Assembly (NCBI GenBank): GCA_016219005.1
Contig: JACRCN010000091.1
Coordinates: forward strand, 1 to 55,353
DNA from: Deltaproteobacteria bacterium
GTDB taxonomy: Bacteria; Desulfobacterota; Desulfobacteria; Desulfobacterales; SpSt-501
Reading direction: 5' to 3'
Length of the DNA: 55,353 nucleotides
Each line of letters begins with the position of its first letter. Position 1 is the first letter of the stretch. The notes beneath the pieces are model-generated. The model worked only from the letters and a program-made list of their open reading frames with translations. It was not told the origin of the DNA and ran no database searches. The position numbers and the translations under genes were made by a program. This document shows positions 1-55,353 of this stretch, piece by piece.

Positions 1-3000
1 CGGTGACCTGCAAGGTCTTTCCTTCGATCTGCCTGAAACCCACCTTAGCCGTTGCCACCCGGGCGTGCTTGGCGGCATTGAACAGCAGCTCGCGGGTCGA
101 TTCGAACAGCAGGACCTTCACGTCCTCCGCCACCGCCGGAAGGGGTTCTTCCATGGCGAGATCGACCTTCAGACCGTGCTTGTCGGCCATCCAGCGGGCC
201 AGCCATGCGAACCCGGCCGCCATGCCCGCTTCATGCAGGATCGGCGGGCTCAGTTCCGCGGTCAGCGAACGCGACAGCCGGATCGACTCGCCTAAAAGCT
301 CCTCGATCTGAGTCGCCGCCAGCACGAGGGCCTCGCCGTCCAGCTCATCGAGGCAGGACACCTGCAGCTTTGCCGAGGCCAGCTGCTGCTGCAGATGATC
401 GTGCAGGATCTGGGCCATGCGCTTGCGTTCGCGCTGCTCGACCATGGTGAGCTCGCCGGCCAGCGCCCGAAGCTGGGCCGCACGGGCGTTCAACTGCTCG
501 TTGGCCCGCCTGAACCCGTCTTCGGCCCGCTGGCGCTGCTCGACTTCCTCCTGGAGATTATCAACCATCAGAGCCAGCGTGGCCGTGCGTTCCCGGACCT
601 TCTGCTCGAGTTCCGCATTGACCTTCGACAAAGCGGCCTGGCTGTCCCGCAAAGCCTGCTCGGCCTGCTTGTGAGCGCTGATGTCGCGCGCGACGTGCAC
701 GGCACCGATGAGCTGTCCCTTCGCGTCGCACAGAGGCGTTGCACTTACCAGGAAGTCGCCCCCGAGGCGGGGTTCGTACACCTCGGCGACATGCTGTTCT
801 CCGTCCTTGCAGGTCAGAGCGTGCGGGCAGAAGGCCGGCGCGTTGGGCAGTCCATGCACGGCCTCATGGCACATCAGCCCGGCACACTGGTCGGGAGTCG
901 TCCCCAAACGGTCTGCCATCGCCTGGTTGACGCGGACAATCCGGTGTTGATTATCCAGGATCGCCACCAGGTCCGGGACCGCATTGAATGTGCGCTCCCA
1001 CTCCTCCTTGGCCCGGAGGATCGCCTCCTCGGCCTGTTTGCGTTCTGTGATATCTTGGACCATGCCGATGGAGCGGACGATCCTGCCGGCGGCGTCCCGG
1101 TGGTGCCGGCAGCGCTCGTGGACGATGCGGATGTCGCCCGTGTCCTTCCGGACCACGCGATGCTCGATCTCGTATGCGTCCCGGTTCTCGCGCAGCGACC
1201 CGGAATAGGCCTCATCCACTGCGGAGCGGTCCTCGGGATGGACCCGTTCGAGAAAGGCTTCGTAGGACGCGCTGAACTCCTGCGGCTGCAGCCCGAAAAG
1301 GCGGTACACTTCGTCGGACCATGTCAGGACATTATGGACCAGATCGAGTTCCCAACTTCCGAGGTGGGCGATCGCCAGCGCGCGTTTCAGCCGTTTATCA
1401 CTATCGCGCAGATCCTGCGCGGCGCGCTTGCGCTCGGTGATGTCGCGGCCGTAGAAGTTGACGTAGCTGCGCTCCACGATCGGAATAAGGATAAACGACA
1501 GGTCGCGATCGTTGCAGCGGACCTCCAGCTCCTGCGGGGTCCCGTTTCCCAACGCGGTGGCGAGTGTAAGTTGCACGAACTCCGGGACCGGCGTGCCCAG
1601 GCGGCATCCCCACAGCTCCAGCAGCCCCGCGGCCGAGCGATTGGCGTACAACAGGTTCCCGTCGCCCCCGACGCGCAGGATGGGGAACGGGTTTTCCTCG
1701 GGGAACAGCGCCGCACTCCGGTGCTGCTCCTCGGCCCGGGATTTCGCCAGGGCCACGGCCAGGTGATTCGCCAGCCTTTCCCACAGGGCGATGGCCTCGG
1801 AGGAGAAAATCCCTTTGCGCCGGTCGTTCAACTGCAGCAGTCCCAGGCGTGCGGCGCCCAGGCCCAGGGGCACCAGGGCCACCGACTCGTAGCCCTCGCC
1901 GTTGCATCGGTTGCGCGTCCGGGCCTGGCGGTCCGCTTCGGTCGTGCCGGCAAGCAGTTCGGTCGTGCAGTTGGTCCAGAAGCTCCCGCCCGCGGTGAAG
2001 AACGGTTTCGAGGGATCGAATCGTCCGCCGATCACGTTGCCGCACATGCATTCGATCAGGGGGTTGCCCGCGTGGTCCCGGATGATCTCACCGGCGGTGT
2101 CCCGGGCGCACAGCGAATTTTCCATCTGAACGAATTCCGGCGGAAACCCCCGGGCCTCGTAATAAGGATAGTCGTCGCCCTCTTTGAGCCGGATGCCCAC
2201 GGCTTCGCAGCCCGACTGCTCCTGGAAGAAAGTCACGGCCAGCCGCGTCAAGTCGCGGGTCCCTGTGCTCCGGTTCACGAGCTGCAGGAATTCAACCGCA
2301 ATCTCGCGTTCCCGCCGGCCCTGCTGCAGTTCGGTGATGTCCGCGAAGGTGACGACCGCACCCTCGATGCGGTCGTCCTGGGTGCGATAGGGAGTGATGC
2401 GGCGGACGTACCACCGGCCGTCGTCGGCTTTGATCTCCTTGGAAAGCGGGGCCAGGTCCGCCAGCACCCGGGCGACGTCATCGAGGAGCGCCTCGTCGCT
2501 GAAGCGGCGCAGGATGTCCGCCATGAGTCTGCCCACATCGGTGGGAATCAGGCTCAGCAGGCGCGTGCTGGCCGGGGTGTAGCGCTTGACCCGCAGTTCC
2601 TTGTCCAGGAACACGGTGGCGATGTGGGTGCTGGCCAGCAGGTTGACGACGTCGTTGGTGGTGGCTTCCAGTTCGTCCACCTTCTCCTGGAGGCGGGCGT
2701 TGATGGTGTTAAGCTCCTCGTTGAGGGACTGGAGCTCCTCCTTGGAGGTTTCCAGCTCCTCGTTGGCGGACTGCAGCTCTTCGTTGGCGGCCGTGACCTC
2801 CTCGTTGGAGGCCTTGAGCTGGTCGTTGGAGTTCTCGAGCTGCTCGATGCTGCTCTGGAGCTCCTCGCGCGTGATCCTCAGCTCGTCTTCCAGCTGCCGT
2901 ATGCCGCTACCCCCCGCGGCAAGCTTCCGCGACGCCGCCGGCGGGACGCGCACGTCTTCGAAGGCGATCAACAGCAGGCCGTCGGTCTCGCGGGGATAGT

Positions 3001-4879
3001 GCATGGGGCTGACATAGGCCCTGACCGGGACGGACTTGTGCCCGCGCCGCACGCGGGCCGTGAGGGCAACGGACTTGCCGGTTTCGATGCATTTGCCGAT
3101 GGCCCCGCGCAGACGCACCCGCAGACCCTCGCGGGCCATGGTCACGACATTCGTGCTCAGCTCGCCGCCGGGAAAAGCCAGGTACTGCTCGACCGCTGCG
3201 TGCGTGTAGAGCACCTGGAGCTTGCGGTCCACCAGCACGCAGGCCGGGGCAAAGCGCTCCAACAAGGCCTGCCGGGCCGCGGACGCCAGGCTGAGCCGGG
3301 GAGCTGCGGAGACGGCCGGCATCCAGTCCGCTGCAGGCGGCGCCTCGCACGCCCGCACCGGGATCTCGATCTCGGTGCGGCGCCCCACGCCGATGCGCCG
3401 GTAGATGCGCCACTTCTTCGAGACCGGCGCGAAAAGGTCTTCGCGGTCCCCCACGGTTTCGACGCTGCCCAGGAACAGGAACCCGCCGTCGCGCAGTGCG
3501 AAGTGGAAGAGCGCGATGACTTTTTTTTGCACCGGCGGCTCCAGGTAGATCAGCAGGTTGCGGCAGCTGACCAGGTCCAGCCGCGAGAACGGCGGGTCGG
3601 CCGTGAGGTTTTGCGGCGCGAAGACGATGCGCTCGCGCAAAGCCTTGGCCGCCAGGTGGCGGCCGTCTTTGAGCGTGAAGAAACGCCGCAGGCGTTCAGG
3701 GGACACGTTGGGGCCGATCTCCTCCTCCGCGTAAACGCCGGCGCGGGCCTTTGCCAGCGCGGAGAGGTCGGTGTCCGTGGCGAAGAGCTGGAAGTCCACC
3801 TTCTTGCCGGCCCGCTCGATCCGCTCGCTCATCAGCATGGCCAGGCTGTAGACTTCCTGGCCGCTCGAGCAGGCGGGAACCCACAGGCGCAGAACGGTGT
3901 CCGCTTCCGCGTTTTCGACGAGGCCGGCGATGACCTTTTCCGCAAGAAACTCCCAGGCCTGTGGTTGGCGGAAAAACTCGGTCACGCCGATGAGCAGGTC
4001 CTGCTGCAGACGGCCGACCTCTTCGGCGTGCTCGTGCAGGAAGCGGGCATACTCGCCGTAGCTGGCGAGGTTCGCCAGCTTCATCCGCCGCCGGACCCGG
4101 CGCACGAGGGTGGCGGGCTTATAGCACCTGAAGTCATGGCCCACCTCGGCGTGCACCGTTTCCAGGATGGCCCGCAGGTCGTCGTCCAGCTGCGGCGGCT
4201 CCGCAGAACAGCGGCGGGCGTCCGCGGAGAACTGCGCCGCAAACGCCACAACGGCGGCGGCGATGTCGTCGGGTGCCAGCACCGCGTCCGCCACGCCGGC
4301 GTCGATGGCGCTTTGCGGCATGTTGGGGACCCGGGCCCTGCCGGGCGTCTGCACGATCGTCCGGCCGCCGGCGGCCTTGATTTCCGACAAGCCCAACGTG
4401 CCGTCCCGGCTCGGGCCCGACAGCAGGATGCCGCTGCTGCGATCCCGCTGGTCTGCCGCCAGGGTGCATAAAAAATAATCGACCGGCATGTACAGTCCGT
4501 TGCAAGTCTCGGGTTCGTGAAGGCTAAGGCGGCCCTGAGCGATGCCGAGGAACTTGCCGGGCGGGACGACATGGACGCGGTCCGCCAGCACGGCCATACC
4601 ATCCGCGGCCTCCACCACGGCAAACGCGGTCTGCTCCCCCAGCCCCTTGACGGCCCGGTGGGCGTGCGATCGCCGCGCGTGCTGGATGACCACGAAGGCC
4701 AGGCCGCGGCCAAGGGGCATCCGGGCGAGGAGCCGTTTCAACGACGTCGGTTCGCCCGCCGAGGTTCCGACGCCCACCACTATGACCGGGCACCCGTTCC
4801 CGCCTGTCCGGCTGCCCATGCCCACTGCCTTTTCCTCGGCCGCCTGCTTGCCTTGACGGCCGTTTTTCATGCTGGTCAT
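1..4879 (-). CDS. CheB-CheR-PAS-GAF-histidine kinase hybrid (3' end cut by window edge)
   Basis: At least 1626 residues read on the minus strand without a stop. Order of domains: CheB methylesterase (~25-210; Ser in GTSAGEP, His in VIQHARRSH, Asp in SRDGTLG form the expected triad); CheR methyltransferase (~255-480; YKPATLVRRVRRRM, FFRQPQ, SCRNLLIYL); a coiled coil rich in NEELQS/NEELET (~665-730); a PAS domain; a GAF domain (~865-1045); three more PAS domains; then a HisKA_3-type dimerisation helix with the phospho-acceptor His in ILHDHLQQQL (~1494) and the N-box RELLFNAAKHA near 1598. The rest of the ATPase domain lies outside the window. The ATG at 4879 is preceded in frame by TAA two codons upstream; GGGGA lies about 11 bases before it. 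A second ATG three codons in is possible. Such hybrids link chemoreceptor-type modification chemistry to a NarL-family-type kinase output; the signal is unknown. Confidence 0.93.
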   Translation of the reverse strand, partial: MTSMKNGRQGKQAAEEKAVGMGSRTGGNGCPVIVVGVGTSAGEPTSLKRLLARMPLGRGLAFVVIQHARRSHAHRAVKGLGEQTAFAVVEAADGMAVLADRVHVVPPGKFLGIAQGRLSLHEPETCNGLYMPVDYFLCTLAADQRDRSSGILLSGPSRDGTLGLSEIKAAGGRTIVQTPGRARVPNMPQSAIDAGVADAVLAPDDIAAAVVAFAAQFSADARRCSAEPPQLDDDLRAILETVHAEVGHDFRCYKPATLVRRVRRRMKLANLASYGEYARFLHEHAEEVGRLQQDLLIGVTEFFRQPQAWEFLAEKVIAGLVENAEADTVLRLWVPACSSGQEVYSLAMLMSERIERAGKKVDFQLFATDTDLSALAKARAGVYAEEEIGPNVSPERLRRFFTLKDGRHLAAKALRERIVFAPQNLTADPPFSRLDLVSCRNLLIYLEPPVQKKVIALFHFALRDGGFLFLGSVETVGDREDLFAPVSKKWRIYRRIGVGRRTEIEIPVRACEAPPAADWMPAVSAAPRLSLASAARQALLERFAPACVLVDRKLQVLYTHAAVEQYLAFPGGELSTNVVTMAREGLRVRLRGAIGKCIETGKSVALTARVRRGHKSVPVRAYVSPMHYPRETDGLLLIAFEDVRVPPAASRKLAAGGSGIRQLEDELRITREELQSSIEQLENSNDQLKASNEEVTAANEELQSANEELETSKEELQSLNEELNTINARLQEKVDELEATTNDVVNLLASTHIATVFLDKELRVKRYTPASTRLLSLIPTDVGRLMADILRRFSDEALLDDVARVLADLAPLSKEIKADDGRWYVRRITPYRTQDDRIEGAVVTFADITELQQGRREREIAVEFLQLVNRSTGTRDLTRLAVTFFQEQSGCEAVGIRLKEGDDYPYYEARGFPPEFVQMENSLCARDTAGEIIRDHAGNPLIECMCGNVIGGRFDPSKPFFTAGGSFWTNCTTELLAGTTEADRQARTRNRCNGEGYESVALVPLGLGAARLGLLQLNDRRKGIFSSEAIALWERLANHLAVALAKSRAEEQHRSAALFPEENPFPILRVGGDGNLLYANRSAAGLLELWGCRLGTPVPEFVQLTLATALGNGTPQELEVRCNDRDLSFILIPIVERSYVNFYGRDITERKRAAQDLRDSDKRLKRALAIAHLGSWELDLVHNVLTWSDEVYRLFGLQPQEFSASYEAFLERVHPEDRSAVDEAYSGSLRENRDAYEIEHRVVRKDTGDIRIVHERCRHHRDAAGRIVRSIGMVQDITERKQAEEAILRAKEEWERTFNAVPDLVAILDNQHRIVRVNQAMADRLGTTPDQCAGLMCHEAVHGLPNAPAFCPHALTCKDGEQHVAEVYEPRLGGDFLVSATPLCDAKGQLIGAVHVARDISAHKQAEQALRDSQAALSKVNAELEQKVRERTATLALMVDNLQEEVEQRQRAEDGFRRANEQLNARAAQLRALAGELTMVEQRERKRMAQILHDHLQQQLASAKLQVSCLDELDGEALVLAATQIEELLGESIRLSRSLTAELSPPILHEAGMAAGFAWLARWMADKHGLKVDLAMEEPLPAVAEDVKVLLFESTRELLFNAAKHARVATAKVGFRQIEGKTLQVT

Positions 4880-5216
4880 CGATTATCATTCCCCGGAAAT
4901 GAGTTGAAAAGCCAAAGAGGTGTCATGCTGCGCGCCGTCAAATACGGGACGCCCGATATTCACAATCCGGAATAACCGGCGTGCGGTACGCTTCAACCGG
5001 TGACAGGAGCACTCCCCCGGCGGCAACGCTCGCCTTTCTGGCCGATCCGCTCGCATGAGCGACCATCCGCCGGAAAGGTTTTAAATATTGGATATTACCA
5101 CAGGATTTTTTTCATTGAAAATAGAATTTTCGGATGCCCACAGTGAAAAGAGGCAACGGACTTCCCTTGTTTTACCATTTCAGATGCCTCCAAATCGGCA
5201 CCTCAAGGGCTTTCTC

Positions 5217-5246
5217 TTGACAGCTTTTTTGAGATGGTGCTAATGT
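5217..5246 (+). promoter_or_regulatory. Candidate sigma70-type promoter of the permease/RpiR/deacylase operon
   Basis: A perfect TTGACA (5217-5222) is followed after 18 bases by TAATGT (5241-5246), which carries an extended -10 TG two bases upstream. The permease start codon is about 120 bases downstream. Identified by eye; no transcript evidence. Confidence 0.5.
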
Positions 5247-5247
5247 A

Positions 5248-5272
5248 TTTGCAGTTAATACATTTCTGCAAA
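5248..5272. promoter_or_regulatory. Inverted repeat, candidate RpiR operator
   Basis: TTTGCAG (5248-5254) and CTGCAAA (5266-5272) are a perfect 7-bp inverted repeat separated by 11 bases. It lies directly after the candidate -10 element, where a bound repressor would block transcription. The operon encodes an RpiR-family regulator, the obvious candidate ligand-sensing protein for this site. Confidence 0.4.
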
Positions 5273-5367
5273 ATAATTAGCATAGCCGATTAGCCATTTT
5301 TCCTTTCCACATCAAGGAAAAGAGCCGCGCATGATATCTATTCCCACTACCATATGAGGAGGATGAG

Positions 5368-6675
5368 ATGCCGGGAACTGAAACGAACCTATGGTTAGGG
5401 CTACTTGGCTTGGCGCCGCTTCTGGTCTACATCATCCTGGTCTTTCGCGACATGGATCCACTGCCGGCGACTGTCATTTGCGTTCTGATCGGTGCCGTCA
5501 TCACCCAGCAAAGTCTGGCTTCCTTCGGGAATGTTCTTCAAAAGGCCATGGGGTCCTTCCTGGCAATTGTCGGTTTGATCATTATGCTGGGCCGGGGACT
5601 GGGCGAGGTCCTCAATGCGACCAAAGTGACCCACACCATCGTCCACAAGATTATCTATGGGATCGGTGTCGACAGCGAAAAAAAGGCGATGTTGGGCATC
5701 ATGGCCTCATGCTTTGTCGTCATCGGTTTGCTGGGGACAATGGCCGGTGGGAATGCGATTTTAGCCCCCATCGTACTGCCGGTGGCGGCAGCAGTCGGAC
5801 TCTCGAGGTCGACCATTGGGGTCATTTTTCAAGCCGTCGGCGAAGAGGCCCTGATTCTGGGCCCTTTCACCCCACCGGTGGTGACCCTGCTCGGTCTCAC
5901 CAAACTCGGCTATGGGGAAATGACATTGTATGCCGCCGGGCCGGTGGCGCTGGTCACTCTGGTATGCACTTGGTTTATGCTTCAGAGGATCCAGAACAGG
6001 ACCAGAGACGTAAACCCGTACGATAAAATGAAAGATGTGGAAGAATTCAAGCCAACGTCCCAGAGCCGGCGCGCAACGGTTGTCTTCGGGGGCTTGTTTG
6101 TGGCGGCGGTGGTCTACGGCATTATCATCAAGGCCGCCACCTCCTATGTCATTGTCGTCATGCTCGGATTGGCGGTAATTACGGGCATCGTCGGCGGCCT
6201 CGGATTCCATCCGGTATTGCAGCTTATTGTCAAGGGCATGGCCGGAAATGTGGGGTTGTTCTTTCTGTTCGTACTGCTGGATCCTTTCATCAACTTTATT
6301 GAGGCGGCTGGAGGGTTCAATGCGCTGGCGACGATTCTCAAGCCGATGGTGGATATCGGCGGCAAAGCGGCTGTAGCCATCGCCGGGGGGCTTATCGGCG
6401 CCTTTGGTATATCCGGGGCGACTGTGGCGGAGCTAAAAATGCTCCATGAAATGTTCAACCCCATGCTGACGCAGTTCGGTGTTTCCATGCTGGCGTGGGC
6501 CGTAGCCATGATCATTGCCACCCGGGTCACGAACTTCATCTACCCTGGTGCCAACATGGTCAGCAGCCTGGGGTTCGCCGAATCCAAGGATATGAAGTCC
6601 ATGATTAAAAACGGTGTGGTGGTGGCAGCCGCCCAATCGGCTTTTCTCATCCTGTATAGCGTGCTCTTCAGCTGA
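5368..6675 (+). CDS. Multi-spanning permease, ion-transporter superfamily (Na+/H+ antiporter-like or GntP-like)
   Basis: A 435-residue protein of about 11-12 hydrophobic helices without a cleavable signal. It starts at an ATG preceded by AGGAGGATGAG. The half-helix-like segments GTMAGGNAILAPIVLP (~130) and PFTPPVVTLLGLTKLGYGEM (~170), and the second-half segment GAFGISGATVAELK, are of the kind found in the two inverted repeats of ion-transporter superfamily carriers. The gene opens an operon with an RpiR regulator (21-bp gap) and an N-acyl-D-amino-acid deacylase, so the substrate is likely an acylated amino acid, a D-amino acid or a related organic anion. That substrate is inferred from context only; the exact family could not be fixed by eye. 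Confidence 0.8.
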   Translation: MPGTETNLWLGLLGLAPLLVYIILVFRDMDPLPATVICVLIGAVITQQSLASFGNVLQKAMGSFLAIVGLIIMLGRGLGEVLNATKVTHTIVHKIIYGIGVDSEKKAMLGIMASCFVVIGLLGTMAGGNAILAPIVLPVAAAVGLSRSTIGVIFQAVGEEALILGPFTPPVVTLLGLTKLGYGEMTLYAAGPVALVTLVCTWFMLQRIQNRTRDVNPYDKMKDVEEFKPTSQSRRATVVFGGLFVAAVVYGIIIKAATSYVIVVMLGLAVITGIVGGLGFHPVLQLIVKGMAGNVGLFFLFVLLDPFINFIEAAGGFNALATILKPMVDIGGKAAVAIAGGLIGAFGISGATVAELKMLHEMFNPMLTQFGVSMLAWAVAMIIATRVTNFIYPGANMVSSLGFAESKDMKSMIKNGVVVAAAQSAFLILYSVLFS

Positions 6676-6696
6676 CGGTTTCAACTGGAATTTCGT

Positions 6697-7605
6697 ATGA
6701 GTGCACCAAACGGCATTTTTCACGAGATGCTTCGGAACAACTGGTCCAAGCTGTCACCCACCGACCAGAGGCTGGCGGACTATCTTTTACGTTCCTACCC
6801 TCGATTTCTTTTCCAGACTGCATCTGAGATCGCGCGCGAATTGGGCACAAGCATTTCAACCGTCACCCGTTTCTTTCCCAAAATCGGGTTTAAGAATATC
6901 CGCGAGGCTTATTCGGCTTTACGCGAACAGGCTAATTTCGTGGTGGATTCGCCCTTGGATCGGTATCGCCAACGCCACCTCCGTGCACCGGGAACCGACA
7001 TCCTCTTTGAGGAGACTCTGGAAACGGATCTCTCCAACCTCCAGAACACTTTCGCCTCCCTGGACAATTCGGCGGTGCAACGCTTTATCAAATTAATTTC
7101 TGATTCAAAACGAACGATTTACATATTGGGGAGCCGCAAAGTTTTCGCATTGGCCTATTATCTCTTTATCCAGCTCGCGGCGGTCAGAAACCGAGTGTCA
7201 CTGGTGAGAACCGATAATTTTTTCATGGTTGAGACCGTCCTTGAAACGACAAGCAACGATGTCTTGATAATTTTTGATTTCCGTCGATACCCCAGAGTGC
7301 ATCTCCAAACCGCTGAGCAGTGCAAAGAACAAGGTGCGACCCTCATCGGAATCGTCGATTCTCAATTGGCCCCGGTGGCGCAACTGGCCGACTTGGTTTT
7401 CAAGGTGGAGACCCGCAGCGTTTCCGCTTTCGATTCGTATACCAGTGCGGTCAGTTTGATCAACGCGCTGATAGCCGGGCTGGTGAAACATTTCGGCGAA
7501 AACGCTCGCAAACGCTATGAGCGCATGGAGCAAGTCTACCGTCACTTCGACGTTTGGTCATGGCAGGGCCCTATTGCCAGAAAATTCGTTAAAGCAAGCA
7601 AATGA
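6697..7605 (+). CDS. RpiR-family transcriptional regulator
   Basis: A 302-residue protein with an N-terminal HTH of the RpiR type (~1-80; LSPTDQRLADYLL, then STVTRFFPKIGFKNIREAYSAL) and a C-terminal SIS sugar-isomerase-like domain (~115-265; IYILGSRKVFALAYYL, VLIIFDFRRYPR, TLIGIVDS). RpiR proteins bind a pathway intermediate, often a phosphosugar or amino-sugar derivative, through the SIS domain. It sits between the permease and the deacylase, so it most likely controls this operon. The start has only a weak GGAAT upstream, so translation may be partly coupled to the preceding gene. Confidence 0.93.
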   Translation: MSAPNGIFHEMLRNNWSKLSPTDQRLADYLLRSYPRFLFQTASEIARELGTSISTVTRFFPKIGFKNIREAYSALREQANFVVDSPLDRYRQRHLRAPGTDILFEETLETDLSNLQNTFASLDNSAVQRFIKLISDSKRTIYILGSRKVFALAYYLFIQLAAVRNRVSLVRTDNFFMVETVLETTSNDVLIIFDFRRYPRVHLQTAEQCKEQGATLIGIVDSQLAPVAQLADLVFKVETRSVSAFDSYTSAVSLINALIAGLVKHFGENARKRYERMEQVYRHFDVWSWQGPIARKFVKASK

Positions 7606-7617
7606 GGAGATAGCGGT

Positions 7618-9222
7618 ATGTTCGATTACCTATTTCGCCAAGCTACGGTTGTCGATGGTTCGGGAGGCCCGCCGGTTAATGTGGACGTAGCGGTTGTCGG
7701 AGAACGAATCACCGCGGTGGGTCCTGGGCTGCCCGGTAGGGCGGCGACCATCATCGACGCAGCCGACCTTGTGCTTTCGCCCGGTTTTATCGACATTCAC
7801 TCCCACACGGATGCCACGATCTTCAAAAACCCCTCGGCCGACAGCAAGCTCCTTCAGGGAGTCACATTGGAGGTCACCGGCAACTGTGGGCTAGGGTGTT
7901 TCCCGCTGACTGAAAGCCGGCGGCATTTGTTGCAGGATTTTTTGAAAATGCACGAATTCGGTCTGCCCGAGGAAGGTTTGGATTGGAAAGACATGCAAAC
8001 CTTTGCCGACAGACTGGATGGCCTCGGTCTCGGACTGAACCTGGCGCCGTTGGTAGCGCACGGAGCTCTGCGGATCGCTGCCATGGGCTCAGACGACCGG
8101 CCGCCTGAGCCGGGAGAAATGGCGGAGATGAAAGCGCTGTTGAAGGAAATGCTTTTTCAGGGGGCCTGGGGTTTCTCAACCGGCTTGATATATCCCCCCG
8201 GAAGTTATGCCGTGACCGATGAATTGATCGAACTGTCGCGAGTTCTTGTCCCATATAACGCACTTTATGCGAGCCATATCCGGGGCGAGGGAGCCACTTT
8301 GATGAAGGCGATCGATGAAGCCATCCAGATCGGCCGGCAGGCGGGCGTGAAGGTTGAAGTTTCCCACCTGAAAGCGCTGGGCCAGGCCAATTGGGGCCTT
8401 GGCCGGGCGGCTCTGGATAAGCTGGCACGGGCGCGGCGGGAAGGAGTAGATATCGCGGCCGATCAATACCCCTACGAGGCTTCTCAAACCGCGCTGTCCG
8501 TTTTGGTGCCCGCCTGGGCGCACATAGGTGGAGTCGCGCAAATGCGCAAACGTCTCTTGGATGCGCAGTCAGCCCCGCGTTTGAAGTCCGATATTAAGAC
8601 GGCCCTGATTGAACGCGGCGGCCCTTCGCGAATCATGATCTTCAGAGCGGGTTCCGAACACAACCTTGCTTTTTCCAGGAAATCGCTGTCTGAAGTAGCC
8701 GAGTCTTGGAACCTCGTACCTGAGGATGCGGTCATCCGGCTTCTCCGGGAAGACGCATCCGTCAGCGCTGTCTACTTCTCGCTTTCCGATGATGATGTGA
8801 CGGCCATTCTACAGAGCGATCAAGTGGCCATCGGCTCAGACGGGCGCGCATTGACCGTTTCTTCCAATTCGACCGAGACCACCCACCCCCGCTCCTATGG
8901 CACTTTTCCGCGGGTACTGGGGCATTTCGTCCGCGAGAAGGGTTTACTGTCTTTGGCTACGGCCATTTATAAAATGACAGCCTTGCCTGCTAGCCGTCTG
9001 GGATTGGCGGACCGGGGGCTTGTCCGCCCTGGCTATGCAGCTGATCTTGTCCTGTTTGACCCTTCCGTTGTCGCTGCCCGGGCAACCTTTGAAAATCCTC
9101 ATCAGTATCCTATGGGAATATCGCTGGTGATGGTTAATGGGAAGGTGGCGGCACGGAACGGAAACCCAACCGCTGAACGGGCAGGCAGGGTGCTACGCAA
9201 AATTGTTGAAGGCCAAGCGTGA
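7618..9222 (+). CDS. N-acyl-D-amino-acid deacylase (D-aminoacylase), amidohydrolase superfamily
   Basis: A 534-residue protein of the usual D-aminoacylase length. It removes the acyl group from N-acyl-D-amino acids, giving a carboxylate and a free D-amino acid. The N-terminal beta-sandwich is followed by the metal motif HSHTD (H61, H63), a Cys in GNCGLG (C90), H220 in ASHIRGEG, H250 in VSHLKALG, and the catalytic Asp in AIGSDGRAL. These match the Cys/His zinc arrangement known for this family. GAGGAG lies 8 bases before the ATG, 12 bp after the RpiR gene. Its TGA (9220-9222) abuts the stop of the convergent next gene. Substrate range cannot be read from sequence. Confidence 0.93.
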   Translation: MFDYLFRQATVVDGSGGPPVNVDVAVVGERITAVGPGLPGRAATIIDAADLVLSPGFIDIHSHTDATIFKNPSADSKLLQGVTLEVTGNCGLGCFPLTESRRHLLQDFLKMHEFGLPEEGLDWKDMQTFADRLDGLGLGLNLAPLVAHGALRIAAMGSDDRPPEPGEMAEMKALLKEMLFQGAWGFSTGLIYPPGSYAVTDELIELSRVLVPYNALYASHIRGEGATLMKAIDEAIQIGRQAGVKVEVSHLKALGQANWGLGRAALDKLARARREGVDIAADQYPYEASQTALSVLVPAWAHIGGVAQMRKRLLDAQSAPRLKSDIKTALIERGGPSRIMIFRAGSEHNLAFSRKSLSEVAESWNLVPEDAVIRLLREDASVSAVYFSLSDDDVTAILQSDQVAIGSDGRALTVSSNSTETTHPRSYGTFPRVLGHFVREKGLLSLATAIYKMTALPASRLGLADRGLVRPGYAADLVLFDPSVVAARATFENPHQYPMGISLVMVNGKVAARNGNPTAERAGRVLRKIVEGQA

Positions 9223-9777
9223 TCAGCGCTTGTACTTCCCCATCAGCTGCCCCTCGGCCAGGATGTGACCCTTCATGGCGGCGACAACTTGAGCCTTGGT
9301 GCTGCCGCTGTCCAGGCTGAACACGGTGTCGAGAGCGTAGACCTTGAAAAAATAGCGATGCGTCCCGCCGGGAGGGCAGGGGCCGCCGTAGCCGAGCTTG
9401 CGAAAGTCGTTTTTGCCCTGGCGGGCACCGTTTTTCAGGGCCGCGTCGCTCGGGATGCCGGCCGGAAGCGCGTTGACGTCGGCCGGGATGTTGAAGAGCA
9501 CCCAGTGCACCCAGGTGCCTGCAGGGGCGTCCGGGTCGTCACAGATCAGGGCGAGGCTTTTGGCCTCTTTCGGCACTCCGGACCACTTCAGGTCGGGGGA
9601 GACGTCTTCAGCGTCGCAGGTGTGCTTTTTCGGGATCATCGCCCCCTCGGTGAAAGCGGAAGATGTTATGGTGATGGCCATGTCGAGTCCTCCTGATGAA
9701 AGAGTTGCAAGGGCGAGGCAGATGGGGATGATGCCGATGAGAATCGCGAGGGCAGGAATTGGAGCTCCGGCTTTCAT
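9223..9777 (-). CDS. YbhB/YbcL-family PEBP (Raf-kinase-inhibitor-like) protein
   Basis: A 184-residue phosphatidylethanolamine-binding-protein fold. Family marks include PKKHTCDAEDVSPDLKWSGVP, the ligand-pocket segment CDDPDAPAGTWVHWVLFNIP and GPCPPGGTHRYFFKVYALD. The long form from 9777 carries a hydrophobic segment (residues ~8-28) that looks like a signal peptide or anchor, with GGAGGAGG upstream. A second ATG at 9681 (MAITITSS) also has a strong AGGAGG at correct spacing and would give a 152-residue cytosolic form, the usual size for this family. The biochemical role of bacterial YbhB-like proteins is not established. Confidence 0.9.
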   Translation of the reverse strand: MKAGAPIPALAILIGIIPICLALATLSSGGLDMAITITSSAFTEGAMIPKKHTCDAEDVSPDLKWSGVPKEAKSLALICDDPDAPAGTWVHWVLFNIPADVNALPAGIPSDAALKNGARQGKNDFRKLGYGGPCPPGGTHRYFFKVYALDTVFSLDSGSTKAQVVAAMKGHILAEGQLMGKYKR

Positions 9778-9874
9778 CGAGCCTCCTCCCCGGATCGATT
9801 TGTTGGATAAGCCAATGCCCCGATCAACTGGGCAAAGGAATAGGGCTATGAATTAATGGAACGGGATTGGGTAT

Positions 9875-9883
9875 TGTTATAAT
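9875..9883 (+). promoter_or_regulatory. Candidate extended -10 promoter of the aminotransferase gene
   Basis: A perfect extended -10 element, TGTTATAAT, lies in the 264-bp gap before the aminotransferase gene, leaving a leader of about 150 bases. No good -35 box is seen at the standard distance. Confidence 0.35.
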
Positions 9884-10041
9884 TCTTTCGCCGATGATGT
9901 CAATGGTAAGGATGTCCCCATTATTCACGCCTGCGTGGCTGAAAAAGGCGTTTGCGTCTGCCGCCTCACTCGTGCTACCAAGCCACTCGAAGCAGCTTAT
10001 CGGGATCTCGAGCATGCTGAAGTGCTGACAAGGAGCGGCAA

Positions 10042-11376
10042 ATGGAAAAGCGGGTTAAAAAACTGGATCACACCTCCCACTTGATTCTCCATCGGACCAG
10101 CCAAAAGGAAGTCAGAGACGGCGTTACCGTCATCGTCAAAGGCGAGGGAATCTGGGTATATGACCAGAACGGAAAGCGCTACCTGGATCTGGACGCCGGG
10201 GTAACCCGGCCGGTTCACGTGGGGCATGGCTCCAAAGAGCTGGCCCAGGCGGCCTATGACCAGATGTGCCGCCTGGCCTACTTCACCCCGATGAGCTTTG
10301 CCAACGTTCCGGCCATGGAACTGGCGGAGGTCCTATCAGGGATTGCCCCGGCCGGCATCAACCGCTTCATCTTTGAGTGCGGCGGCTCCGAAGCGGTGGA
10401 AACGGCCATGAAGCTGGCCAAGCACTACCACTACTATCGGGGCGACAAGGGCCGGTTCAAGATCATGTCGCGGCGGGGGGCCTACCACGGCGTCAACGGC
10501 ATCGGCCTGCGCGCTCTCGGAACGGTCATGCCCATGCGCCAGGTAATGGAGCCCCTTGCCCCCGGCGCCGCATTTATCGAATCCCCCTACTGCTACCGGT
10601 GCCCTCACCATCTCGCGCCGCAGAACTGCGACATGGCGTGCGCCCGCGACCTAGCCCGCATCATCGAGTTTGAAGGGCCGGAGCAGTTCTCGGCGTTTAT
10701 CGGGGAGCCCATTCAGCAGGCTTACGGCGCCTTGAAGCCGCCCGCGGAATACTGGCCCATCATTCGGGACATCTGCGACCGCTATGGCATTCTGCTCATC
10801 ATCGACGAGGTCATCTGCGGGTTCGGCCGCACCGGTAAGATGTTCGCAACGGAACACTTCGACGTCAAACCGGACATGATCACCATGGCGAAGGGGCTCA
10901 CCAGCGGATATGTGCCTTTGGGCGCGGTGGGGTGCGCCGACAAGGTGATGGAGCCCATCGAGGTCTTCAACCACCTGCACACCTACGGTAACCACCCGGT
11001 TCCCTGCGCCGTCGGGGTGAAAAACATCGAAATTCTCGAACGGGACCGCCTGGTGGAAAACAGCGCGGCCATGGGGGACTATTTCCTGGACGGGCTGAAG
11101 AACCTTCAGGACCATCCATCCGTCGGAGAAGTCCGGGGCACCGGCCTCTGGCTGGCGATCGATTTTACCATCGACAAAAAATCCCGCGCCCCCTACCCCA
11201 CCGCCAACCTGATGAACCTTTTGGCACGCGCCAAGAAGAAAGGAGTCATCACCAAGACCATGGGGCTGGCCCTGGAATTCGCTCCACCCCTTACTATCCG
11301 GAAGGACGAGATCGACTTCGCTCTCAAGGTGGTCGAAGCGTGCATCACCGAAGAAGAAAAGGCCCTCGGTCTTTAG
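10042..11376 (+). CDS. Class III PLP-dependent aminotransferase
   Basis: A 444-residue fold-type I aminotransferase, close to the ~430-450 usual for omega-aminotransferases. ECGGSEAVETAMKLAK is the cofactor phosphate segment, D255 in LLIIDEVICGFGRTG contacts the pyridine nitrogen, and K284 in MAKGLTSGYVPLGA is the Schiff-base lysine. A Cys-rich insert (YCYRCPHHLAPQNCDMACA, ~175-193) is seen in some class III transaminases. AAGGAG precedes the ATG by 6 bases. The gene appears monocistronic. The amino donor cannot be assigned: taurine, beta-alanine, 4-aminobutyrate or a polyamine are all possible. The nearby deacylase operon suggests amino-acid use, but this is only proximity. Confidence 0.92.
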   Translation: MEKRVKKLDHTSHLILHRTSQKEVRDGVTVIVKGEGIWVYDQNGKRYLDLDAGVTRPVHVGHGSKELAQAAYDQMCRLAYFTPMSFANVPAMELAEVLSGIAPAGINRFIFECGGSEAVETAMKLAKHYHYYRGDKGRFKIMSRRGAYHGVNGIGLRALGTVMPMRQVMEPLAPGAAFIESPYCYRCPHHLAPQNCDMACARDLARIIEFEGPEQFSAFIGEPIQQAYGALKPPAEYWPIIRDICDRYGILLIIDEVICGFGRTGKMFATEHFDVKPDMITMAKGLTSGYVPLGAVGCADKVMEPIEVFNHLHTYGNHPVPCAVGVKNIEILERDRLVENSAAMGDYFLDGLKNLQDHPSVGEVRGTGLWLAIDFTIDKKSRAPYPTANLMNLLARAKKKGVITKTMGLALEFAPPLTIRKDEIDFALKVVEACITEEEKALGL

Positions 11377-11399
11377 GCGCCGCATACCGGGGGCGCGCT

Positions 11400-11953
11400 T
11401 CAGGTTCTTTCAGGTAAGTCGCGGGGTTGTGATTCTCCGGCCAAGCCGATGGCATTTTTCCCTTTCCCCTTAATGGCGAATAGAATCCGGTCGGCTGCGG
11501 CCAGCAGGCTGGTCACATAGGTTGCGTGGTCTGGAAAAGCGCCGATACCGAAACTGGCGTAGAGCTTCACGTCAAGACCCTGCTCACGCAGATAGGCGGT
11601 ATGGTTCATTTGAAAATGATCGCCTCCTGCATTTCGACACACCGCTGAAATTCTTCTACGATGCCGGCTTCTATCAGCGGCTTGAATTCGAATAGATCGA
11701 CGGAAGTCTGATCCTTATCCGCCGGCCACGGGAGCATCTCCCGTATTTTGCTGTTTAAACCGGTTATCCGGCCCGTTATGTCGGCAGTGAGAATTCCAAA
11801 GGGGGCGCTGTCACCCAAGAGGCGATTCCGATGCTCAATATGTCTCAGCGCATCCTCAGCGCTGATGCGCCTTTCCTCAGCTTCGCGCAGGTGGCGGCGC
11901 AGCGTATCCACTTCAAGGAGAAGCTGCTCTCTTGTCTTGCTTCCGATCGTCAC
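11400..11953 (-). pseudogene. PAS-GGDEF diguanylate cyclase remnant with central deletion
   Basis: Two overlapping minus-strand frames carry the ends of one ancestral gene. The upstream frame (11606-11953) begins with a coiled-coil LLLEVDTLRRHLREAEERR and a partial PAS domain (GILTADITGRITGLNSKI), then stops. The downstream frame (11400-11642) encodes only the last part of a GGDEF domain: YASFGIGAFPDHA, LLAAADRILFAIKGKGKN. The catalytic GG(D/E)EF loop and most of the cyclase fold are absent, and the two frames do not join. It is therefore a deletion-plus-frameshift remnant and cannot make cyclic di-GMP. Confidence 0.8.
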
Positions 11954-12006
11954 GCTACAACCTCTTCAATGAAAAATCAGCGCTTATGCCATCTTCGCGC
12001 TCCGCG

Positions 12007-12990
12007 TCAAGCAGAGGCGCTCATTCGGGCCAACTCTTCCTCGATCACACCCTGAAACAGCGGAATCTTGTAGCCGTTTTTTCCGAGCGGCTCGGCCTCT
12101 GCCACAGCGGCCTTCGCCGCGGCGGCAATGACATCGGAATCGAGCTCCTTGCCGCGGATGGTCTGCTCCACCTCCGCACTTCTCCACGGCACGGGAGCCG
12201 CCCCGCTGAGAACCACGCGGCCTTCCACCACCCGCCTGCCGTCGAATCTGAGCGCCAGCGCAACGCCGGCCAGCGCAAAATCCCAGGAGCGCCGCGCGCG
12301 CACTTTGCGGTAGGCGCTTCGGGTTCCGGCGGCCGGCGGCGGGACAAGAATTTGGGTGACGATCTCGCGCGGTTCCAGGACAGTCTCATGCTGCACATCG
12401 ACCTCCGGCCGCATGAAGAACTTCTCCAGAGGCACCTCGCGCACCCCGCTGGGACCGGCCACACGCGCCGTCGCGTTGAGGGCCACCAGGCAAGGCGCTA
12501 TGTCGGAGGGGTGAACAATGAAACAGGTGCCGCCGCCCCCGAAGATGCAGTGAAACTGGTTCTCCCCGTCGACGGCGAAACAGGTGCCGCCGCCCTTGCG
12601 CAGGCAGTTGAAATCCCCGCGGTAGTACCAACAGCGCGGTTTCTGGCAGATGTTGCCGCCGATGGTTCCCTGGTTGCGCAACTGCGGGCTGGCGACTTCG
12701 GAGGCGGACTGGGCCAGCCCGCTGAAACGCCTGCGAACGAGCGGGTGTTCGGCCACGGTGCGGATGGTGGTCAGCGCGCCGATTCGCAGCGCTCCGTCCG
12801 CAGCCTCGTCAATGCCGTGCAGTTCCTTGACGGCGCTGATGCTGACGACTTTTTTGACCGCGAAGATGTGCTCGCGCAGGCAGCCCAAGAGGTCCGTGCC
12901 TCCGGCGTGCACCACCGCTGCCTCGTCCGCAAGATGGGTGATCGCCGCCTGCAGCGACTGCGGCCGGACGTAGTCAAAGTCAGGGAACAT
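12007..12990 (-). CDS. Molybdenum hydroxylase FAD-binding subunit with a Cys-rich (probable 4Fe-4S) insert
   Basis: A 327-residue medium subunit of the xanthine oxidase family: FAD-binding GGTDLLG near 32-38, RNQGTIGGNICQ near 107-118, and a CO-dehydrogenase-type C-terminal domain. The insert at ~118-150 has four cysteines, in RCWYYRG, NCLRK, GGTCFAV and GGTCFIVHPSD. This corresponds to the extra iron-sulfur cluster segment known in E. coli PaoB (YagS) and, in another form, in 4-hydroxybenzoyl-CoA reductase. It would pass electrons between the 2Fe-2S subunit and FAD. It is the last gene of the three-gene operon, 3 bp after the large subunit, with AAGGAGGG before the ATG. Confidence 0.92.
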   Translation of the reverse strand: MFPDFDYVRPQSLQAAITHLADEAAVVHAGGTDLLGCLREHIFAVKKVVSISAVKELHGIDEAADGALRIGALTTIRTVAEHPLVRRRFSGLAQSASEVASPQLRNQGTIGGNICQKPRCWYYRGDFNCLRKGGGTCFAVDGENQFHCIFGGGGTCFIVHPSDIAPCLVALNATARVAGPSGVREVPLEKFFMRPEVDVQHETVLEPREIVTQILVPPPAAGTRSAYRKVRARRSWDFALAGVALALRFDGRRVVEGRVVLSGAAPVPWRSAEVEQTIRGKELDSDVIAAAAKAAVAEAEPLGKNGYKIPLFQGVIEEELARMSASA

Positions 12991-12993
12991 GCC

Positions 12994-15321
12994 TCATCCC
13001 TCCTTTCGGCGTTCCGCCAGGCGTTGAACCAGCTGAAGCGGGTTGATGGGGGTCTGGGTGATGCGCAGGCCGGTCGCGTGGCAAACCGCGTTGGCGACGG
13101 CCGCCGCGGTGGGGATGGTCACGGGCTCGCCGAGGCCCTTCGCGCCGGTGTTGTTGGCTTCGGCGTCCGCCGGCCCGATCGGAAGGCTGGTTATATCGGC
13201 GGGCACATCCAGGGCGGTCGGCAGCTTGTAGTCATGCCAGTTGCGGTTGACCATTTTGCCGGTCTGGCCCGCGTCCAGAATGCGCGCCTCCGTCATGGCG
13301 AGCCCGATCCCCATGGTGATACCGCCGAAGACCTGGTTGTCGTAGGTCAGCCGGTTCATCACGCGGCCGCTGTCGTGGGCCGCCACGAACCGCAGGATCT
13401 TCAGTTCCCCGGTCTTCGTGTTCACCTCGACTTCGCAAAACTGCGCCCCGAAGGGATTGACGACCTTGTTCTTCGGATTGGGGCCGCGATAACCGACGCC
13501 GACCACAACCCCTTGCCGCTTCAGGGCATCGAGATCCTTCACCGCGATGCGTTTGGACGCATCCCGGCGGGAGACGATCTCGCGCCCCTGGTAGGCCAGC
13601 TCCGAGACGTCCGTCTTCAACGCCGCCGCCGCCATTTCCATCAGTTTTTGCTTGACCTGCACGGCCGCGTTTCGCACCGCCGGAGCCTCCGTGGGCACCG
13701 TCTTGCTGCCGCCGCTGGGGGTTGCGTATTGGGTGGTGCCGGTATCCGCGTTTTCGATCTGGATGGCTTCGGGCTTGATTCCCAGCTCCTCGGCCACGAC
13801 CATCGCCATCACGGTCTTCGTGCCGGTCCCGAGGTCGCTTGCTCCCATGTTGAGGTTGACGCTGCCGTCGGAAAAGAGCTTCACGATCACGGTGGACGGC
13901 GGCCGGCCGCCGCCCGCAACCCACAGGCAGCCTGCCATTCCAACTCCCCGGCGCATGTGGCCGCGAGCAGCCTGGGCGCCGGTTTCCCGGCGGGCCTTCT
14001 CCCAGCCGAAGGCAGCTGCGCCCTGCTCGAGGCATTTCCTGAAACCGGTGCTCGTGTAAGCCGGGTTGCCCTCGCGGGCCTGGCTGAAGGCGGCCATGTT
14101 TTTCAGCCTGAGCCGAACCGGGTCCATGCCGACGGCCTCCGCCAGCGCATCCATCATCTGCTCGAGCGCCCAGGCCCCCTGCGGGTGGCCGGGCGCACGG
14201 AACGCACGGGCCGGACCGGCATTGGTGAAGACGTCGGTTAAGGTCGTGCGCACGTTGGGACAGGTGTAGAGATCGCGAATGAGCCAGTCCACCAGCGAGG
14301 TTCCGCCGGCCGGGGAGGCGCCGCCCGTCGCAAGACAGGTGAACTCGAGCGCCGTGAGCGTCCCGTCCCGCTTGACACCGGCCTTGAGCGTCATGTTGCA
14401 GGGGGGCCGGTTCCCCACGGCGAGGTAGGTCTCCTCGCGCGTCAAAAGCAACTTTACCGGACGGGCGGACTGTCTGGCCAGCAGAGCGGCGATGACGGTG
14501 TACTTGCCGGCCTCGAGCTTGCTGCCGAACCCGCCCCCCATGTAGTGGCCGATGACCCGCACCCGCGCCAGCGGGAGCTTTAAAACCTCGGCGACCCTGG
14601 ACTGGACCGCGTAGACCCCCTGAGTGGATTCCCAAACGGTCAGCGAGCGTCCCTCCCAGCTGGCTACACACCCGTGAGGCTCGAGGGGCGTGTGCAGCTC
14701 GCACTCGGTGCGGTAGCTCTCTTCCAACACCACCTCGGCAGCCGCAAAACCCCGGGTCACATCGCCGCGTTCGTAGGTGTCCGACTTGGATAGATTGCCC
14801 TTCGAATGAACGGGTGGGGACCCGGCTTGCAGCGCCCTGCGCTCGTCGGCCACGAACGGCAACACCTCGTAGTCGACCCGGATGGCGTTTATGGCGTCCC
14901 GGGCCTGGTAAGGTGTTTCGGCGGCCACCGCCGCCACTTCCTCTCCCTCGAAGCGGCAGTGAGGGTCGAATAGACGCATTTCCCCCGCGGCGTCCTTTTT
15001 CCATACCAGATCGGCTTCCGGCGTTGTGCCGCGGATGACCGCCCGGACCCCCGGCATCCTGGACGCTGCGCTCGTGTCGACGTTCCTGACGCGGGCATGC
15101 GGATGCGGGCATCTAAGTATCGCCCCGTGAAGCATGTTCGGCAGATGCACATCGGATGGATAGACGGCCGAGCCGCTGACCCGCTCGTACGCATCCACCC
15201 GCGGCAGGCGCTTGCCGACCACGTTCGTCTCCTGCCAGGCCTCCGGCTCTTTTCCGGGCAGGGGTGTATCCGGGACCGGAATTCCCTGGACAAAGTAGAT
15301 ATCTTTGCTTTCGTCCGCCAT
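12994..15321 (-). CDS. Molybdenum hydroxylase, molybdopterin-binding catalytic subunit
   Basis: A 775-residue large subunit of the xanthine dehydrogenase / aldehyde oxidoreductase family, which hydroxylates aldehydes or aromatic heterocycles. Visible marks: the N-terminal domain GSAVYPSDVHLPNMLHGAIL, the cofactor loop GGGFGSKL, the region RAFRAPGHPQGAWALEQ, and the catalytic base E732 in KGLGEPVTIP. The start is placed at the ATG at 15321 because AGGA lies 6 bases before it; a GTG at 15333 overlaps the upstream stop and has no spaced ribosome site. It has no signal of its own and would be co-exported with the Tat-signal-bearing small subunit. The substrate is not determinable from sequence. 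Confidence 0.93.
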   Translation of the reverse strand: MADESKDIYFVQGIPVPDTPLPGKEPEAWQETNVVGKRLPRVDAYERVSGSAVYPSDVHLPNMLHGAILRCPHPHARVRNVDTSAASRMPGVRAVIRGTTPEADLVWKKDAAGEMRLFDPHCRFEGEEVAAVAAETPYQARDAINAIRVDYEVLPFVADERRALQAGSPPVHSKGNLSKSDTYERGDVTRGFAAAEVVLEESYRTECELHTPLEPHGCVASWEGRSLTVWESTQGVYAVQSRVAEVLKLPLARVRVIGHYMGGGFGSKLEAGKYTVIAALLARQSARPVKLLLTREETYLAVGNRPPCNMTLKAGVKRDGTLTALEFTCLATGGASPAGGTSLVDWLIRDLYTCPNVRTTLTDVFTNAGPARAFRAPGHPQGAWALEQMMDALAEAVGMDPVRLRLKNMAAFSQAREGNPAYTSTGFRKCLEQGAAAFGWEKARRETGAQAARGHMRRGVGMAGCLWVAGGGRPPSTVIVKLFSDGSVNLNMGASDLGTGTKTVMAMVVAEELGIKPEAIQIENADTGTTQYATPSGGSKTVPTEAPAVRNAAVQVKQKLMEMAAAALKTDVSELAYQGREIVSRRDASKRIAVKDLDALKRQGVVVGVGYRGPNPKNKVVNPFGAQFCEVEVNTKTGELKILRFVAAHDSGRVMNRLTYDNQVFGGITMGIGLAMTEARILDAGQTGKMVNRNWHDYKLPTALDVPADITSLPIGPADAEANNTGAKGLGEPVTIPTAAAVANAVCHATGLRITQTPINPLQLVQRLAERRKEG

Positions 15322-15329
15322 GACGTTCC

Positions 15330-15956
15330 TCACTTTCCGCGCTTGAGTTCAGCCGCGCGGTGGGCGGCTTCGAAAATGTGTTTATAGGCCCCGCAGCGGC
15401 AGAGGTTGCCGCTTGCTCCCCGGCGGATCTCCTCTGCGGACGGATTGGGGTTGGTCCGCAGCAAGCCTTCCACGGCCATGATCTGACCCGGAGTACAGTA
15501 GCCGCATTGGAAGGCATCGGCCTCCGCAAAGGCCGTCTGCACGGGGCCGAGCGTTTCGCCGTCCATGAGCCCTTCCAGGGTTGTGACCTCGCTGCCCTGC
15601 GCCTCTGCCGCAAGCGTAAGGCAGGCGTAGCGGGCAACGCCGTCGATCAGCACCGTGCAGGCGCCGCACTCCCCGCGTTCGCACCCCGGCTTGGCGCCGG
15701 TCAGGCCGATGACCTCGCGCAGGACGTAGAGCAATGTCCAGCGCGGCTCCGCCAGCACCACGTGGGTTTCGCCGTTGATCCGCAGAACGACCTTCGAGGT
15801 CCGGCCCGCCGGCATGACCTGTGGATCGACCGCTTCCTTTCCGGCCGCGAACAGGTCCGCCGATGCCGCTACCCCGATCGCCCCGGTGCCCATCGAGGTC
15901 AGGAAACCGCGACGGGTGAGGCCATCGGGCCCGGTAGTGGGATTCTTCCTTGGCAT
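15330..15956 (-). CDS. Molybdenum hydroxylase 2Fe-2S subunit with Tat signal
   Basis: A 208-residue small subunit. The N-terminus contains the twin-arginine motif LTRRGFLTSMG followed by a hydrophobic stretch, so the folded complex is probably exported to the periplasm as for E. coli PaoABC. The first 2Fe-2S cluster is bound by GCERGECGACTV plus YACL (plant ferredoxin type), the second by QCGYCTPG and NLCRCGAY. The ATG at 15956 has AGGGGG upstream; an ATG further upstream at 16043 would bury the Tat motif. First gene of the operon, 8 bp before the catalytic subunit. Electrons would pass to a periplasmic or membrane acceptor not encoded here. Confidence 0.93.
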   Translation of the reverse strand: MPRKNPTTGPDGLTRRGFLTSMGTGAIGVAASADLFAAGKEAVDPQVMPAGRTSKVVLRINGETHVVLAEPRWTLLYVLREVIGLTGAKPGCERGECGACTVLIDGVARYACLTLAAEAQGSEVTTLEGLMDGETLGPVQTAFAEADAFQCGYCTPGQIMAVEGLLRTNPNPSAEEIRRGASGNLCRCGAYKHIFEAAHRAAELKRGK

Positions 15957-16480
15957 TTTCGCCCCCTGAATGAGAATCGAGTTTGAAGGGTTGCCGTAAC
16001 CAACCAGCAGGTAGGATAACGCGACGATATCGGCCCGGAGCAAGATGGAGCTGGATGACTGCGGCTGAAGCGGGTACAGCCGGCGATTCGGCCGTACGAT
16101 TCCTGCTGATTGATTTTTTCTATCAAAAGAGCTTGGCGAAAGTCAACCCTGCATTATCGAAGGCCGGCAGCGGAAATGCGGATGAGGATGCATTTCCGTT
16201 ATGGATGTCTATCCGAACACTCTGCCGCAATTCCTTTTCGAGCACGGGCCCCGGCGGTGGGAGCCGTTGACTCCCGCCGCCGGACGGGTGTACAGATACA
16301 TTTAAGACCGATCGCTCATCATGGTTCTGCCGGGCTGAAACGGCTCTCCCTTCCGGTACGCGCCCCTGAACTTCTCTCGGCCGGCGCGCGTCCCTTCCCG
16401 CCCGGCTTCAGGCTGCCCTCGCCTTGCGGCTGCAGCCACCTCGACTCGTGAAATATCCGGGATAGAAGGCGCCAATAGCC
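15957..16480. other. Divergent intergenic region, 524 bp
   Basis: Separates the minus-strand molybdenum hydroxylase operon from the plus-strand activase, so promoters for both should lie here. Apart from the hairpin at 16171-16198 no element was recognised. Short frames inside lack ribosome sites and family marks. Confidence 0.6.
16171..16198. promoter_or_regulatory. Perfect 9-bp inverted repeat between divergent operons
   Basis: CGGAAATGC (16171-16179) and GCATTTCCG (16190-16198) are exact inverted repeats with a 10-base loop. No U-tract follows on either strand, so an operator or leader hairpin is more likely than a terminator. Confidence 0.35.
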
Positions 16481-19400
16481 ATGCACCCATTGATCGTCGG
16501 CATCGACGTCGGATCGGTGGCGGTGTCCCTGGCCGTGATCGGCCGGGACCGGCAGTGGATCGATAGTGCCTATGCCTTCCACCACGGGGACACGGCGGGC
16601 ACGCTGAAGAACCTGCTTTCACAGTTGGAATTGCGCGGCGGGGTGCGCGTGGCGGTTACGGGCAGCGCGCCCGGCGCCATCCGCGCGCACGGGCGGTACG
16701 ACAGCCTGGTGTCCCTGATCGCAGGCTGCCGCGAGTATCACGCGCACGTCGGCGCCATCCTGCACGTCGGCGGCGAGCGCTTCGGTCTCGTTGAATTCGA
16801 CGCGGCCGGGCACTACACCCGTTATCAGACCAACAGCACCTGCGCGGCCGGCACCGGCGGCTTCCTCGATCAGCAGGCACGGCGCCTGAATCTCTCCGGC
16901 GCAGGCGAAGTCTCGGCGGTCGCCCTCCGGAGCAGCGGGCCCCCGCCGAAAATTGCCACCCGCTGCGCCGTCTTCGCCAAGACCGACCTCGCTCACGCCC
17001 AGCAGGAAGGCTTTTCGCTCCCCCAGATCTGCGATGGCTTGTGCCAGGGGGTTGCCCGGCACATCGTCGATGCCCTTGTCCGCGGGCGACCCGTTCGCAC
17101 GCCCATTGTATTCAGCGGCGGCGTTTCCCGCAACCGGGCGGTGGTCGAACACCTCGAGCGGATGCTCGCCGCGGATCTGGTCTGCGAAAAGGGCCCTTCC
17201 GGTGCCGCCGGCGCCGCCCTCTGCCTGCTGGACGAAGCCAACGTCGAGACGGGTGCGACGTTTCGATCCCCGGATGAAATCGTTCGGCCCGAGCCCCGCC
17301 GGAAGGTCTACGCCTTTGCACCCCTTGAATTGAAACGCTCGAGTTATCCGGATTTCAGCGGTAGCGAGGCCTATCTATTCACGCGCACGGAAGCGGACCG
17401 CGGAAACCCGGTGGAAGTTGAAATCTTTGCGGGCTGGAGCGACGAGGGCGCAGGCGAGCACCTGCTCGGCATCGACGTGGGCTCCACCAGCACCAAGGCG
17501 GCCTGGGTGACGGCCACAGGCGCGGTCGCGGCTGGATTTTACACCCGCACCGCCGGCAACCCCATCGGTGCCGTCCAGCACCTGCTCGCAGCCGTCGAGG
17601 ATGCCGCCGGCCGCCGATCAGCGCCCTTGAAGATATCCGGAGCCGCCGTCACCGGGGCCGGCCGCAAGCTGGCCGGCCGGGTCGTCGGCGCGGACCTGGT
17701 GCTGGACGAGATCACGGCCCATGCCCGGGCGGCCTGCGAACTCAAGCCCGATGTGGACACCATCATCGAAATCGGCGGCCAGGATTCGAAGTTCACCACC
17801 CTGAAAGACGGGCGCGTAAATTTTTGCGTCATGAACGCGGTCTGTGCGGCCGGAACAGGGAGTTTTATCGAGGAGCAGGCCCAGAAACTGGACTGCCCGC
17901 TCAGCGAATACGCCGGTCGTGCCCTGAATTCCCCATCCCCCCTGGCGAGCGACCGCTGCACGGTGTTCATGGAAAGGGACATCAACCACCTTCTTTTCGA
18001 GGGCTATTCCCCCAAGGAGATCCTGGCCGCCGTGCTGCACAGCATCACGGAGAACTACCTTAGCAAGGTGGCCGCCGAAAAGCACATCGGCAGCGTCATC
18101 TGCTTCCAGGGGGCTACCGCCAGGAACCAGGCGCTGGTGGCCGCTTTCGAACAGCGTCTCGGCAAGCCCATCCACGTTTCACGTTTCTGCCATCTTACCG
18201 GCGCCATCGGCGCAGCCCTGGCATGCTCCGACGCTGAAACCCGCACCACGCAATTCCGAGGTCTCGAGCTGTGCCGCAAGGCCATCCCCACCCGGGTGGA
18301 AATCTGCCAGCAGTGCGCCAATCACTGCAAGATCACGGTGGCCGATGTCGGCGGCGAGCGGGTGGCCAGCGGGTTTTTGTGCGGCCGGGACTACGACGCC
18401 GCATCGCGCGTGGACCGCAACCGGTCCGGTTTCAGTCTGCTCAAGGAACGCAAACGCGCGTTTGCGCCGCCGGAGACCCGGCCGGGTGCCGAGGGGCCTG
18501 CGCTGGGGCTTCCGGCGGCGCTGCACATGGCCGACGACCTGGAGTTCTGGCAGGTTTTCTTTGGCGCGCTTTCGGTCCCCACCATCACCAGCGAGCGCCT
18601 GGGCGGGCCCGTGTCCTCCGGCAAAGCCGCCGCCGCAGCCGAGTTTTGCGCGCCGATGAGCGCCCTGCACGCCGAGGTCGATTTTCTCCTGGCAAGAGCC
18701 GACCATGTCTTCCTGCCGTTCTACCTGGAACGACGAGCGGTGGGCAACGGCCATCGGCGGCAGTATTGCTACTACACCCAGTTTGCGCCGGCTCTCTCCG
18801 CGCAAGCCTGCGCCGCCGCGCCCGCAAACGCCCACCGGGTGCTCACGCCCCTGGTCCACTACCTCTACGGGTCGTTGCACACGCAGCTGCAGCTCTACCG
18901 GATGCTCCAGTCGATCGGGCGCACCCGCATCGGATTTGGCGACGTGTACCGGGCCTACAATTGCGCCTGCGGGTTCAAGGCCGCCGCCATGGAACGACTC
19001 AAGCGGTGCTATCGTCGGGAAACCGACGGCGCGCGGGACATCCACGCCGTCCTGCTGGGACGACCGTACACGGTGCTTTCGCGGCGGAGCAACAAGGGTA
19101 TTCCGGACATTTTCGGAACCCTGGGGGTCAAGGCGTTTTTCCAGGACATGCTGCCCGACGACCGCCCCGTGGCCGAAGCTCTCAAACCGCTGTTCGAGGA
19201 AATCCACTGGCACTACGCCGCTGCCATTCTGCGCGCCGCGGAAACCGCAGCCGGAACCGACGGGGCCTACCCGGTCCTGGTGACAGCGTTCCGGTGCGCG
19301 CCGGACTCCTTCGTAATCGAGTTCTTCAAGTCCATCATGGACGCCCACCGCAAGCCGTACCTGATCCTGCAACTGGACGAACACGGATCGAGCGTCGGCT

Positions 19401-20725
19401 ATGAAACCCGCATCGAAGCGGCGGTGCGGTCGTTTCAAAACCACTACGCTTCCCGCCGGCGGCAGCAGCCGGTGTATTCCGCGAACCTGTTCCCCCGATC
19501 GTCATCTGCCGTCGACGGCAAAACCCTGCTTCTGCCCGACTGGGACCACCTGTCGCTGCGCCTGGTCGCGTCCAACCTGAAACGCGAGGGGATCGACGCC
19601 CGCCTGCTGAGCGATACACCGGAGGCCATCCGCCGCAGCCTGAGGCACAACAGCGGCCAGTGCATCCCGGCGAACATCGTGGCCCAGAATTTCATCGATC
19701 ACGTCGCGGCCCACGGCCTCGACCCGTCGCGCTGCCTGCTCTGGATGATTCCCAGTTCCATCGCCTGCAACCTGAGAATGTATCCCCATTTCGCCCAGAA
19801 CCTGCTGGCTGAGCACGGCGGCGGCTTCGAAAAGGCGCGGGTCTACCTCGGTTCGCTTTCCTTTGCCGAAATATCCACGCGGCTGCCGGTCAACATATAT
19901 CTCGCCTATATGCTGGGAGGCCTTGTTCGGAAGATCGGGTGCAAGATCAGGCCCTATGAAACGGTCCAAGGCGCCACCGACGCGGCAATCGAAGCGGCGG
20001 TTCGACTGCTGGAGTCCGCCTTCCTGGGAGACATCCCCAAGGAGGAGGCCGTCCGGAAGGTTGCCGACCTGCTCGCTGCGGTGCCGATTGCCGGCGGGGG
20101 CATTGGAAGTCGCCGGGACTCGCGGCCGAAGGTCGCCATATTCGGGGATCTGTATTCCCGCGACAACGACATTCTCAACCAAGATCTGATTCACTTCATC
20201 GAGCGCCACGGCGGGGAAGTCGTGACCCTCCCCTACAGCTCCTACGCCAAGATGCTTGCCTGGCCGTACATGCGAAAGTGGTTCATCGAAGGCGATTACC
20301 TGGACGCCCTGACCACCGGAGCGCTTTTCGCGGCCGTCAGCCGGCTGGAGAAGAAATACCGGCGGCCGCTCGTGCCCCTCCTGAAGGAACCCGAACCCGT
20401 CTATGACGAATCGCCTGAACACATCCTGGGCAAATTCGGCCTCCGGCCCGAGCATACCGGAGAATCGATGGACAACCTGCTGAAGATCCACTACACCCTC
20501 AAGTACCATCCGGACCTGGCGCTGCTCGTGCAGGCCAGTCCCGCTTTTTGCTGCCCCGCGCTGGTCACCGAGGCCATGGCGCACCGCATCGAGCGGGTCT
20601 CCGGGGTCCCGATGGTCTCGGTCACCTATGACGGCACCGGCGGAAGCAAAAACGATGTGATCGTGCCCTACCTCAAGTACGCCCGGCCACGCCCCGCGCT
20701 GGAAACGTCGAGAAAAACCCGATGA
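16481..20725 (+). CDS. Large BcrA/BadF/HgdC-type acyl-CoA dehydratase/reductase activase (double ATPase + DUF2229 + HgdB-like)
   Basis: A 1414-residue protein. Two ASKHA ATPase modules (~5-265 and ~326-590) begin with GIDVGSVAVS and GIDVGSTSTK. Each has the cluster-bridging Cys pair seen in HgdC: CAAGTGGF with RCAVFAK, and CAAGTGSF with RCTVFMERD. A Cys-rich segment CQQCANHC and FLCGRDYD (~608-632) starts the DUF2229 region, and the C-terminal third resembles 2-hydroxyacyl-CoA dehydratase subunits, ending in YDGTGGSKNDV (~1383). Activases use ATP hydrolysis to push a low-potential electron into a dehydratase or benzoyl-CoA reductase. Proteins of this length fuse activator and effector-like parts, but their substrate is generally unknown. 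No dehydratase or reductase partner is encoded in this window, so it may act alone or in trans. Confidence 0.9.
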   Translation: MHPLIVGIDVGSVAVSLAVIGRDRQWIDSAYAFHHGDTAGTLKNLLSQLELRGGVRVAVTGSAPGAIRAHGRYDSLVSLIAGCREYHAHVGAILHVGGERFGLVEFDAAGHYTRYQTNSTCAAGTGGFLDQQARRLNLSGAGEVSAVALRSSGPPPKIATRCAVFAKTDLAHAQQEGFSLPQICDGLCQGVARHIVDALVRGRPVRTPIVFSGGVSRNRAVVEHLERMLAADLVCEKGPSGAAGAALCLLDEANVETGATFRSPDEIVRPEPRRKVYAFAPLELKRSSYPDFSGSEAYLFTRTEADRGNPVEVEIFAGWSDEGAGEHLLGIDVGSTSTKAAWVTATGAVAAGFYTRTAGNPIGAVQHLLAAVEDAAGRRSAPLKISGAAVTGAGRKLAGRVVGADLVLDEITAHARAACELKPDVDTIIEIGGQDSKFTTLKDGRVNFCVMNAVCAAGTGSFIEEQAQKLDCPLSEYAGRALNSPSPLASDRCTVFMERDINHLLFEGYSPKEILAAVLHSITENYLSKVAAEKHIGSVICFQGATARNQALVAAFEQRLGKPIHVSRFCHLTGAIGAALACSDAETRTTQFRGLELCRKAIPTRVEICQQCANHCKITVADVGGERVASGFLCGRDYDAASRVDRNRSGFSLLKERKRAFAPPETRPGAEGPALGLPAALHMADDLEFWQVFFGALSVPTITSERLGGPVSSGKAAAAAEFCAPMSALHAEVDFLLARADHVFLPFYLERRAVGNGHRRQYCYYTQFAPALSAQACAAAPANAHRVLTPLVHYLYGSLHTQLQLYRMLQSIGRTRIGFGDVYRAYNCACGFKAAAMERLKRCYRRETDGARDIHAVLLGRPYTVLSRRSNKGIPDIFGTLGVKAFFQDMLPDDRPVAEALKPLFEEIHWHYAAAILRAAETAAGTDGAYPVLVTAFRCAPDSFVIEFFKSIMDAHRKPYLILQLDEHGSSVGYETRIEAAVRSFQNHYASRRRQQPVYSANLFPRSSSAVDGKTLLLPDWDHLSLRLVASNLKREGIDARLLSDTPEAIRRSLRHNSGQCIPANIVAQNFIDHVAAHGLDPSRCLLWMIPSSIACNLRMYPHFAQNLLAEHGGGFEKARVYLGSLSFAEISTRLPVNIYLAYMLGGLVRKIGCKIRPYETVQGATDAAIEAAVRLLESAFLGDIPKEEAVRKVADLLAAVPIAGGGIGSRRDSRPKVAIFGDLYSRDNDILNQDLIHFIERHGGEVVTLPYSSYAKMLAWPYMRKWFIEGDYLDALTTGALFAAVSRLEKKYRRPLVPLLKEPEPVYDESPEHILGKFGLRPEHTGESMDNLLKIHYTLKYHPDLALLVQASPAFCCPALVTEAMAHRIERVSGVPMVSVTYDGTGGSKNDVIVPYLKYARPRPALETSRKTR

Positions 20726-20952
20726 TCGGTGCAACGCCGGCCGCGGCCCCTGGGCGCATCGACCTTGGGCAGAGGCTCCTGCCGGTCAGACGGATGTCCA
20801 CCCGCCGATAGTCCGCGAAGGCGCTCAGCCGGCCGCTGCAGATAAATGGTCATTGGCTTCACTTCTAAATTGAGATATGGTAAAGAAAAAACCCGAGGCT
20901 TCAATTCTTCCACATCCGAAGCGCAGACCGCCAACGTTATTTTAGGAGCGCC

Positions 20953-21537
20953 ATGGTTCCGCCACGGAAAGCATACGGCAACGGCCACCTGGCTTTCTTT
21001 CGCGGTTTCCTTCGTCATCCGGCCCTGATCGGGTCCGTCATCCCGAGCTCCCGTTTCCTGGAGCGACGGATTATCCAAGCCGCCGGCATCGCCCATTCCC
21101 GCTCCGTGGTGGAGCTCGGTCCCGGCACCGGCGGCACCACCCGGGCCATCCTGCGGGCCCTGCCCCGGCAGGCGCATCTGCTCGCAATCGAAATCAACCC
21201 CGACTTCGTGAACTACCTGAAGGCTTATCCGGACCCCCGCCTGGACGTTTATCTCGGGAGTGCGGAGCATATTCGCAGTGCCCTGGAAACTGTCAACCAC
21301 ACCCGGCCGGACGCGGTCGTGTCCGGCATTCCCTTCTCAACGATGCCGGCCGAAGCCGGGCGGAGGATCCTTCGCGAAATTTGGTGCTGCCTGGCCCCCG
21401 GGGGGCGCTTCGTCGCCTACCAGCTGATGCAAAGCGTCGCCTTTCTGGAACCCCTGCTGCTGGGAGACCCGCACGTCCAGTTGGAGCTTCTCAATGTCCC
21501 CCCCCTGCGGGTGTACTCGTGGCAAAAACCCGCTTGA
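20953..21537 (+). CDS. SAM-dependent methyltransferase, phospholipid-methyltransferase-like
   Basis: A 194-residue class I methyltransferase. The SAM loop is VVELGPGTGGTTRAIL (~52-67), the acidic ribose-binding residue is in LLAIEINPDF, and SGIPFSTMP replaces the (D/N)PPY-type motif. The N-terminal HLAFFRGFLRHPALIGSVIPSS is the arrangement seen in the Rhodobacter-type phosphatidylethanolamine N-methyltransferases and related rRNA-dimethylase-like proteins. AGGAG lies 5 bases before the ATG. A role in lipid head-group methylation is plausible but unproved; the gene stands alone. Confidence 0.82.
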   Translation: MVPPRKAYGNGHLAFFRGFLRHPALIGSVIPSSRFLERRIIQAAGIAHSRSVVELGPGTGGTTRAILRALPRQAHLLAIEINPDFVNYLKAYPDPRLDVYLGSAEHIRSALETVNHTRPDAVVSGIPFSTMPAEAGRRILREIWCCLAPGGRFVAYQLMQSVAFLEPLLLGDPHVQLELLNVPPLRVYSWQKPA

Positions 21538-21644
21538 CCCCCTGCGCCGTCAGCAGCCACGGGTAAAATCTGCAGCACCCCTTCCGCTCCACGTCCTCCG
21601 GCTTGACATCGCCACCGCATTGGCTTTTTTGAATAAAATTATTA

Positions 21645-22016
21645 TTACAACCGTCCGCTGCGCCGTAATCTGCGATTAACCTTCCAGTGATAGACTCTTG
21701 ACAGCACCGGGCGCACCAAAGGAAGCCCGATTATCCTTGCCAATGGTTTCAGGACCGGAGACTTGCTCATCAGCAGAACATATGCATCGATCTCCGAGAG
21801 AACCCGCTGGTTCTCATCCTTGACATGAAGTTCCAGCAGGGCCTTGCGGGGATCGATGCCGATCGAACGCAATAGATCATCTTTGCCCGTGATATCAATC
21901 CACTGGATCTCATCGCCGGCCTTGCCCGAAAGCCTTTCATAATTGCGCCTGTCCTTGACGCACTTCGGGCACGCACCGTCATAATAAACGCAAATTTTGG
22001 AGTTGTCCCGGTTCAT
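21645..22016 (-). CDS. DCC-family (DUF393) thiol-disulfide oxidoreductase-like protein
   Basis: A 123-residue protein with the family signature YYDGACPKC near residues 11-19, giving a CxxC pair in a thioredoxin-like fold, and a basic C-terminal tail after HWKVNRRLRR. DCC proteins are thought to be membrane-associated redox proteins of unknown substrate. The gene is convergent with the methyltransferase gene on its 3' side and follows CapA on the same strand after a 161-bp gap. Confidence 0.85.
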   Translation of the reverse strand: MNRDNSKICVYYDGACPKCVKDRRNYERLSGKAGDEIQWIDITGKDDLLRSIGIDPRKALLELHVKDENQRVLSEIDAYVLLMSKSPVLKPLARIIGLPLVRPVLSRVYHWKVNRRLRRSGRL

Positions 22017-22177
22017 CTTAATGATTCCCGGTCATGGTGTTTCGGTAATGATCATGCCATTGACTTTTAACTGCCGGTTCCGCAGGACAAACCCGATGGA
22101 TTCATGGATTTCGAGCTCGTCGGCCGCAGAGGTTCTTGAGTACAATCCCGTCAACCGGCAGGGCCCGCGTCATATTC

Positions 22178-23308
22178 CTACCGGAGCGCGAGCTTTCCTT
22201 CGTCAGCGAAGTCAACGCTTGTGCCGAGCTTTCTGCATTCCCGGTTTGCGATGCTCTTCAACCATAGTGCATCGGCGCCTGTCGCCCTGGTGACTCGGAA
22301 GTGCCGGATCCTGGTTGGCGTCATCTGCAAGGAAAGAAGTGCTCCCGATCGCGCATCGATGGTTGCGAAATACATCAGCCCCAAATCGCCCCTGAAATAC
22401 TGATACCCCTCTATCCCTTCATAGTCGTTTAGGAAGTCTCCGCATCCGTAAATAATCAACTTCTCGTTATACACTTCGATGCCTTTGATGTGATGCGAAG
22501 AATGGCCATGGATCACGTCGACACCCGCCTCATCTATCAGCCGGTGGGCAAAATTCCGTTGTTCACGGGATATCGAAAAATCCCAGTTCGATCCCCAATG
22601 GATGGAAACGATAATGACATCCCCCGCCCGTTTCACCTGCTGAACCATTTTTTCGATACGTCGAATTGTCTCTTGCGATAAACCCTCCAGGAGGTTCACT
22701 CCCGGATTTTCGGGCGAAGCAGCCCAGCCCAAAGGTATTCCGCTCGTCTTGTCCCCAAAGGAAAAAGCGATCACCCTTCCCCTGCTGCCAAATTCAAGAA
22801 TTGCCGGAGCTTGAGCCTCTTCCATGCAGGCGCCTGCCCCCGCATGCTTTATCGCAGCTCCCCTGAGGTTATCGATGGTATCCAATAGACCTCGAGGGCC
22901 CCAGTCAAGAATATGATTGTTGGCAAGGCAGCAGCAATCAACCCCGCCTGCCGCAAGGCAAGGCAGGTTCTCCGGGTTCATGCGGTAGTTGATGCCTTTG
23001 TCCGGATGATCCTCGCTTTTCGTAATCGCGGTTTCCAGGTTGACGATCCTCGCATCGGGGGCCGCTTTAACGAGTTCATCGAGTGCGTCACCCCAGATGT
23101 AGGTAAAATCGGCGGGTCTTGGGATGAAGCCGGTTGCTTTCTCTGCGAGTTCCACGTACCCCAGCGCGTTCTTCAGGTAAGGCTCATAGAGAACCGGATT
23201 GCTTGGGTGTGGAAGGATTTGGTCGATGCCCCGCCCCGTCATCAAGTCGCCGCAGAGAAAGATTGTGACAGCGCCGGGCATTTGTTCATTTCGTCTGGGC
23301 ATACTCAT
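22178..23308 (-). CDS. CapA/PgsA-like metallophosphoesterase-fold protein
   Basis: A 376-residue PGA_cap domain protein. Visible motifs: FLCGDLMTGRG (~17-27), NLETAIT, NNHILDWGPRG, IHWGSNWD and HGHSSHH, the spaced Asp/Asn/His ligands of a calcineurin-like fold. Family members take part in poly-gamma-glutamate capsule synthesis or act as phosphodiesterases. No signal peptide and no capBC-type genes are present, so a capsule role is not supported by context. Two ATGs (23308 and 23302) are possible starts. Confidence 0.88.
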   Translation of the reverse strand: MSMPRRNEQMPGAVTIFLCGDLMTGRGIDQILPHPSNPVLYEPYLKNALGYVELAEKATGFIPRPADFTYIWGDALDELVKAAPDARIVNLETAITKSEDHPDKGINYRMNPENLPCLAAGGVDCCCLANNHILDWGPRGLLDTIDNLRGAAIKHAGAGACMEEAQAPAILEFGSRGRVIAFSFGDKTSGIPLGWAASPENPGVNLLEGLSQETIRRIEKMVQQVKRAGDVIIVSIHWGSNWDFSISREQRNFAHRLIDEAGVDVIHGHSSHHIKGIEVYNEKLIIYGCGDFLNDYEGIEGYQYFRGDLGLMYFATIDARSGALLSLQMTPTRIRHFRVTRATGADALWLKSIANRECRKLGTSVDFADEGKLALR

Positions 23309-23479
23309 TCACAATCGGCATCACGGATTCTAAAATAGAATCTTTTATGCGGAAATTGCTCAGTGGTGTGGGGCTAGGATATCCGCGACACCGTCCCGGC
23401 GTGCATGGGCTGCCGCGCTATTGCTGTTTTTATCAGTTGGAAAAGAATTGAAATGAAACTGCCCGCGTGATGCCGCGAT

Positions 23480-23938
23480 TCACCGTGGTATCAATACCAG
23501 CGGGAAGGTTCCTTCGGACGTACCACTTTTCGGATAGTGCTGCGTAATCAGTGTTTCGAAGTTTTCAGCTGTCACGCGAATATGAACATGCGGCGGGCGG
23601 GAGGTGTATTTCGGCGGCACATTGCACTCAAATCGGTATGCTCCGGATTCATCGGCCAATACGGCGGCTCGGTGTGCATCGTCATAGCTTCCGTCCGGGC
23701 CTGCCAGCCAAAACTCAATTTTAGCCCCGGCAACGGCAGAACAGTCTTTAGCCGACATGGTTGTTCCTGACAGCAGATACCCTTTCCCGACAGACGATCG
23801 GAGGGGGGCATTCGGTTTATAGAAAGGCCCCTCGCTGTCCCCAGGGGTCGGCGCGCATTTGAATTGTCCGGCAATCACCGCGTCGGAAATCATAAAAACG
23901 AGCATGACGGCAGCCAGCATTATTCTCTCTTTGTTCAT
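23480..23938 (-). CDS. Secreted intradiol-dioxygenase-like protein
   Basis: 152 residues starting at an ATG with AGGGGG upstream. Residues 1-23 form a signal peptide ending near DAVIAG. The mature part has GDSEGPFYKPNAPLRS, GAKIEFWLAGPDGSYDD, GAYRFECNVPPKYTSRPPH and HVHIRV: the beta-sandwich of protocatechuate/catechol dioxygenases, with candidate Fe(III) ligands (Tyr in GSYDD, Tyr in KYTSR, and the HxH pair). It is much shorter than the cytosolic enzymes, which contain extra N-terminal domains. Secreted small intradiol-like proteins are known, but their substrates are mostly unknown, and intradiol cleavage needs oxygen, which is odd for an anaerobe. Confidence 0.85.
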   Translation of the reverse strand: MNKERIMLAAVMLVFMISDAVIAGQFKCAPTPGDSEGPFYKPNAPLRSSVGKGYLLSGTTMSAKDCSAVAGAKIEFWLAGPDGSYDDAHRAAVLADESGAYRFECNVPPKYTSRPPHVHIRVTAENFETLITQHYPKSGTSEGTFPLVLIPR

Positions 23939-24449
23939 AATGATCCCCCTGAGAGGATTCTTTACTCCACTGTTCATGCCAATAAGTTAGCACCTCTTCA
24001 TGGTTCGTCAATTCGCATTCCGTCCGAGGTTGAGTGCCTTGATTCGGGCCGAGGTGCGAAGGGGGTAAAGAAAGCCTGACTCGGAGTCTCTCAACAAATC
24101 GATATCATTCGACCAAATCTTCTCCTCGCCATGCTTCTTGACAACAGTTGAAACACACCGCATCTTTATGATGCAACAGATCCCACAGCTGTCATTTATC
24201 AAGGCAGCAGCGTTTTTTCCGCTCCGTTTTCCTTGATCAACCCGTGAAGGGAACCGAGGTAAAGGTTTTAACACTGCGGGGGCCCTTTATGCTGCCCTAC
24301 AAACTCTTCGTGCCAAATACTTCCCGAGAGCGCGCTTCATAGCGCCGGCCCATCTCGCCGTTTTTTGTCATCGCGCCTCTTGCTTAACCCCGATCGCCGC
24401 CGAAGCTGAAGCGTCTATTTGCCGTTGCGGCTATTGCGAGGAGGATAAA
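23939..24449. other. Intergenic region, 511 bp
   Basis: Between the divergent intradiol-like gene and the small membrane protein gene. A minus-strand frame at 24008-24274 has no recognisable family and no ribosome site. No RNA gene, repeat or clear promoter was recognised. Confidence 0.5.
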
Positions 24450-24815
24450 ATGATCACTGTCACTTCCTGCGATCGCGAGATTGCAGAACCACGACTGAAA
24501 TGGCTTTTGAAGAGAATCCGGATTACAAAAGGCAATCTGAACGAGACCATTGTGAGCCTGAAGAGTTTCTCGATCATTTTCGGTTTGCAGCTTATCCTGT
24601 ATTGCGTGGTCACCATCAATACCCGCGCAATTGCCCAGGCCAGCGTCTCGGCAACGGTTTTTACCGATTTCGGTATCGCCGCGTTGAACTGGGCCACCAT
24701 TCGATTAATTGCCAGGCACCAGGACAATGCCGCTCAGTTTGTCAGCTATTTGCTCGGAAGCATCAGCGGCAGCACCATTGGAATTCTGCTGTCGAAATCG
24801 TTGCTCGGAAGCTAG
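24450..24815 (+). CDS. Small membrane protein of unknown function
   Basis: 121 residues, with GAGGAGG 6 bases before the ATG, which supports translation. A basic N-terminal part (~1-38) is followed by two or three hydrophobic segments (FSIIFGLQLILYCVVTI, ~42-58; a middle segment ~68-85; and FVSYLLGSISGSTIGILLSK, ~97-116). I do not recognise the family. It stands alone between convergent and divergent neighbours. Confidence 0.6.
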   Translation: MITVTSCDREIAEPRLKWLLKRIRITKGNLNETIVSLKSFSIIFGLQLILYCVVTINTRAIAQASVSATVFTDFGIAALNWATIRLIARHQDNAAQFVSYLLGSISGSTIGILLSKSLLGS

Positions 24816-24910
24816 CTCGCGGCCTTCAATCTGGCTTTCCCGCTCCTGCCGACCTGCTCGCGTGGCGGAGCGGAAGGCAGCCAACGGGCGAAGATGGAGT
24901 ACGGGACCTA

Positions 24911-25843
24911 TCAGCCGAGCGCGTTGTAAAATTCCAGCATTCTTCCACGCAGATTCGCATCGGGTAGCCGGCCGAAGCCGGCTCCCATGTTGTCCTGCAT
25001 GTGCTTCAGCTTGGCGGTCGCCGGAATGATGCAAGTGACCGCCGGGTGCGCCAGAATGAACTTCAGGAAAAATTGCGCCCAGGTCCGGCAATCGAACTCG
25101 GCACTCCATTCCGGCAGCGGCTTTCCTTTTACCTTGCGGAACATGCCGCCGCGCTCGAAGGGCCGGTTGATCAGGGTGGCAATACCCCTGTCCGCGGCAA
25201 GCGGCAGCAGGCGTTCTTCAGCCCTGCGGTCGTCCAGGCTGTAGCTGAACTGGACGAAATCCAGCGGTTCCGCGAGCATGATCTGCTCCAGTTCGGTGTG
25301 GGACCGGCCGTGCGACGTGGTTATTCCGATGTAGCGGATCTTGCCTTGCTCCTTCCACTTCCGCAATGTCGGCAGATGGGTTTTCCAGTCGCGCAGGTTA
25401 TGGATCTGCATCAAGTCCATGACGTCCACCCCCATGAGCCGCATCGACGTCTGCATCTGCTCGATTCCGGGGTTCTTCCCGTCGATCCAAACCTTGGTGG
25501 CGGCAAAAAGCGGGCCGCGGTAATGCATGGCCTTGAGAAGCTCGCCCACAACGGCCTCCGCCTTGCCGTACATGGGCGAGCTGTCGATCACGGTGCCGCC
25601 GTTTTCAAAGAACGCCTTCAGCACCTCGGTGAGCCCTGCCCTCACGTCCGGGGCGGAGCCGGCGTCAAAAGTCTCGGATGTGCCCATCCCAATGACGGGC
25701 AGCCGTTCTCCCGATGACGGGATGACGCGTTGAATCGCAGCCCGGCTCTGGGCCGCCGGCCTTTCCGGCGTAAGAAGCGTGCCTGCGGCGGCAGCCGCCG
25801 TCGTCATGATGAATGTTCGACGGTTCATTTGGATATCGATCAT
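24911..25843 (-). CDS. Aldo/keto reductase with Tat signal
   Basis: 310 residues with AGGAGGT 7 bases before the ATG. The N-terminus reads MNRRTFIMTTAAAAAG, a twin-arginine signal, so the NAD(P)H-type (alpha/beta)8 enzyme is probably exported with cofactor or tethered at the membrane. The catalytic tetrad is visible: Asp in VIDSSPMY, Tyr in the same segment, Lys in AATKVW and His in MQIHNLRD. It lies 24 bp downstream of the NTP/NDP-exchanger-like gene on the same strand and is probably co-transcribed. The substrate is unknown. Confidence 0.9.
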   Translation of the reverse strand: MIDIQMNRRTFIMTTAAAAAGTLLTPERPAAQSRAAIQRVIPSSGERLPVIGMGTSETFDAGSAPDVRAGLTEVLKAFFENGGTVIDSSPMYGKAEAVVGELLKAMHYRGPLFAATKVWIDGKNPGIEQMQTSMRLMGVDVMDLMQIHNLRDWKTHLPTLRKWKEQGKIRYIGITTSHGRSHTELEQIMLAEPLDFVQFSYSLDDRRAEERLLPLAADRGIATLINRPFERGGMFRKVKGKPLPEWSAEFDCRTWAQFFLKFILAHPAVTCIIPATAKLKHMQDNMGAGFGRLPDANLRGRMLEFYNALG

Positions 25844-25867
25844 GTTCGTTACCTCCTTCGAATGTCG

Positions 25868-27235
25868 TCAGCCGCCGTCGCCGGCGGCTTGCCGGGCGGC
25901 CATCTGTTCCTGGCGCCGGCCGAGACGGTGGCATATCCAGGCCCATGCGAGCGCGAGTGGCACCGCCGTTAGAGAAATACCGGCAGCCGTGAGGCCCAGG
26001 CCCTGCATGCCGGCATACACCCAGGCGCTGACGGCATCTCCCGCCCGGTAGACCACCGTATCGATGAAGTTCTTGGCCTTGTATTTTTCCTCCCGGCCCA
26101 GCACGACATAGAGCATTTCGCGGCAGGGCCGCATGACGGCGTAGTCTCCCGCCCGCCGCGCCACCTGAACCACGGCGATCACCGCCAGCCCGGGCGCAAG
26201 CCACAGGGCGAAAAACCCCGCCACCAGCAGCAGCGGGATCAGGGCGAGACTCCAGTCGAGGCCGAGTGTTTTTACGATCCGGCCGGTCAGAAGAACTTGA
26301 ATGCAAAGCGTGAGGGCGTTGACGGCAAAATCCATGACGGCAAAAAGAGCGGTACGCTTGGACGGGTCGTCAAAGCTGGCACGCACGATGTGAGCCTGCT
26401 GAAAATATAAAAAAGTGGCCAGGGTCGTGAACAGCAGCATCAGCAGGCAGATCCCGATCAGGTACGGCGAGCGTCCTATCAGCCGGATGCCTGCCAGCAC
26501 CGAACCCCCGAGGGCTTTGTCGTCCGCGGCATCGGGGAGGCCGGGTCTCCCGGCGACGGCTGCCCGCGGGGGGGCGCCGGCTGACGCCCGCCAGGCCACG
26601 AGCCGGTGGATGCACAGGACCGTCCAGCCTAAAAACGCAGCCGAGAGCAGCAGCAGGTTGGCCGGACCCAACGCCAGGACCAGGGTTGCGGTCAGCGCCG
26701 GGCCTGCCAGGGCACCGGCCGTTCCGCCGGCTGCAATCACGCCGAAGAGCCGTTTGGCCTGCGGCGTGGTGAAGATGTCCGCCATGAAGCTCCAGAAAAC
26801 AGACACGATGAACAGGTTGAACACGCTGGTCCAGATGAAAAAAGCCCGCGCCACCCAGGCAGCGGCGAGACCGGATTTGAAAAGCACGAAAAACAAGAGC
26901 AGGTTCCCGATGAAAAAATAATACACGTAGGGCAAAAACTGCCGCGGCGCAAAGCACCGGGACACCCACCCGAAAAAGGGCACCACCGCCAGCATCGCCA
27001 GAAAGGTTCCGCTGAACATCCATTGCAGGTGCTCCACCCCTCCGGCAATGCCCATCTCATCCCGCATCGGCCGAACGATGTAGTACCCGCAGAGCAGGGC
27101 AAAAAAGTAGCCGAAGGACCATAGCAGCGCCGGCCACTCTCCGGCCTCAACCGCAACCAGCCGGGTTATCCCGGGAAAAGCCCGCTGCCTTGCCCGCCCG
27201 GCTGCTCCCGCTTTCGATTCCGACAGATGATTCAT
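25868..27235 (-). CDS. NTP/NDP-exchange-transporter-like MFS membrane protein
   Basis: 455 residues with about 12 hydrophobic helices. YYIVRPMRDEMGIAGG (~51-66) is the conserved first-loop motif of the bacterial MFS group annotated as NTP/NDP exchange or AAA-transporter-like proteins. KNFIDTVVYRAGDAVSAW near residue 390 is a second family mark. In free-living bacteria these proteins are not proven nucleotide carriers. It heads a two-gene unit with the Tat-signal aldo/keto reductase. Confidence 0.85.
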   Translation of the reverse strand: MNHLSESKAGAAGRARQRAFPGITRLVAVEAGEWPALLWSFGYFFALLCGYYIVRPMRDEMGIAGGVEHLQWMFSGTFLAMLAVVPFFGWVSRCFAPRQFLPYVYYFFIGNLLLFFVLFKSGLAAAWVARAFFIWTSVFNLFIVSVFWSFMADIFTTPQAKRLFGVIAAGGTAGALAGPALTATLVLALGPANLLLLSAAFLGWTVLCIHRLVAWRASAGAPPRAAVAGRPGLPDAADDKALGGSVLAGIRLIGRSPYLIGICLLMLLFTTLATFLYFQQAHIVRASFDDPSKRTALFAVMDFAVNALTLCIQVLLTGRIVKTLGLDWSLALIPLLLVAGFFALWLAPGLAVIAVVQVARRAGDYAVMRPCREMLYVVLGREEKYKAKNFIDTVVYRAGDAVSAWVYAGMQGLGLTAAGISLTAVPLALAWAWICHRLGRRQEQMAARQAAGDGG

Positions 27236-27461
27236 GTCCGCACCTCAGACTTGAGGAGGTTAAGGGCGGATCGGGCCAAGTTCAAGGTGGGTTGATGCCG
27301 CATTCGCGGAATCGACCAGACCAGGGCGCGTTTCGAGCTTGACGGCTGTTGACCTTGACGAAGTCGAGCTTATCCTAAACGCATCCGGTTGTGCCCAACT
27401 TGCTCACCGGACCGCTGCCCGGCGGCCGATCCGGGTAAAGAAATCCGCAGGGAGGTTTGCG

Positions 27462-28004
27462 ATGAGCGCAGAAAATAAGCCGGAAGGCAAGATGGATATG
27501 CAGGCGATGGCGGAAGTGTGCCAGAAGCTGGCAACTCCGGGTGACCCCCATAAGCTGCTGGCGCGTATGGCGGGAAGCTGGAACACCAGGACCAAGTGCT
27601 GGATGGACCCCAGCCAGCCCCCCATGGAATCCACAGGCACGAGCCAGCAGAGAATGATCCTGGGCGGGCGCTTCCTGCAGCAGGATTTTACAGGCGATAT
27701 GATGGGAAGTCCGTTCAGCGGCATAGGAAACGCCGGGTACGACAACCATACCCGCAAGTATGTCTCGACCTGGATGGATTCCATGGGTACCGGCATTCAT
27801 TTTTTTGAAGGAACCGCCGGCGCGGACGGCAGGACCATTACGCAGACGAGCCGCTACGACCATCCTGTTCTAGGCCCCATTCAGTGGCGCACCGTGACCC
27901 GGGTCGTCGATGACGATACCTTTGTGTTTGAAATGTACAGCACCCCCAAGGGCGGCAAGGAAGACAAGGTGATGGAGATCACCTACGCCCGGCAGCGATC
28001 ATAA
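27462..28004 (+). CDS. DUF1579 family protein
   Basis: 180 residues from an ATG with GGGAGG upstream; a longer in-frame extension to 27339 has no ribosome site. The body shows the DUF1579 pattern: [58 protein letters not shown] and [14 protein letters not shown]. The family forms a lipocalin-like beta-barrel of unknown function. The DinB-like gene follows after 11 bases, so the two form an operon. Confidence 0.85.
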
Positions 28005-28015
28005 GGAAGGAAGAT

Positions 28016-28519
28016 ATGGCAACTTCAACAGGCAGCCAATTGGCTCAAGGCATCCGCCGGAAGATCGAGGAGCTGAAGAAATCATGCGAGGGGCTTGAGG
28101 AAGGCACCGCCTCGCGTGCGCCAGCGGGACGCTGGTCTCCCAAGGAGATCCTTTCCCACCTCTGGGGGCCCGAAGGAACCGGCCATCTGCCGATCCTTCA
28201 GGCCTTTCTCGACCGCGAGGTTCCCCGCATCGACATCGAACCCGGGATTTCTTTTTTCTCCGAGAAGCGCGCCCGGATGAACTTGACACAACTCTTCTCG
28301 GAGGTTGAAAGGGAGTACGGCCGCCTCGCTGAATTTGCGGCCGGCTTATCCGGGGAGCAGCTGGACCGGAAGGCGCATATTCCGATGCTCAAGGATTCGC
28401 CGTTGGGAGAATATCCGACGCTCGAAGGCCTGATCGGGGGTTTGGGGGAGTATCATGTCCAAATGCACATCGACCACATGCGTGAGATCTTGCAGAGCGT
28501 AGAGGCACCGGCAAAGTGA
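28016..28519 (+). CDS. DinB-like four-helix protein
   Basis: 167 residues with AAGGAAGGA before the ATG. Features match DinB/YfiT-type metal-binding four-helix proteins: [12 protein letters not shown] (~41-52) supplies the first His, and [15 protein letters not shown] (~141-155) the later His residues. Many DinB-like proteins are thiol-dependent S-transferases; others are uncharacterised. It follows DUF1579 in the same operon. Confidence 0.78.
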
Positions 28520-28627
28520 AAAAGAGGCCGCAGGCCGCAGCGGCCAACCAGGCGCTGCCGGATTCACCCATCGGTACACCGCGGCCGCAAAGGCCATAGC
28601 GGTGAAGCGCTTTCGGACCGGACACCC

Positions 28628-29137
28628 GTGGGGATGCGAAAGAGAGTCAGAACAATCGCAAATGTAAAAAGCCCTTCCGAGGTCTGGCTTGCCGGGATCC
28701 GCGACTACGCGATGTCCGTTTTCCGGTGCGGAGCGGACTCCATTCACGGGCCACGGCACTGGCAAAGGGTCGAGGCCTTCGGCCTGCGCATCGCGGAAAG
28801 CAGTGGCGCGGATCTGACGGTGGTGCGCCTTTTCGCCCTGCTGCACGACTCCTGCCGGCAAAGCGACGGCCACGACATTGACCACGGCCCCCGGGCGGCG
28901 GAGATGCTCGACCGGATCGTGCCGTCCGTCTTCGCCCTCGACCGGGACCGGTTCGAGCTGCTCAAGCAGGCCATCCGCCTGCACACGTCCGGCCAGACCA
29001 CCGGGGAGCCGACCATAGGAACCTGCTGGGACGCCGACCGGCTCGACATCGGGAGAGCCGGCATCACCCCCAGCGCCGACTACATGAGCACCGCGGCCGG
29101 GAAAGAAATTGCCGCGCTCAACCATCCCCTTTCATGA
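28628..29137 (+). CDS. HD-domain phosphohydrolase
   Basis: 169 residues; the start is GTG at 28628 or ATG at 28634, both with a poor ribosome site. The metal-binding HD pattern is complete: HGPRHWQRV (~40-48), LLHDSCRQ (~75-82), IRLHTSGQ (~118-125) and WDADRLDIGR (~136-145). Such small HD proteins hydrolyse phosphate esters of nucleotides or related molecules; the exact substrate is unknown. It stands alone after the DinB gene. Confidence 0.88.
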   Translation: MGMRKRVRTIANVKSPSEVWLAGIRDYAMSVFRCGADSIHGPRHWQRVEAFGLRIAESSGADLTVVRLFALLHDSCRQSDGHDIDHGPRAAEMLDRIVPSVFALDRDRFELLKQAIRLHTSGQTTGEPTIGTCWDADRLDIGRAGITPSADYMSTAAGKEIAALNHPLS

Positions 29138-29199
29138 CTTCATGGCGATCGAAAACGTCCCTGGAAAATCCTCCGCGTTCGATGCCTTTTACCCGCAAT

Positions 29200-29664
29200 T
29201 TACTTCCTAGATTTTCCGGAAATCGATTCGATCACTATTTTGTACACCCTTGCCTTGTGAATGGCGCTTTCTATGTACTGCAGACCTTCTTTTATATGTC
29301 CAGGAGAGTATTTTTTAACTATTTCCAACAGACCTTTGTGTTTTTCATCATCGGTCAACTCAAATGCCTGCCCGAACACAATTGCGCTTTCATACCGTGT
29401 TGCAAACTTATCCGGCAGGACTTCCGTCTTCCCGACCACGCAGAAACACACCTTGCTGTTGTTTCTCAAGTTTCTCAGCTTATGCCCGTCCGTCGCACAA
29501 TGAAAATAGATAACATCATCTGCATAACTATAATTCAGTGGCACTCCATAGGGCTGTCCATCCGTGGATACCGTGGAAAGAACGCCAAATTCCCCCTTCT
29601 TCAATATCCCTTTTGCTTCGCTCTCCGATACTTCCCTGTCAGTTCGACGAACTTTCATTTTCAT
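29200..29664 (-). CDS. Pyridoxamine 5'-phosphate oxidase-like, NimA-type flavoprotein
   Basis: 154 residues, with AAGGGGAT before the ATG. FGVLSTVSTDGQPYGVPLNY (~26-45) and VIYFHCATDGHKLRNL (~51-66) are the FMN-binding split-barrel motifs of the Nim/PPOX group, and the later segment YESAIVFGQAFEL is also typical. Related proteins include nitroimidazole-resistance proteins and general flavin reductases; a specific role is not shown. Convergent with the HD gene. Confidence 0.88.
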   Translation of the reverse strand: MKMKVRRTDREVSESEAKGILKKGEFGVLSTVSTDGQPYGVPLNYSYADDVIYFHCATDGHKLRNLRNNSKVCFCVVGKTEVLPDKFATRYESAIVFGQAFELTDDEKHKGLLEIVKKYSPGHIKEGLQYIESAIHKARVYKIVIESISGKSRK

Positions 29665-29803
29665 GTTATCCCCTTCACGCGGCTATCGAGAAACGGTTGC
29701 CAGATTTATCCGGATTTCAAGCAAAACCCGATCCGTCTTTTGGCAGGCTCCAAATACACCTTCATCGGATGCGGCGGCTGATCGTGACGATAAAGGTTGT
29801 CCC

Positions 29804-30235
29804 CTACTTCCCCTTCAGGCTCTTCAAAAATGCATCGATCCCGGCCTGGGCCACGGCCTCGTCCTGGTCGGAGTGCCCTGAACTGCAGCCGACGCCGCCG
29901 ACAATTACGTGGTCGATGAAAATCGGCAGACCGCCCGCGAAAATCATGAAGCGGCCCTGGTTGCTGACGTGGATGCCGTAGGCCGGCCCCCCCGGCTGGC
30001 TCGTTTCGGCATAAGCCCTTGTGGAGCGGCGCGCGGCGGCAGCCGTAAAGGCCTTGCTGACAGCGATATCGATGCTGGTGATGCGCGCATTGTCCATGCG
30101 GTGGAACATCACCAGGTGGCCGCCGTCGTCGGTGATGGCGATGTCCATATCGACGCCGATCTCCCGGGCCTTCCTCTCGGCCGCATCCATGATGACGCGC
30201 GCGTCATCCAAAGTCAGCTTGGGAACCGTTCTCAT
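29804..30235 (-). CDS. GlcG/HbpS-family protein
   Basis: 143 residues, GGAGGA 4 bases before the ATG. The family pattern is clear: TLDDARVIMDAAERKAREIG, MDIAITDDGGHLVMFHRMD, SIDIAVSKAFTAAAARRST, GGLPIFIDHVIVGGVG and SSGHSDQDEAVAQAG. Members bind haem or cobalamin or accompany catabolic pathways such as glycolate and propanediol use. No such pathway is next to it here. Confidence 0.9.
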   Translation of the reverse strand: MRTVPKLTLDDARVIMDAAERKAREIGVDMDIAITDDGGHLVMFHRMDNARITSIDIAVSKAFTAAAARRSTRAYAETSQPGGPAYGIHVSNQGRFMIFAGGLPIFIDHVIVGGVGCSSGHSDQDEAVAQAGIDAFLKSLKGK

Positions 30236-30390
30236 GCCGTCCTCCGTCAGGGGACTACCGTGTAGAGTAGAGGGTAGATCAAGAGTCCCATTCTCGACCC
30301 TGATTGTTCACAGGCCCTCAATTGGCTTTCCAAGCGAACCCGGCTCGTTCTTATCCGTTATCAGGCCACGTTTGGGTTTATGCGAAAATG

Positions 30391-30447
30391 CACTTTGGCC
30401 ACTCATCTTGAATTTACCAGCCCTCCCCTCCCCCGTCAATCATTCCT
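30391..30447. repeat. 57-bp dispersed repeat, copy 1
   Basis: Matches 37031-37087 in the same orientation, about five sixths identical by eye; CATCTTGAATTTACCAG and CAATCATTCCTGAAA are shared exactly. It lies in the 284-bp gap after the GlcG-like gene; nothing else was recognised in that gap. Confidence 0.7.
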
Positions 30448-30519
30448 GAAAGATTTCGTTCCGCTCGATTGCGCAAACAATCACCGGCACAAATCTCGGT
30501 CATTGGTGGGAAGCTGCCG

Positions 30520-30876
30520 TCAATCGAGCTTCTTTTTGGCGTATCGCTCCAGACCCATTTCCTCTCCAAAGGCTTCAGCCAGTTTTTCGGCAAGAGATGT
30601 CATCTCCAGTTCGTCCTCAGTTTCCACCACCAGATCGTAATCGTCGAGCAATTTAAGTTTCCCGTGCTGCCGGACGATTTCTATTACGCGCCTGACATCC
30701 ACGGTGAACCATCCCTTCATGCGGGACAGCAGTTCTTCTCCTCTCAAAAAACGCTCTATAACCAGATCGATCCGGCGGAACTTCGCTTCCCAACCTATAA
30801 CAGAGGGCCCTTTCAGAACAGGCCGAACGGGATCGTGCATGGCGGCGCACCGGAACCATAATAAAGCTCTTTCCAT
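30520..30876 (-). CDS. Hypothetical protein
   Basis: 118 residues with GGGAGGAA close before the ATG, which supports expression. The N-terminal half is mixed; residues ~55-118 look helical and charged, with DVRRVIEIVRQHGKLKL, then an acidic run (TEDELEMTSLAEKLAE) and a basic end (YAKKKLD). Family not recognised. It is divergent from the nitroreductase gene across a near-palindrome. Confidence 0.5.
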   Translation of the reverse strand: MERALLWFRCAAMHDPVRPVLKGPSVIGWEAKFRRIDLVIERFLRGEELLSRMKGWFTVDVRRVIEIVRQHGKLKLLDDYDLVVETEDELEMTSLAEKLAEAFGEEMGLERYAKKKLD

Positions 30877-30890
30877 AATTCCTCCCAGGT

Positions 30891-30922
30891 GTTAAATTAA
30901 AACAGTTTTCGTTTCATTTAAC
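30891..30922. promoter_or_regulatory. Imperfect palindrome between divergent genes, candidate operator
   Basis: GTTAAATTAAAAC (30891-30903) and GTTTCATTTAAC (30911-30922) pair almost completely around a 7-base centre. The site sits in the divergent promoter region between the hypothetical gene and the nitroreductase, as expected for a dimeric repressor site. Confidence 0.4.
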
Positions 30923-30979
30923 ATGATGCAAAGCGCTCCCAAACCAAACCGGCAAAAAACAGAAATGGTAAGATAAAAT

Positions 30980-31633
30980 ATGGATATTATGAGTGCCATG
31001 CAGCAGAGAAGAAGCACCCGGGCCTATCTTGCCAAAGAGGTTTCACGGCGTGACATCGAAGAGATCCTCTCCTGCGCAGCCCTCGCGCCTTCGGCGATCA
31101 ATCTCCAGCCCTGGGAATTTATCGTTACCTACGGCGATGAAAAGGAGCGGCTGGTGAGAAGATTGCTCAAGGCCCGGTTGGAACGGCAGGTCAAATGCGA
31201 GCCCGGTACCGATAAGCCTCTGCCTGAAAGAATCAGCCGGCGCGCGAAGGAGGCGATGGCCGTCATGGAACCTCATATATCAGCACCGGGGCTGACGTTC
31301 AACCGGTTTATCGAGGAAGGAAGCTGTTCATTTTATGGTGCGCCTGTGGCCCTTATCGTTGTCATTGACAAACTGTTCCCGGCGATTCGCTATCTGGATG
31401 TGGGGCTGGCGGTCTCCTACCTGCTGCTGGCGGCGCAGGCAAAAGGCCTGGCAACATGCCCGATCGGGCTGATTGCCGCCTACAATGATGATATTTCCCA
31501 AATGCTCAATATTTCCGAAGACAAGAAAATCCTCCTCGGCATTTCACTCGGATATGCAGACGAGAATTCTCCGGCAAACGCTTTCCGGACTGGGAGGGCT
31601 GATTTAAAAGAGATAGTTACGTGGTACGAGTAA
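30980..31633 (+). CDS. Nitroreductase-family flavoprotein
   Basis: 217 residues. QRRSTRAYLAKEVSRRDIEE (~9-28) and LAPSAINLQPWEFIVTYGDE (~35-54) are the FMN-binding motifs of the nitroreductase family; GLAVSYLLLAAQAKGLATCPIG and LLGISLGYADE are the expected C-terminal marks. These enzymes reduce nitro compounds, quinones or flavins with NAD(P)H. The natural substrate is unknown. Confidence 0.9.
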   Translation: MDIMSAMQQRRSTRAYLAKEVSRRDIEEILSCAALAPSAINLQPWEFIVTYGDEKERLVRRLLKARLERQVKCEPGTDKPLPERISRRAKEAMAVMEPHISAPGLTFNRFIEEGSCSFYGAPVALIVVIDKLFPAIRYLDVGLAVSYLLLAAQAKGLATCPIGLIAAYNDDISQMLNISEDKKILLGISLGYADENSPANAFRTGRADLKEIVTWYE

Positions 31634-31795
31634 TGCCAGAGAAGTTTTCGGGTTGGCTTGGAGGAACTTGCCCTACTGATTGAGATCCCCCTTCTCCTGC
31701 GGCTTCAGTTCGAACTTGTCTTAATCAAGGTGGTATCCTCTTATCCGGCCATGGGGCCGATGGCTTCGTTGATGAATCGCTCAGGCATGAGTTTA

Positions 31796-32560
31796 CTAGT
31801 TTCTTCCGGCCATGACGCCGCCGTCCACATCCCAAACGGCACCCGTCACCCAGCTTGCCTGCTCTGACAACAGAAAAACGATCGCGGATGCTACGTCCTG
31901 GGGAGTGCCGATACGCCCGATTGGGTGGAAGGCGTTAAAACCCTGAAGTGTCTCATGCACCTTGTCCGGGGCAATGAAGGCCCGGTAGATAGGTGTCTCC
32001 ACCACGGCCGGGGCCACGGCATTTACGCGAATGTCGTGATCCGCCAGTTCCATTGCAAGGTGTTGAGTCAAGGCATGCAGCCCGGCCTTGGCCATGGAAT
32101 ATGCCGAGGAGGGCGTCGCCTTGATTGCTTGACGGGCCCACATCGACCCCACATTGACAATGGCCCCACCGCCGCTTCCGATCATGTTTTTCGCCACCTG
32201 CTGGGTTACGAAGAAGGTGGCCCGGTTGAGCCGCATGTACGCATCGTAATCCTCGCCAGTATGATCCAGAAAGGATTTTGGCGAGAAGACTCCAGCGGCG
32301 TTAACCAGGTATTTCACATCCTTCATTTTTTCAGCCACGTGGCGGATCAACCCCTCAACATCGGCATCACGCCTCAGGTCACATTGAAAAGCGTGCAGCT
32401 TGCCGGCAGCGCCCAGATCATTGAGCGCATGATCAAGCTTCTCCTTCCGGCTGCCGACGAGCGTCACAGAGGCTCCCGCCTTGAGCAACATGCTGCCTGC
32501 CTGCAGCCCCATTCCGCTGCTTCCGCCCACAATCAGCGCGTGTTTTCCTGAAAAGCTCAT
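31796..32560 (-). CDS. Short-chain dehydrogenase/reductase (classical SDR)
   Basis: 254 residues with GGAGGAAG before the ATG. The Rossmann motif is [11 protein letters not shown] (TGxxxGxG type, with G for T). NAAG follows near residue 89, the catalytic Ser is in NVGSMW, and Tyr and Lys are in [21 protein letters not shown] closes the fold. A role in reducing or oxidising a small alcohol is generic; the neighbours give no pathway. Confidence 0.93.
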
Positions 32561-33045
32561 GTCTTCCTCCTTTCGGAAGTCGTTATCTCATCCTTGTACC
32601 TGTCCAACAAGATATCGGAAGATAATGCCGAAATGATGAAAAGACAGAAGAGGCGAGACCGGGCCGCCGTCCAAGATAAAACTGCTCTTTCAGCTCGGGA
32701 CAAATTGGAAGGAGATTACAATTAGTTTTAAGTATGCCTTGGCCAGATTGGCAAAAGTGGGTCATTCCGGGCAAACTCCTTGCCGGTTTATATCCAGGTT
32801 CATAAGGCCCCAAAGAAGCTACCGCTAAACTCACGCCCTCATCAATGTTGGAGTATCATTTGGTATAGCTGACGCTGGCGTGGATGGAATTGGAAAATAC
32901 AAGGCAATTTCGGAACAGTTGACACCACTCAATATGAGACACATTTTTTAACCAGATTAACGAGACTGTTTCCCAACCTTATATTTTTCTCAGCAGTAGG
33001 TGTTTTCCACAATTTCATGTTCTCCTAGAAAAGGAGGATCTCATT
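32561..33045. other. Divergent intergenic region, 485 bp
   Basis: AT-rich stretch between the SDR and OsmC genes. It contains a TTGACA at 32919-32924 in the right orientation to drive the OsmC gene, but no convincing -10 box at the right distance. No gene or RNA recognised. Confidence 0.5.
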
Positions 33046-33624
33046 ATGCAGAAAATAAGTAATGACACTAAAATTGAACCAGCTGTGGTAAACGGCATTG
33101 ATACCGAAGGGGTCAAGGCCTTGATTGGCCACGTGGCTAAAGATCCTGAAAACGCGAATACTCACTGGCATGTAAGCAGTCTTTGGAAGGGAGGCACCCG
33201 CTCGGATACAAGAGTTAAGGGGTACGGATTTGGCAATGAGTATATCAAGAAAGATTTTACCATCCAAATTGATGAGCCCACTGAGCTTGGCGGTACCAAC
33301 AAATATGCCAATCCTCAGGAATATCTCTTGGCGGCGCTGAATGGCTGTATCATGGTCGGTTACGTGGTTGGCTGCTCAATGGAGGGGATCGAATTGGAGG
33401 ATCTCAGAATTGAAACCGAGGGCGACATTGATCTGCGTGGATTTCTGGGTCTTGATCCGAATGTAAAGCCCGGATATGATAAAATTCGCTATACCGTTCA
33501 CATAAAGGGAAATGGAACGCCACAACAGTTTCAGAAGGTTCACGAAGCCGTTTGTGCTACGTCCCCAAATCGATTTAACATAGCTAATGCGATCAAACTC
33601 GATTCAAAATTGGTTGTTGAATAA
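33046..33624 (+). CDS. OsmC-family protein
   Basis: 192 residues with AAAAGGAGG before the ATG. GGTNKYANPQEYLLAALNGCIMVGY (split here as GGTNKYANPQE and LLAALNGCIMVGY) contains the first family Cys, and VHEAVCATSPNRFNIANAI the second, at the positions of the peroxidatic Cys pair of OsmC/Ohr. It is probably a peroxide- or thiol-stress protein. It has its own terminator. Confidence 0.9.
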   Translation: MQKISNDTKIEPAVVNGIDTEGVKALIGHVAKDPENANTHWHVSSLWKGGTRSDTRVKGYGFGNEYIKKDFTIQIDEPTELGGTNKYANPQEYLLAALNGCIMVGYVVGCSMEGIELEDLRIETEGDIDLRGFLGLDPNVKPGYDKIRYTVHIKGNGTPQQFQKVHEAVCATSPNRFNIANAIKLDSKLVVE

Positions 33625-33640
33625 AATAGATTCCAATCAA

Positions 33641-33680
33641 GAAGGCGGATACCCTGCCCATGTGTGTCCGCCTTCTCCTT
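33641..33680 (+). terminator. Rho-independent terminator after the OsmC gene
   Basis: GAAGGCGGA (33641-33649) pairs with TCCGCCTTC (33665-33673), with further pairing possible towards the loop, followed by TCCTTTATAA. It begins 17 bases after the stop codon. Confidence 0.75.
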
Positions 33681-33703
33681 TATAAAACGACTACTTCCTA
33701 CCT

Positions 33704-33788
33704 GCGATGCCGGACGCCGTGAGCGTCTATGCGTCCACTTCGCGGCATGAAAACCTGCCTATCCATGCCAATCAATATATCAATACCC
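33704..33788. repeat. 85-bp direct repeat, left copy
   Basis: Identical to 37161-37245 except for two substitutions, same orientation. The first half contains nested inverted repeats (ATGCCG...CGGCAT and GGACGC...GCGTCC). The two copies bracket the chimeric secreted-protein ORF. Confidence 0.92.
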
Positions 33789-33913
33789 GTGCGTAAATCT
33801 CCCACCCTTTCCCTCCTCCCAAATGGCATTTTGATTAAAAAGTCAGTTCATCGGTAGATCCCCCGCCATTCGGAGAGGTCTGTCTCAGGGTGTCACAGTT
33901 TTCAACTGCCTTT

Positions 33914-36739
33914 CTAACGTCTCACTCTTCGGCCGCCCTTTATAATGAAAGTCTTCAGTGTCTGGTTGACCGTAACATTGACGCTGCTATCAACCGTCAA
34001 GTTGTCCTGATCCTTTATCGCCACCTGGAAGCTGTAGCTTCCCGCCTTGGTGAACGTTGCCGTCGAGTTCCTTGCACCATTTGTCCCGTTGGCGCTGAAA
34101 GTCACTGCCGCCGGGGGTGTCCCCGATGTCGCCCAGGTGTAGGTCAGGCTTGCTTCACCACCATCATCCGCCCCAAGGACGCTGAGGCGGGTTGTTGCGC
34201 CAGTTGCTGGGTTGGGGCTGGCCGAAGCAGCCACTGCCACAGTGGGAGGGAAATTGGCGGGAGGGCTGGAACCGAGATCTTCCGCATAGATACAGTACCG
34301 ATAGTTGCTTCCTCCAGTGGTATTGATGGGGCTTGGCCACGTGCCGTAGGTCAGCGCATTCGTCCACCGCGTTGTGCCGCCGGACGGATCGCAGTAGACT
34401 CCAGCTCTCGTGCTTTTGAGATTGGACCAGATGGCCAGCCAGTAATAATTACCGGACACGATGTTCTGTGAAGAGGTCAGGGCGAAGGTTTGCCATCCGT
34501 CAGCCGGATTGGTTACCTCGGCACTTGCTTTGAGCAGGGTTTGCGGCACTCCCCCGTTGTCACTATAAATTGCAGCCTCGTACTTGCCGGTGATGCCGAG
34601 AACCTTGGCCTTAATCGTCGTTACGTTCAGATTGGCCGAGGCCCGGAACCTTGTTGCATTGAAGTACGACCCGCTCGAATCGCTGATGTAGTCTGTCGTT
34701 GTTCCTTCCCCGTTGTAGCCTATAATCCCCCCGCTGGTAGGGATTGCGCTAAATTTGGCGGTTATCGTATGGTTCCCGGACACATTGGCGAATGTGTAGC
34801 CGGCAACTGTGCCAATCGACCCGCCATCTACCTCTACATCCGAGATCGCATACCCGGCGTTCGGAGTAATGGAAAACGTTGCATCCGCCCCCTGGATTAC
34901 TAAAATGTTGGCTGAGGGGCTTATTCTTCCACCTGTTTCGGCGTTTGCGGTAATGGTAAAAGTTGCGGCCACGCTGCCGGAGAGAACAACCACATCACCG
35001 GTCCGCATCCTCTTAATATCCACCGCATAATCCCCATTGCCCAAGCTTCTGACCATGTAGCCTTCGGCATTCAGGTCGGACCGTAACGGCAGCGCAACAC
35101 CACCAACCGCGACTTCAGCCGGAAGGAATGCCAACCGGAGATACTCGATTCCTTCACCGTCGGTGGGTGTATATTGTATTCTTCCGGGGGCATAGGATAC
35201 GTTTTTCAAAACTGATACCGAATACCGAATATGGTTTTCTGAAGGTGGCGCCCATTCGGGAACTGCCATAAATCCATAGAAGAACATCCTCGGACCTTCA
35301 CCATAGGCGTCAGCCCACCAATACCCCACACCATCTGTGGGCCCATCTGATGACTCACCATTTTCTTTCATCATGTATGTTGAATAGTTGAAACCACGGT
35401 AAGCTTTATCTCTATAAGTCTCATCGCCCGTAACCGCGAACCACGCAGCATATTCCGCAGCCAATCTTGATGTCTGATAGCCCATCTTCTGTCGGTAGGC
35501 AAACTGCTCAGATACCACGTAAGCACCATAGTACACCGGCGGGTACGAAGTCCCGTCATAAACAAAATTATCTTCGGTCCAATCTAAAAGCTTAGGCACA
35601 TCCGTCATAAAACCAGGGTCAAAATCGGGATTGTCCAGAAGATAAAGATTCATATTACTCTTGCAGGTGTTGCTCCAGTTTGTATTTCCATCAATACGAA
35701 CATCGCTGTGTCCATCTACCCAGTTGCCATTCTGCATGGGATATTGCAGAATCCAATCTTTAAGTGTTTGACGTGCAATCTGGTAAGCTGACACATTGCC
35801 TTCGTCATGCTTGATCAAAAGATCGAACAGTGTCAGAGCGCCAGCCCAGTTTGCGCAATATTTCGATTTAACGACTCCCGTACTCGCGTTCACAACATAG
35901 GGCCAGGGAGAGTCGGTGGCACTGCCAGGTTGGATATTGCTTGCCAGGACGTCGGCCGTATTGATGGCTGCGGTTCTGTATCGCTCATCCCCGCAAATCA
36001 GGTACATTTTGTAAAAACTCATTCCCATATCACTTGCGAGATCAACAAGTACATCCCATTGGCTCCATGCTACATTTTTACCCTGGATTTCTGTATCGCC
36101 GCCATTGGCTGTGCCAATTGGAAAATTCGGCCATGCAAAATTCGATGGCGTCGTAGCATGATCGAGTGAGTAATCCACGAGACCCTTGGCAATATTCAAG
36201 GGGCCCATATCTCCCGAGTACGCGTAATACAATCGTCCGAATTCAACCCAGTTGGGAAGCCGTTCACCCCAATCATTTTCCCAGTTATTCGGGCTTATTG
36301 GATTACCAGGTTCGAATCCGCAATATAGATAGTACATCGGCAAGGAAGATGAGGGGCCGTTGGGAACTGTGGGGATGTATTTCCACAGTTGACTGAGGTA
36401 TTGATCATATGCATGGGTGGCTGGTGCATACCAGGGAAGGATCTTGTTCTGATCGTCCAAAACCACAGTGTGATAGCGCAGAACTTCTGCGAAGCAGATG
36501 GTATTCTGAACCAGCACCAAACAAAAAATCAGAAAACAGATTTTCCTCAAATTCTTACCTAACCTGAGCGATTTTTCATAAAAGCCACCCGCAGTTTGGC
36601 GAATTTCGGAAATGATCTGCTTGCAGGCTTGGCGAGTCTTGACGGTGGCGGCCTCGTCGTCCTGCATCAGGCGGCGGCAACCGACCACGTCGGCGCTGAG
36701 GATTGCGGTAAGCTTGCGGTGAAAGCCTTTCTTTTCCAT
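33914..36739 (-). CDS. Chimeric ORF: class III cyclase N-terminus fused to secreted glycosidase-like multidomain protein
   Basis: 941 residues. Residues 1-53 match the start of class III adenylate/guanylate cyclases (RKLTAILSADVVG, RRLMQDDEAATV) but stop before the catalytic GDG region. Residues ~65-84 are a signal peptide (RKICFLIFCLVLVQNTICFA), oddly internal. Residues ~85-520 resemble an (alpha/alpha)6 six-hairpin enzyme fold (ELGRLYYAYSGD-like repeats of helical pairs, many Trp/Tyr). Then an InlB-B/Flg_new-type repeat (~590-665, FSITPNAGYAISDVEVDGGS), a beta-sandwich (~670-800) and a PKD-like domain (~815-915). A full AGGAGGTG precedes the ATG at 36739. An alternative start is the TTG at 36550 (AGGTAAGAA upstream), which would put the signal peptide at the N-terminus and is probably the native start. 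Substrate unknown; polysaccharide is inferred. Confidence 0.75.
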   Translation of the reverse strand: MEKKGFHRKLTAILSADVVGCRRLMQDDEAATVKTRQACKQIISEIRQTAGGFYEKSLRLGKNLRKICFLIFCLVLVQNTICFAEVLRYHTVVLDDQNKILPWYAPATHAYDQYLSQLWKYIPTVPNGPSSSLPMYYLYCGFEPGNPISPNNWENDWGERLPNWVEFGRLYYAYSGDMGPLNIAKGLVDYSLDHATTPSNFAWPNFPIGTANGGDTEIQGKNVAWSQWDVLVDLASDMGMSFYKMYLICGDERYRTAAINTADVLASNIQPGSATDSPWPYVVNASTGVVKSKYCANWAGALTLFDLLIKHDEGNVSAYQIARQTLKDWILQYPMQNGNWVDGHSDVRIDGNTNWSNTCKSNMNLYLLDNPDFDPGFMTDVPKLLDWTEDNFVYDGTSYPPVYYGAYVVSEQFAYRQKMGYQTSRLAAEYAAWFAVTGDETYRDKAYRGFNYSTYMMKENGESSDGPTDGVGYWWADAYGEGPRMFFYGFMAVPEWAPPSENHIRYSVSVLKNVSYAPGRIQYTPTDGEGIEYLRLAFLPAEVAVGGVALPLRSDLNAEGYMVRSLGNGDYAVDIKRMRTGDVVVLSGSVAATFTITANAETGGRISPSANILVIQGADATFSITPNAGYAISDVEVDGGSIGTVAGYTFANVSGNHTITAKFSAIPTSGGIIGYNGEGTTTDYISDSSGSYFNATRFRASANLNVTTIKAKVLGITGKYEAAIYSDNGGVPQTLLKASAEVTNPADGWQTFALTSSQNIVSGNYYWLAIWSNLKSTRAGVYCDPSGGTTRWTNALTYGTWPSPINTTGGSNYRYCIYAEDLGSSPPANFPPTVAVAASASPNPATGATTRLSVLGADDGGEASLTYTWATSGTPPAAVTFSANGTNGARNSTATFTKAGSYSFQVAIKDQDNLTVDSSVNVTVNQTLKTFIIKGGRRVRR

Positions 36740-37030
36740 GCCGGCACCTCCTAGGTAGAAAGTTTTGCAAAATCCAGGATGAGAGAGGTGAGTCCGAAAT
36801 GAAAAAGCGAGGTCCGAACTGAATGACGAAGCCAGAATCCGCTTCAGGTCCGGTGGAAATGGGGAAGTCTACATTTGAAACGCAGTATACCTTAATAAGA
36901 GTGGAAAAGTCAATTGAAATTGTAGCGGGATGTGGCCTGTATCACAGCGAAGCGCCATTTTGTGATTTGTCGGATGGTTTCTCCGGAACGCTCCCCATCT
37001 GTGAATTGATCGCAAAGTTGATCGATATCT

Positions 37031-37087
37031 GCACCTTGGCCGCCCATCTTGAATTTACCAGCGATCCCTTCTCCCGCCAATCATTCC
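37031..37087. repeat. 57-bp dispersed repeat, copy 2
   Basis: Same orientation as 30391-30447. It lies upstream of the cyclase-derived start of the chimeric ORF and 74 bases before the right 85-bp repeat. Confidence 0.7.
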
Positions 37088-37160
37088 TGAAAAAGATCAT
37101 GGGCTTCCAGTAAATTCATGTTTTCACACCCGCCCCCCATTCTCCCTCGAACGATAATGT

Positions 37161-37245
37161 GATGCCGGACGCCGTGAGCGTCTATGCGTCCACTTCGCGG
37201 CATGCAAACCTGCCTATCCATGTCAATCAATATATCAATACCCGT
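37161..37245. repeat. 85-bp direct repeat, right copy
   Basis: 83 of 85 bases match 33704-33788. After the repeat the two copies diverge within a few bases (both go on to a TAAATC close by). Confidence 0.92.
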
Positions 37246-37613
37246 TAAATCTTTGGACTGTTCAGAGCAGTGTTGAGGTGTGTGGATGGGAGATGGTGAT
37301 CATTAAGCTATGTAGCGCGCCCGGTTCCCCGGACACAAGGTTGTAGTTCACGCGGCCTGTTGGAAAGGGCCTCGAACCATGCTTTCCGATAGAATTTTAT
37401 GTCATTGATTAAGCATACATTTTCCGCTATTCTTTTAGACAAAATCAGAAACGCCTTCTCTGTATAACACAGTTGAACTTTGCACGAAACGGAGAAAAAC
37501 TTGCCAATTGCAAAATTGGCAGCAGATCGATTAAGACTCCGATTGCATGCAGCGCTACTTACTGGCATCGCTATACCGCTCGAAAAGTATTCAGCCTTGA
37601 AAGGCAAAGATAA

Positions 37614-39824
37614 TTGATAGAAAGAAATTTCGACATTTCGTTCATCGCGAATTTAGCGCTTCGCGAAAAACAGATCCAGCAGAACTATAGGCCGATTATC
37701 GCCGTACATAAGTGGTTTGCCCGCAGACCCGGTACGCTCTTTCGCGGACTACTGCTTGCAGAGTTTCTTGATATACCCCTCTCAGTGGCTTTCTACGACT
37801 CCAACAAACTGAAGGGGATCAGGGTTGCAGATCCTTTCATGGGAGGGGGCACTCCTCTAATTGAGGCAAATCGTCTTGGCTGTGATGTTATAGGATTTGA
37901 CATCAATCCAATGTCATATTGGATTGTCAAGCAGGAGATTGAGCATCTCGATTTGGACGAATATTCTCGAGCGGCTAACTCCCTTCGATCCAGCTTGGAG
38001 AAGGAGATAGGAACCCTCCACCGTACACGATGCGTTGCCTGTAACTGTGAGGATGCTCACGCTAAATATTTCCTTTGGGTAAAAACCATCATTTGCCAGA
38101 AATGCAACCAATCAATTGACCTGTTTCCCGGTTACCTTCTATCCTCCGACTCCAGACACCCCAAAAACGTCATTGTATGCCACAACTGCGGGCTACTAAA
38201 TGAAACGGCTAACAAAGAAAAGCCGGGCATTTGCCGCCACTGCCGTCATGAGCTCACCCTGGAAGGGCCAGCTAAACGCGGGCATTGCGAATGCCGCAAC
38301 TGTGGCACAGCTAATAAATTCCCTAACAAGGCTTTGGGGCCTCCCAAACACCGTCTTTTCGCCCTTGAGTATTATTGCCAAAATTGCAGAGACAAACATT
38401 CCGGAAGGTTCTTCAAGGCACCTGATTCACAGGACTTGGCACAGGTGCAAGAAGCGGGAAAGCGGTGGGAAAAGACTCGCGCCAAGTATGTCCCTGTCGA
38501 CGAAATTCCTTCTGGCGACGAGACAAATCGTTTGCATCGATGGGGATACACACACTACCACGAGATGTTCAACTCCCGGCAACTCCTCGGATTAGAATTG
38601 TCGGCGCGAATAATTGATCGAACAAGTAACGCACGAATCAGGAACGCCCTATCAACCAACCTTTCAGACTTACTCCGCTATCAGAACATGCTTTGCCGAT
38701 ATGACACCATGGCATTGAAATCTCTTGACGTTTTTTCAGTTCACGGATTTCCGGTTGGACTCATTCAGTGTGAGTCCAACTTTCTCGGAATTGTGGTGCA
38801 AAATAGAAATAATCTCGTCGGCAGCGGCGGTTGGGCGAATATCGTCGAAAAATTCCGCAAGGCGAAAGCGTACTGCGACAGCCCCTTCGAAATCAGACAT
38901 CGTGGCCGGACCAAGGAAATTGTTCCAATCAGCGGTGAATGGATCGGAGACAATCCAAACGGCAAGCATAAAGATGAAAGAAGAAGTGTTGAACTTCATT
39001 GTAGCGATGCTGCGGTAGCGGAGTTACCTTTTTCTTCATTGGATGCGGTCTTTACCGATCCACCCTATTTTGGAAACGTCCAATATGCAGAACTAATGGA
39101 TTTCTGTTACGTATGGCTCCGTAAACTCATACGTAGCAAAGCCGATGCATTCGGTAATCTCTCTACACGTAATCCTGCCGAGCTGACCGGCAACGTAGAC
39201 ATGGGGAGGGGAATTGGCCACTTTGCCCAAGGGTTATCATCCGTTTTTCAGCAGATGGCCAAAGCACTCAAACCCGGTTCACCGTTGGCCTTTACCTATC
39301 ATCACAACGATCTTGCCGCATACCATCCAATTGCCGTCGCTATCCTTGACGCCGGCTTGACCTGCTCGGCTTCGCTGCCTTGCCCTGCGGAAATGGGAGC
39401 CTCCATTCATATAAACGGAACAGGCTCATCCATAATTGACACTGTTTTCGTCTGTAGAACAACCGGCTCTGTCCCCGGGAAATGGGTAGTAAAATCGATA
39501 GAAGGAGTCGCTAACCTTGTCAAAGAGGACTTGGCCAAACTCCGTGCCGGGAATGTAAAGCCTACTCCAGGTGACATTAGATGTATTGCATTCGGGCATC
39601 TCATTCGTTTGGCGATATGGAATCTTCGAAAAGATTGGGTGAAGAATGTTGATATCAATAAGCGACTATCGGTAATTGCATCCTGGCTCACCCAATTTGG
39701 AATTTGGCAAGATATAGAAAAGCATTTTTACGATCCAGAGGAACAGTTCCACGATATGCCATTGTTCGCTATCCGTGAGACTCAAGACAACTACGGGGTC
39801 ACTAATAATGAAGTATCCTTTTGA
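37614..39824 (+). CDS. DNA methyltransferase with zinc-ribbon insertion (restriction-modification type)
   Basis: 736 residues starting at TTG with AAAGG upstream. ALREKQIQQNYRPIIAVHKW then FARRPGT is the N-terminal pattern of DUF1156-like adenine methyltransferases. SAM motif I is DPFMGGGTPLIEA (D73) and the catalytic motif IV is TDPPYFGNVQY (D482), so this is an amino-methyltransferase acting on A or C. Between them (~140-265) lie at least five CxxC pairs (CVAC, CQKC, CHNC, CRHC, CRNC, CQNC), making two or three zinc ribbons. The stop overlaps the start of the nuclease gene, so the two are translationally coupled. DNA here is visibly more AT-rich than the flanks, which suggests horizontal acquisition. 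The target sequence is unknown. Confidence 0.87.
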   Translation: MIERNFDISFIANLALREKQIQQNYRPIIAVHKWFARRPGTLFRGLLLAEFLDIPLSVAFYDSNKLKGIRVADPFMGGGTPLIEANRLGCDVIGFDINPMSYWIVKQEIEHLDLDEYSRAANSLRSSLEKEIGTLHRTRCVACNCEDAHAKYFLWVKTIICQKCNQSIDLFPGYLLSSDSRHPKNVIVCHNCGLLNETANKEKPGICRHCRHELTLEGPAKRGHCECRNCGTANKFPNKALGPPKHRLFALEYYCQNCRDKHSGRFFKAPDSQDLAQVQEAGKRWEKTRAKYVPVDEIPSGDETNRLHRWGYTHYHEMFNSRQLLGLELSARIIDRTSNARIRNALSTNLSDLLRYQNMLCRYDTMALKSLDVFSVHGFPVGLIQCESNFLGIVVQNRNNLVGSGGWANIVEKFRKAKAYCDSPFEIRHRGRTKEIVPISGEWIGDNPNGKHKDERRSVELHCSDAAVAELPFSSLDAVFTDPPYFGNVQYAELMDFCYVWLRKLIRSKADAFGNLSTRNPAELTGNVDMGRGIGHFAQGLSSVFQQMAKALKPGSPLAFTYHHNDLAAYHPIAVAILDAGLTCSASLPCPAEMGASIHINGTGSSIIDTVFVCRTTGSVPGKWVVKSIEGVANLVKEDLAKLRAGNVKPTPGDIRCIAFGHLIRLAIWNLRKDWVKNVDINKRLSVIASWLTQFGIWQDIEKHFYDPEEQFHDMPLFAIRETQDNYGVTNNEVSF

Positions 39825-40836
39825 AACGCCTTTCGATGAGATACTTAAAAACTCAGAACATTATGTGGATGCCGTATTCTCCTGCCTTGAATCGGAATTC
39901 CTTGTGATGCCCAAGGGTGTTGGTTTCATTGAATACCCTGTGTTCGAGCGAGGATATGAGGCACTGAAGGCAGCAACTAAGGGGTTTTTAGAGTTTGATC
40001 CGATCAAGGTGTTTGCAGTGGTTATGGCAGAGCCGATTTGTATTGTGGTTCTGCGTACTATGCTCGGTTTCACACCACCAGAGTGGGGTTATGTTACGAC
40101 TCAGCGAACCGGGATTAGCGTGACGCAAGGGTTCGTAAGGTCTCTGGATAGGAAGGTTAGAATTTCACCGGAGACCCCCCTTAGAACTAACGGTGTAACC
40201 AAGGAAAGACTGAAGCCGCTGGTAGAAACCGCTTGTAGAATGCTTTCAGAGGAAGTGCCCCAGGTTAACGACAATCAAATGCATCGATTGAATAAAGCAG
40301 ATACCAAGGGCGGGCTCAACAGTTTAAGAAATGTCGCTGCTATGGGCGTACCCTACGCAATGCTTCTTTACGAGAGGTTCCTTGGAAGGCCATTTGCAGG
40401 TCATCGTGATTCAGTCAGTGAGTTAGTTGGTGACAGCCTTGAATCCGCAATTGAAGATGTTTTGACCAAGGCTGGCATAAGCTACCGAAAGACAAAACGC
40501 GCAGAAAAGATTGAAGGGTTCGATCAAACTCCGGATTTCATCATTCCGAGCGAGTTCAATCCACAGGTCATTATCGAGGCGAAGATTACTGAAGACGATG
40601 GCACAGCCCGAGACAAGGTGACGCGTATTCAGCATCTTGGCGAATTGAGCGTTGCAGGCCGCTCAGTGAATAACCCAAAATACGAGGTTATAGCTTGCAT
40701 CGGAGGGCGTGGCTTTGGTGTCCGCCGTGAAGATATGAAGAAGATGATTCTTGCAACCAGAGGCAAGGTGTTTACGCTAAAGACTCTCGGTCAAATAGTA
40801 GATTTTACCCAGCTTAAGAATTTCAGGACAAAGTGA
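39808..40836 (+). CDS. PD-(D/E)XK-type restriction endonuclease (partner of the methyltransferase)
   Basis: 342 residues from the ATG at 39808, which overlaps the methyltransferase stop by 17 bases. The nuclease core is in the C-terminal third: D243 in QTPDFIIP and E257-x-K259 in VIIEAKITEDDG, the PD-(D/E)XK arrangement, preceded by an alpha-helix (SLESAIEDVLTKAGI). The N-terminal two thirds are not recognised and would give target recognition. An in-frame upstream start at 39775 is possible but inside the methyltransferase. Coupling to a methyltransferase makes a type II-like restriction-modification system the best reading. Confidence 0.82.
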   Translation: MKYPFETPFDEILKNSEHYVDAVFSCLESEFLVMPKGVGFIEYPVFERGYEALKAATKGFLEFDPIKVFAVVMAEPICIVVLRTMLGFTPPEWGYVTTQRTGISVTQGFVRSLDRKVRISPETPLRTNGVTKERLKPLVETACRMLSEEVPQVNDNQMHRLNKADTKGGLNSLRNVAAMGVPYAMLLYERFLGRPFAGHRDSVSELVGDSLESAIEDVLTKAGISYRKTKRAEKIEGFDQTPDFIIPSEFNPQVIIEAKITEDDGTARDKVTRIQHLGELSVAGRSVNNPKYEVIACIGGRGFGVRREDMKKMILATRGKVFTLKTLGQIVDFTQLKNFRTK

Positions 40837-40952
40837 CAGGCCTTTTGCGCGAAGGTAAAAGACGCAGGTAAAGGGCTCCCTTTTTTTTAACCTTGCAATA
40901 AAAAAGAACGGGGTGTCACATCTCGTTTACTGGTTATAGCCAGTTTCTTCAT

Positions 40953-41219
40953 TCAGTCCTCTGTTGAAACCACGCCCCGGCAGTCGGGAAAGTTCGAGCA
41001 ACCCCAAAATTTCTTTCCTGAATGCTGTCCCTTCTTCGCCACGCGCAGCACTATCTCACTGCCGCATTTGGGACATGCTCGGGCGACTTCCTGCTGAGCT
41101 TCCATGTTTCCGCTTTGCTGGACCGAGGCGATCATCTGCGTCAGCTTGGGGCCATCGATCAAGGCAATCGCGTTTGCCTTGCGAACCTGATTTAACGCCG
41201 ACACCGCCGCCACGCCCAA
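40953..41219 (-). pseudogene. C-terminal fragment of an Mrr-like restriction endonuclease
   Basis: 88 residues: the end of the Mrr-type nuclease domain (KANAIALIDGPKLTQMI) followed by a topoisomerase-type zinc finger (ACPKCGSEIVLRVAKKG, FWGCSNFPDCRG). The catalytic half is missing. The upstream side runs directly into the RhuM fragment in another frame, so this is a deletion remnant. Confidence 0.8.
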
Positions 41220-41491
41220 ATGGCCACGTCCAAGTTGACATAAGTCACAGGCTTGTCGGAATTTGGAATATGCATTTTTTGCATATTGCCCTTCTCCTCA
41301 AGCTCCCCCTCCTTGAACACATTCCGCACATGCCGAGATATAACGGATTGATTGCGCTGAAAAAGCTCGACCATCTGGGATTGGTTCAACCAGACGGTAT
41401 CTCGCTCCAAATGCACATCTATGGAAGTCATCCCGTCAGAAGTCCGGTAAATAACTACTTGCCCTTGATTTTCCGTTGGGTCCATCAGCAC
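41220..41491 (-). pseudogene. N-terminal fragment of a RhuM-family protein
   Basis: Starts with SIDVHLERDTVWLNQSQMVE and continues with LFQRNQSVISRHVRNVF, EGELEEKGNMQKMHI and KPVTYVNLDV, the first ~90 residues of RhuM (virulence RhuM / Fic-associated) proteins, normally ~330 long. It then breaks off into a short out-of-frame tail at the junction with the Mrr fragment near 41220. Confidence 0.8.
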
Positions 41492-41686
41492 AACCTTGTA
41501 AAGACATAGGAACGTTTTTGACTACAGGTAATCGAGACCATGTTCCATCATTGCCGATTTTTTACCTTTAACGAGGCTTGATTCCGAATCGCAAACTTAA
41601 CACAGCCCCGCCCTGTTGAAACAAAAGGAGGATATCTTCACCCCTTTCCCCAGCCTGGCCAACGTTTAACAGATTCTAATGTAGCC

Positions 41687-41932
41687 TTACTGGTTCTTCA
41701 AGGCATCATCCATTTCTTTCGCTTTATCTTCCTGCTGTTGCGCGACGGAACGGGCCTTGTCGATGGGGGTGCGGATCTGGTTGACGGCTTCTTTGGCGGC
41801 ATTTTCGGTCATTTTCTGGATGGCGCTCTTCTCTATCGCTGGCTCCTTCTTGTCGGAACAGCCCCAGAAAGCCCCGCTAAGCAGCATCACCCCGATCAAG
41901 CAGTATGAAAAACGTTTTTCATAAAATCGCAT
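41687..41932 (-). CDS. Small lipoprotein
   Basis: 81 residues from the ATG at 41932 (AAGG upstream). A signal peptide (FSYCLIGVMLLSGAFWGC) ends in a near-standard lipobox, so the mature chain would start at Cys and be lipid-anchored. The remainder is a charged helix (AIQKMTENAAKEAVNQI, QQQEDKAKEMDD), likely a coiled coil. Family not recognised. It lies 32 bp downstream of the Fic gene on the same strand. Confidence 0.65.
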   Translation of the reverse strand: MRFYEKRFSYCLIGVMLLSGAFWGCSDKKEPAIEKSAIQKMTENAAKEAVNQIRTPIDKARSVAQQQEDKAKEMDDALKNQ

Positions 41933-41964
41933 GTGTGACCTTAAATTCAGCATGACCCTCTTTA

Positions 41965-43020
41965 TTACCCTCTTTTAAGGTCATTACCCTTTCTCCGCCA
42001 GGCCGCACCGGGGCCACGGCCGAGGCATTCCACCCGTTTGTCTTTCTGCATTTGGCGGAGCACTCGTCTGATCATGTCCCGGCTGACGCCGGGGCAGGCG
42101 CGTTCGACCTGGGTCACCGTGAATTGTCCCGCTGCAGCCTTGACTGCCGTTTCAATCATCTGCGTTTTGGCACCAGGGGGGCTTGGGGTGTGTCCCAGGC
42201 GCTCCTCAAACTCTCTGTAGGCTTCGCGGAGCGTGGACAGAATGAAGTTGACATACGGCCATGGATCATGTCGGCCCTCATGCCAACCCGACGAGCTTTG
42301 CTCGAGCGTTTCGTAGTACCTTTCCTTGTGCTGTTCGATCAGGCGTTCGATGCTGATGTAGCGCCCCACTTCGTAGCCGAGATGGTAGAGCTGAAGCAGC
42401 AGCATCAGTCTGGACACTCGGCCGTTGCCGTCGCGGAAGGGGTGAATGCACAGAAAATCAAAGTTCCAGGCCGCCAGCATCAAAAGCGGCGGAACCCGAC
42501 GTTCCTCGATGCCCTGATTCCACAACGAAACCAGTTCCTTCATCGCACTGGGGGTCTGCTTGGCGGTTACAGTCCGGAAACGGACACGCACGCGCCCATC
42601 CGCCAGTTTCTCGATGATATCGCTGTCTTTTTTCTTGTACCGGCCGGCATCACCGACCTCACCCCTCGCCAGCGCATGCAAGGTTTTGATGATGTCCTCC
42701 GAAGCAGGTGGGCGATCCTCGTGGATCAGCTTGAGCGCATTCCTGTAACCGCGGAGTTCTTCTTCGTTTCGGTCGTGCAGAAAGGATTTTCCGAAAACGA
42801 CGGTGGCCACACGCGACCGGGCCACCGTCACCCCTTCGATGCGGTTCGACGACACGGCACTTTCCACCAGCGCGCGTTCTCTTAAGGTTTTGAGCCTTTG
42901 AGGCGCTTGCTTCGTGAAAAGCTCCTGCTTGCCGCGGGCCTCTCCGAGATCGGTCAAGTACCAGACGGTGCCTGCCGGGACGGTCGGCGGGGATGATATT
43001 AATTTTCTCAAGGTATTCAT
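41965..43020 (-). CDS. Fic-domain protein (class II, with inhibitory helix)
   Basis: 351 residues. The catalytic loop is HPFRDGNGRVSR (H193), the consensus for AMP transfer to hydroxyl side chains. An inhibitory motif SSNRIEGV (~58-65; S-x-x-x-E-G) lies N-terminal, which defines class II autoinhibited Fic proteins. A winged-helix-like C-terminal part (TVTQVERACPGVSRDMIRRVL) follows, common in this large DUF4172-like group. The target protein is unknown. No antitoxin gene is needed because the inhibitory helix is internal. Confidence 0.92.
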   Translation of the reverse strand: MNTLRKLISSPPTVPAGTVWYLTDLGEARGKQELFTKQAPQRLKTLRERALVESAVSSNRIEGVTVARSRVATVVFGKSFLHDRNEEELRGYRNALKLIHEDRPPASEDIIKTLHALARGEVGDAGRYKKKDSDIIEKLADGRVRVRFRTVTAKQTPSAMKELVSLWNQGIEERRVPPLLMLAAWNFDFLCIHPFRDGNGRVSRLMLLLQLYHLGYEVGRYISIERLIEQHKERYYETLEQSSSGWHEGRHDPWPYVNFILSTLREAYREFEERLGHTPSPPGAKTQMIETAVKAAAGQFTVTQVERACPGVSRDMIRRVLRQMQKDKRVECLGRGPGAAWRRKGNDLKRG

Positions 43021-43458
43021 AATGTCAACTTACCCAGCCGGCTCTTCTTAATATACATAGCAAACGCCTTTGAACGGAACATATCGTAAATCCTGGGCGC
43101 TCATGAGGAGTGATCCGTTTTTTTTGGTTGAAATTTTATCCGGGCATAAACCCCGGAAGCCATCAAATGAAAAGGCCCGGCCAGGTCGCTGACGACCAAG
43201 GAGCAATGCCCACCGCCGGAATGTGAGACAAGGATATCACGTCCGGTACAACGCATCAAGATCATTATGAATTAAGGACGATAGGATGATTAGATCGGTG
43301 GGCGGGATCGATTGGATCAGCGCTCTCACCACCAAGCCTTCAAAGGGTTAGCCCCCACGCCCGTCCCGCCGGTTGGATGGCATGCCGCCGGAAAAAAACC
43401 TTGACGGGGTTCAATTTCCAGGATACTTATATACATAACTACTTAACCACTAAAGCAT
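43021..43458. other. Intergenic region, 438 bp, with repeat and gene vestige
   Basis: Contains repeat copy A (43128-43271). Next to it, 43297-43330 resembles the 3' end of the small membrane protein gene at 48300 (shared GGATCAGCGC and GGGCGG...ATCGA), in the same orientation. The vestige and the repeat together look like the decayed tail of another copy of that locus. Confidence 0.55.
43128..43271. repeat. 144-bp dispersed repeat, copy A
   Basis: Aligns without gaps to 49938-50081 in the same orientation at about 72 percent identity (104 of 144 by hand). TTGAAATTTTAT at one edge and AAGATCAT near the other are exact. The complementary strand of both copies stays open in one frame (shared GRDIL/GRGIL and ARIKFQ), but no start or ribosome site is seen. 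Confidence 0.7.
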
Positions 43459-44247
43459 ATGCCCAAGCCTTCCTCCGACCATTTATTGCCCGTCAACGGC
43501 AAGAGACCGCCGGCCGGCACCGGCCGGCTCGACTCCGGTTCATTCGTACCCCTCTACCATCAACTCAAGGAAATCCTCAAATCCTCCATCACCGCCGGGG
43601 TCTGGAAAGCCAACCAGATGATCCCTTCGGAAAACGAGCTGGCGGCAACCTATGATGTCGCCGTCGGCACGGTGAAAAAGGCCTTGGCGGAATTGACCCG
43701 CGAGGGCTTCATCCTGCGGCGGCAAGGCAGGGGAACCTTCGTGGCCCGCCCGGATTTCGGGCGCAGCTTCTTCCGCTTTTTCAGATTCGACCTGGATCAG
43801 GCGAGCGACGGCGTTGTTCCGATTTCACGCGTGCTTTTCGCCGGCGCGAGCCGGCCGCCTTCCAGGGTCCGGGACGTCCTGCGCCTTTCCAAGCGGGAAC
43901 GGGTGCTGCAAATCAAGCGGCTGCGCGCGCTCAACGACCTGCCCCTGATGTACGAAGACCTCTATCTGCCGGAAAAAACCTTCGCCGGCCTGGACCGGAT
44001 GGATATTGCGCGCGAGCTGCTCTATCCGCTCTACGACTCCCGGTTCAACACGCCCATCATCTGGGCCGACGAGTTCCTGGAACCGCGCCTGGCGACCCCC
44101 GAGGTTGCCGGGCATCTCGGTATTGCCCCGGGCGCGCCGGTGATTTTCCTCGAGCGCATCGCCTACACCTTTGAAGACAAACCAGTCGAGTTCCGTTCCA
44201 GCTTCGGGCGGGGCGATCGCTTCCGCTACCACATCGAGCTGCGCTGA
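43459..44247 (+). CDS. GntR-family regulator with UTRA ligand domain
   Basis: 262 residues. The winged helix (~28-98) shows FVPLYHQLKEILKSSI, IPSENELAATYDVAVGTVKKAL and GFILRRQGRGTFVA. The UTRA domain (~115-258) has LPLMYEDLYLPEKTF and FLERIAYTFEDKPVEFR. HutC-type regulators of this kind repress catabolic operons until a pathway acid is bound. It lies first in the cluster with the hydrolase and TTT transporter, so it probably controls them. No strong ribosome site is visible. Confidence 0.92.
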   Translation: MPKPSSDHLLPVNGKRPPAGTGRLDSGSFVPLYHQLKEILKSSITAGVWKANQMIPSENELAATYDVAVGTVKKALAELTREGFILRRQGRGTFVARPDFGRSFFRFFRFDLDQASDGVVPISRVLFAGASRPPSRVRDVLRLSKRERVLQIKRLRALNDLPLMYEDLYLPEKTFAGLDRMDIARELLYPLYDSRFNTPIIWADEFLEPRLATPEVAGHLGIAPGAPVIFLERIAYTFEDKPVEFRSSFGRGDRFRYHIELR

Positions 44248-44260
44248 AAGGAGGCCGGCT

Positions 44261-45130
44261 ATGGGCCTGGTGGATCTCTCCGGCGCGTATGACCTGCACG
44301 TTCACGCCAACCCGGAGCTTTTCGTCCGCATCGGCGATGACCTGGACATCGCGCGGCATGCCGCGCAATCCGGACTGGCCGGCATCATGATCAAGAACCA
44401 CTTCGAATCCACCGTGGGGCGGGCGGCCCTCGCCGACCGGATGGTCGAGGAGACCCGTGTATTCGGGGGCCTCGTTCTGAATTGGTTCGCCGGCGGGCTG
44501 AACCCGCTCGCCGCGGAAACAGCCCTCAGGCTGGGCGCCCGGCAGATCTGGATGCCCACGGTGGATGCAACGGCTCACGCCGCCGCATTCGGGCAGACGG
44601 GAGGTTTCAGCCACCAGAAAAGCGGCCTCAAGCTCACTCGCCCCGGCATCACCGTGCTGGGTGAAAACGGCCGGCTGACGCCTGAAACCAAGATCATCGT
44701 GGAGTTGGTCAAAGAGTCCGGCGCCATTCTGGGCACGGGGCACCTGAACCGTGACGAGATCTTCATGCTCGCCGATTTTGCGATAGGCCTTGGGTTGAAA
44801 AAGCTTCTGATCACCCACCCGGAGTTCAACCCGCCGGCCTTGAGCATCGAAGATCAGAAGCTGCTCGCGGTCAAAGGTGCGGTTCTCGAACTCTGCGGGG
44901 GCAACCTCTACCCGATTCCGGGTGTCGGCCGCATCGACGACTACCGCCGCATCGTGGCCGCCGCCGGGGCCGCGTCCATCATCCTGACCAGCGACGCCGG
45001 TCAGCCCCGCAAATCATGGCCGGCCGAGGTGCTGCGCATCTTCGGCCAGTGTCTCCTCGAAAAAGGAGTGGGCCAGGAAGAGATCAACCTCATGACCAAG
45101 GAAAACCCGGCCCGTCTCCTGGGGCTGTAA
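44261..45130 (+). CDS. DUF6282-like metal-dependent hydrolase
   Basis: 289 residues from the ATG at 44261 (AAAGGAGG upstream). The PHP/amidohydrolase-like motif DLHVHANPELF (~10-20) gives two His ligands; further motifs are MIKNHFESTVGRA, IWMPTVDATAHA, GHLNRDEIFMLAD, LITHPEFNPPAL and ILTSDAGQP. Proteins of this type often accompany TTT transporters. The reaction is unknown, but hydrolysis or decarboxylation of an organic acid taken up by the transporter is a reasonable guess from context. Confidence 0.82.
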   Translation: MGLVDLSGAYDLHVHANPELFVRIGDDLDIARHAAQSGLAGIMIKNHFESTVGRAALADRMVEETRVFGGLVLNWFAGGLNPLAAETALRLGARQIWMPTVDATAHAAAFGQTGGFSHQKSGLKLTRPGITVLGENGRLTPETKIIVELVKESGAILGTGHLNRDEIFMLADFAIGLGLKKLLITHPEFNPPALSIEDQKLLAVKGAVLELCGGNLYPIPGVGRIDDYRRIVAAAGAASIILTSDAGQPRKSWPAEVLRIFGQCLLEKGVGQEEINLMTKENPARLLGL

Positions 45131-45145
45131 CCAAAGGAGGGCATC

Positions 45146-46096
45146 ATGAAAAAGGTTTTTTTGGCAATGACGATGGTTTTGGCGATGGTTCATCCGGTGT
45201 GGGCCGCTTATCCTGAAAAACCGATCGAGGTCATCGTCCCTTCCCCGCCCGGGGGCGGCACCGACATCGCAATCCGCCTGCTGGCCGAGGTGACGGAACC
45301 GTTCCTCAAGCAGAAGCTGGTGGTGGTCAACAAGCCCGGCGGCGGCGGAACCCTCGGCGTGAGCCTGCTCACCCAGGCCAAGCCGGACGGCTATACGCTG
45401 GCGGGGGTCTGGAACAGCCCGCTGACCGCAAGCCCGCATACCCTGCAGGTGGCCTTCACGCCGGACGACTACCAGCCCATCCTGCAGATATCATCCGCCG
45501 CCTATGTGCTCTGTGCCGCGCCGGACTTTCCGGCCAACAATGCCCGCGAGCTGATCGAGGAGCTCAAGAAGAACCCGGGCAAGTACACCTACGGCAACGA
45601 CGGGGTGGGCGGCACCATGCAGCTTGCAGGCGAGCGCATCTTCAAGGCCCTGGGTGTCAAGGTGCGCCCCGTGCCCTTCGGCGGCGCCGGTGAGACCGCC
45701 AAGAATTTCCTGGGCGGCCATGTCACCTTCTACGGCGGTTCGGTCCCGCCGATCATGCCGCACATCAAGGCCGGCAAGGCCAAGGCGCTGCTGCTGACCT
45801 CGGCGGCCGACAACGCGGCCCTCCCCACGGCGAGCGGCTTGAAGGCCCTGGGCATCCCCCAGGAGGAAACGGTTCTCTGGCGCACCATCATCGCGCCCAA
45901 GGGCGTGCCGGCGGAGGTGCTCAAAACGCTCGAAGCCGCCTTCCGGCAGGGGGCTTCCCAGCCGCGCTTCAAGGAATTTCTGAAGGAACAGGGCGAGGAG
46001 CTTGTCATCGCCGGACCGGCCGAGGTGAATCAGCTGATCCGGGAGGAATACAAGGCCCTGGGCGAGGTCGCCAAAGACATCGGGCTGAAAAAGTAA
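45146..46096 (+). CDS. TTT-family periplasmic solute-binding protein (TctC/Bug)
   Basis: 316 residues with AAAGGAGGG before the ATG and a signal peptide ending near HPVWAAYP. Bug-type marks: YPEKPIEVIVPSPPGGGTD, NKPGGGGTLGVSLLTQAKPDGYTL and GGAGETAKNFLGGHV. It binds the carboxylate substrate in the periplasm and delivers it to TctAB. It sits 15 bp after the hydrolase gene. Confidence 0.95.
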   Translation: MKKVFLAMTMVLAMVHPVWAAYPEKPIEVIVPSPPGGGTDIAIRLLAEVTEPFLKQKLVVVNKPGGGGTLGVSLLTQAKPDGYTLAGVWNSPLTASPHTLQVAFTPDDYQPILQISSAAYVLCAAPDFPANNARELIEELKKNPGKYTYGNDGVGGTMQLAGERIFKALGVKVRPVPFGGAGETAKNFLGGHVTFYGGSVPPIMPHIKAGKAKALLLTSAADNAALPTASGLKALGIPQEETVLWRTIIAPKGVPAEVLKTLEAAFRQGASQPRFKEFLKEQGEELVIAGPAEVNQLIREEYKALGEVAKDIGLKK

Positions 46097-46108
46097 AGGC
46101 GGCCGCGC

Positions 46109-46564
46109 ATGCTTTCAACACCCAAGAGAAATGGCGAGATCGGTGTAGCGTGCGGCTTGCTGGCCGTCTCTCTTTTTCTGGTCTTTACGGCTTACCGGAT
46201 GCCGCTTGGCACCGGAGTCATGCCGGGCCCGGGAGTGATGCCGCTTGCCATCGGGTTGGTCCTGGGGGTGACGGCCACGTTGCTGCTGTTCGCGGTGCTG
46301 AAACGCCCGCGGAAACACGCGGACGTCGTCGAGCTGGGAAGCCGCCACATTCTTGCTGCCGTTTTGGGGCTGGTCTGGGTCAGCCTTCTTTTCGAGGACT
46401 TGGGCTTTTGCCTGTGCCTCGGCGTCTTTCTCTTGGCCTTATCAAGGGAATTCAGCCGCCAGGGATGGCTCAAACCCCTGGCCTTCGCGGTCCTGGGGGT
46501 GGCCGGGGCGTACTGGTTTTTCGTCTACCTGCTGGACGTGAGCATGCCGCGCGGCCTGCTTTAA
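46109..46564 (+). CDS. TTT-family small membrane subunit (TctB)
   Basis: 151 residues with four predicted hydrophobic helices: ACGLLAVSLFLVFTAYRMP, VMPLAIGLVLGVTATLLLFAV, HILAAVLGLVWVSLLF and a C-terminal pair around PLAFAVLGVAGAYWFFVYLL. This is the usual size and layout of TctB, and the gene lies between tctC- and tctA-like genes. Confidence 0.92.
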   Translation: MLSTPKRNGEIGVACGLLAVSLFLVFTAYRMPLGTGVMPGPGVMPLAIGLVLGVTATLLLFAVLKRPRKHADVVELGSRHILAAVLGLVWVSLLFEDLGFCLCLGVFLLALSREFSRQGWLKPLAFAVLGVAGAYWFFVYLLDVSMPRGLL

Positions 46565-46631
46565 AAGGTGTTGAAAAACCGCGCCTCAAGCCGTGGTCCG
46601 GCGTTGTGCGGCTTTTGCAAAGGATAGAACC

Positions 46632-48143
46632 ATGCAGACCTTGCAATTCCTGTGGGACGGTTTCGTGATCGCCGCCCAGCCCGCCAACCTTTTGTATTGC
46701 TTCCTCGGCGTTTTGTGGGGCACGGTGGTGGGCATTCTGCCGGGCCTGGGCCCGATGGCCGGCATGACCCTCCTGCTGCCGCTGACCTTCAAGCTTGATC
46801 CGGCCGCGGCCATCATCATGCTGGCCGGCATCTTCTACGGCGCCATGTACGGCGGCTCCCTGACGTCCATTCTGGTGCGCATCCCGGGAGAGGCGGCCTC
46901 CGTGATCACCTGCATCGACGGCTACGAGATGGCCCGCCAGGGGAGAGCCGGCCCGGCGCTTGCCATCGCCGCCATCGGCAGCTGGATCGGCGGCGTCCTG
47001 AGCGTAGTCGGGCTGATGCTGTTCGCCCCGCCCATGGCCGATGCGATGCTCAAGGTGGGCCCGCCGGCCGAGTTCGTGCTCATGCTGATGGCGCTTGTCG
47101 TCATGAGCTTCGTGAGTTCCACGGCGCCGTCGAAGACCATTGCCATGATCCTTCTCGGGTTAGCCGTCGCCACGATCGGGATGGACCCCATCACCGGGTT
47201 CGCCCGCTATACATACGGCAACCTGCGGCTGGCGGAAGGGTTGAGCTTCGTCTCGATAGCCTTGGGGTTGTTCGGGGTGAGCGAAATCCTGCTCAACCTG
47301 GAGAACGTCGCCGACATCAAGGCCATCCGGCCGTCGTTTCGCAGCCTGTGGCCGTCCCGCAAAGATTGGAAAGAATCGACACCGGCCATCGGTCGCGGCA
47401 CCCTCATCGGCTTCATTTTCGGCTTGGTGCCGGGGGTCTCCCACATCATCTCGACCTTCGTTTCCTACGTGGTCGAGCGCAAGCTGTCCAAGCATCCCGA
47501 GCGGTTCGGCAAGGGCGCCATCGCGGGGGTCGCCGGCCCGGAGACCGCCAACAACGCCACCACCGGCAGCGCCATGATCCCGCTCCTGGTCCTGGGGATC
47601 CCGGCCATTCCGGCCACGGCCGTGCTGCTGTCGGCCTTGCTCATTCACGGCGTGCAGCCCGGCCCCCAGCTTTTGATCGATCACCCGGCGGTATTCTGGG
47701 GATTGATCGCCAGCATGGTCATTGGAAATGTGATGCTCCTCATCCTCAACCTGCCGCTCGTGAGCGTCTTCGTCAACATCCTGCGGGTGCCCTACCCGTA
47801 TCTGGCCCCGGCCATACTGCTGATCAGCGTGATCGGCGTCTACAGCGTCAATGCCAGCCCGCTCGACCTATGGCTCCTGACGGCATGCGGCGTGATCGGA
47901 TACGTGCTGCGGAAATTCGACTTCGACGTGGCCCCGCTGCTGCTCGCCATCGTCCTGGGAGACCGGATCGAAATGGCTTTTCGCCGCTCGCTGACGATTT
48001 CCGATGGAAGCTACGCCATCTTCCTCGAAGGGCCGGCCGTCAAAGTCCTGCTGGGAGGGGCCGTGTTTTTCGCGGTCGTCCTGGGGCTGGCGCGCCTGCT
48101 GGGCTACGGCAGGGATTCGAATGGTTTTGAGAAACCCGCCTGA
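46632..48143 (+). CDS. TTT-family large membrane subunit (TctA)
   Basis: 503 residues from the ATG at 46632 (AGGAT upstream); an in-frame extension to 46593 has no support. About 12 helices. TctA motifs are GILPGLGPMAGMTLLLPLTF (~29-48), GAMYGGSLTSILVRIPGE (~69-86) and the mid-protein GLVPGVSHIISTF with AGPETANNATTGSAMIPLL. It forms the ion-driven translocation pore for a carboxylate. Confidence 0.95.
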   Translation: MQTLQFLWDGFVIAAQPANLLYCFLGVLWGTVVGILPGLGPMAGMTLLLPLTFKLDPAAAIIMLAGIFYGAMYGGSLTSILVRIPGEAASVITCIDGYEMARQGRAGPALAIAAIGSWIGGVLSVVGLMLFAPPMADAMLKVGPPAEFVLMLMALVVMSFVSSTAPSKTIAMILLGLAVATIGMDPITGFARYTYGNLRLAEGLSFVSIALGLFGVSEILLNLENVADIKAIRPSFRSLWPSRKDWKESTPAIGRGTLIGFIFGLVPGVSHIISTFVSYVVERKLSKHPERFGKGAIAGVAGPETANNATTGSAMIPLLVLGIPAIPATAVLLSALLIHGVQPGPQLLIDHPAVFWGLIASMVIGNVMLLILNLPLVSVFVNILRVPYPYLAPAILLISVIGVYSVNASPLDLWLLTACGVIGYVLRKFDFDVAPLLLAIVLGDRIEMAFRRSLTISDGSYAIFLEGPAVKVLLGGAVFFAVVLGLARLLGYGRDSNGFEKPA

Positions 48144-48299
48144 ACAGTCATCGCAAACATAGCTCTGAAAGCTGCAGTCAATCGAGCCATGTTTAAAAAA
48201 ATCCGCTGCCAGATTCAATCCGGGTTGCGGGACGGGCTTTCTGGAAACGTCTGCCGAGTCTGAAGAATACGATTACTCCCGCTTGCTGTATTCCGGGCT

Positions 48300-48566
48300 T
48301 TATGCCAAGACAATCAACGCGGCGGGCGGAATCGACAGGATCAGCGCGCTCAGCACCCACCAGTGGGCATCTGGGTCGCCCCGCCGCCTGCTCAGGCCGC
48401 CTTTGACCGCAAGGATCGATCCGCCGATCACGCTCGCCATCGCAACCGATAGCGCCAGCAACCCGCGGTTGAAACACCCCAGGACTTCGACCCGGGTGGA
48501 CGCAACCAGGAAAAATGCGGCCGGCGCCAGGCCGGGAAGAACAATGTGGCGAAAGGCACGTGTCAA
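48300..48566 (-). CDS. Small membrane protein of unknown function
   Basis: 88 residues if the TTG at 48566 is used; an ideal AGGAGGTGA lies 4 bases before it. The upstream ATG at 48593 has no such site. Three hydrophobic segments are visible: HIVLPGLAPAAFFLVAS, LLALSVAMASVIGGSILAV and WWVLSALILSIPPAALIVLA. It begins 32 bp after the alcohol dehydrogenase stop and is probably co-transcribed with it. A fragment resembling its 3' end lies at 43297-43330. Confidence 0.6.
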   Translation of the reverse strand: MTRAFRHIVLPGLAPAAFFLVASTRVEVLGCFNRGLLALSVAMASVIGGSILAVKGGLSRRRGDPDAHWWVLSALILSIPPAALIVLA

Positions 48567-48598
48567 TTGTTCACCTCCTCTTCCCGCTATCAAGAGGT

Positions 48599-49717
48599 TC
48601 AGGTGTTACTTACGCGAAGCACGGGTTTGATGGTTGATCCGCGCCGGGAGTCGGCTATGGCGCGGTTTATGTTCTTGAAATCATAGAATTTAACGAAACA
48701 GTCGAAAGGGAAACGGCCCTTCCGGTAAAGCGCGATGAGTTTGGGGATGAAGTGCTGGGGCACGGCGTCGCCCTGAATAATACCCAGGGTTTTGCGGCCT
48801 CCCGGCAGATGCCCCGGGCCCGTCGCGCCGGTCAGGAGTACTGCTGTGCCCTGCGGGTTCAGCACCTCCGTGGAAAGCCGGTACATCTTCTCGTTTCCGG
48901 TGCTCTCCACCACGAAGTCGACCCCGCTGCCGGTGATGTCCTCGATGCGGGCGGCGGGATCTTCACGGCGGCTGTCGATCGCATGGGTGGCGCCCAGATC
49001 CAGGGCGAGTTCTAGCCGCCTGGGGATGATGTCGACGCCGATGATCGGTTCCGCCCCCACGATGCGCGCCGCCATGACCGCGGCAAGCCCCACGGCCCCC
49101 GTGCCGAAGACGGCGATGCCGGCCCCGGCCGGGACCGCAAGCGAGTTCATCACGGTGCCGGCCCCGGTCTGCAGGCCGCAGCCCAGCGGCGCCAGCAGCG
49201 CCAGGGGCAGGTTTTTAGGGACCTTTACCAGGTTGCGTCCGGTCGAGAGGGTGTGGGTCGCAAACGAAGACTGGCCGAAGAAGTGCCCCTTGACGCCGCT
49301 GCTATGCAAGGCGTTGCTGCCGTCGAGCCGCCTGAAGCCGAAATTAAGCTCGGAGAAATAGCGGCAGTCCATCGGGCGGCCGCTCCGGCACGGGGGGCAC
49401 CGGCCGCAGGACTCATAGGAGAGGATGACGTGGTCGCCCCGCCGGATGCCCTTGGCTTTGCCGCCGACCGCCTCCACGATGCCAGCCCCCTCATGGCCCA
49501 GCACCAGCGGCCCTTCTTCCCCCGAATACCATTCGTGAATATAGCTGATGTCGGTATGGCAGATGCCGCTGGCGACGATGCGCACAAGAACCTCGTCCTC
49601 CATCGGTCCATCCATCTCGATGGATTCGATCTTCAGGGGCCCGCCTCTCCGGCGCAGAACGGCCGCCTGAATCCAGCGCACCTGCACGTTTGCTTTCGAG
49701 GCGTTCCGAGTCACCAT
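48599..49717 (-). CDS. Zinc-dependent alcohol dehydrogenase (aryl/class III-like MDR)
   Basis: 372 residues. Catalytic zinc ligands: Cys in SGICHTDI, His in LGHEGAGIVE and Cys in PLGCGLQTGAG. Structural zinc: CGRCPPCRSGRPMDC. The NAD-binding Rossmann motif is FGTGAVGLAAVMAA, followed by GVDIIPRRLELA. The layout resembles benzyl-alcohol/aryl-alcohol dehydrogenases (XylB-like) and zinc class III enzymes. The start at 49717 has no clear ribosome site, so the true start may be a little downstream. It is convergent with the TTT operon and may belong to the same catabolic function. Confidence 0.9.
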   Translation of the reverse strand: MVTRNASKANVQVRWIQAAVLRRRGGPLKIESIEMDGPMEDEVLVRIVASGICHTDISYIHEWYSGEEGPLVLGHEGAGIVEAVGGKAKGIRRGDHVILSYESCGRCPPCRSGRPMDCRYFSELNFGFRRLDGSNALHSSGVKGHFFGQSSFATHTLSTGRNLVKVPKNLPLALLAPLGCGLQTGAGTVMNSLAVPAGAGIAVFGTGAVGLAAVMAARIVGAEPIIGVDIIPRRLELALDLGATHAIDSRREDPAARIEDITGSGVDFVVESTGNEKMYRLSTEVLNPQGTAVLLTGATGPGHLPGGRKTLGIIQGDAVPQHFIPKLIALYRKGRFPFDCFVKFYDFKNINRAIADSRRGSTIKPVLRVSNT

Positions 49718-49847
49718 CGATCAATACCGTTTTACTTGTGCTGAGCTAGAAAAATGCGTCTACCCTCTCCTCCTGGCGTATGCTTTTACGCGCTCCTTCA
49801 CCATGAACCCGACCTTGGGCTCCGGCACATATCTGAGGCCTCCCCAA

Positions 49848-49874
49848 CTTGAGGTCACAATTTGTGACCTCAAG
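49848..49874. promoter_or_regulatory. Perfect palindrome, candidate operator of the alcohol dehydrogenase
   Basis: CTTGAGGTCACAA and TTGTGACCTCAAG are exact inverted repeats separated by a single T. The site is about 130 bases before the dehydrogenase start. Such tight perfect symmetry suggests a dimeric regulator; the GntR protein at 43459 is one candidate. Confidence 0.6.
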
Positions 49875-49937
49875 CGGATATGCTGAACGGGTATGAATTC
49901 GTCTTTTTCAACCTTTTCCAAGTACGCCGGCTTTCGA

Positions 49938-50081
49938 TTGAAATTTTATTCGGGCCGAAATCCCTGAAGCCGTCTTATGAAAAGACCCGGCAGGGACGCG
50001 GGCTGCCCTAGGGAAACACCGCCTTCCGGAATCTCGGACAAGAATACCACGGCCAGGATAACATATCAAGATCATTAAAAA
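49938..50081. repeat. 144-bp dispersed repeat, copy B
   Basis: Second copy of the element at 43128-43271, same orientation. Copies A and B stand on either side of the GntR-hydrolase-TTT-dehydrogenase cluster. Confidence 0.7.
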
Positions 50082-50333
50082 TATAAGAACGATCCGCATT
50101 GGACTCATCTATCATTATTCCAGATAGTTGCTAATGGTTTTTAGGGTGAGGGTATTATATGCCGGCTTAACCAACCGCCGTGGGGCGGCTCTATATTTTC
50201 GAGTAAGATTCCCGGAAACCTTGTGTAAACGGTTTTCATGTGCATACGTCTAATATGAAACAAAAGGGATTCGGAAAGTCCCCTGCTGCACCGAAGGAAA
50301 ATGCAAAGTTTGCGAAGAAGGGGGGCGATTGCG

Positions 50334-50888
50334 ATGAAAAGCTTTATTTTCAAAATTATCAGCCTATTGGCTGTTGTATTAGTGTGTGCTTTGCCCTTGT
50401 ACGCGGGTGGATCGGGAGGCAGTCGCGGGTCCGGCGGCAGCCAGTGGTCCGGTGGATCTCATGGGTCCGGCGGCAGCAAGTGGTCCGGCGGTTCACATGG
50501 GTCCGGCGGCTATCGTGGGTCCGGTGGGTATCACGGGCATAGCAGCTATCGCGGATCAGGTGGCTATTATCACGGGTCCGGTCGCTATTATGGGCACGGC
50601 GGGTACAAAAGGTATGGAAATTCGTACAGCGCACGTATCTTTATCGGCCCGGGATGGGGGCCTGGGTGGTGGGGTCCTTACTACCCCTATTATCCATACT
50701 ACTCTTACTATCCGGCGGCGCCACCGGTTGTTGTCGAACAGCAGCCCCAGGTGTATGATCAGCAGAACCAGCAGGAATCCGAATATTGGTACTACTGTCA
50801 GGAATCTGATGCCTACTACCCCTATGTTAAATCCTGCCCGGGCGGATGGATGAAGGTGGTGCCCGACACTGCGCCGCCCGGCAGATGA
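50334..50888 (+). CDS. Secreted Gly/Ser/Tyr-rich protein
   Basis: 184 residues; GGGGGG-rich ribosome site before the ATG. A signal peptide (IISLLAVVLVCALPLYAGG) is followed by irregular repeats of GSGGS, WSGGSHGSGG and YRGSGGY (~27-95), then a Pro/Tyr-rich part (WGPYYPYYPYYSYYP). The C-terminal block WYYCQESDAYYPYVKSCPGG plus WMKVVPDTAPPGR is shared with the next gene. The protein is probably extracellular or on the outer surface; two Cys in the C-terminal block could form a disulfide. Function unknown. Confidence 0.8.
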   Translation: MKSFIFKIISLLAVVLVCALPLYAGGSGGSRGSGGSQWSGGSHGSGGSKWSGGSHGSGGYRGSGGYHGHSSYRGSGGYYHGSGRYYGHGGYKRYGNSYSARIFIGPGWGPGWWGPYYPYYPYYSYYPAAPPVVVEQQPQVYDQQNQQESEYWYYCQESDAYYPYVKSCPGGWMKVVPDTAPPGR

Positions 50889-50904
50889 TCGAAGCGAGGC
50901 AGCC

Positions 50905-51255
50905 ATGAAAACTGTTGCCGCAATTCTGGTGATAATAGGCCTGCTTCTGGTGACACCCGCGTCCGGGGTGGCCGGGAGCAGCACCCGCTATTCCTTTGGA
51001 TTCAATTTTGGACTGGGACCAGGGTATTATGGGCCTTACGGATGGGGACCGTGGCCTTACTGGGGCCCACCCTATGCGTACCCCGCGCCGATGGTGGTTG
51101 TCCCGCAGCAGCCCCAGGTGTATGTTCAAAGGAATCAGCCGGAATCCGGTTATTGGTATTACTGTCAGAATCCCCAGGGCTACTACCCCTACATTAAATC
51201 CTGCCCGGGCGGGTGGATGAAGGTAGTGCCCGACACTGTTCCACCCGGAAGATGA
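50905..51255 (+). CDS. Secreted Gly/Pro/Tyr-rich protein, paralogue of the preceding gene
   Basis: 116 residues, 16 bp after its paralogue. A signal peptide ends near SGVAGSS. The middle is aromatic and Pro/Gly-rich (YYGPYGWGPWPYWGPPYAYP), and the C-terminal block WYYCQNPQGYYPYIKSCPGG with WMKVVPDTVPPGR is nearly identical to the preceding protein. It lacks the long Ser/Gly repeat, so the pair arose by duplication followed by expansion or loss of the repeat. Confidence 0.78.
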   Translation: MKTVAAILVIIGLLLVTPASGVAGSSTRYSFGFNFGLGPGYYGPYGWGPWPYWGPPYAYPAPMVVVPQQPQVYVQRNQPESGYWYYCQNPQGYYPYIKSCPGGWMKVVPDTVPPGR

Positions 51256-51271
51256 AGGAGGTCTCTGAGAA

Positions 51272-51838
51272 ATGAAACTGAAACGCGCTGCAGGAATACT
51301 TTCGGTCATGATGCTGCTTATCGGTTGCGCCACGATCCCGCCGGGCCCGAGCGTCATGGTGCTGCCCGGCAACGGCAAGTCCTTCGATACGTTCGCGGCC
51401 GACGACTCCGTCTGTCGTCAGTGGGCGCAGAACCAGACCGAGTGGAACGCCAACAAGACCGTCAATCAAGACCTGGCGGGAGGAGCGATCGCAGGCGGAG
51501 CGTTGGGAGCGGCTTCGGGTGCTTTGATCGGCGCTGCCTCCGGAAATGTGGGGCCAGGGGCTGCCATCGGAGCAGGGGCTGGTCTTCTGGGGGGTGCTGC
51601 CTTGGGATCGGGCCAAGGCTATAGCGCAGGCAGAGAAGTCCAGCGACGCTACGACAATGCTTACCAACAGTGCATGTATGCCAAGGGAAACCAGATTCCA
51701 GGGCATGTGCAGTCATCATATCGTTCAGTGAGCCCGCCGCCGCCACCACCGCCGCCCCCTGCCTCCACTTCAGGGCGCACGGCCGTACCGGCTCCGCCCG
51801 CAGGCCCCCCTCCTCCGCCTCCGCCTCCGCCGCAGTAG
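51272..51838 (+). CDS. Glycine-zipper lipoprotein
   Basis: 188 residues, GAAGGAGG upstream. The lipobox is MLLIGC (signal residues ~1-19), so it is lipid-anchored, probably in the outer membrane. A glycine zipper (AGGAIAGGALGAASGALIG, ~68-86, with more GxxxG to ~112) can insert in or span a membrane. The tail is low-complexity with two long proline runs. The family includes YMGG-type and OmpA-associated proteins of unknown detail. It is the third gene of the envelope operon. Confidence 0.82.
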   Translation: MKLKRAAGILSVMMLLIGCATIPPGPSVMVLPGNGKSFDTFAADDSVCRQWAQNQTEWNANKTVNQDLAGGAIAGGALGAASGALIGAASGNVGPGAAIGAGAGLLGGAALGSGQGYSAGREVQRRYDNAYQQCMYAKGNQIPGHVQSSYRSVSPPPPPPPPPASTSGRTAVPAPPAGPPPPPPPPPQ

Positions 51839-51947
51839 CCGCGACGAAAGAGCCGGACTTAGCCGCAGCGGTTTATCTGCGGCAGGGTGATTGGAATTTC
51901 GAAAAGGGATGCTATCCGTCGTTTCAGCACCAAGGGAGAACTGAAAA

Positions 51948-53966
51948 ATGCGCAGCAAACTGCTCATCGGACTCGCAATGCTAATCTGCATTCTGACCGG
52001 CCTGCCGTCGGCCGCCCAGGAGACATCAACCTCGGAACCGCCACAGGACGAAGAGACCGTCCGGACGCCCCCGCGTCTCAGCTTCGTGGATGGCCAGGTA
52101 TCGTTCTGGCGTCCGGGAGCCCAGGATTGGGTGCAGGCGCAGTTGAACACCGCCATTGCCCCGGGAGATCAGCTCTTCACGGGCTCTCCGGGCAACCTGG
52201 AGCTGCAAATCGGCCCGCGGGCCTGTGTGCGCGGATGGGCGGACACCCAGATCGGCCTGGAAAACCTGGAGCCGGATTTTTTACAGTTTAAAGTCACTGC
52301 CGGCCACGCCTCCTTTGACTTGCGCACACTCGAGCCCGGACATACGGTGGAGGTGGACACTCCGAACGCGGCCTTCACTATCGATCATGCGGGTTATTAC
52401 CGCGTAGACGTCAACGGCGAGCGCACTTCGTTCATTACCCGTCGGGCGGGACGAGCCACCGTGACACCTGCAAACGGCGAGGCCTTCAGCATCGCTCCCA
52501 GCGAAGAGGTAGTCATCGAAGGCGTAGAGAGCCCGAAAATCTCTTCTTACGCCGCCCCTCAGCTCGATAGCTGGGACAGATGGAACTACGCCCGCACCGA
52601 CAGTCTCCTGGACGCGGTGAGCGCCCGGTACGTCTCTCCGGGAATTTACGGAGTGAGCGATCTCGACCGCAACGGGACCTGGCGCACCGTGCCCGAGTAC
52701 GGCCCTGTCTGGGTGCCGACCGGGGTGCCGGCCGGATGGGCGCCATACAGCACGGGGTCCTGGATTCACGATCCGTACTACGGCTGGACATGGGTGGACA
52801 CCGCGCCCTGGGGCTGGGCGCCGTATCACTATGGCCGATGGGCGCATTTCAACGGTTATTGGGGCTGGGTCCCGGGACCGGCGGTCGTAAGGCCGGTTTA
52901 CGCCCCTGCCCTGGTCGCCTTCTTCGGCCATGGCAATGTAAGCGTTGGCGTCAGCATTGGAGGTCCTGCCGTCGGCTGGGTAGCGCTCGGGTGGGGTGAG
53001 CCGTGTGTTCCCTGGTGGGGGCGACCCGGTTTTGCCCACAGGCCGTGGTGGGGCGGTTGGGGCGGCCCGCGGGTCGTCAACAATGTGGTCGTCCACCACA
53101 CCACCGTGGTGAATGTCGAAAACATCAATGTCTACCGCAACGCCGGCGTACGAAACGGCATCGTGGTAGTCAAGCAAGACCGCTTCGGCCACGGGCCCAT
53201 TACTTCGGCGCGCATCGCCCATGTGGAGGCTCACGATTTCCGACCGACCCACGCCGCCCCCAAGGTCGCAACAGGGCCAGCGAGCTTTGCACCCTCGACC
53301 AGCCGCGGTGTTCGGCCCCCTGAAGCCAGTTTGAAACGGCCCGTAGTCGCCACCCGGGCGCCGCATGCCGAGCGGGGGCCGGGTGCAGGTAAAGAGCCGA
53401 ACCAAGGCCCCGCCCCGCGCCTCGTTTCTCCCCCTCAGTCGCGCGAGGCTGCCGCCACCCTGCCGCGGCCTGCGTTCGGGCAGAGCAAGGTCGAACGCTC
53501 CACGGCCGACCGTGTCAAAACGCCAGCGCCCCCGAAACCCGGGCTTTCGGCCCGCCCGGCACGCGGCCCGGAGGAGGCACCGCCGGCGAATCGCCCGGCG
53601 CAACGGCAGCAGCCGGAGCAGGCGGCCGGCGCGCCGCCTGCATCTGCGAAACCCGAATTATCAACTCGCCCGGCACGCGGCCCCGAAGCGGCACCGCCGG
53701 TAAATCGCCCGGTGCAACGGCAGCGGCCAGAGCAGGCAGCGGGCACCCCGCCTGCATCTCAGCAGCCGCCACCTCAACGCCTTGAGGCTCCGCGAGGGAC
53801 CTCGCAGAATCCCATGCCGGGTGAGCCTGCCAGTCGCCTTTCGCCGCATAGGGGCGAAGCAAAATCGCCGGGAACTTCAGAACGCAAGCCCCCCGCGGCA
53901 GGTCCAGTGCAACCAACTCCCCAGAAGGACCGCGGGAACGGCCAGCAAAATAAAAATGACAATTGA
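51948..53966 (+). CDS. Secreted FecR-like / DUF6600-type protein with Pro-rich tail
   Basis: 672 residues. A signal peptide ends near LPSAAQET. Residues ~40-190 resemble a FecR-like beta domain (FVDGQVSFWRPGAQDWVQAQ, APGDQLFTG, TPNAAFTIDHAGYYRVDVNG). Residues ~205-370 are a Trp-rich repeat region typical of DUF6600: YGPVWVPTGVPAGWAPY, GSWIHDPYYGWTWVD, WGWAPYHYGRWAHFNGYWGW. The C-terminal ~200 residues are Pro/Ala/Arg/Gln-rich and contain a tandem repeat (GLSARPARGPEEAPP / ELSTRPARGPEAAPP). It closes the envelope operon and is probably a periplasmic or surface protein of unknown role. Confidence 0.85.
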   Translation: MRSKLLIGLAMLICILTGLPSAAQETSTSEPPQDEETVRTPPRLSFVDGQVSFWRPGAQDWVQAQLNTAIAPGDQLFTGSPGNLELQIGPRACVRGWADTQIGLENLEPDFLQFKVTAGHASFDLRTLEPGHTVEVDTPNAAFTIDHAGYYRVDVNGERTSFITRRAGRATVTPANGEAFSIAPSEEVVIEGVESPKISSYAAPQLDSWDRWNYARTDSLLDAVSARYVSPGIYGVSDLDRNGTWRTVPEYGPVWVPTGVPAGWAPYSTGSWIHDPYYGWTWVDTAPWGWAPYHYGRWAHFNGYWGWVPGPAVVRPVYAPALVAFFGHGNVSVGVSIGGPAVGWVALGWGEPCVPWWGRPGFAHRPWWGGWGGPRVVNNVVVHHTTVVNVENINVYRNAGVRNGIVVVKQDRFGHGPITSARIAHVEAHDFRPTHAAPKVATGPASFAPSTSRGVRPPEASLKRPVVATRAPHAERGPGAGKEPNQGPAPRLVSPPQSREAAATLPRPAFGQSKVERSTADRVKTPAPPKPGLSARPARGPEEAPPANRPAQRQQPEQAAGAPPASAKPELSTRPARGPEAAPPVNRPVQRQRPEQAAGTPPASQQPPPQRLEAPRGTSQNPMPGEPASRLSPHRGEAKSPGTSERKPPAAGPVQPTPQKDRGNGQQNKNDN

Positions 53967-53991
53967 ATGGCAATCCGAATGCTTTGGAAAT

Positions 53992-54023
53992 CCCGAGCGA
54001 CCGGAGGGGGTTGGTCGCTCGGG
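53992..54023 (+). terminator. Strong hairpin after the envelope operon
   Basis: CCCGAGCGACC (53992-54002) and GGTCGCTCGGG (54013-54023) form a perfect 11-bp stem with a 10-base loop, 26 bases after the stop codon. No U-tract follows, so it is either an unusual terminator or a 3'-end stabilising stem. Confidence 0.5.
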
Positions 54024-54145
54024 TACAGAATGGAAGGAATTTCCGCACAGGGCAAGGTGGTCCGCCCTGATGCAGGGGATTCTATCGTTGTGGGTTGGAC
54101 GGTTAAATACGGTCAATCATGTATTTTGGGAGGAAGGGTGTATTT

Positions 54146-54319
54146 ATGCCGATCCCGGCGCAATGCCCGATATGCAAAATAAATCACCCGCAAATATTAG
54201 CTGACATACAGCAACACCTTCTGCACCTGCAATGGCTGCCCGTAAATCAAGCATCGATGCGGGATCTTTCAGACCGTTTGCCTTCTGTCCTTTTTCCCTC
54301 GCCGATCCTGCAGGGGTAA
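54146..54319 (+). CDS. Possible small Cys-containing protein
   Basis: 57 residues with GGGAGGAA 11 bases before the ATG. It starts MPIPAQCPICKINHPQ, a CxxC with a nearby His. It overlaps the end of the convergent PAS gene. Family not recognised; may not be real. Confidence 0.25.
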   Translation: MPIPAQCPICKINHPQILADIQQHLLHLQWLPVNQASMRDLSDRLPSVLFPSPILQG

Positions 54320-54634
54320 GCCGACGGCTACTACCTCGATGATCTTTCCGGTTCTGTCTTTAACCGGGGCTTCCACCCAGCGGATTAGAGAAGCAGTGCC
54401 GTCGGGCATCATGGTGGGTTCTATGGTGACCAGGACAGCATCGTTTTCAACGCAGGCTTCAATTTTCTTTTGAACCTGGTTACGATTTTTTTCAGGAGTC
54501 GTTTCAAGGCATGACCGGCCGATCACCTGCTCCGGCCTGACGTTATAAAAACGACAATATTCCTCGTTGACGGACTTCCGCGTGAAAAACGGGGGGTCCA
54601 CATAATAGGTAACCATGATCGCCTTATCCAACAT
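54269..54634 (-). CDS. Single-PAS-domain protein
   Basis: 121 residues with AGGAGG 8 bases before the ATG. The whole protein is one PAS domain: FFTRKSVNEEYCRFYNVRPE, QVIGRSCLETTPEKNR and LIRWVEAPVKDRTGKIIEVV, followed by a charged end. No output domain is fused, so it would act through a partner. No kinase is next to it here. Confidence 0.85.
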   Translation of the reverse strand: MLDKAIMVTYYVDPPFFTRKSVNEEYCRFYNVRPEQVIGRSCLETTPEKNRNQVQKKIEACVENDAVLVTIEPTMMPDGTASLIRWVEAPVKDRTGKIIEVVAVGLPLQDRRGKKDRRQTV

Positions 54635-54763
54635 AGAAAAAAACCTCCTATGTTTGATTCAATCGGCTTCATATACGCAAAATCTAGGTAGTTCAAGAAA
54701 AAATAACCGTAGATTCCAAAATGGAGCATATTCTGAGCAAGTGACGGTTCAAGGTGGAGATAG

Positions 54764-54943
54764 ATGGCTCGATCCGATCTCATGAAATTCTGGAAGCTGT
54801 TGGCAGATGCCAAGTTCACCGGCAGCCCGTCCAAGCTCACCGAGGATAAAGTGCGTCAGATGGCGACGGCTATCGGGCTGTTTGAACCGGAGACCGAGGC
54901 GGCGCTCCGGGGGTGGCGGGTGTTTCAGAAGGACAATGAATAG
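54764..54943 (+). CDS. Small hypothetical protein (59 aa)
   Basis: Starts MARSDLMKFWKLLADAKFTG with GGTGGAGA upstream and ends in WRVFQKDNE. It looks like a compact helical protein (KLTEDKVRQMATAIGLF, then PETEAALRGW). I do not recognise a named family, but the balanced composition and the ribosome site make it a likely gene. It is divergent from the PAS gene. Confidence 0.5.
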   Translation: MARSDLMKFWKLLADAKFTGSPSKLTEDKVRQMATAIGLFEPETEAALRGWRVFQKDNE

Positions 54944-54976
54944 CAGATCCCATCCATGGGGTTCACCGCTACGCTT

Positions 54977-55156
54977 TTATTGGATCAGGCATGCGTCGAT
55001 CGTGACAACCTTGCATACAGCATACCGAAGTTCGCTGGATTCCGGATCGTTACTCTTGCAGGAATCACTTTGCTTTCTGGACGCGAAGAAGGCAAACGCG
55101 AAAAGGCCGGCGGTTGCCCCAATGATTAACCCTACGGTCAGGCCTATCCAGAACAT
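54977..55156 (-). CDS. Small single-span membrane protein (59 aa)
   Basis: The ATG at 55156 has a perfect AGGAGGTG upstream. Residues 1-25 are one transmembrane helix (MFWIGLTVGLIIGATAG, LFAFAFFASRK), like DUF3789-type small proteins. The C-terminal part is polar with two Cys (SDSCKSN and YAVCKVV). A longer frame upstream is the transposase region, not part of this gene. Confidence 0.6.
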   Translation of the reverse strand: MFWIGLTVGLIIGATAGLFAFAFFASRKQSDSCKSNDPESSELRYAVCKVVTIDACLIQ

Positions 55157-55223
55157 TTTCGCACCTCCTGTGAAGTTTGGCGGAAATTTTCTGGTTGGGA
55201 CGCATGCAAAGCTAGAGGCCATC

Positions 55224-55353
55224 TCAAAAAAACCGAAGCAGTATAATTGCACAACCAAGCTGTAAGAGGCCCAGAAAGTTTTCCGCATGATATTCGTAGC
55301 GAACCACCAAGCGTCTGAAGTTCTGGAGCCAGGCAAAAAGCCGCTCGACCTTC
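55224..55353 (-). mobile_element. IS5-type transposase, C-terminal end (cut by window edge)
   Basis: The minus strand from the right edge encodes [20 protein letters not shown] then [19 protein letters not shown] and RFF-stop at 55224, the standard C-terminus of IS5-family DDE transposases, including the YEYHAENF motif. The rest of the element lies outside the window. The terminal inverted repeat, expected somewhere in 55157-55223, could not be fixed. Confidence 0.85.

What the first reader, a model, noticed from the sequence alone, without database searches (positions are those of the whole stretch)
37614..40836. Coupled restriction-modification pair with a multi-zinc-ribbon methyltransferase
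The methyltransferase has motif I at residue 73 and motif IV at residue 482, a gap of about 410 residues filled partly by at least five CxxC pairs. The partner is a PD-(D/E)XK nuclease with a large unrecognised N-terminal part, and the two genes overlap by 17 bases. DUF1156-like methyltransferases are known in anti-phage loci, but this compact two-gene form with a zinc-ribbon block in the catalytic domain is unusual. The DNA is AT-rich and flanked by repeats and gene debris.
Basis: partly seen in the sequence, partly recalled or inferred. Interest (0 to 1): 0.6.

Follow-up and report, generated by a model that had tools for sequence, protein, structure and literature searches.

The report
Two-gene restriction system, unassigned nuclease family
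Two overlapping genes encode a DNA-marking enzyme and a predicted DNA-cutting enzyme that travel together between distantly related bacteria; they very probably form an ordinary kind of anti-virus restriction system, but with a cutting enzyme from a family that the protein libraries searched here do not hold.

Summary
A 736-aa methyltransferase (M, 37614-39824) overlaps a 342-aa protein (R, 39808-40836) by 17 nt; motif I is at residue 73, motif IV at 482, six CxxC pairs lie between. The genes are tightly linked: M sequence lies beside R in 44 of 48 R loci (the other 4 start at a contig edge), the overlap register is the same in 37 of 37 relatives assessed, and 16 of 16 phylum genomes with a close M have R next to it. 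R has an invariant PD-x13-ExK pattern; its predicted fold is closest to type II restriction enzymes (BstEII, Z 9.5), on a model of middling confidence. A distant branch of the R family sits beside an unrelated methyltransferase; relatives of M sit beside an EcoO109I-family enzyme (one locus) and an unassigned ~270-aa family (six loci). Best reading: a mobile type II restriction-modification system whose nuclease family is absent from Pfam, NCBIfam and PADLOC. The zinc-ribbon block is less unusual than thought: CxxC pairs occur in 15 of 15 related methyltransferases examined. Flanking repeats were not confirmed. The recognition site is unknown; an avoidance test was negative. No activity was tested.

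The parts
37614..39824 (+). M: DUF1156/PglXI/HmaB-like DNA methyltransferase, 736 aa, TTG start
   Evidence: PADLOC PglXI E 3.7e-25, DUF1156_MTase E 1.3e-24, HmaB E 1.4e-24; phrog_10183 E 1.1e-89; NF042963 112.5 bits, cut-off 1000
37644..37784 (+). DUF1156-like N-terminal region of M, residues 11-57
   Evidence: PF06634, E 1.3e-4, 22.4 bits against a gathering score of 24
37830..37850 (+). motif I (AdoMet-binding) DPFMGGG, residues 73-79
   Evidence: PF01555 and PF02086 matches start here; motif name recalled
38031..38387 (+). zinc-ribbon block, six CxxC pairs, residues 140-258, in the probable target-recognition insert
   Evidence: position of the insert from a passage of PMC12839542; zinc binding itself not tested
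39057..39068 (+). motif IV (catalytic) DPPY, residues 482-485
   Evidence: invariant in 31 sequences; motif name recalled
39808..40836 (+). R: predicted PD-(D/E)XK type II restriction endonuclease, 342 aa, ATG 39808
39808..39824 (+). 17-nt overlap of M and R
   Evidence: same register in 37 of 37 relatives assessed, 29 of which have ATG one codon earlier (20-nt overlap)
40015..40260 (+). R residues 70-151, helical part weakly resembling a repressor-type DNA-binding domain (hint only)
   Evidence: POU domain row Z 5.4, below the noise level the tool states; no Pfam match in four fragments
40531..40584 (+). PD-x13-ExK nuclease pattern, residues 242-259
   Evidence: D243, E257, K259 invariant in 34 close sequences and in 16 close plus distant ones

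Best explanation
The pair is a self-contained type II restriction-modification system. M, an amino-methyltransferase of the order motif I, target-recognition insert with zinc ribbons, motif IV (most likely N6-adenine, recalled from DPPY), marks one short site in host DNA. R, a PD-(D/E)XK endonuclease with a helical N-terminal part that may help bind DNA, cuts that site when unmarked. R is translated from a start codon inside the end of M, which probably couples R to M. The unit moves between genomes as two genes without fixed neighbours. Shown: gene pairing, conserved overlap, invariant catalytic-type residues, purifying selection, co-divergence, patchy spread. Inferred: the enzymatic activities, the shared target site, phage defence and the coupling.
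For: Linkage: M sequence beside R in 44 of 48 R loci; the other 4 begin within R at a contig edge. 16 of 16 phylum genomes (the window's own among them) with M above 490 bits have R adjacent. Same overlap register in 37 of 37. M and R distances co-vary: Mantel r 0.87, highest of 2000 permutations 0.46, n = 31. dN/dS in two close pairs of relatives: R 0.03 and 0.18, M 0.11 and 0.12; the window against four relatives gives pN 0.10-0.20 with pS 0.74-0.83, near saturation. D243, E257, K259 invariant; the three best VIA-align rows are restriction enzymes, BstEII Z 9.5, BsoBI 8.7, PspGI 7.9. In 5 of 5 distant-branch R loci with upstream DNA an MTase gene of another class lies directly upstream. Decay: of 48 loci R alone is broken in 5, M alone in 1, both in 4, although M is twice as long; this fits a nuclease harmful without its MTase. 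The closest other compact relative of M among the 15 fetched lies beside an EcoO109I-family restriction enzyme, E 6.3e-16.
Against: R has no match at the curated cut-off in Pfam, none at E 1 in NCBIfam or PADLOC, and no meaningful PDB sequence match. R model: mean pLDDT 72.9, pTM 0.52; Foldseek gave no hit at E <= 0.001, best 9.1e-3; Z 9.5 covers 151 of 342 residues, and the tool states that best Z of 7-8 is typical without any relative, so only two rows stand out. The fold search of M was weak, best Z 6.0, to RNA methyltransferases. No recognition site was found: palindrome avoidance in 8 genomes with the pair and 2 without gave nothing specific. The decay asymmetry rests on six loci from draft assemblies, where frameshifts may be errors, and in L022, L039 and L044 only part of M is held. 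Many records are metagenome bins, so the host names may be wrong for single contigs. No activity has been measured.
Confidence: 0.86

Rival explanations
1. The pair is a reduced BREX-related or Hma-type multi-gene defence locus, with M part of a larger complex and R an accessory nuclease.
For: M scores best in PADLOC against PglXI, DUF1156_MTase and HmaB; COG1743-DUF499-helicase operons are described (PMC7641849 passages), and a DUF499 gene lies near a relative of M on a haloarchaeal plasmid.
Against: No ATPase or helicase family was seen to recur beside the pair (read by eye) and none was matched among eight window ORFs near it; M is far below the NF042963 cut-off (112.5 against 1000 bits); in the Microbacterium region with a distant R none of 12 annotated features is named ATPase or helicase.
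Confidence: 0.05
2. R is a modification-dependent nuclease (type IV-like) that cuts DNA carrying a foreign mark, and M is not its protective partner.
For: R belongs to no named REase family; such nucleases exist (recalled).
Against: Linkage with M, conserved overlap and co-divergence; M alone broken in 1 of 48 loci against R alone in 5; the best fold rows are ordinary type II enzymes.
Confidence: 0.05
3. The locus in this genome is decaying or silent, and only relatives have a working system.
For: AT-rich region with short leftover ORFs next to it; 10 of 48 loci have one or both genes broken; TTG start in the window.
Against: Both ORFs are full length with all invariant residues; pN is far below pS against four relatives; GTG or TTG also occurs at the homologous start in intact loci L009, L011, L033 and L040.
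Confidence: 0.04

Closest known systems
Compact relative of M with an EcoO109I-family REase (unnamed phylum genome G328, locus L137)
   Same: MTase of the same class (410 bits with the M profile, motif I 77, motif IV 481, five CxxC pairs) adjacent to a restriction enzyme gene
   Different: its R is of Pfam family RE_EcoO109I and gave no match to this R's profile at E 1; R lies upstream of M; seen in one locus only
Compact relatives of M with a ~270-aa upstream partner (Tabrizicola piscis and Acidiphilium multivorum plasmids, four unnamed phylum genomes)
   Same: two adjacent genes with an MTase related to M (28% identity in the plasmids; CxxC pairs in the four genomes)
   Different: partner is another protein family, no Pfam match in the four tested and no PADLOC match in the four tested, carrying a PDF...EIK pattern; partner lies upstream
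Distant branch of the R family with an N6_N4-type MTase (Microbacterium plasmid NZ_CP120713 and four unnamed phylum genomes)
   Same: R homologous over most of its length, 24-28% identity, sharing PDF...E.K...D.GTARDK; MTase gene directly upstream
   Different: MTase is of the opposite motif order (TSPPY before DPFAG.GT), about 300 aa
BREX-related (BR) and type-3 BREX methyltransferases, Hma systems
   Same: DUF1156 helical region and target-recognition insert between the core motifs (PMC12839542 passage); PADLOC similarity
   Different: those belong to multi-gene systems; such partners were not seen to recur here
BstEII, BsoBI, PspGI restriction endonucleases
   Same: predicted fold of R aligns best with them, Z 9.5, 8.7, 7.9
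   Different: identity 12-18%, no sequence-level match

Membership tests
Type II restriction-modification system | DNA methyltransferase with AdoMet-binding and catalytic motifs | tested here: met
   motif I residues and DPPY invariant in 31 sequences apart from one position of motif I; family matches
Type II restriction-modification system | methyltransferase and endonuclease genes linked | tested here: met
   44 of 48 loci and 16 of 16 genomes
Type II restriction-modification system | partner is an endonuclease | tested here: inconclusive
   PD-x13-ExK invariant and fold rows favour it; prediction only, activity not tested
Type II restriction-modification system | no obligatory helicase, translocase or specificity subunit | tested here: met
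   55 loci compared: apart from one sensor-like family in 11, no neighbour family lies in more than 5; functions of neighbours read by eye; many loci have short flanks
Type II restriction-modification system | both enzymes act on the same site and methylation blocks cutting | not testable with these tools
   needs biochemistry or a methylome; k-mer avoidance was uninformative
NCBIfam NF042963, anti-phage-associated DUF1156 protein (equivalog) | score at or above the curated cut-off | tested here: not met
   112.5 bits against 1000
Pfam PF06634 DUF1156 | score at or above the gathering score | tested here: not met
   22.4 against 24 bits over residues 11-57: just below, hence 'DUF1156-like'
BREX-related / Hma multi-gene systems | partner ATPase (e.g. 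DUF499) and helicase-nuclease genes | tested here: not met
   none matched among eight window ORFs near the pair; none seen to recur in relatives (by eye)
PD-(D/E)XK nuclease superfamily (R) | core fold with D...ExK active site | tested here: inconclusive
   residues invariant; fold rows favour it but the model is of middling confidence and Pfam matches are below cut-off
BstEII-like REase family (R) | shared fold with homologous sequence | tested here: inconclusive
   Z 9.5 over 151 residues, 17% identity; no sequence match

The most novel reading that the evidence does not exclude
The family shows free recombination of modules: one REase family has teamed up with two unrelated methyltransferases of opposite motif order, while one zinc-ribbon methyltransferase class has teamed up with two, probably three, unrelated nuclease families. 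If R keeps its target site across the swap, two unrelated methyltransferases must have converged on one site; and R may read DNA with a repressor-like helical domain.
Probability: 0.35. Interest if true: 0.5.

Novelty: new variant of a known kind. Interest (0 to 1): 0.4.

Why it matters
It adds a probable restriction-enzyme family that the libraries searched here miss (window R and three distant relatives), so such genes may be listed as hypothetical proteins, as in the Microbacterium plasmid. It ties a methyltransferase class described in multi-gene defence systems to plain two-gene restriction systems, and gives a set of natural partner swaps with which to ask how a methyltransferase and a nuclease come to share one DNA site.

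Tried and rejected
Recognition site by palindrome avoidance: palindromes of 4 to 7 bases under a maximal-order Markov model in sampled stretches of 8 genomes with the pair and 2 without. CTAG, CGCG and CGATCG were low in the carriers but low in at least one control too. CAGCTG looked promising in two genomes (14 seen, 68 expected; 2 seen, 25 expected) but not in others (33 of 34; 30 of 33) and was low in a control (5 of 33). Rejected.

Helix-turn-helix in R: suggested by eye and by a POU-domain row (Z 5.4), but no Pfam match in four fragments at E 10 and only E 0.4 to a sigma factor in the PDB. Kept as a hint.

Conserved third gene: 55 loci compared. One family spans 11 loci and its printed example reads like a PAS-type sensor protein (by eye, no family search); others span 3 to 5 loci, several of them from near relatives (L025, L030, L032). 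None looked like a defence gene.

Recurrent truncation of R near residue 257 (L006, L049, L050): L006 and L050 carry identical sequence there, L049 has a different junction; read as separate deletions during decay.

Phage origin: no R match in the phage collection; M was not searched there. Plasmids: one distant R match.

Same-genus comparison for an empty site: the flanking Fic and OsmC-like genes have only 26-41% matches in the other same-genus genomes, so no empty site could be shown.

Literature, listings seen: searches for DUF1156, COG1743, Zn-ribbon methylase, and zinc ribbon with restriction-modification listed no paper whose title names this two-gene form; two of the listed papers were opened for passages, the others not. 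The library lacks most subscription journals, so this does not show that it is unpublished. Searches for BstEII and EcoO109I were seen as listings only and not used.
Full report
What is there. Two ORFs on the + strand overlap by 17 nt: M (37614-39824, TTG, 736 aa) and R (39808-40836, ATG, 342 aa). M carries DPFMGGG at residue 73, DPPYF at 482 and six CxxC pairs between residues 140 and 258. R carries PDF at 242 and EAK at 257-259. GC is 0.46-0.49 around the pair and 0.60-0.68 over much of the window. No convincing repeats were found within 36000-43500.

M. Library matches place M with DUF1156-type amino-methyltransferases: PADLOC PglXI, DUF1156_MTase and HmaB at E 3.7e-25 to 1.4e-24, PHROG 10183 at E 1.1e-89, NF042963 at 112.5 bits, far under its cut-off of 1000, and Pfam DUF1156 at 22.4 bits, just under 24. 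The order motif I, insert, motif IV is that of the alpha group of amino-methyltransferases (recalled). A 2026 paper describes BREX-related methyltransferases with DUF1156 and a target-recognition insert after core strand 2 (PMC12839542, passages seen); the term 'zinc ribbon' does not occur in its main text. From the 17 other phylum genomes with a weaker M-like match, 15 were fetched; in 15 of these 15, the methyltransferase has 2 to 8 CxxC pairs and a DPPY or DPPF motif, so the zinc-ribbon block is a trait of the class. The fold model of M (pLDDT 70.7, pTM 0.64) matched only weakly, best Z 6.0.

R. R has no match at the curated cut-offs of Pfam, and none at E 1 in NCBIfam or PADLOC; sub-threshold Pfam matches are TPD, EcoRII-C, PDDEXK_11 and RmuC, all over the C-terminal part. 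D243, E257 and K259 are invariant in 34 sequences. The model (pLDDT 72.9, pTM 0.52) was compared with the PDB: no Foldseek hit at E <= 0.001, the best 9.1e-3 to BstEII; in the second look the top rows were BstEII Z 9.5 (rmsd 4.0 over 151 residues), BsoBI Z 8.7 and PspGI Z 7.9, with folds unrelated to nucleases at Z 5-6. The tool notes that a best Z of 7-8 is typical for models without a relative, so only the first two rows stand out. This supports, but does not prove, a PD-(D/E)XK restriction enzyme.

Pairing. A scan of genome contigs found 48 loci with R relatives, in records titled Deltaproteobacteria, Nitrospirae, Nitrospinota, Verrucomicrobia, Fermentibacteria, Hydrogenedentes, Sedimentisphaerales and others; most are metagenome bins. 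M sequence is adjacent in 44 of 48; the remaining 4 begin within R at a contig edge. In 37 of 37 loci assessed for the junction (11 of the 48 were left out, because a gene is broken or cut there) the reading-frame register of the overlap is identical; 29 of the 37 have an ATG one codon before the window's, giving a 20-nt overlap. In 395 genomes of the phylum, 33 had an M-like match at E <= 1e-30; the 16 with M above 490 bits (the window's genome among them, two of them broken copies) all have R sequence beside it, while of the other 17 only G216 has R sequence at E 1e-5, as a remnant fused to an M remnant. Some of these genomes are probably the same organisms as loci, so the two counts are not independent. 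In the genus, 2 of 7 genomes carry the pair, the second a divergent copy (R 47%, M 62%), and G004 has a 33-residue M-like match; presence is patchy. M and R distances co-vary strongly (Mantel r 0.87, 2000 permutations all below 0.46, n = 31). Both genes evolve under purifying selection.

Decay. Of 48 loci, 34 have both genes uninterrupted in the sequence held, 5 have R alone broken (L022, L039, L044, L045, L050; in the first three only part of M is held), 1 has M alone broken (L043), 4 have both broken (L048, L049, L055, L056) and 4 cannot be judged. M is more than twice as long as R, so by length M should break more often. The asymmetry fits a nuclease that is harmful without its methyltransferase, but six single-gene cases in draft assemblies are few.

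Partner swaps. A distant branch of the R family (24-28% identity; PDF, E.K and D.GTARDK shared) occurs in a Microbacterium plasmid, where the gene is annotated 'hypothetical protein' behind a site-specific DNA-methyltransferase, and in unnamed phylum genomes. In 5 of 5 such loci with upstream DNA (L058, L092, L094, L095, L097; two more, L093 and L096, lie at contig ends) a methyltransferase of about 300 aa with the opposite motif order lies directly upstream; two were confirmed as N6_N4_Mtase by Pfam, one by PADLOC, two only by reading the motifs. Weaker C-terminal relatives of R (L098-L101) reach the Pfam cut-off for DpnII and also sit beside methyltransferases. Thus relatives of both halves repeatedly occur in restriction-modification-like pairs.

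Mechanism. Most likely M methylates, probably an adenine (DPPY; recalled association), in one short site read through its insert, and R cuts the unmethylated site. The start of R inside M suggests translational coupling. Among 55 loci compared, no third gene looks like an obligatory partner (functions read by eye), so the unit is probably autonomous. The target site is unknown and the avoidance test was negative.

Verdict. An ordinary kind of system, type II restriction-modification, in an uncommon make-up: a zinc-ribbon DUF1156-like methyltransferase with a probable restriction-enzyme family not covered by the libraries searched. The COG1743-DUF499-helicase operons described in PMC7641849 (passages) and the BREX-related systems use related methyltransferases in larger assemblies (that M belongs to COG1743 is recalled, not tested); this pair lacks those partners as far as seen.

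Noticed in passing
Perhaps another unassigned restriction-enzyme family.
   Followed up: partly
L048, L049, L104, L253: Remnants in which the start of M is followed directly by the end of R, with four different junctions; a way of losing both genes at once.
   Followed up: partly
L009:10169-10833: A second, degraded copy of M (about residues 1-156 and 252-343) about 1.1 kb downstream of an intact pair.
   Followed up: no
L098-L101: DpnII-family nucleases weakly related to the C-terminal part of R, beside one methyltransferase gene each, two in L099.
   Followed up: no
window 41965-43020: Fic/DOC-family protein (PF02661, E 1.8e-15) downstream of the pair.
   Followed up: no
window 33914-36739: 941-aa ORF with a sub-threshold PKD match at its end (26.7 against 27 bits) and, by eye, a signal-peptide-like stretch well inside the ORF, so its start may be a chimera with an unrelated fragment.
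   Followed up: no
window 40953-41491: Two short overlapping ORFs on the - strand, one with a Zn_ribbon_Top1 match, looking like leftovers of larger genes.
   Followed up: partly
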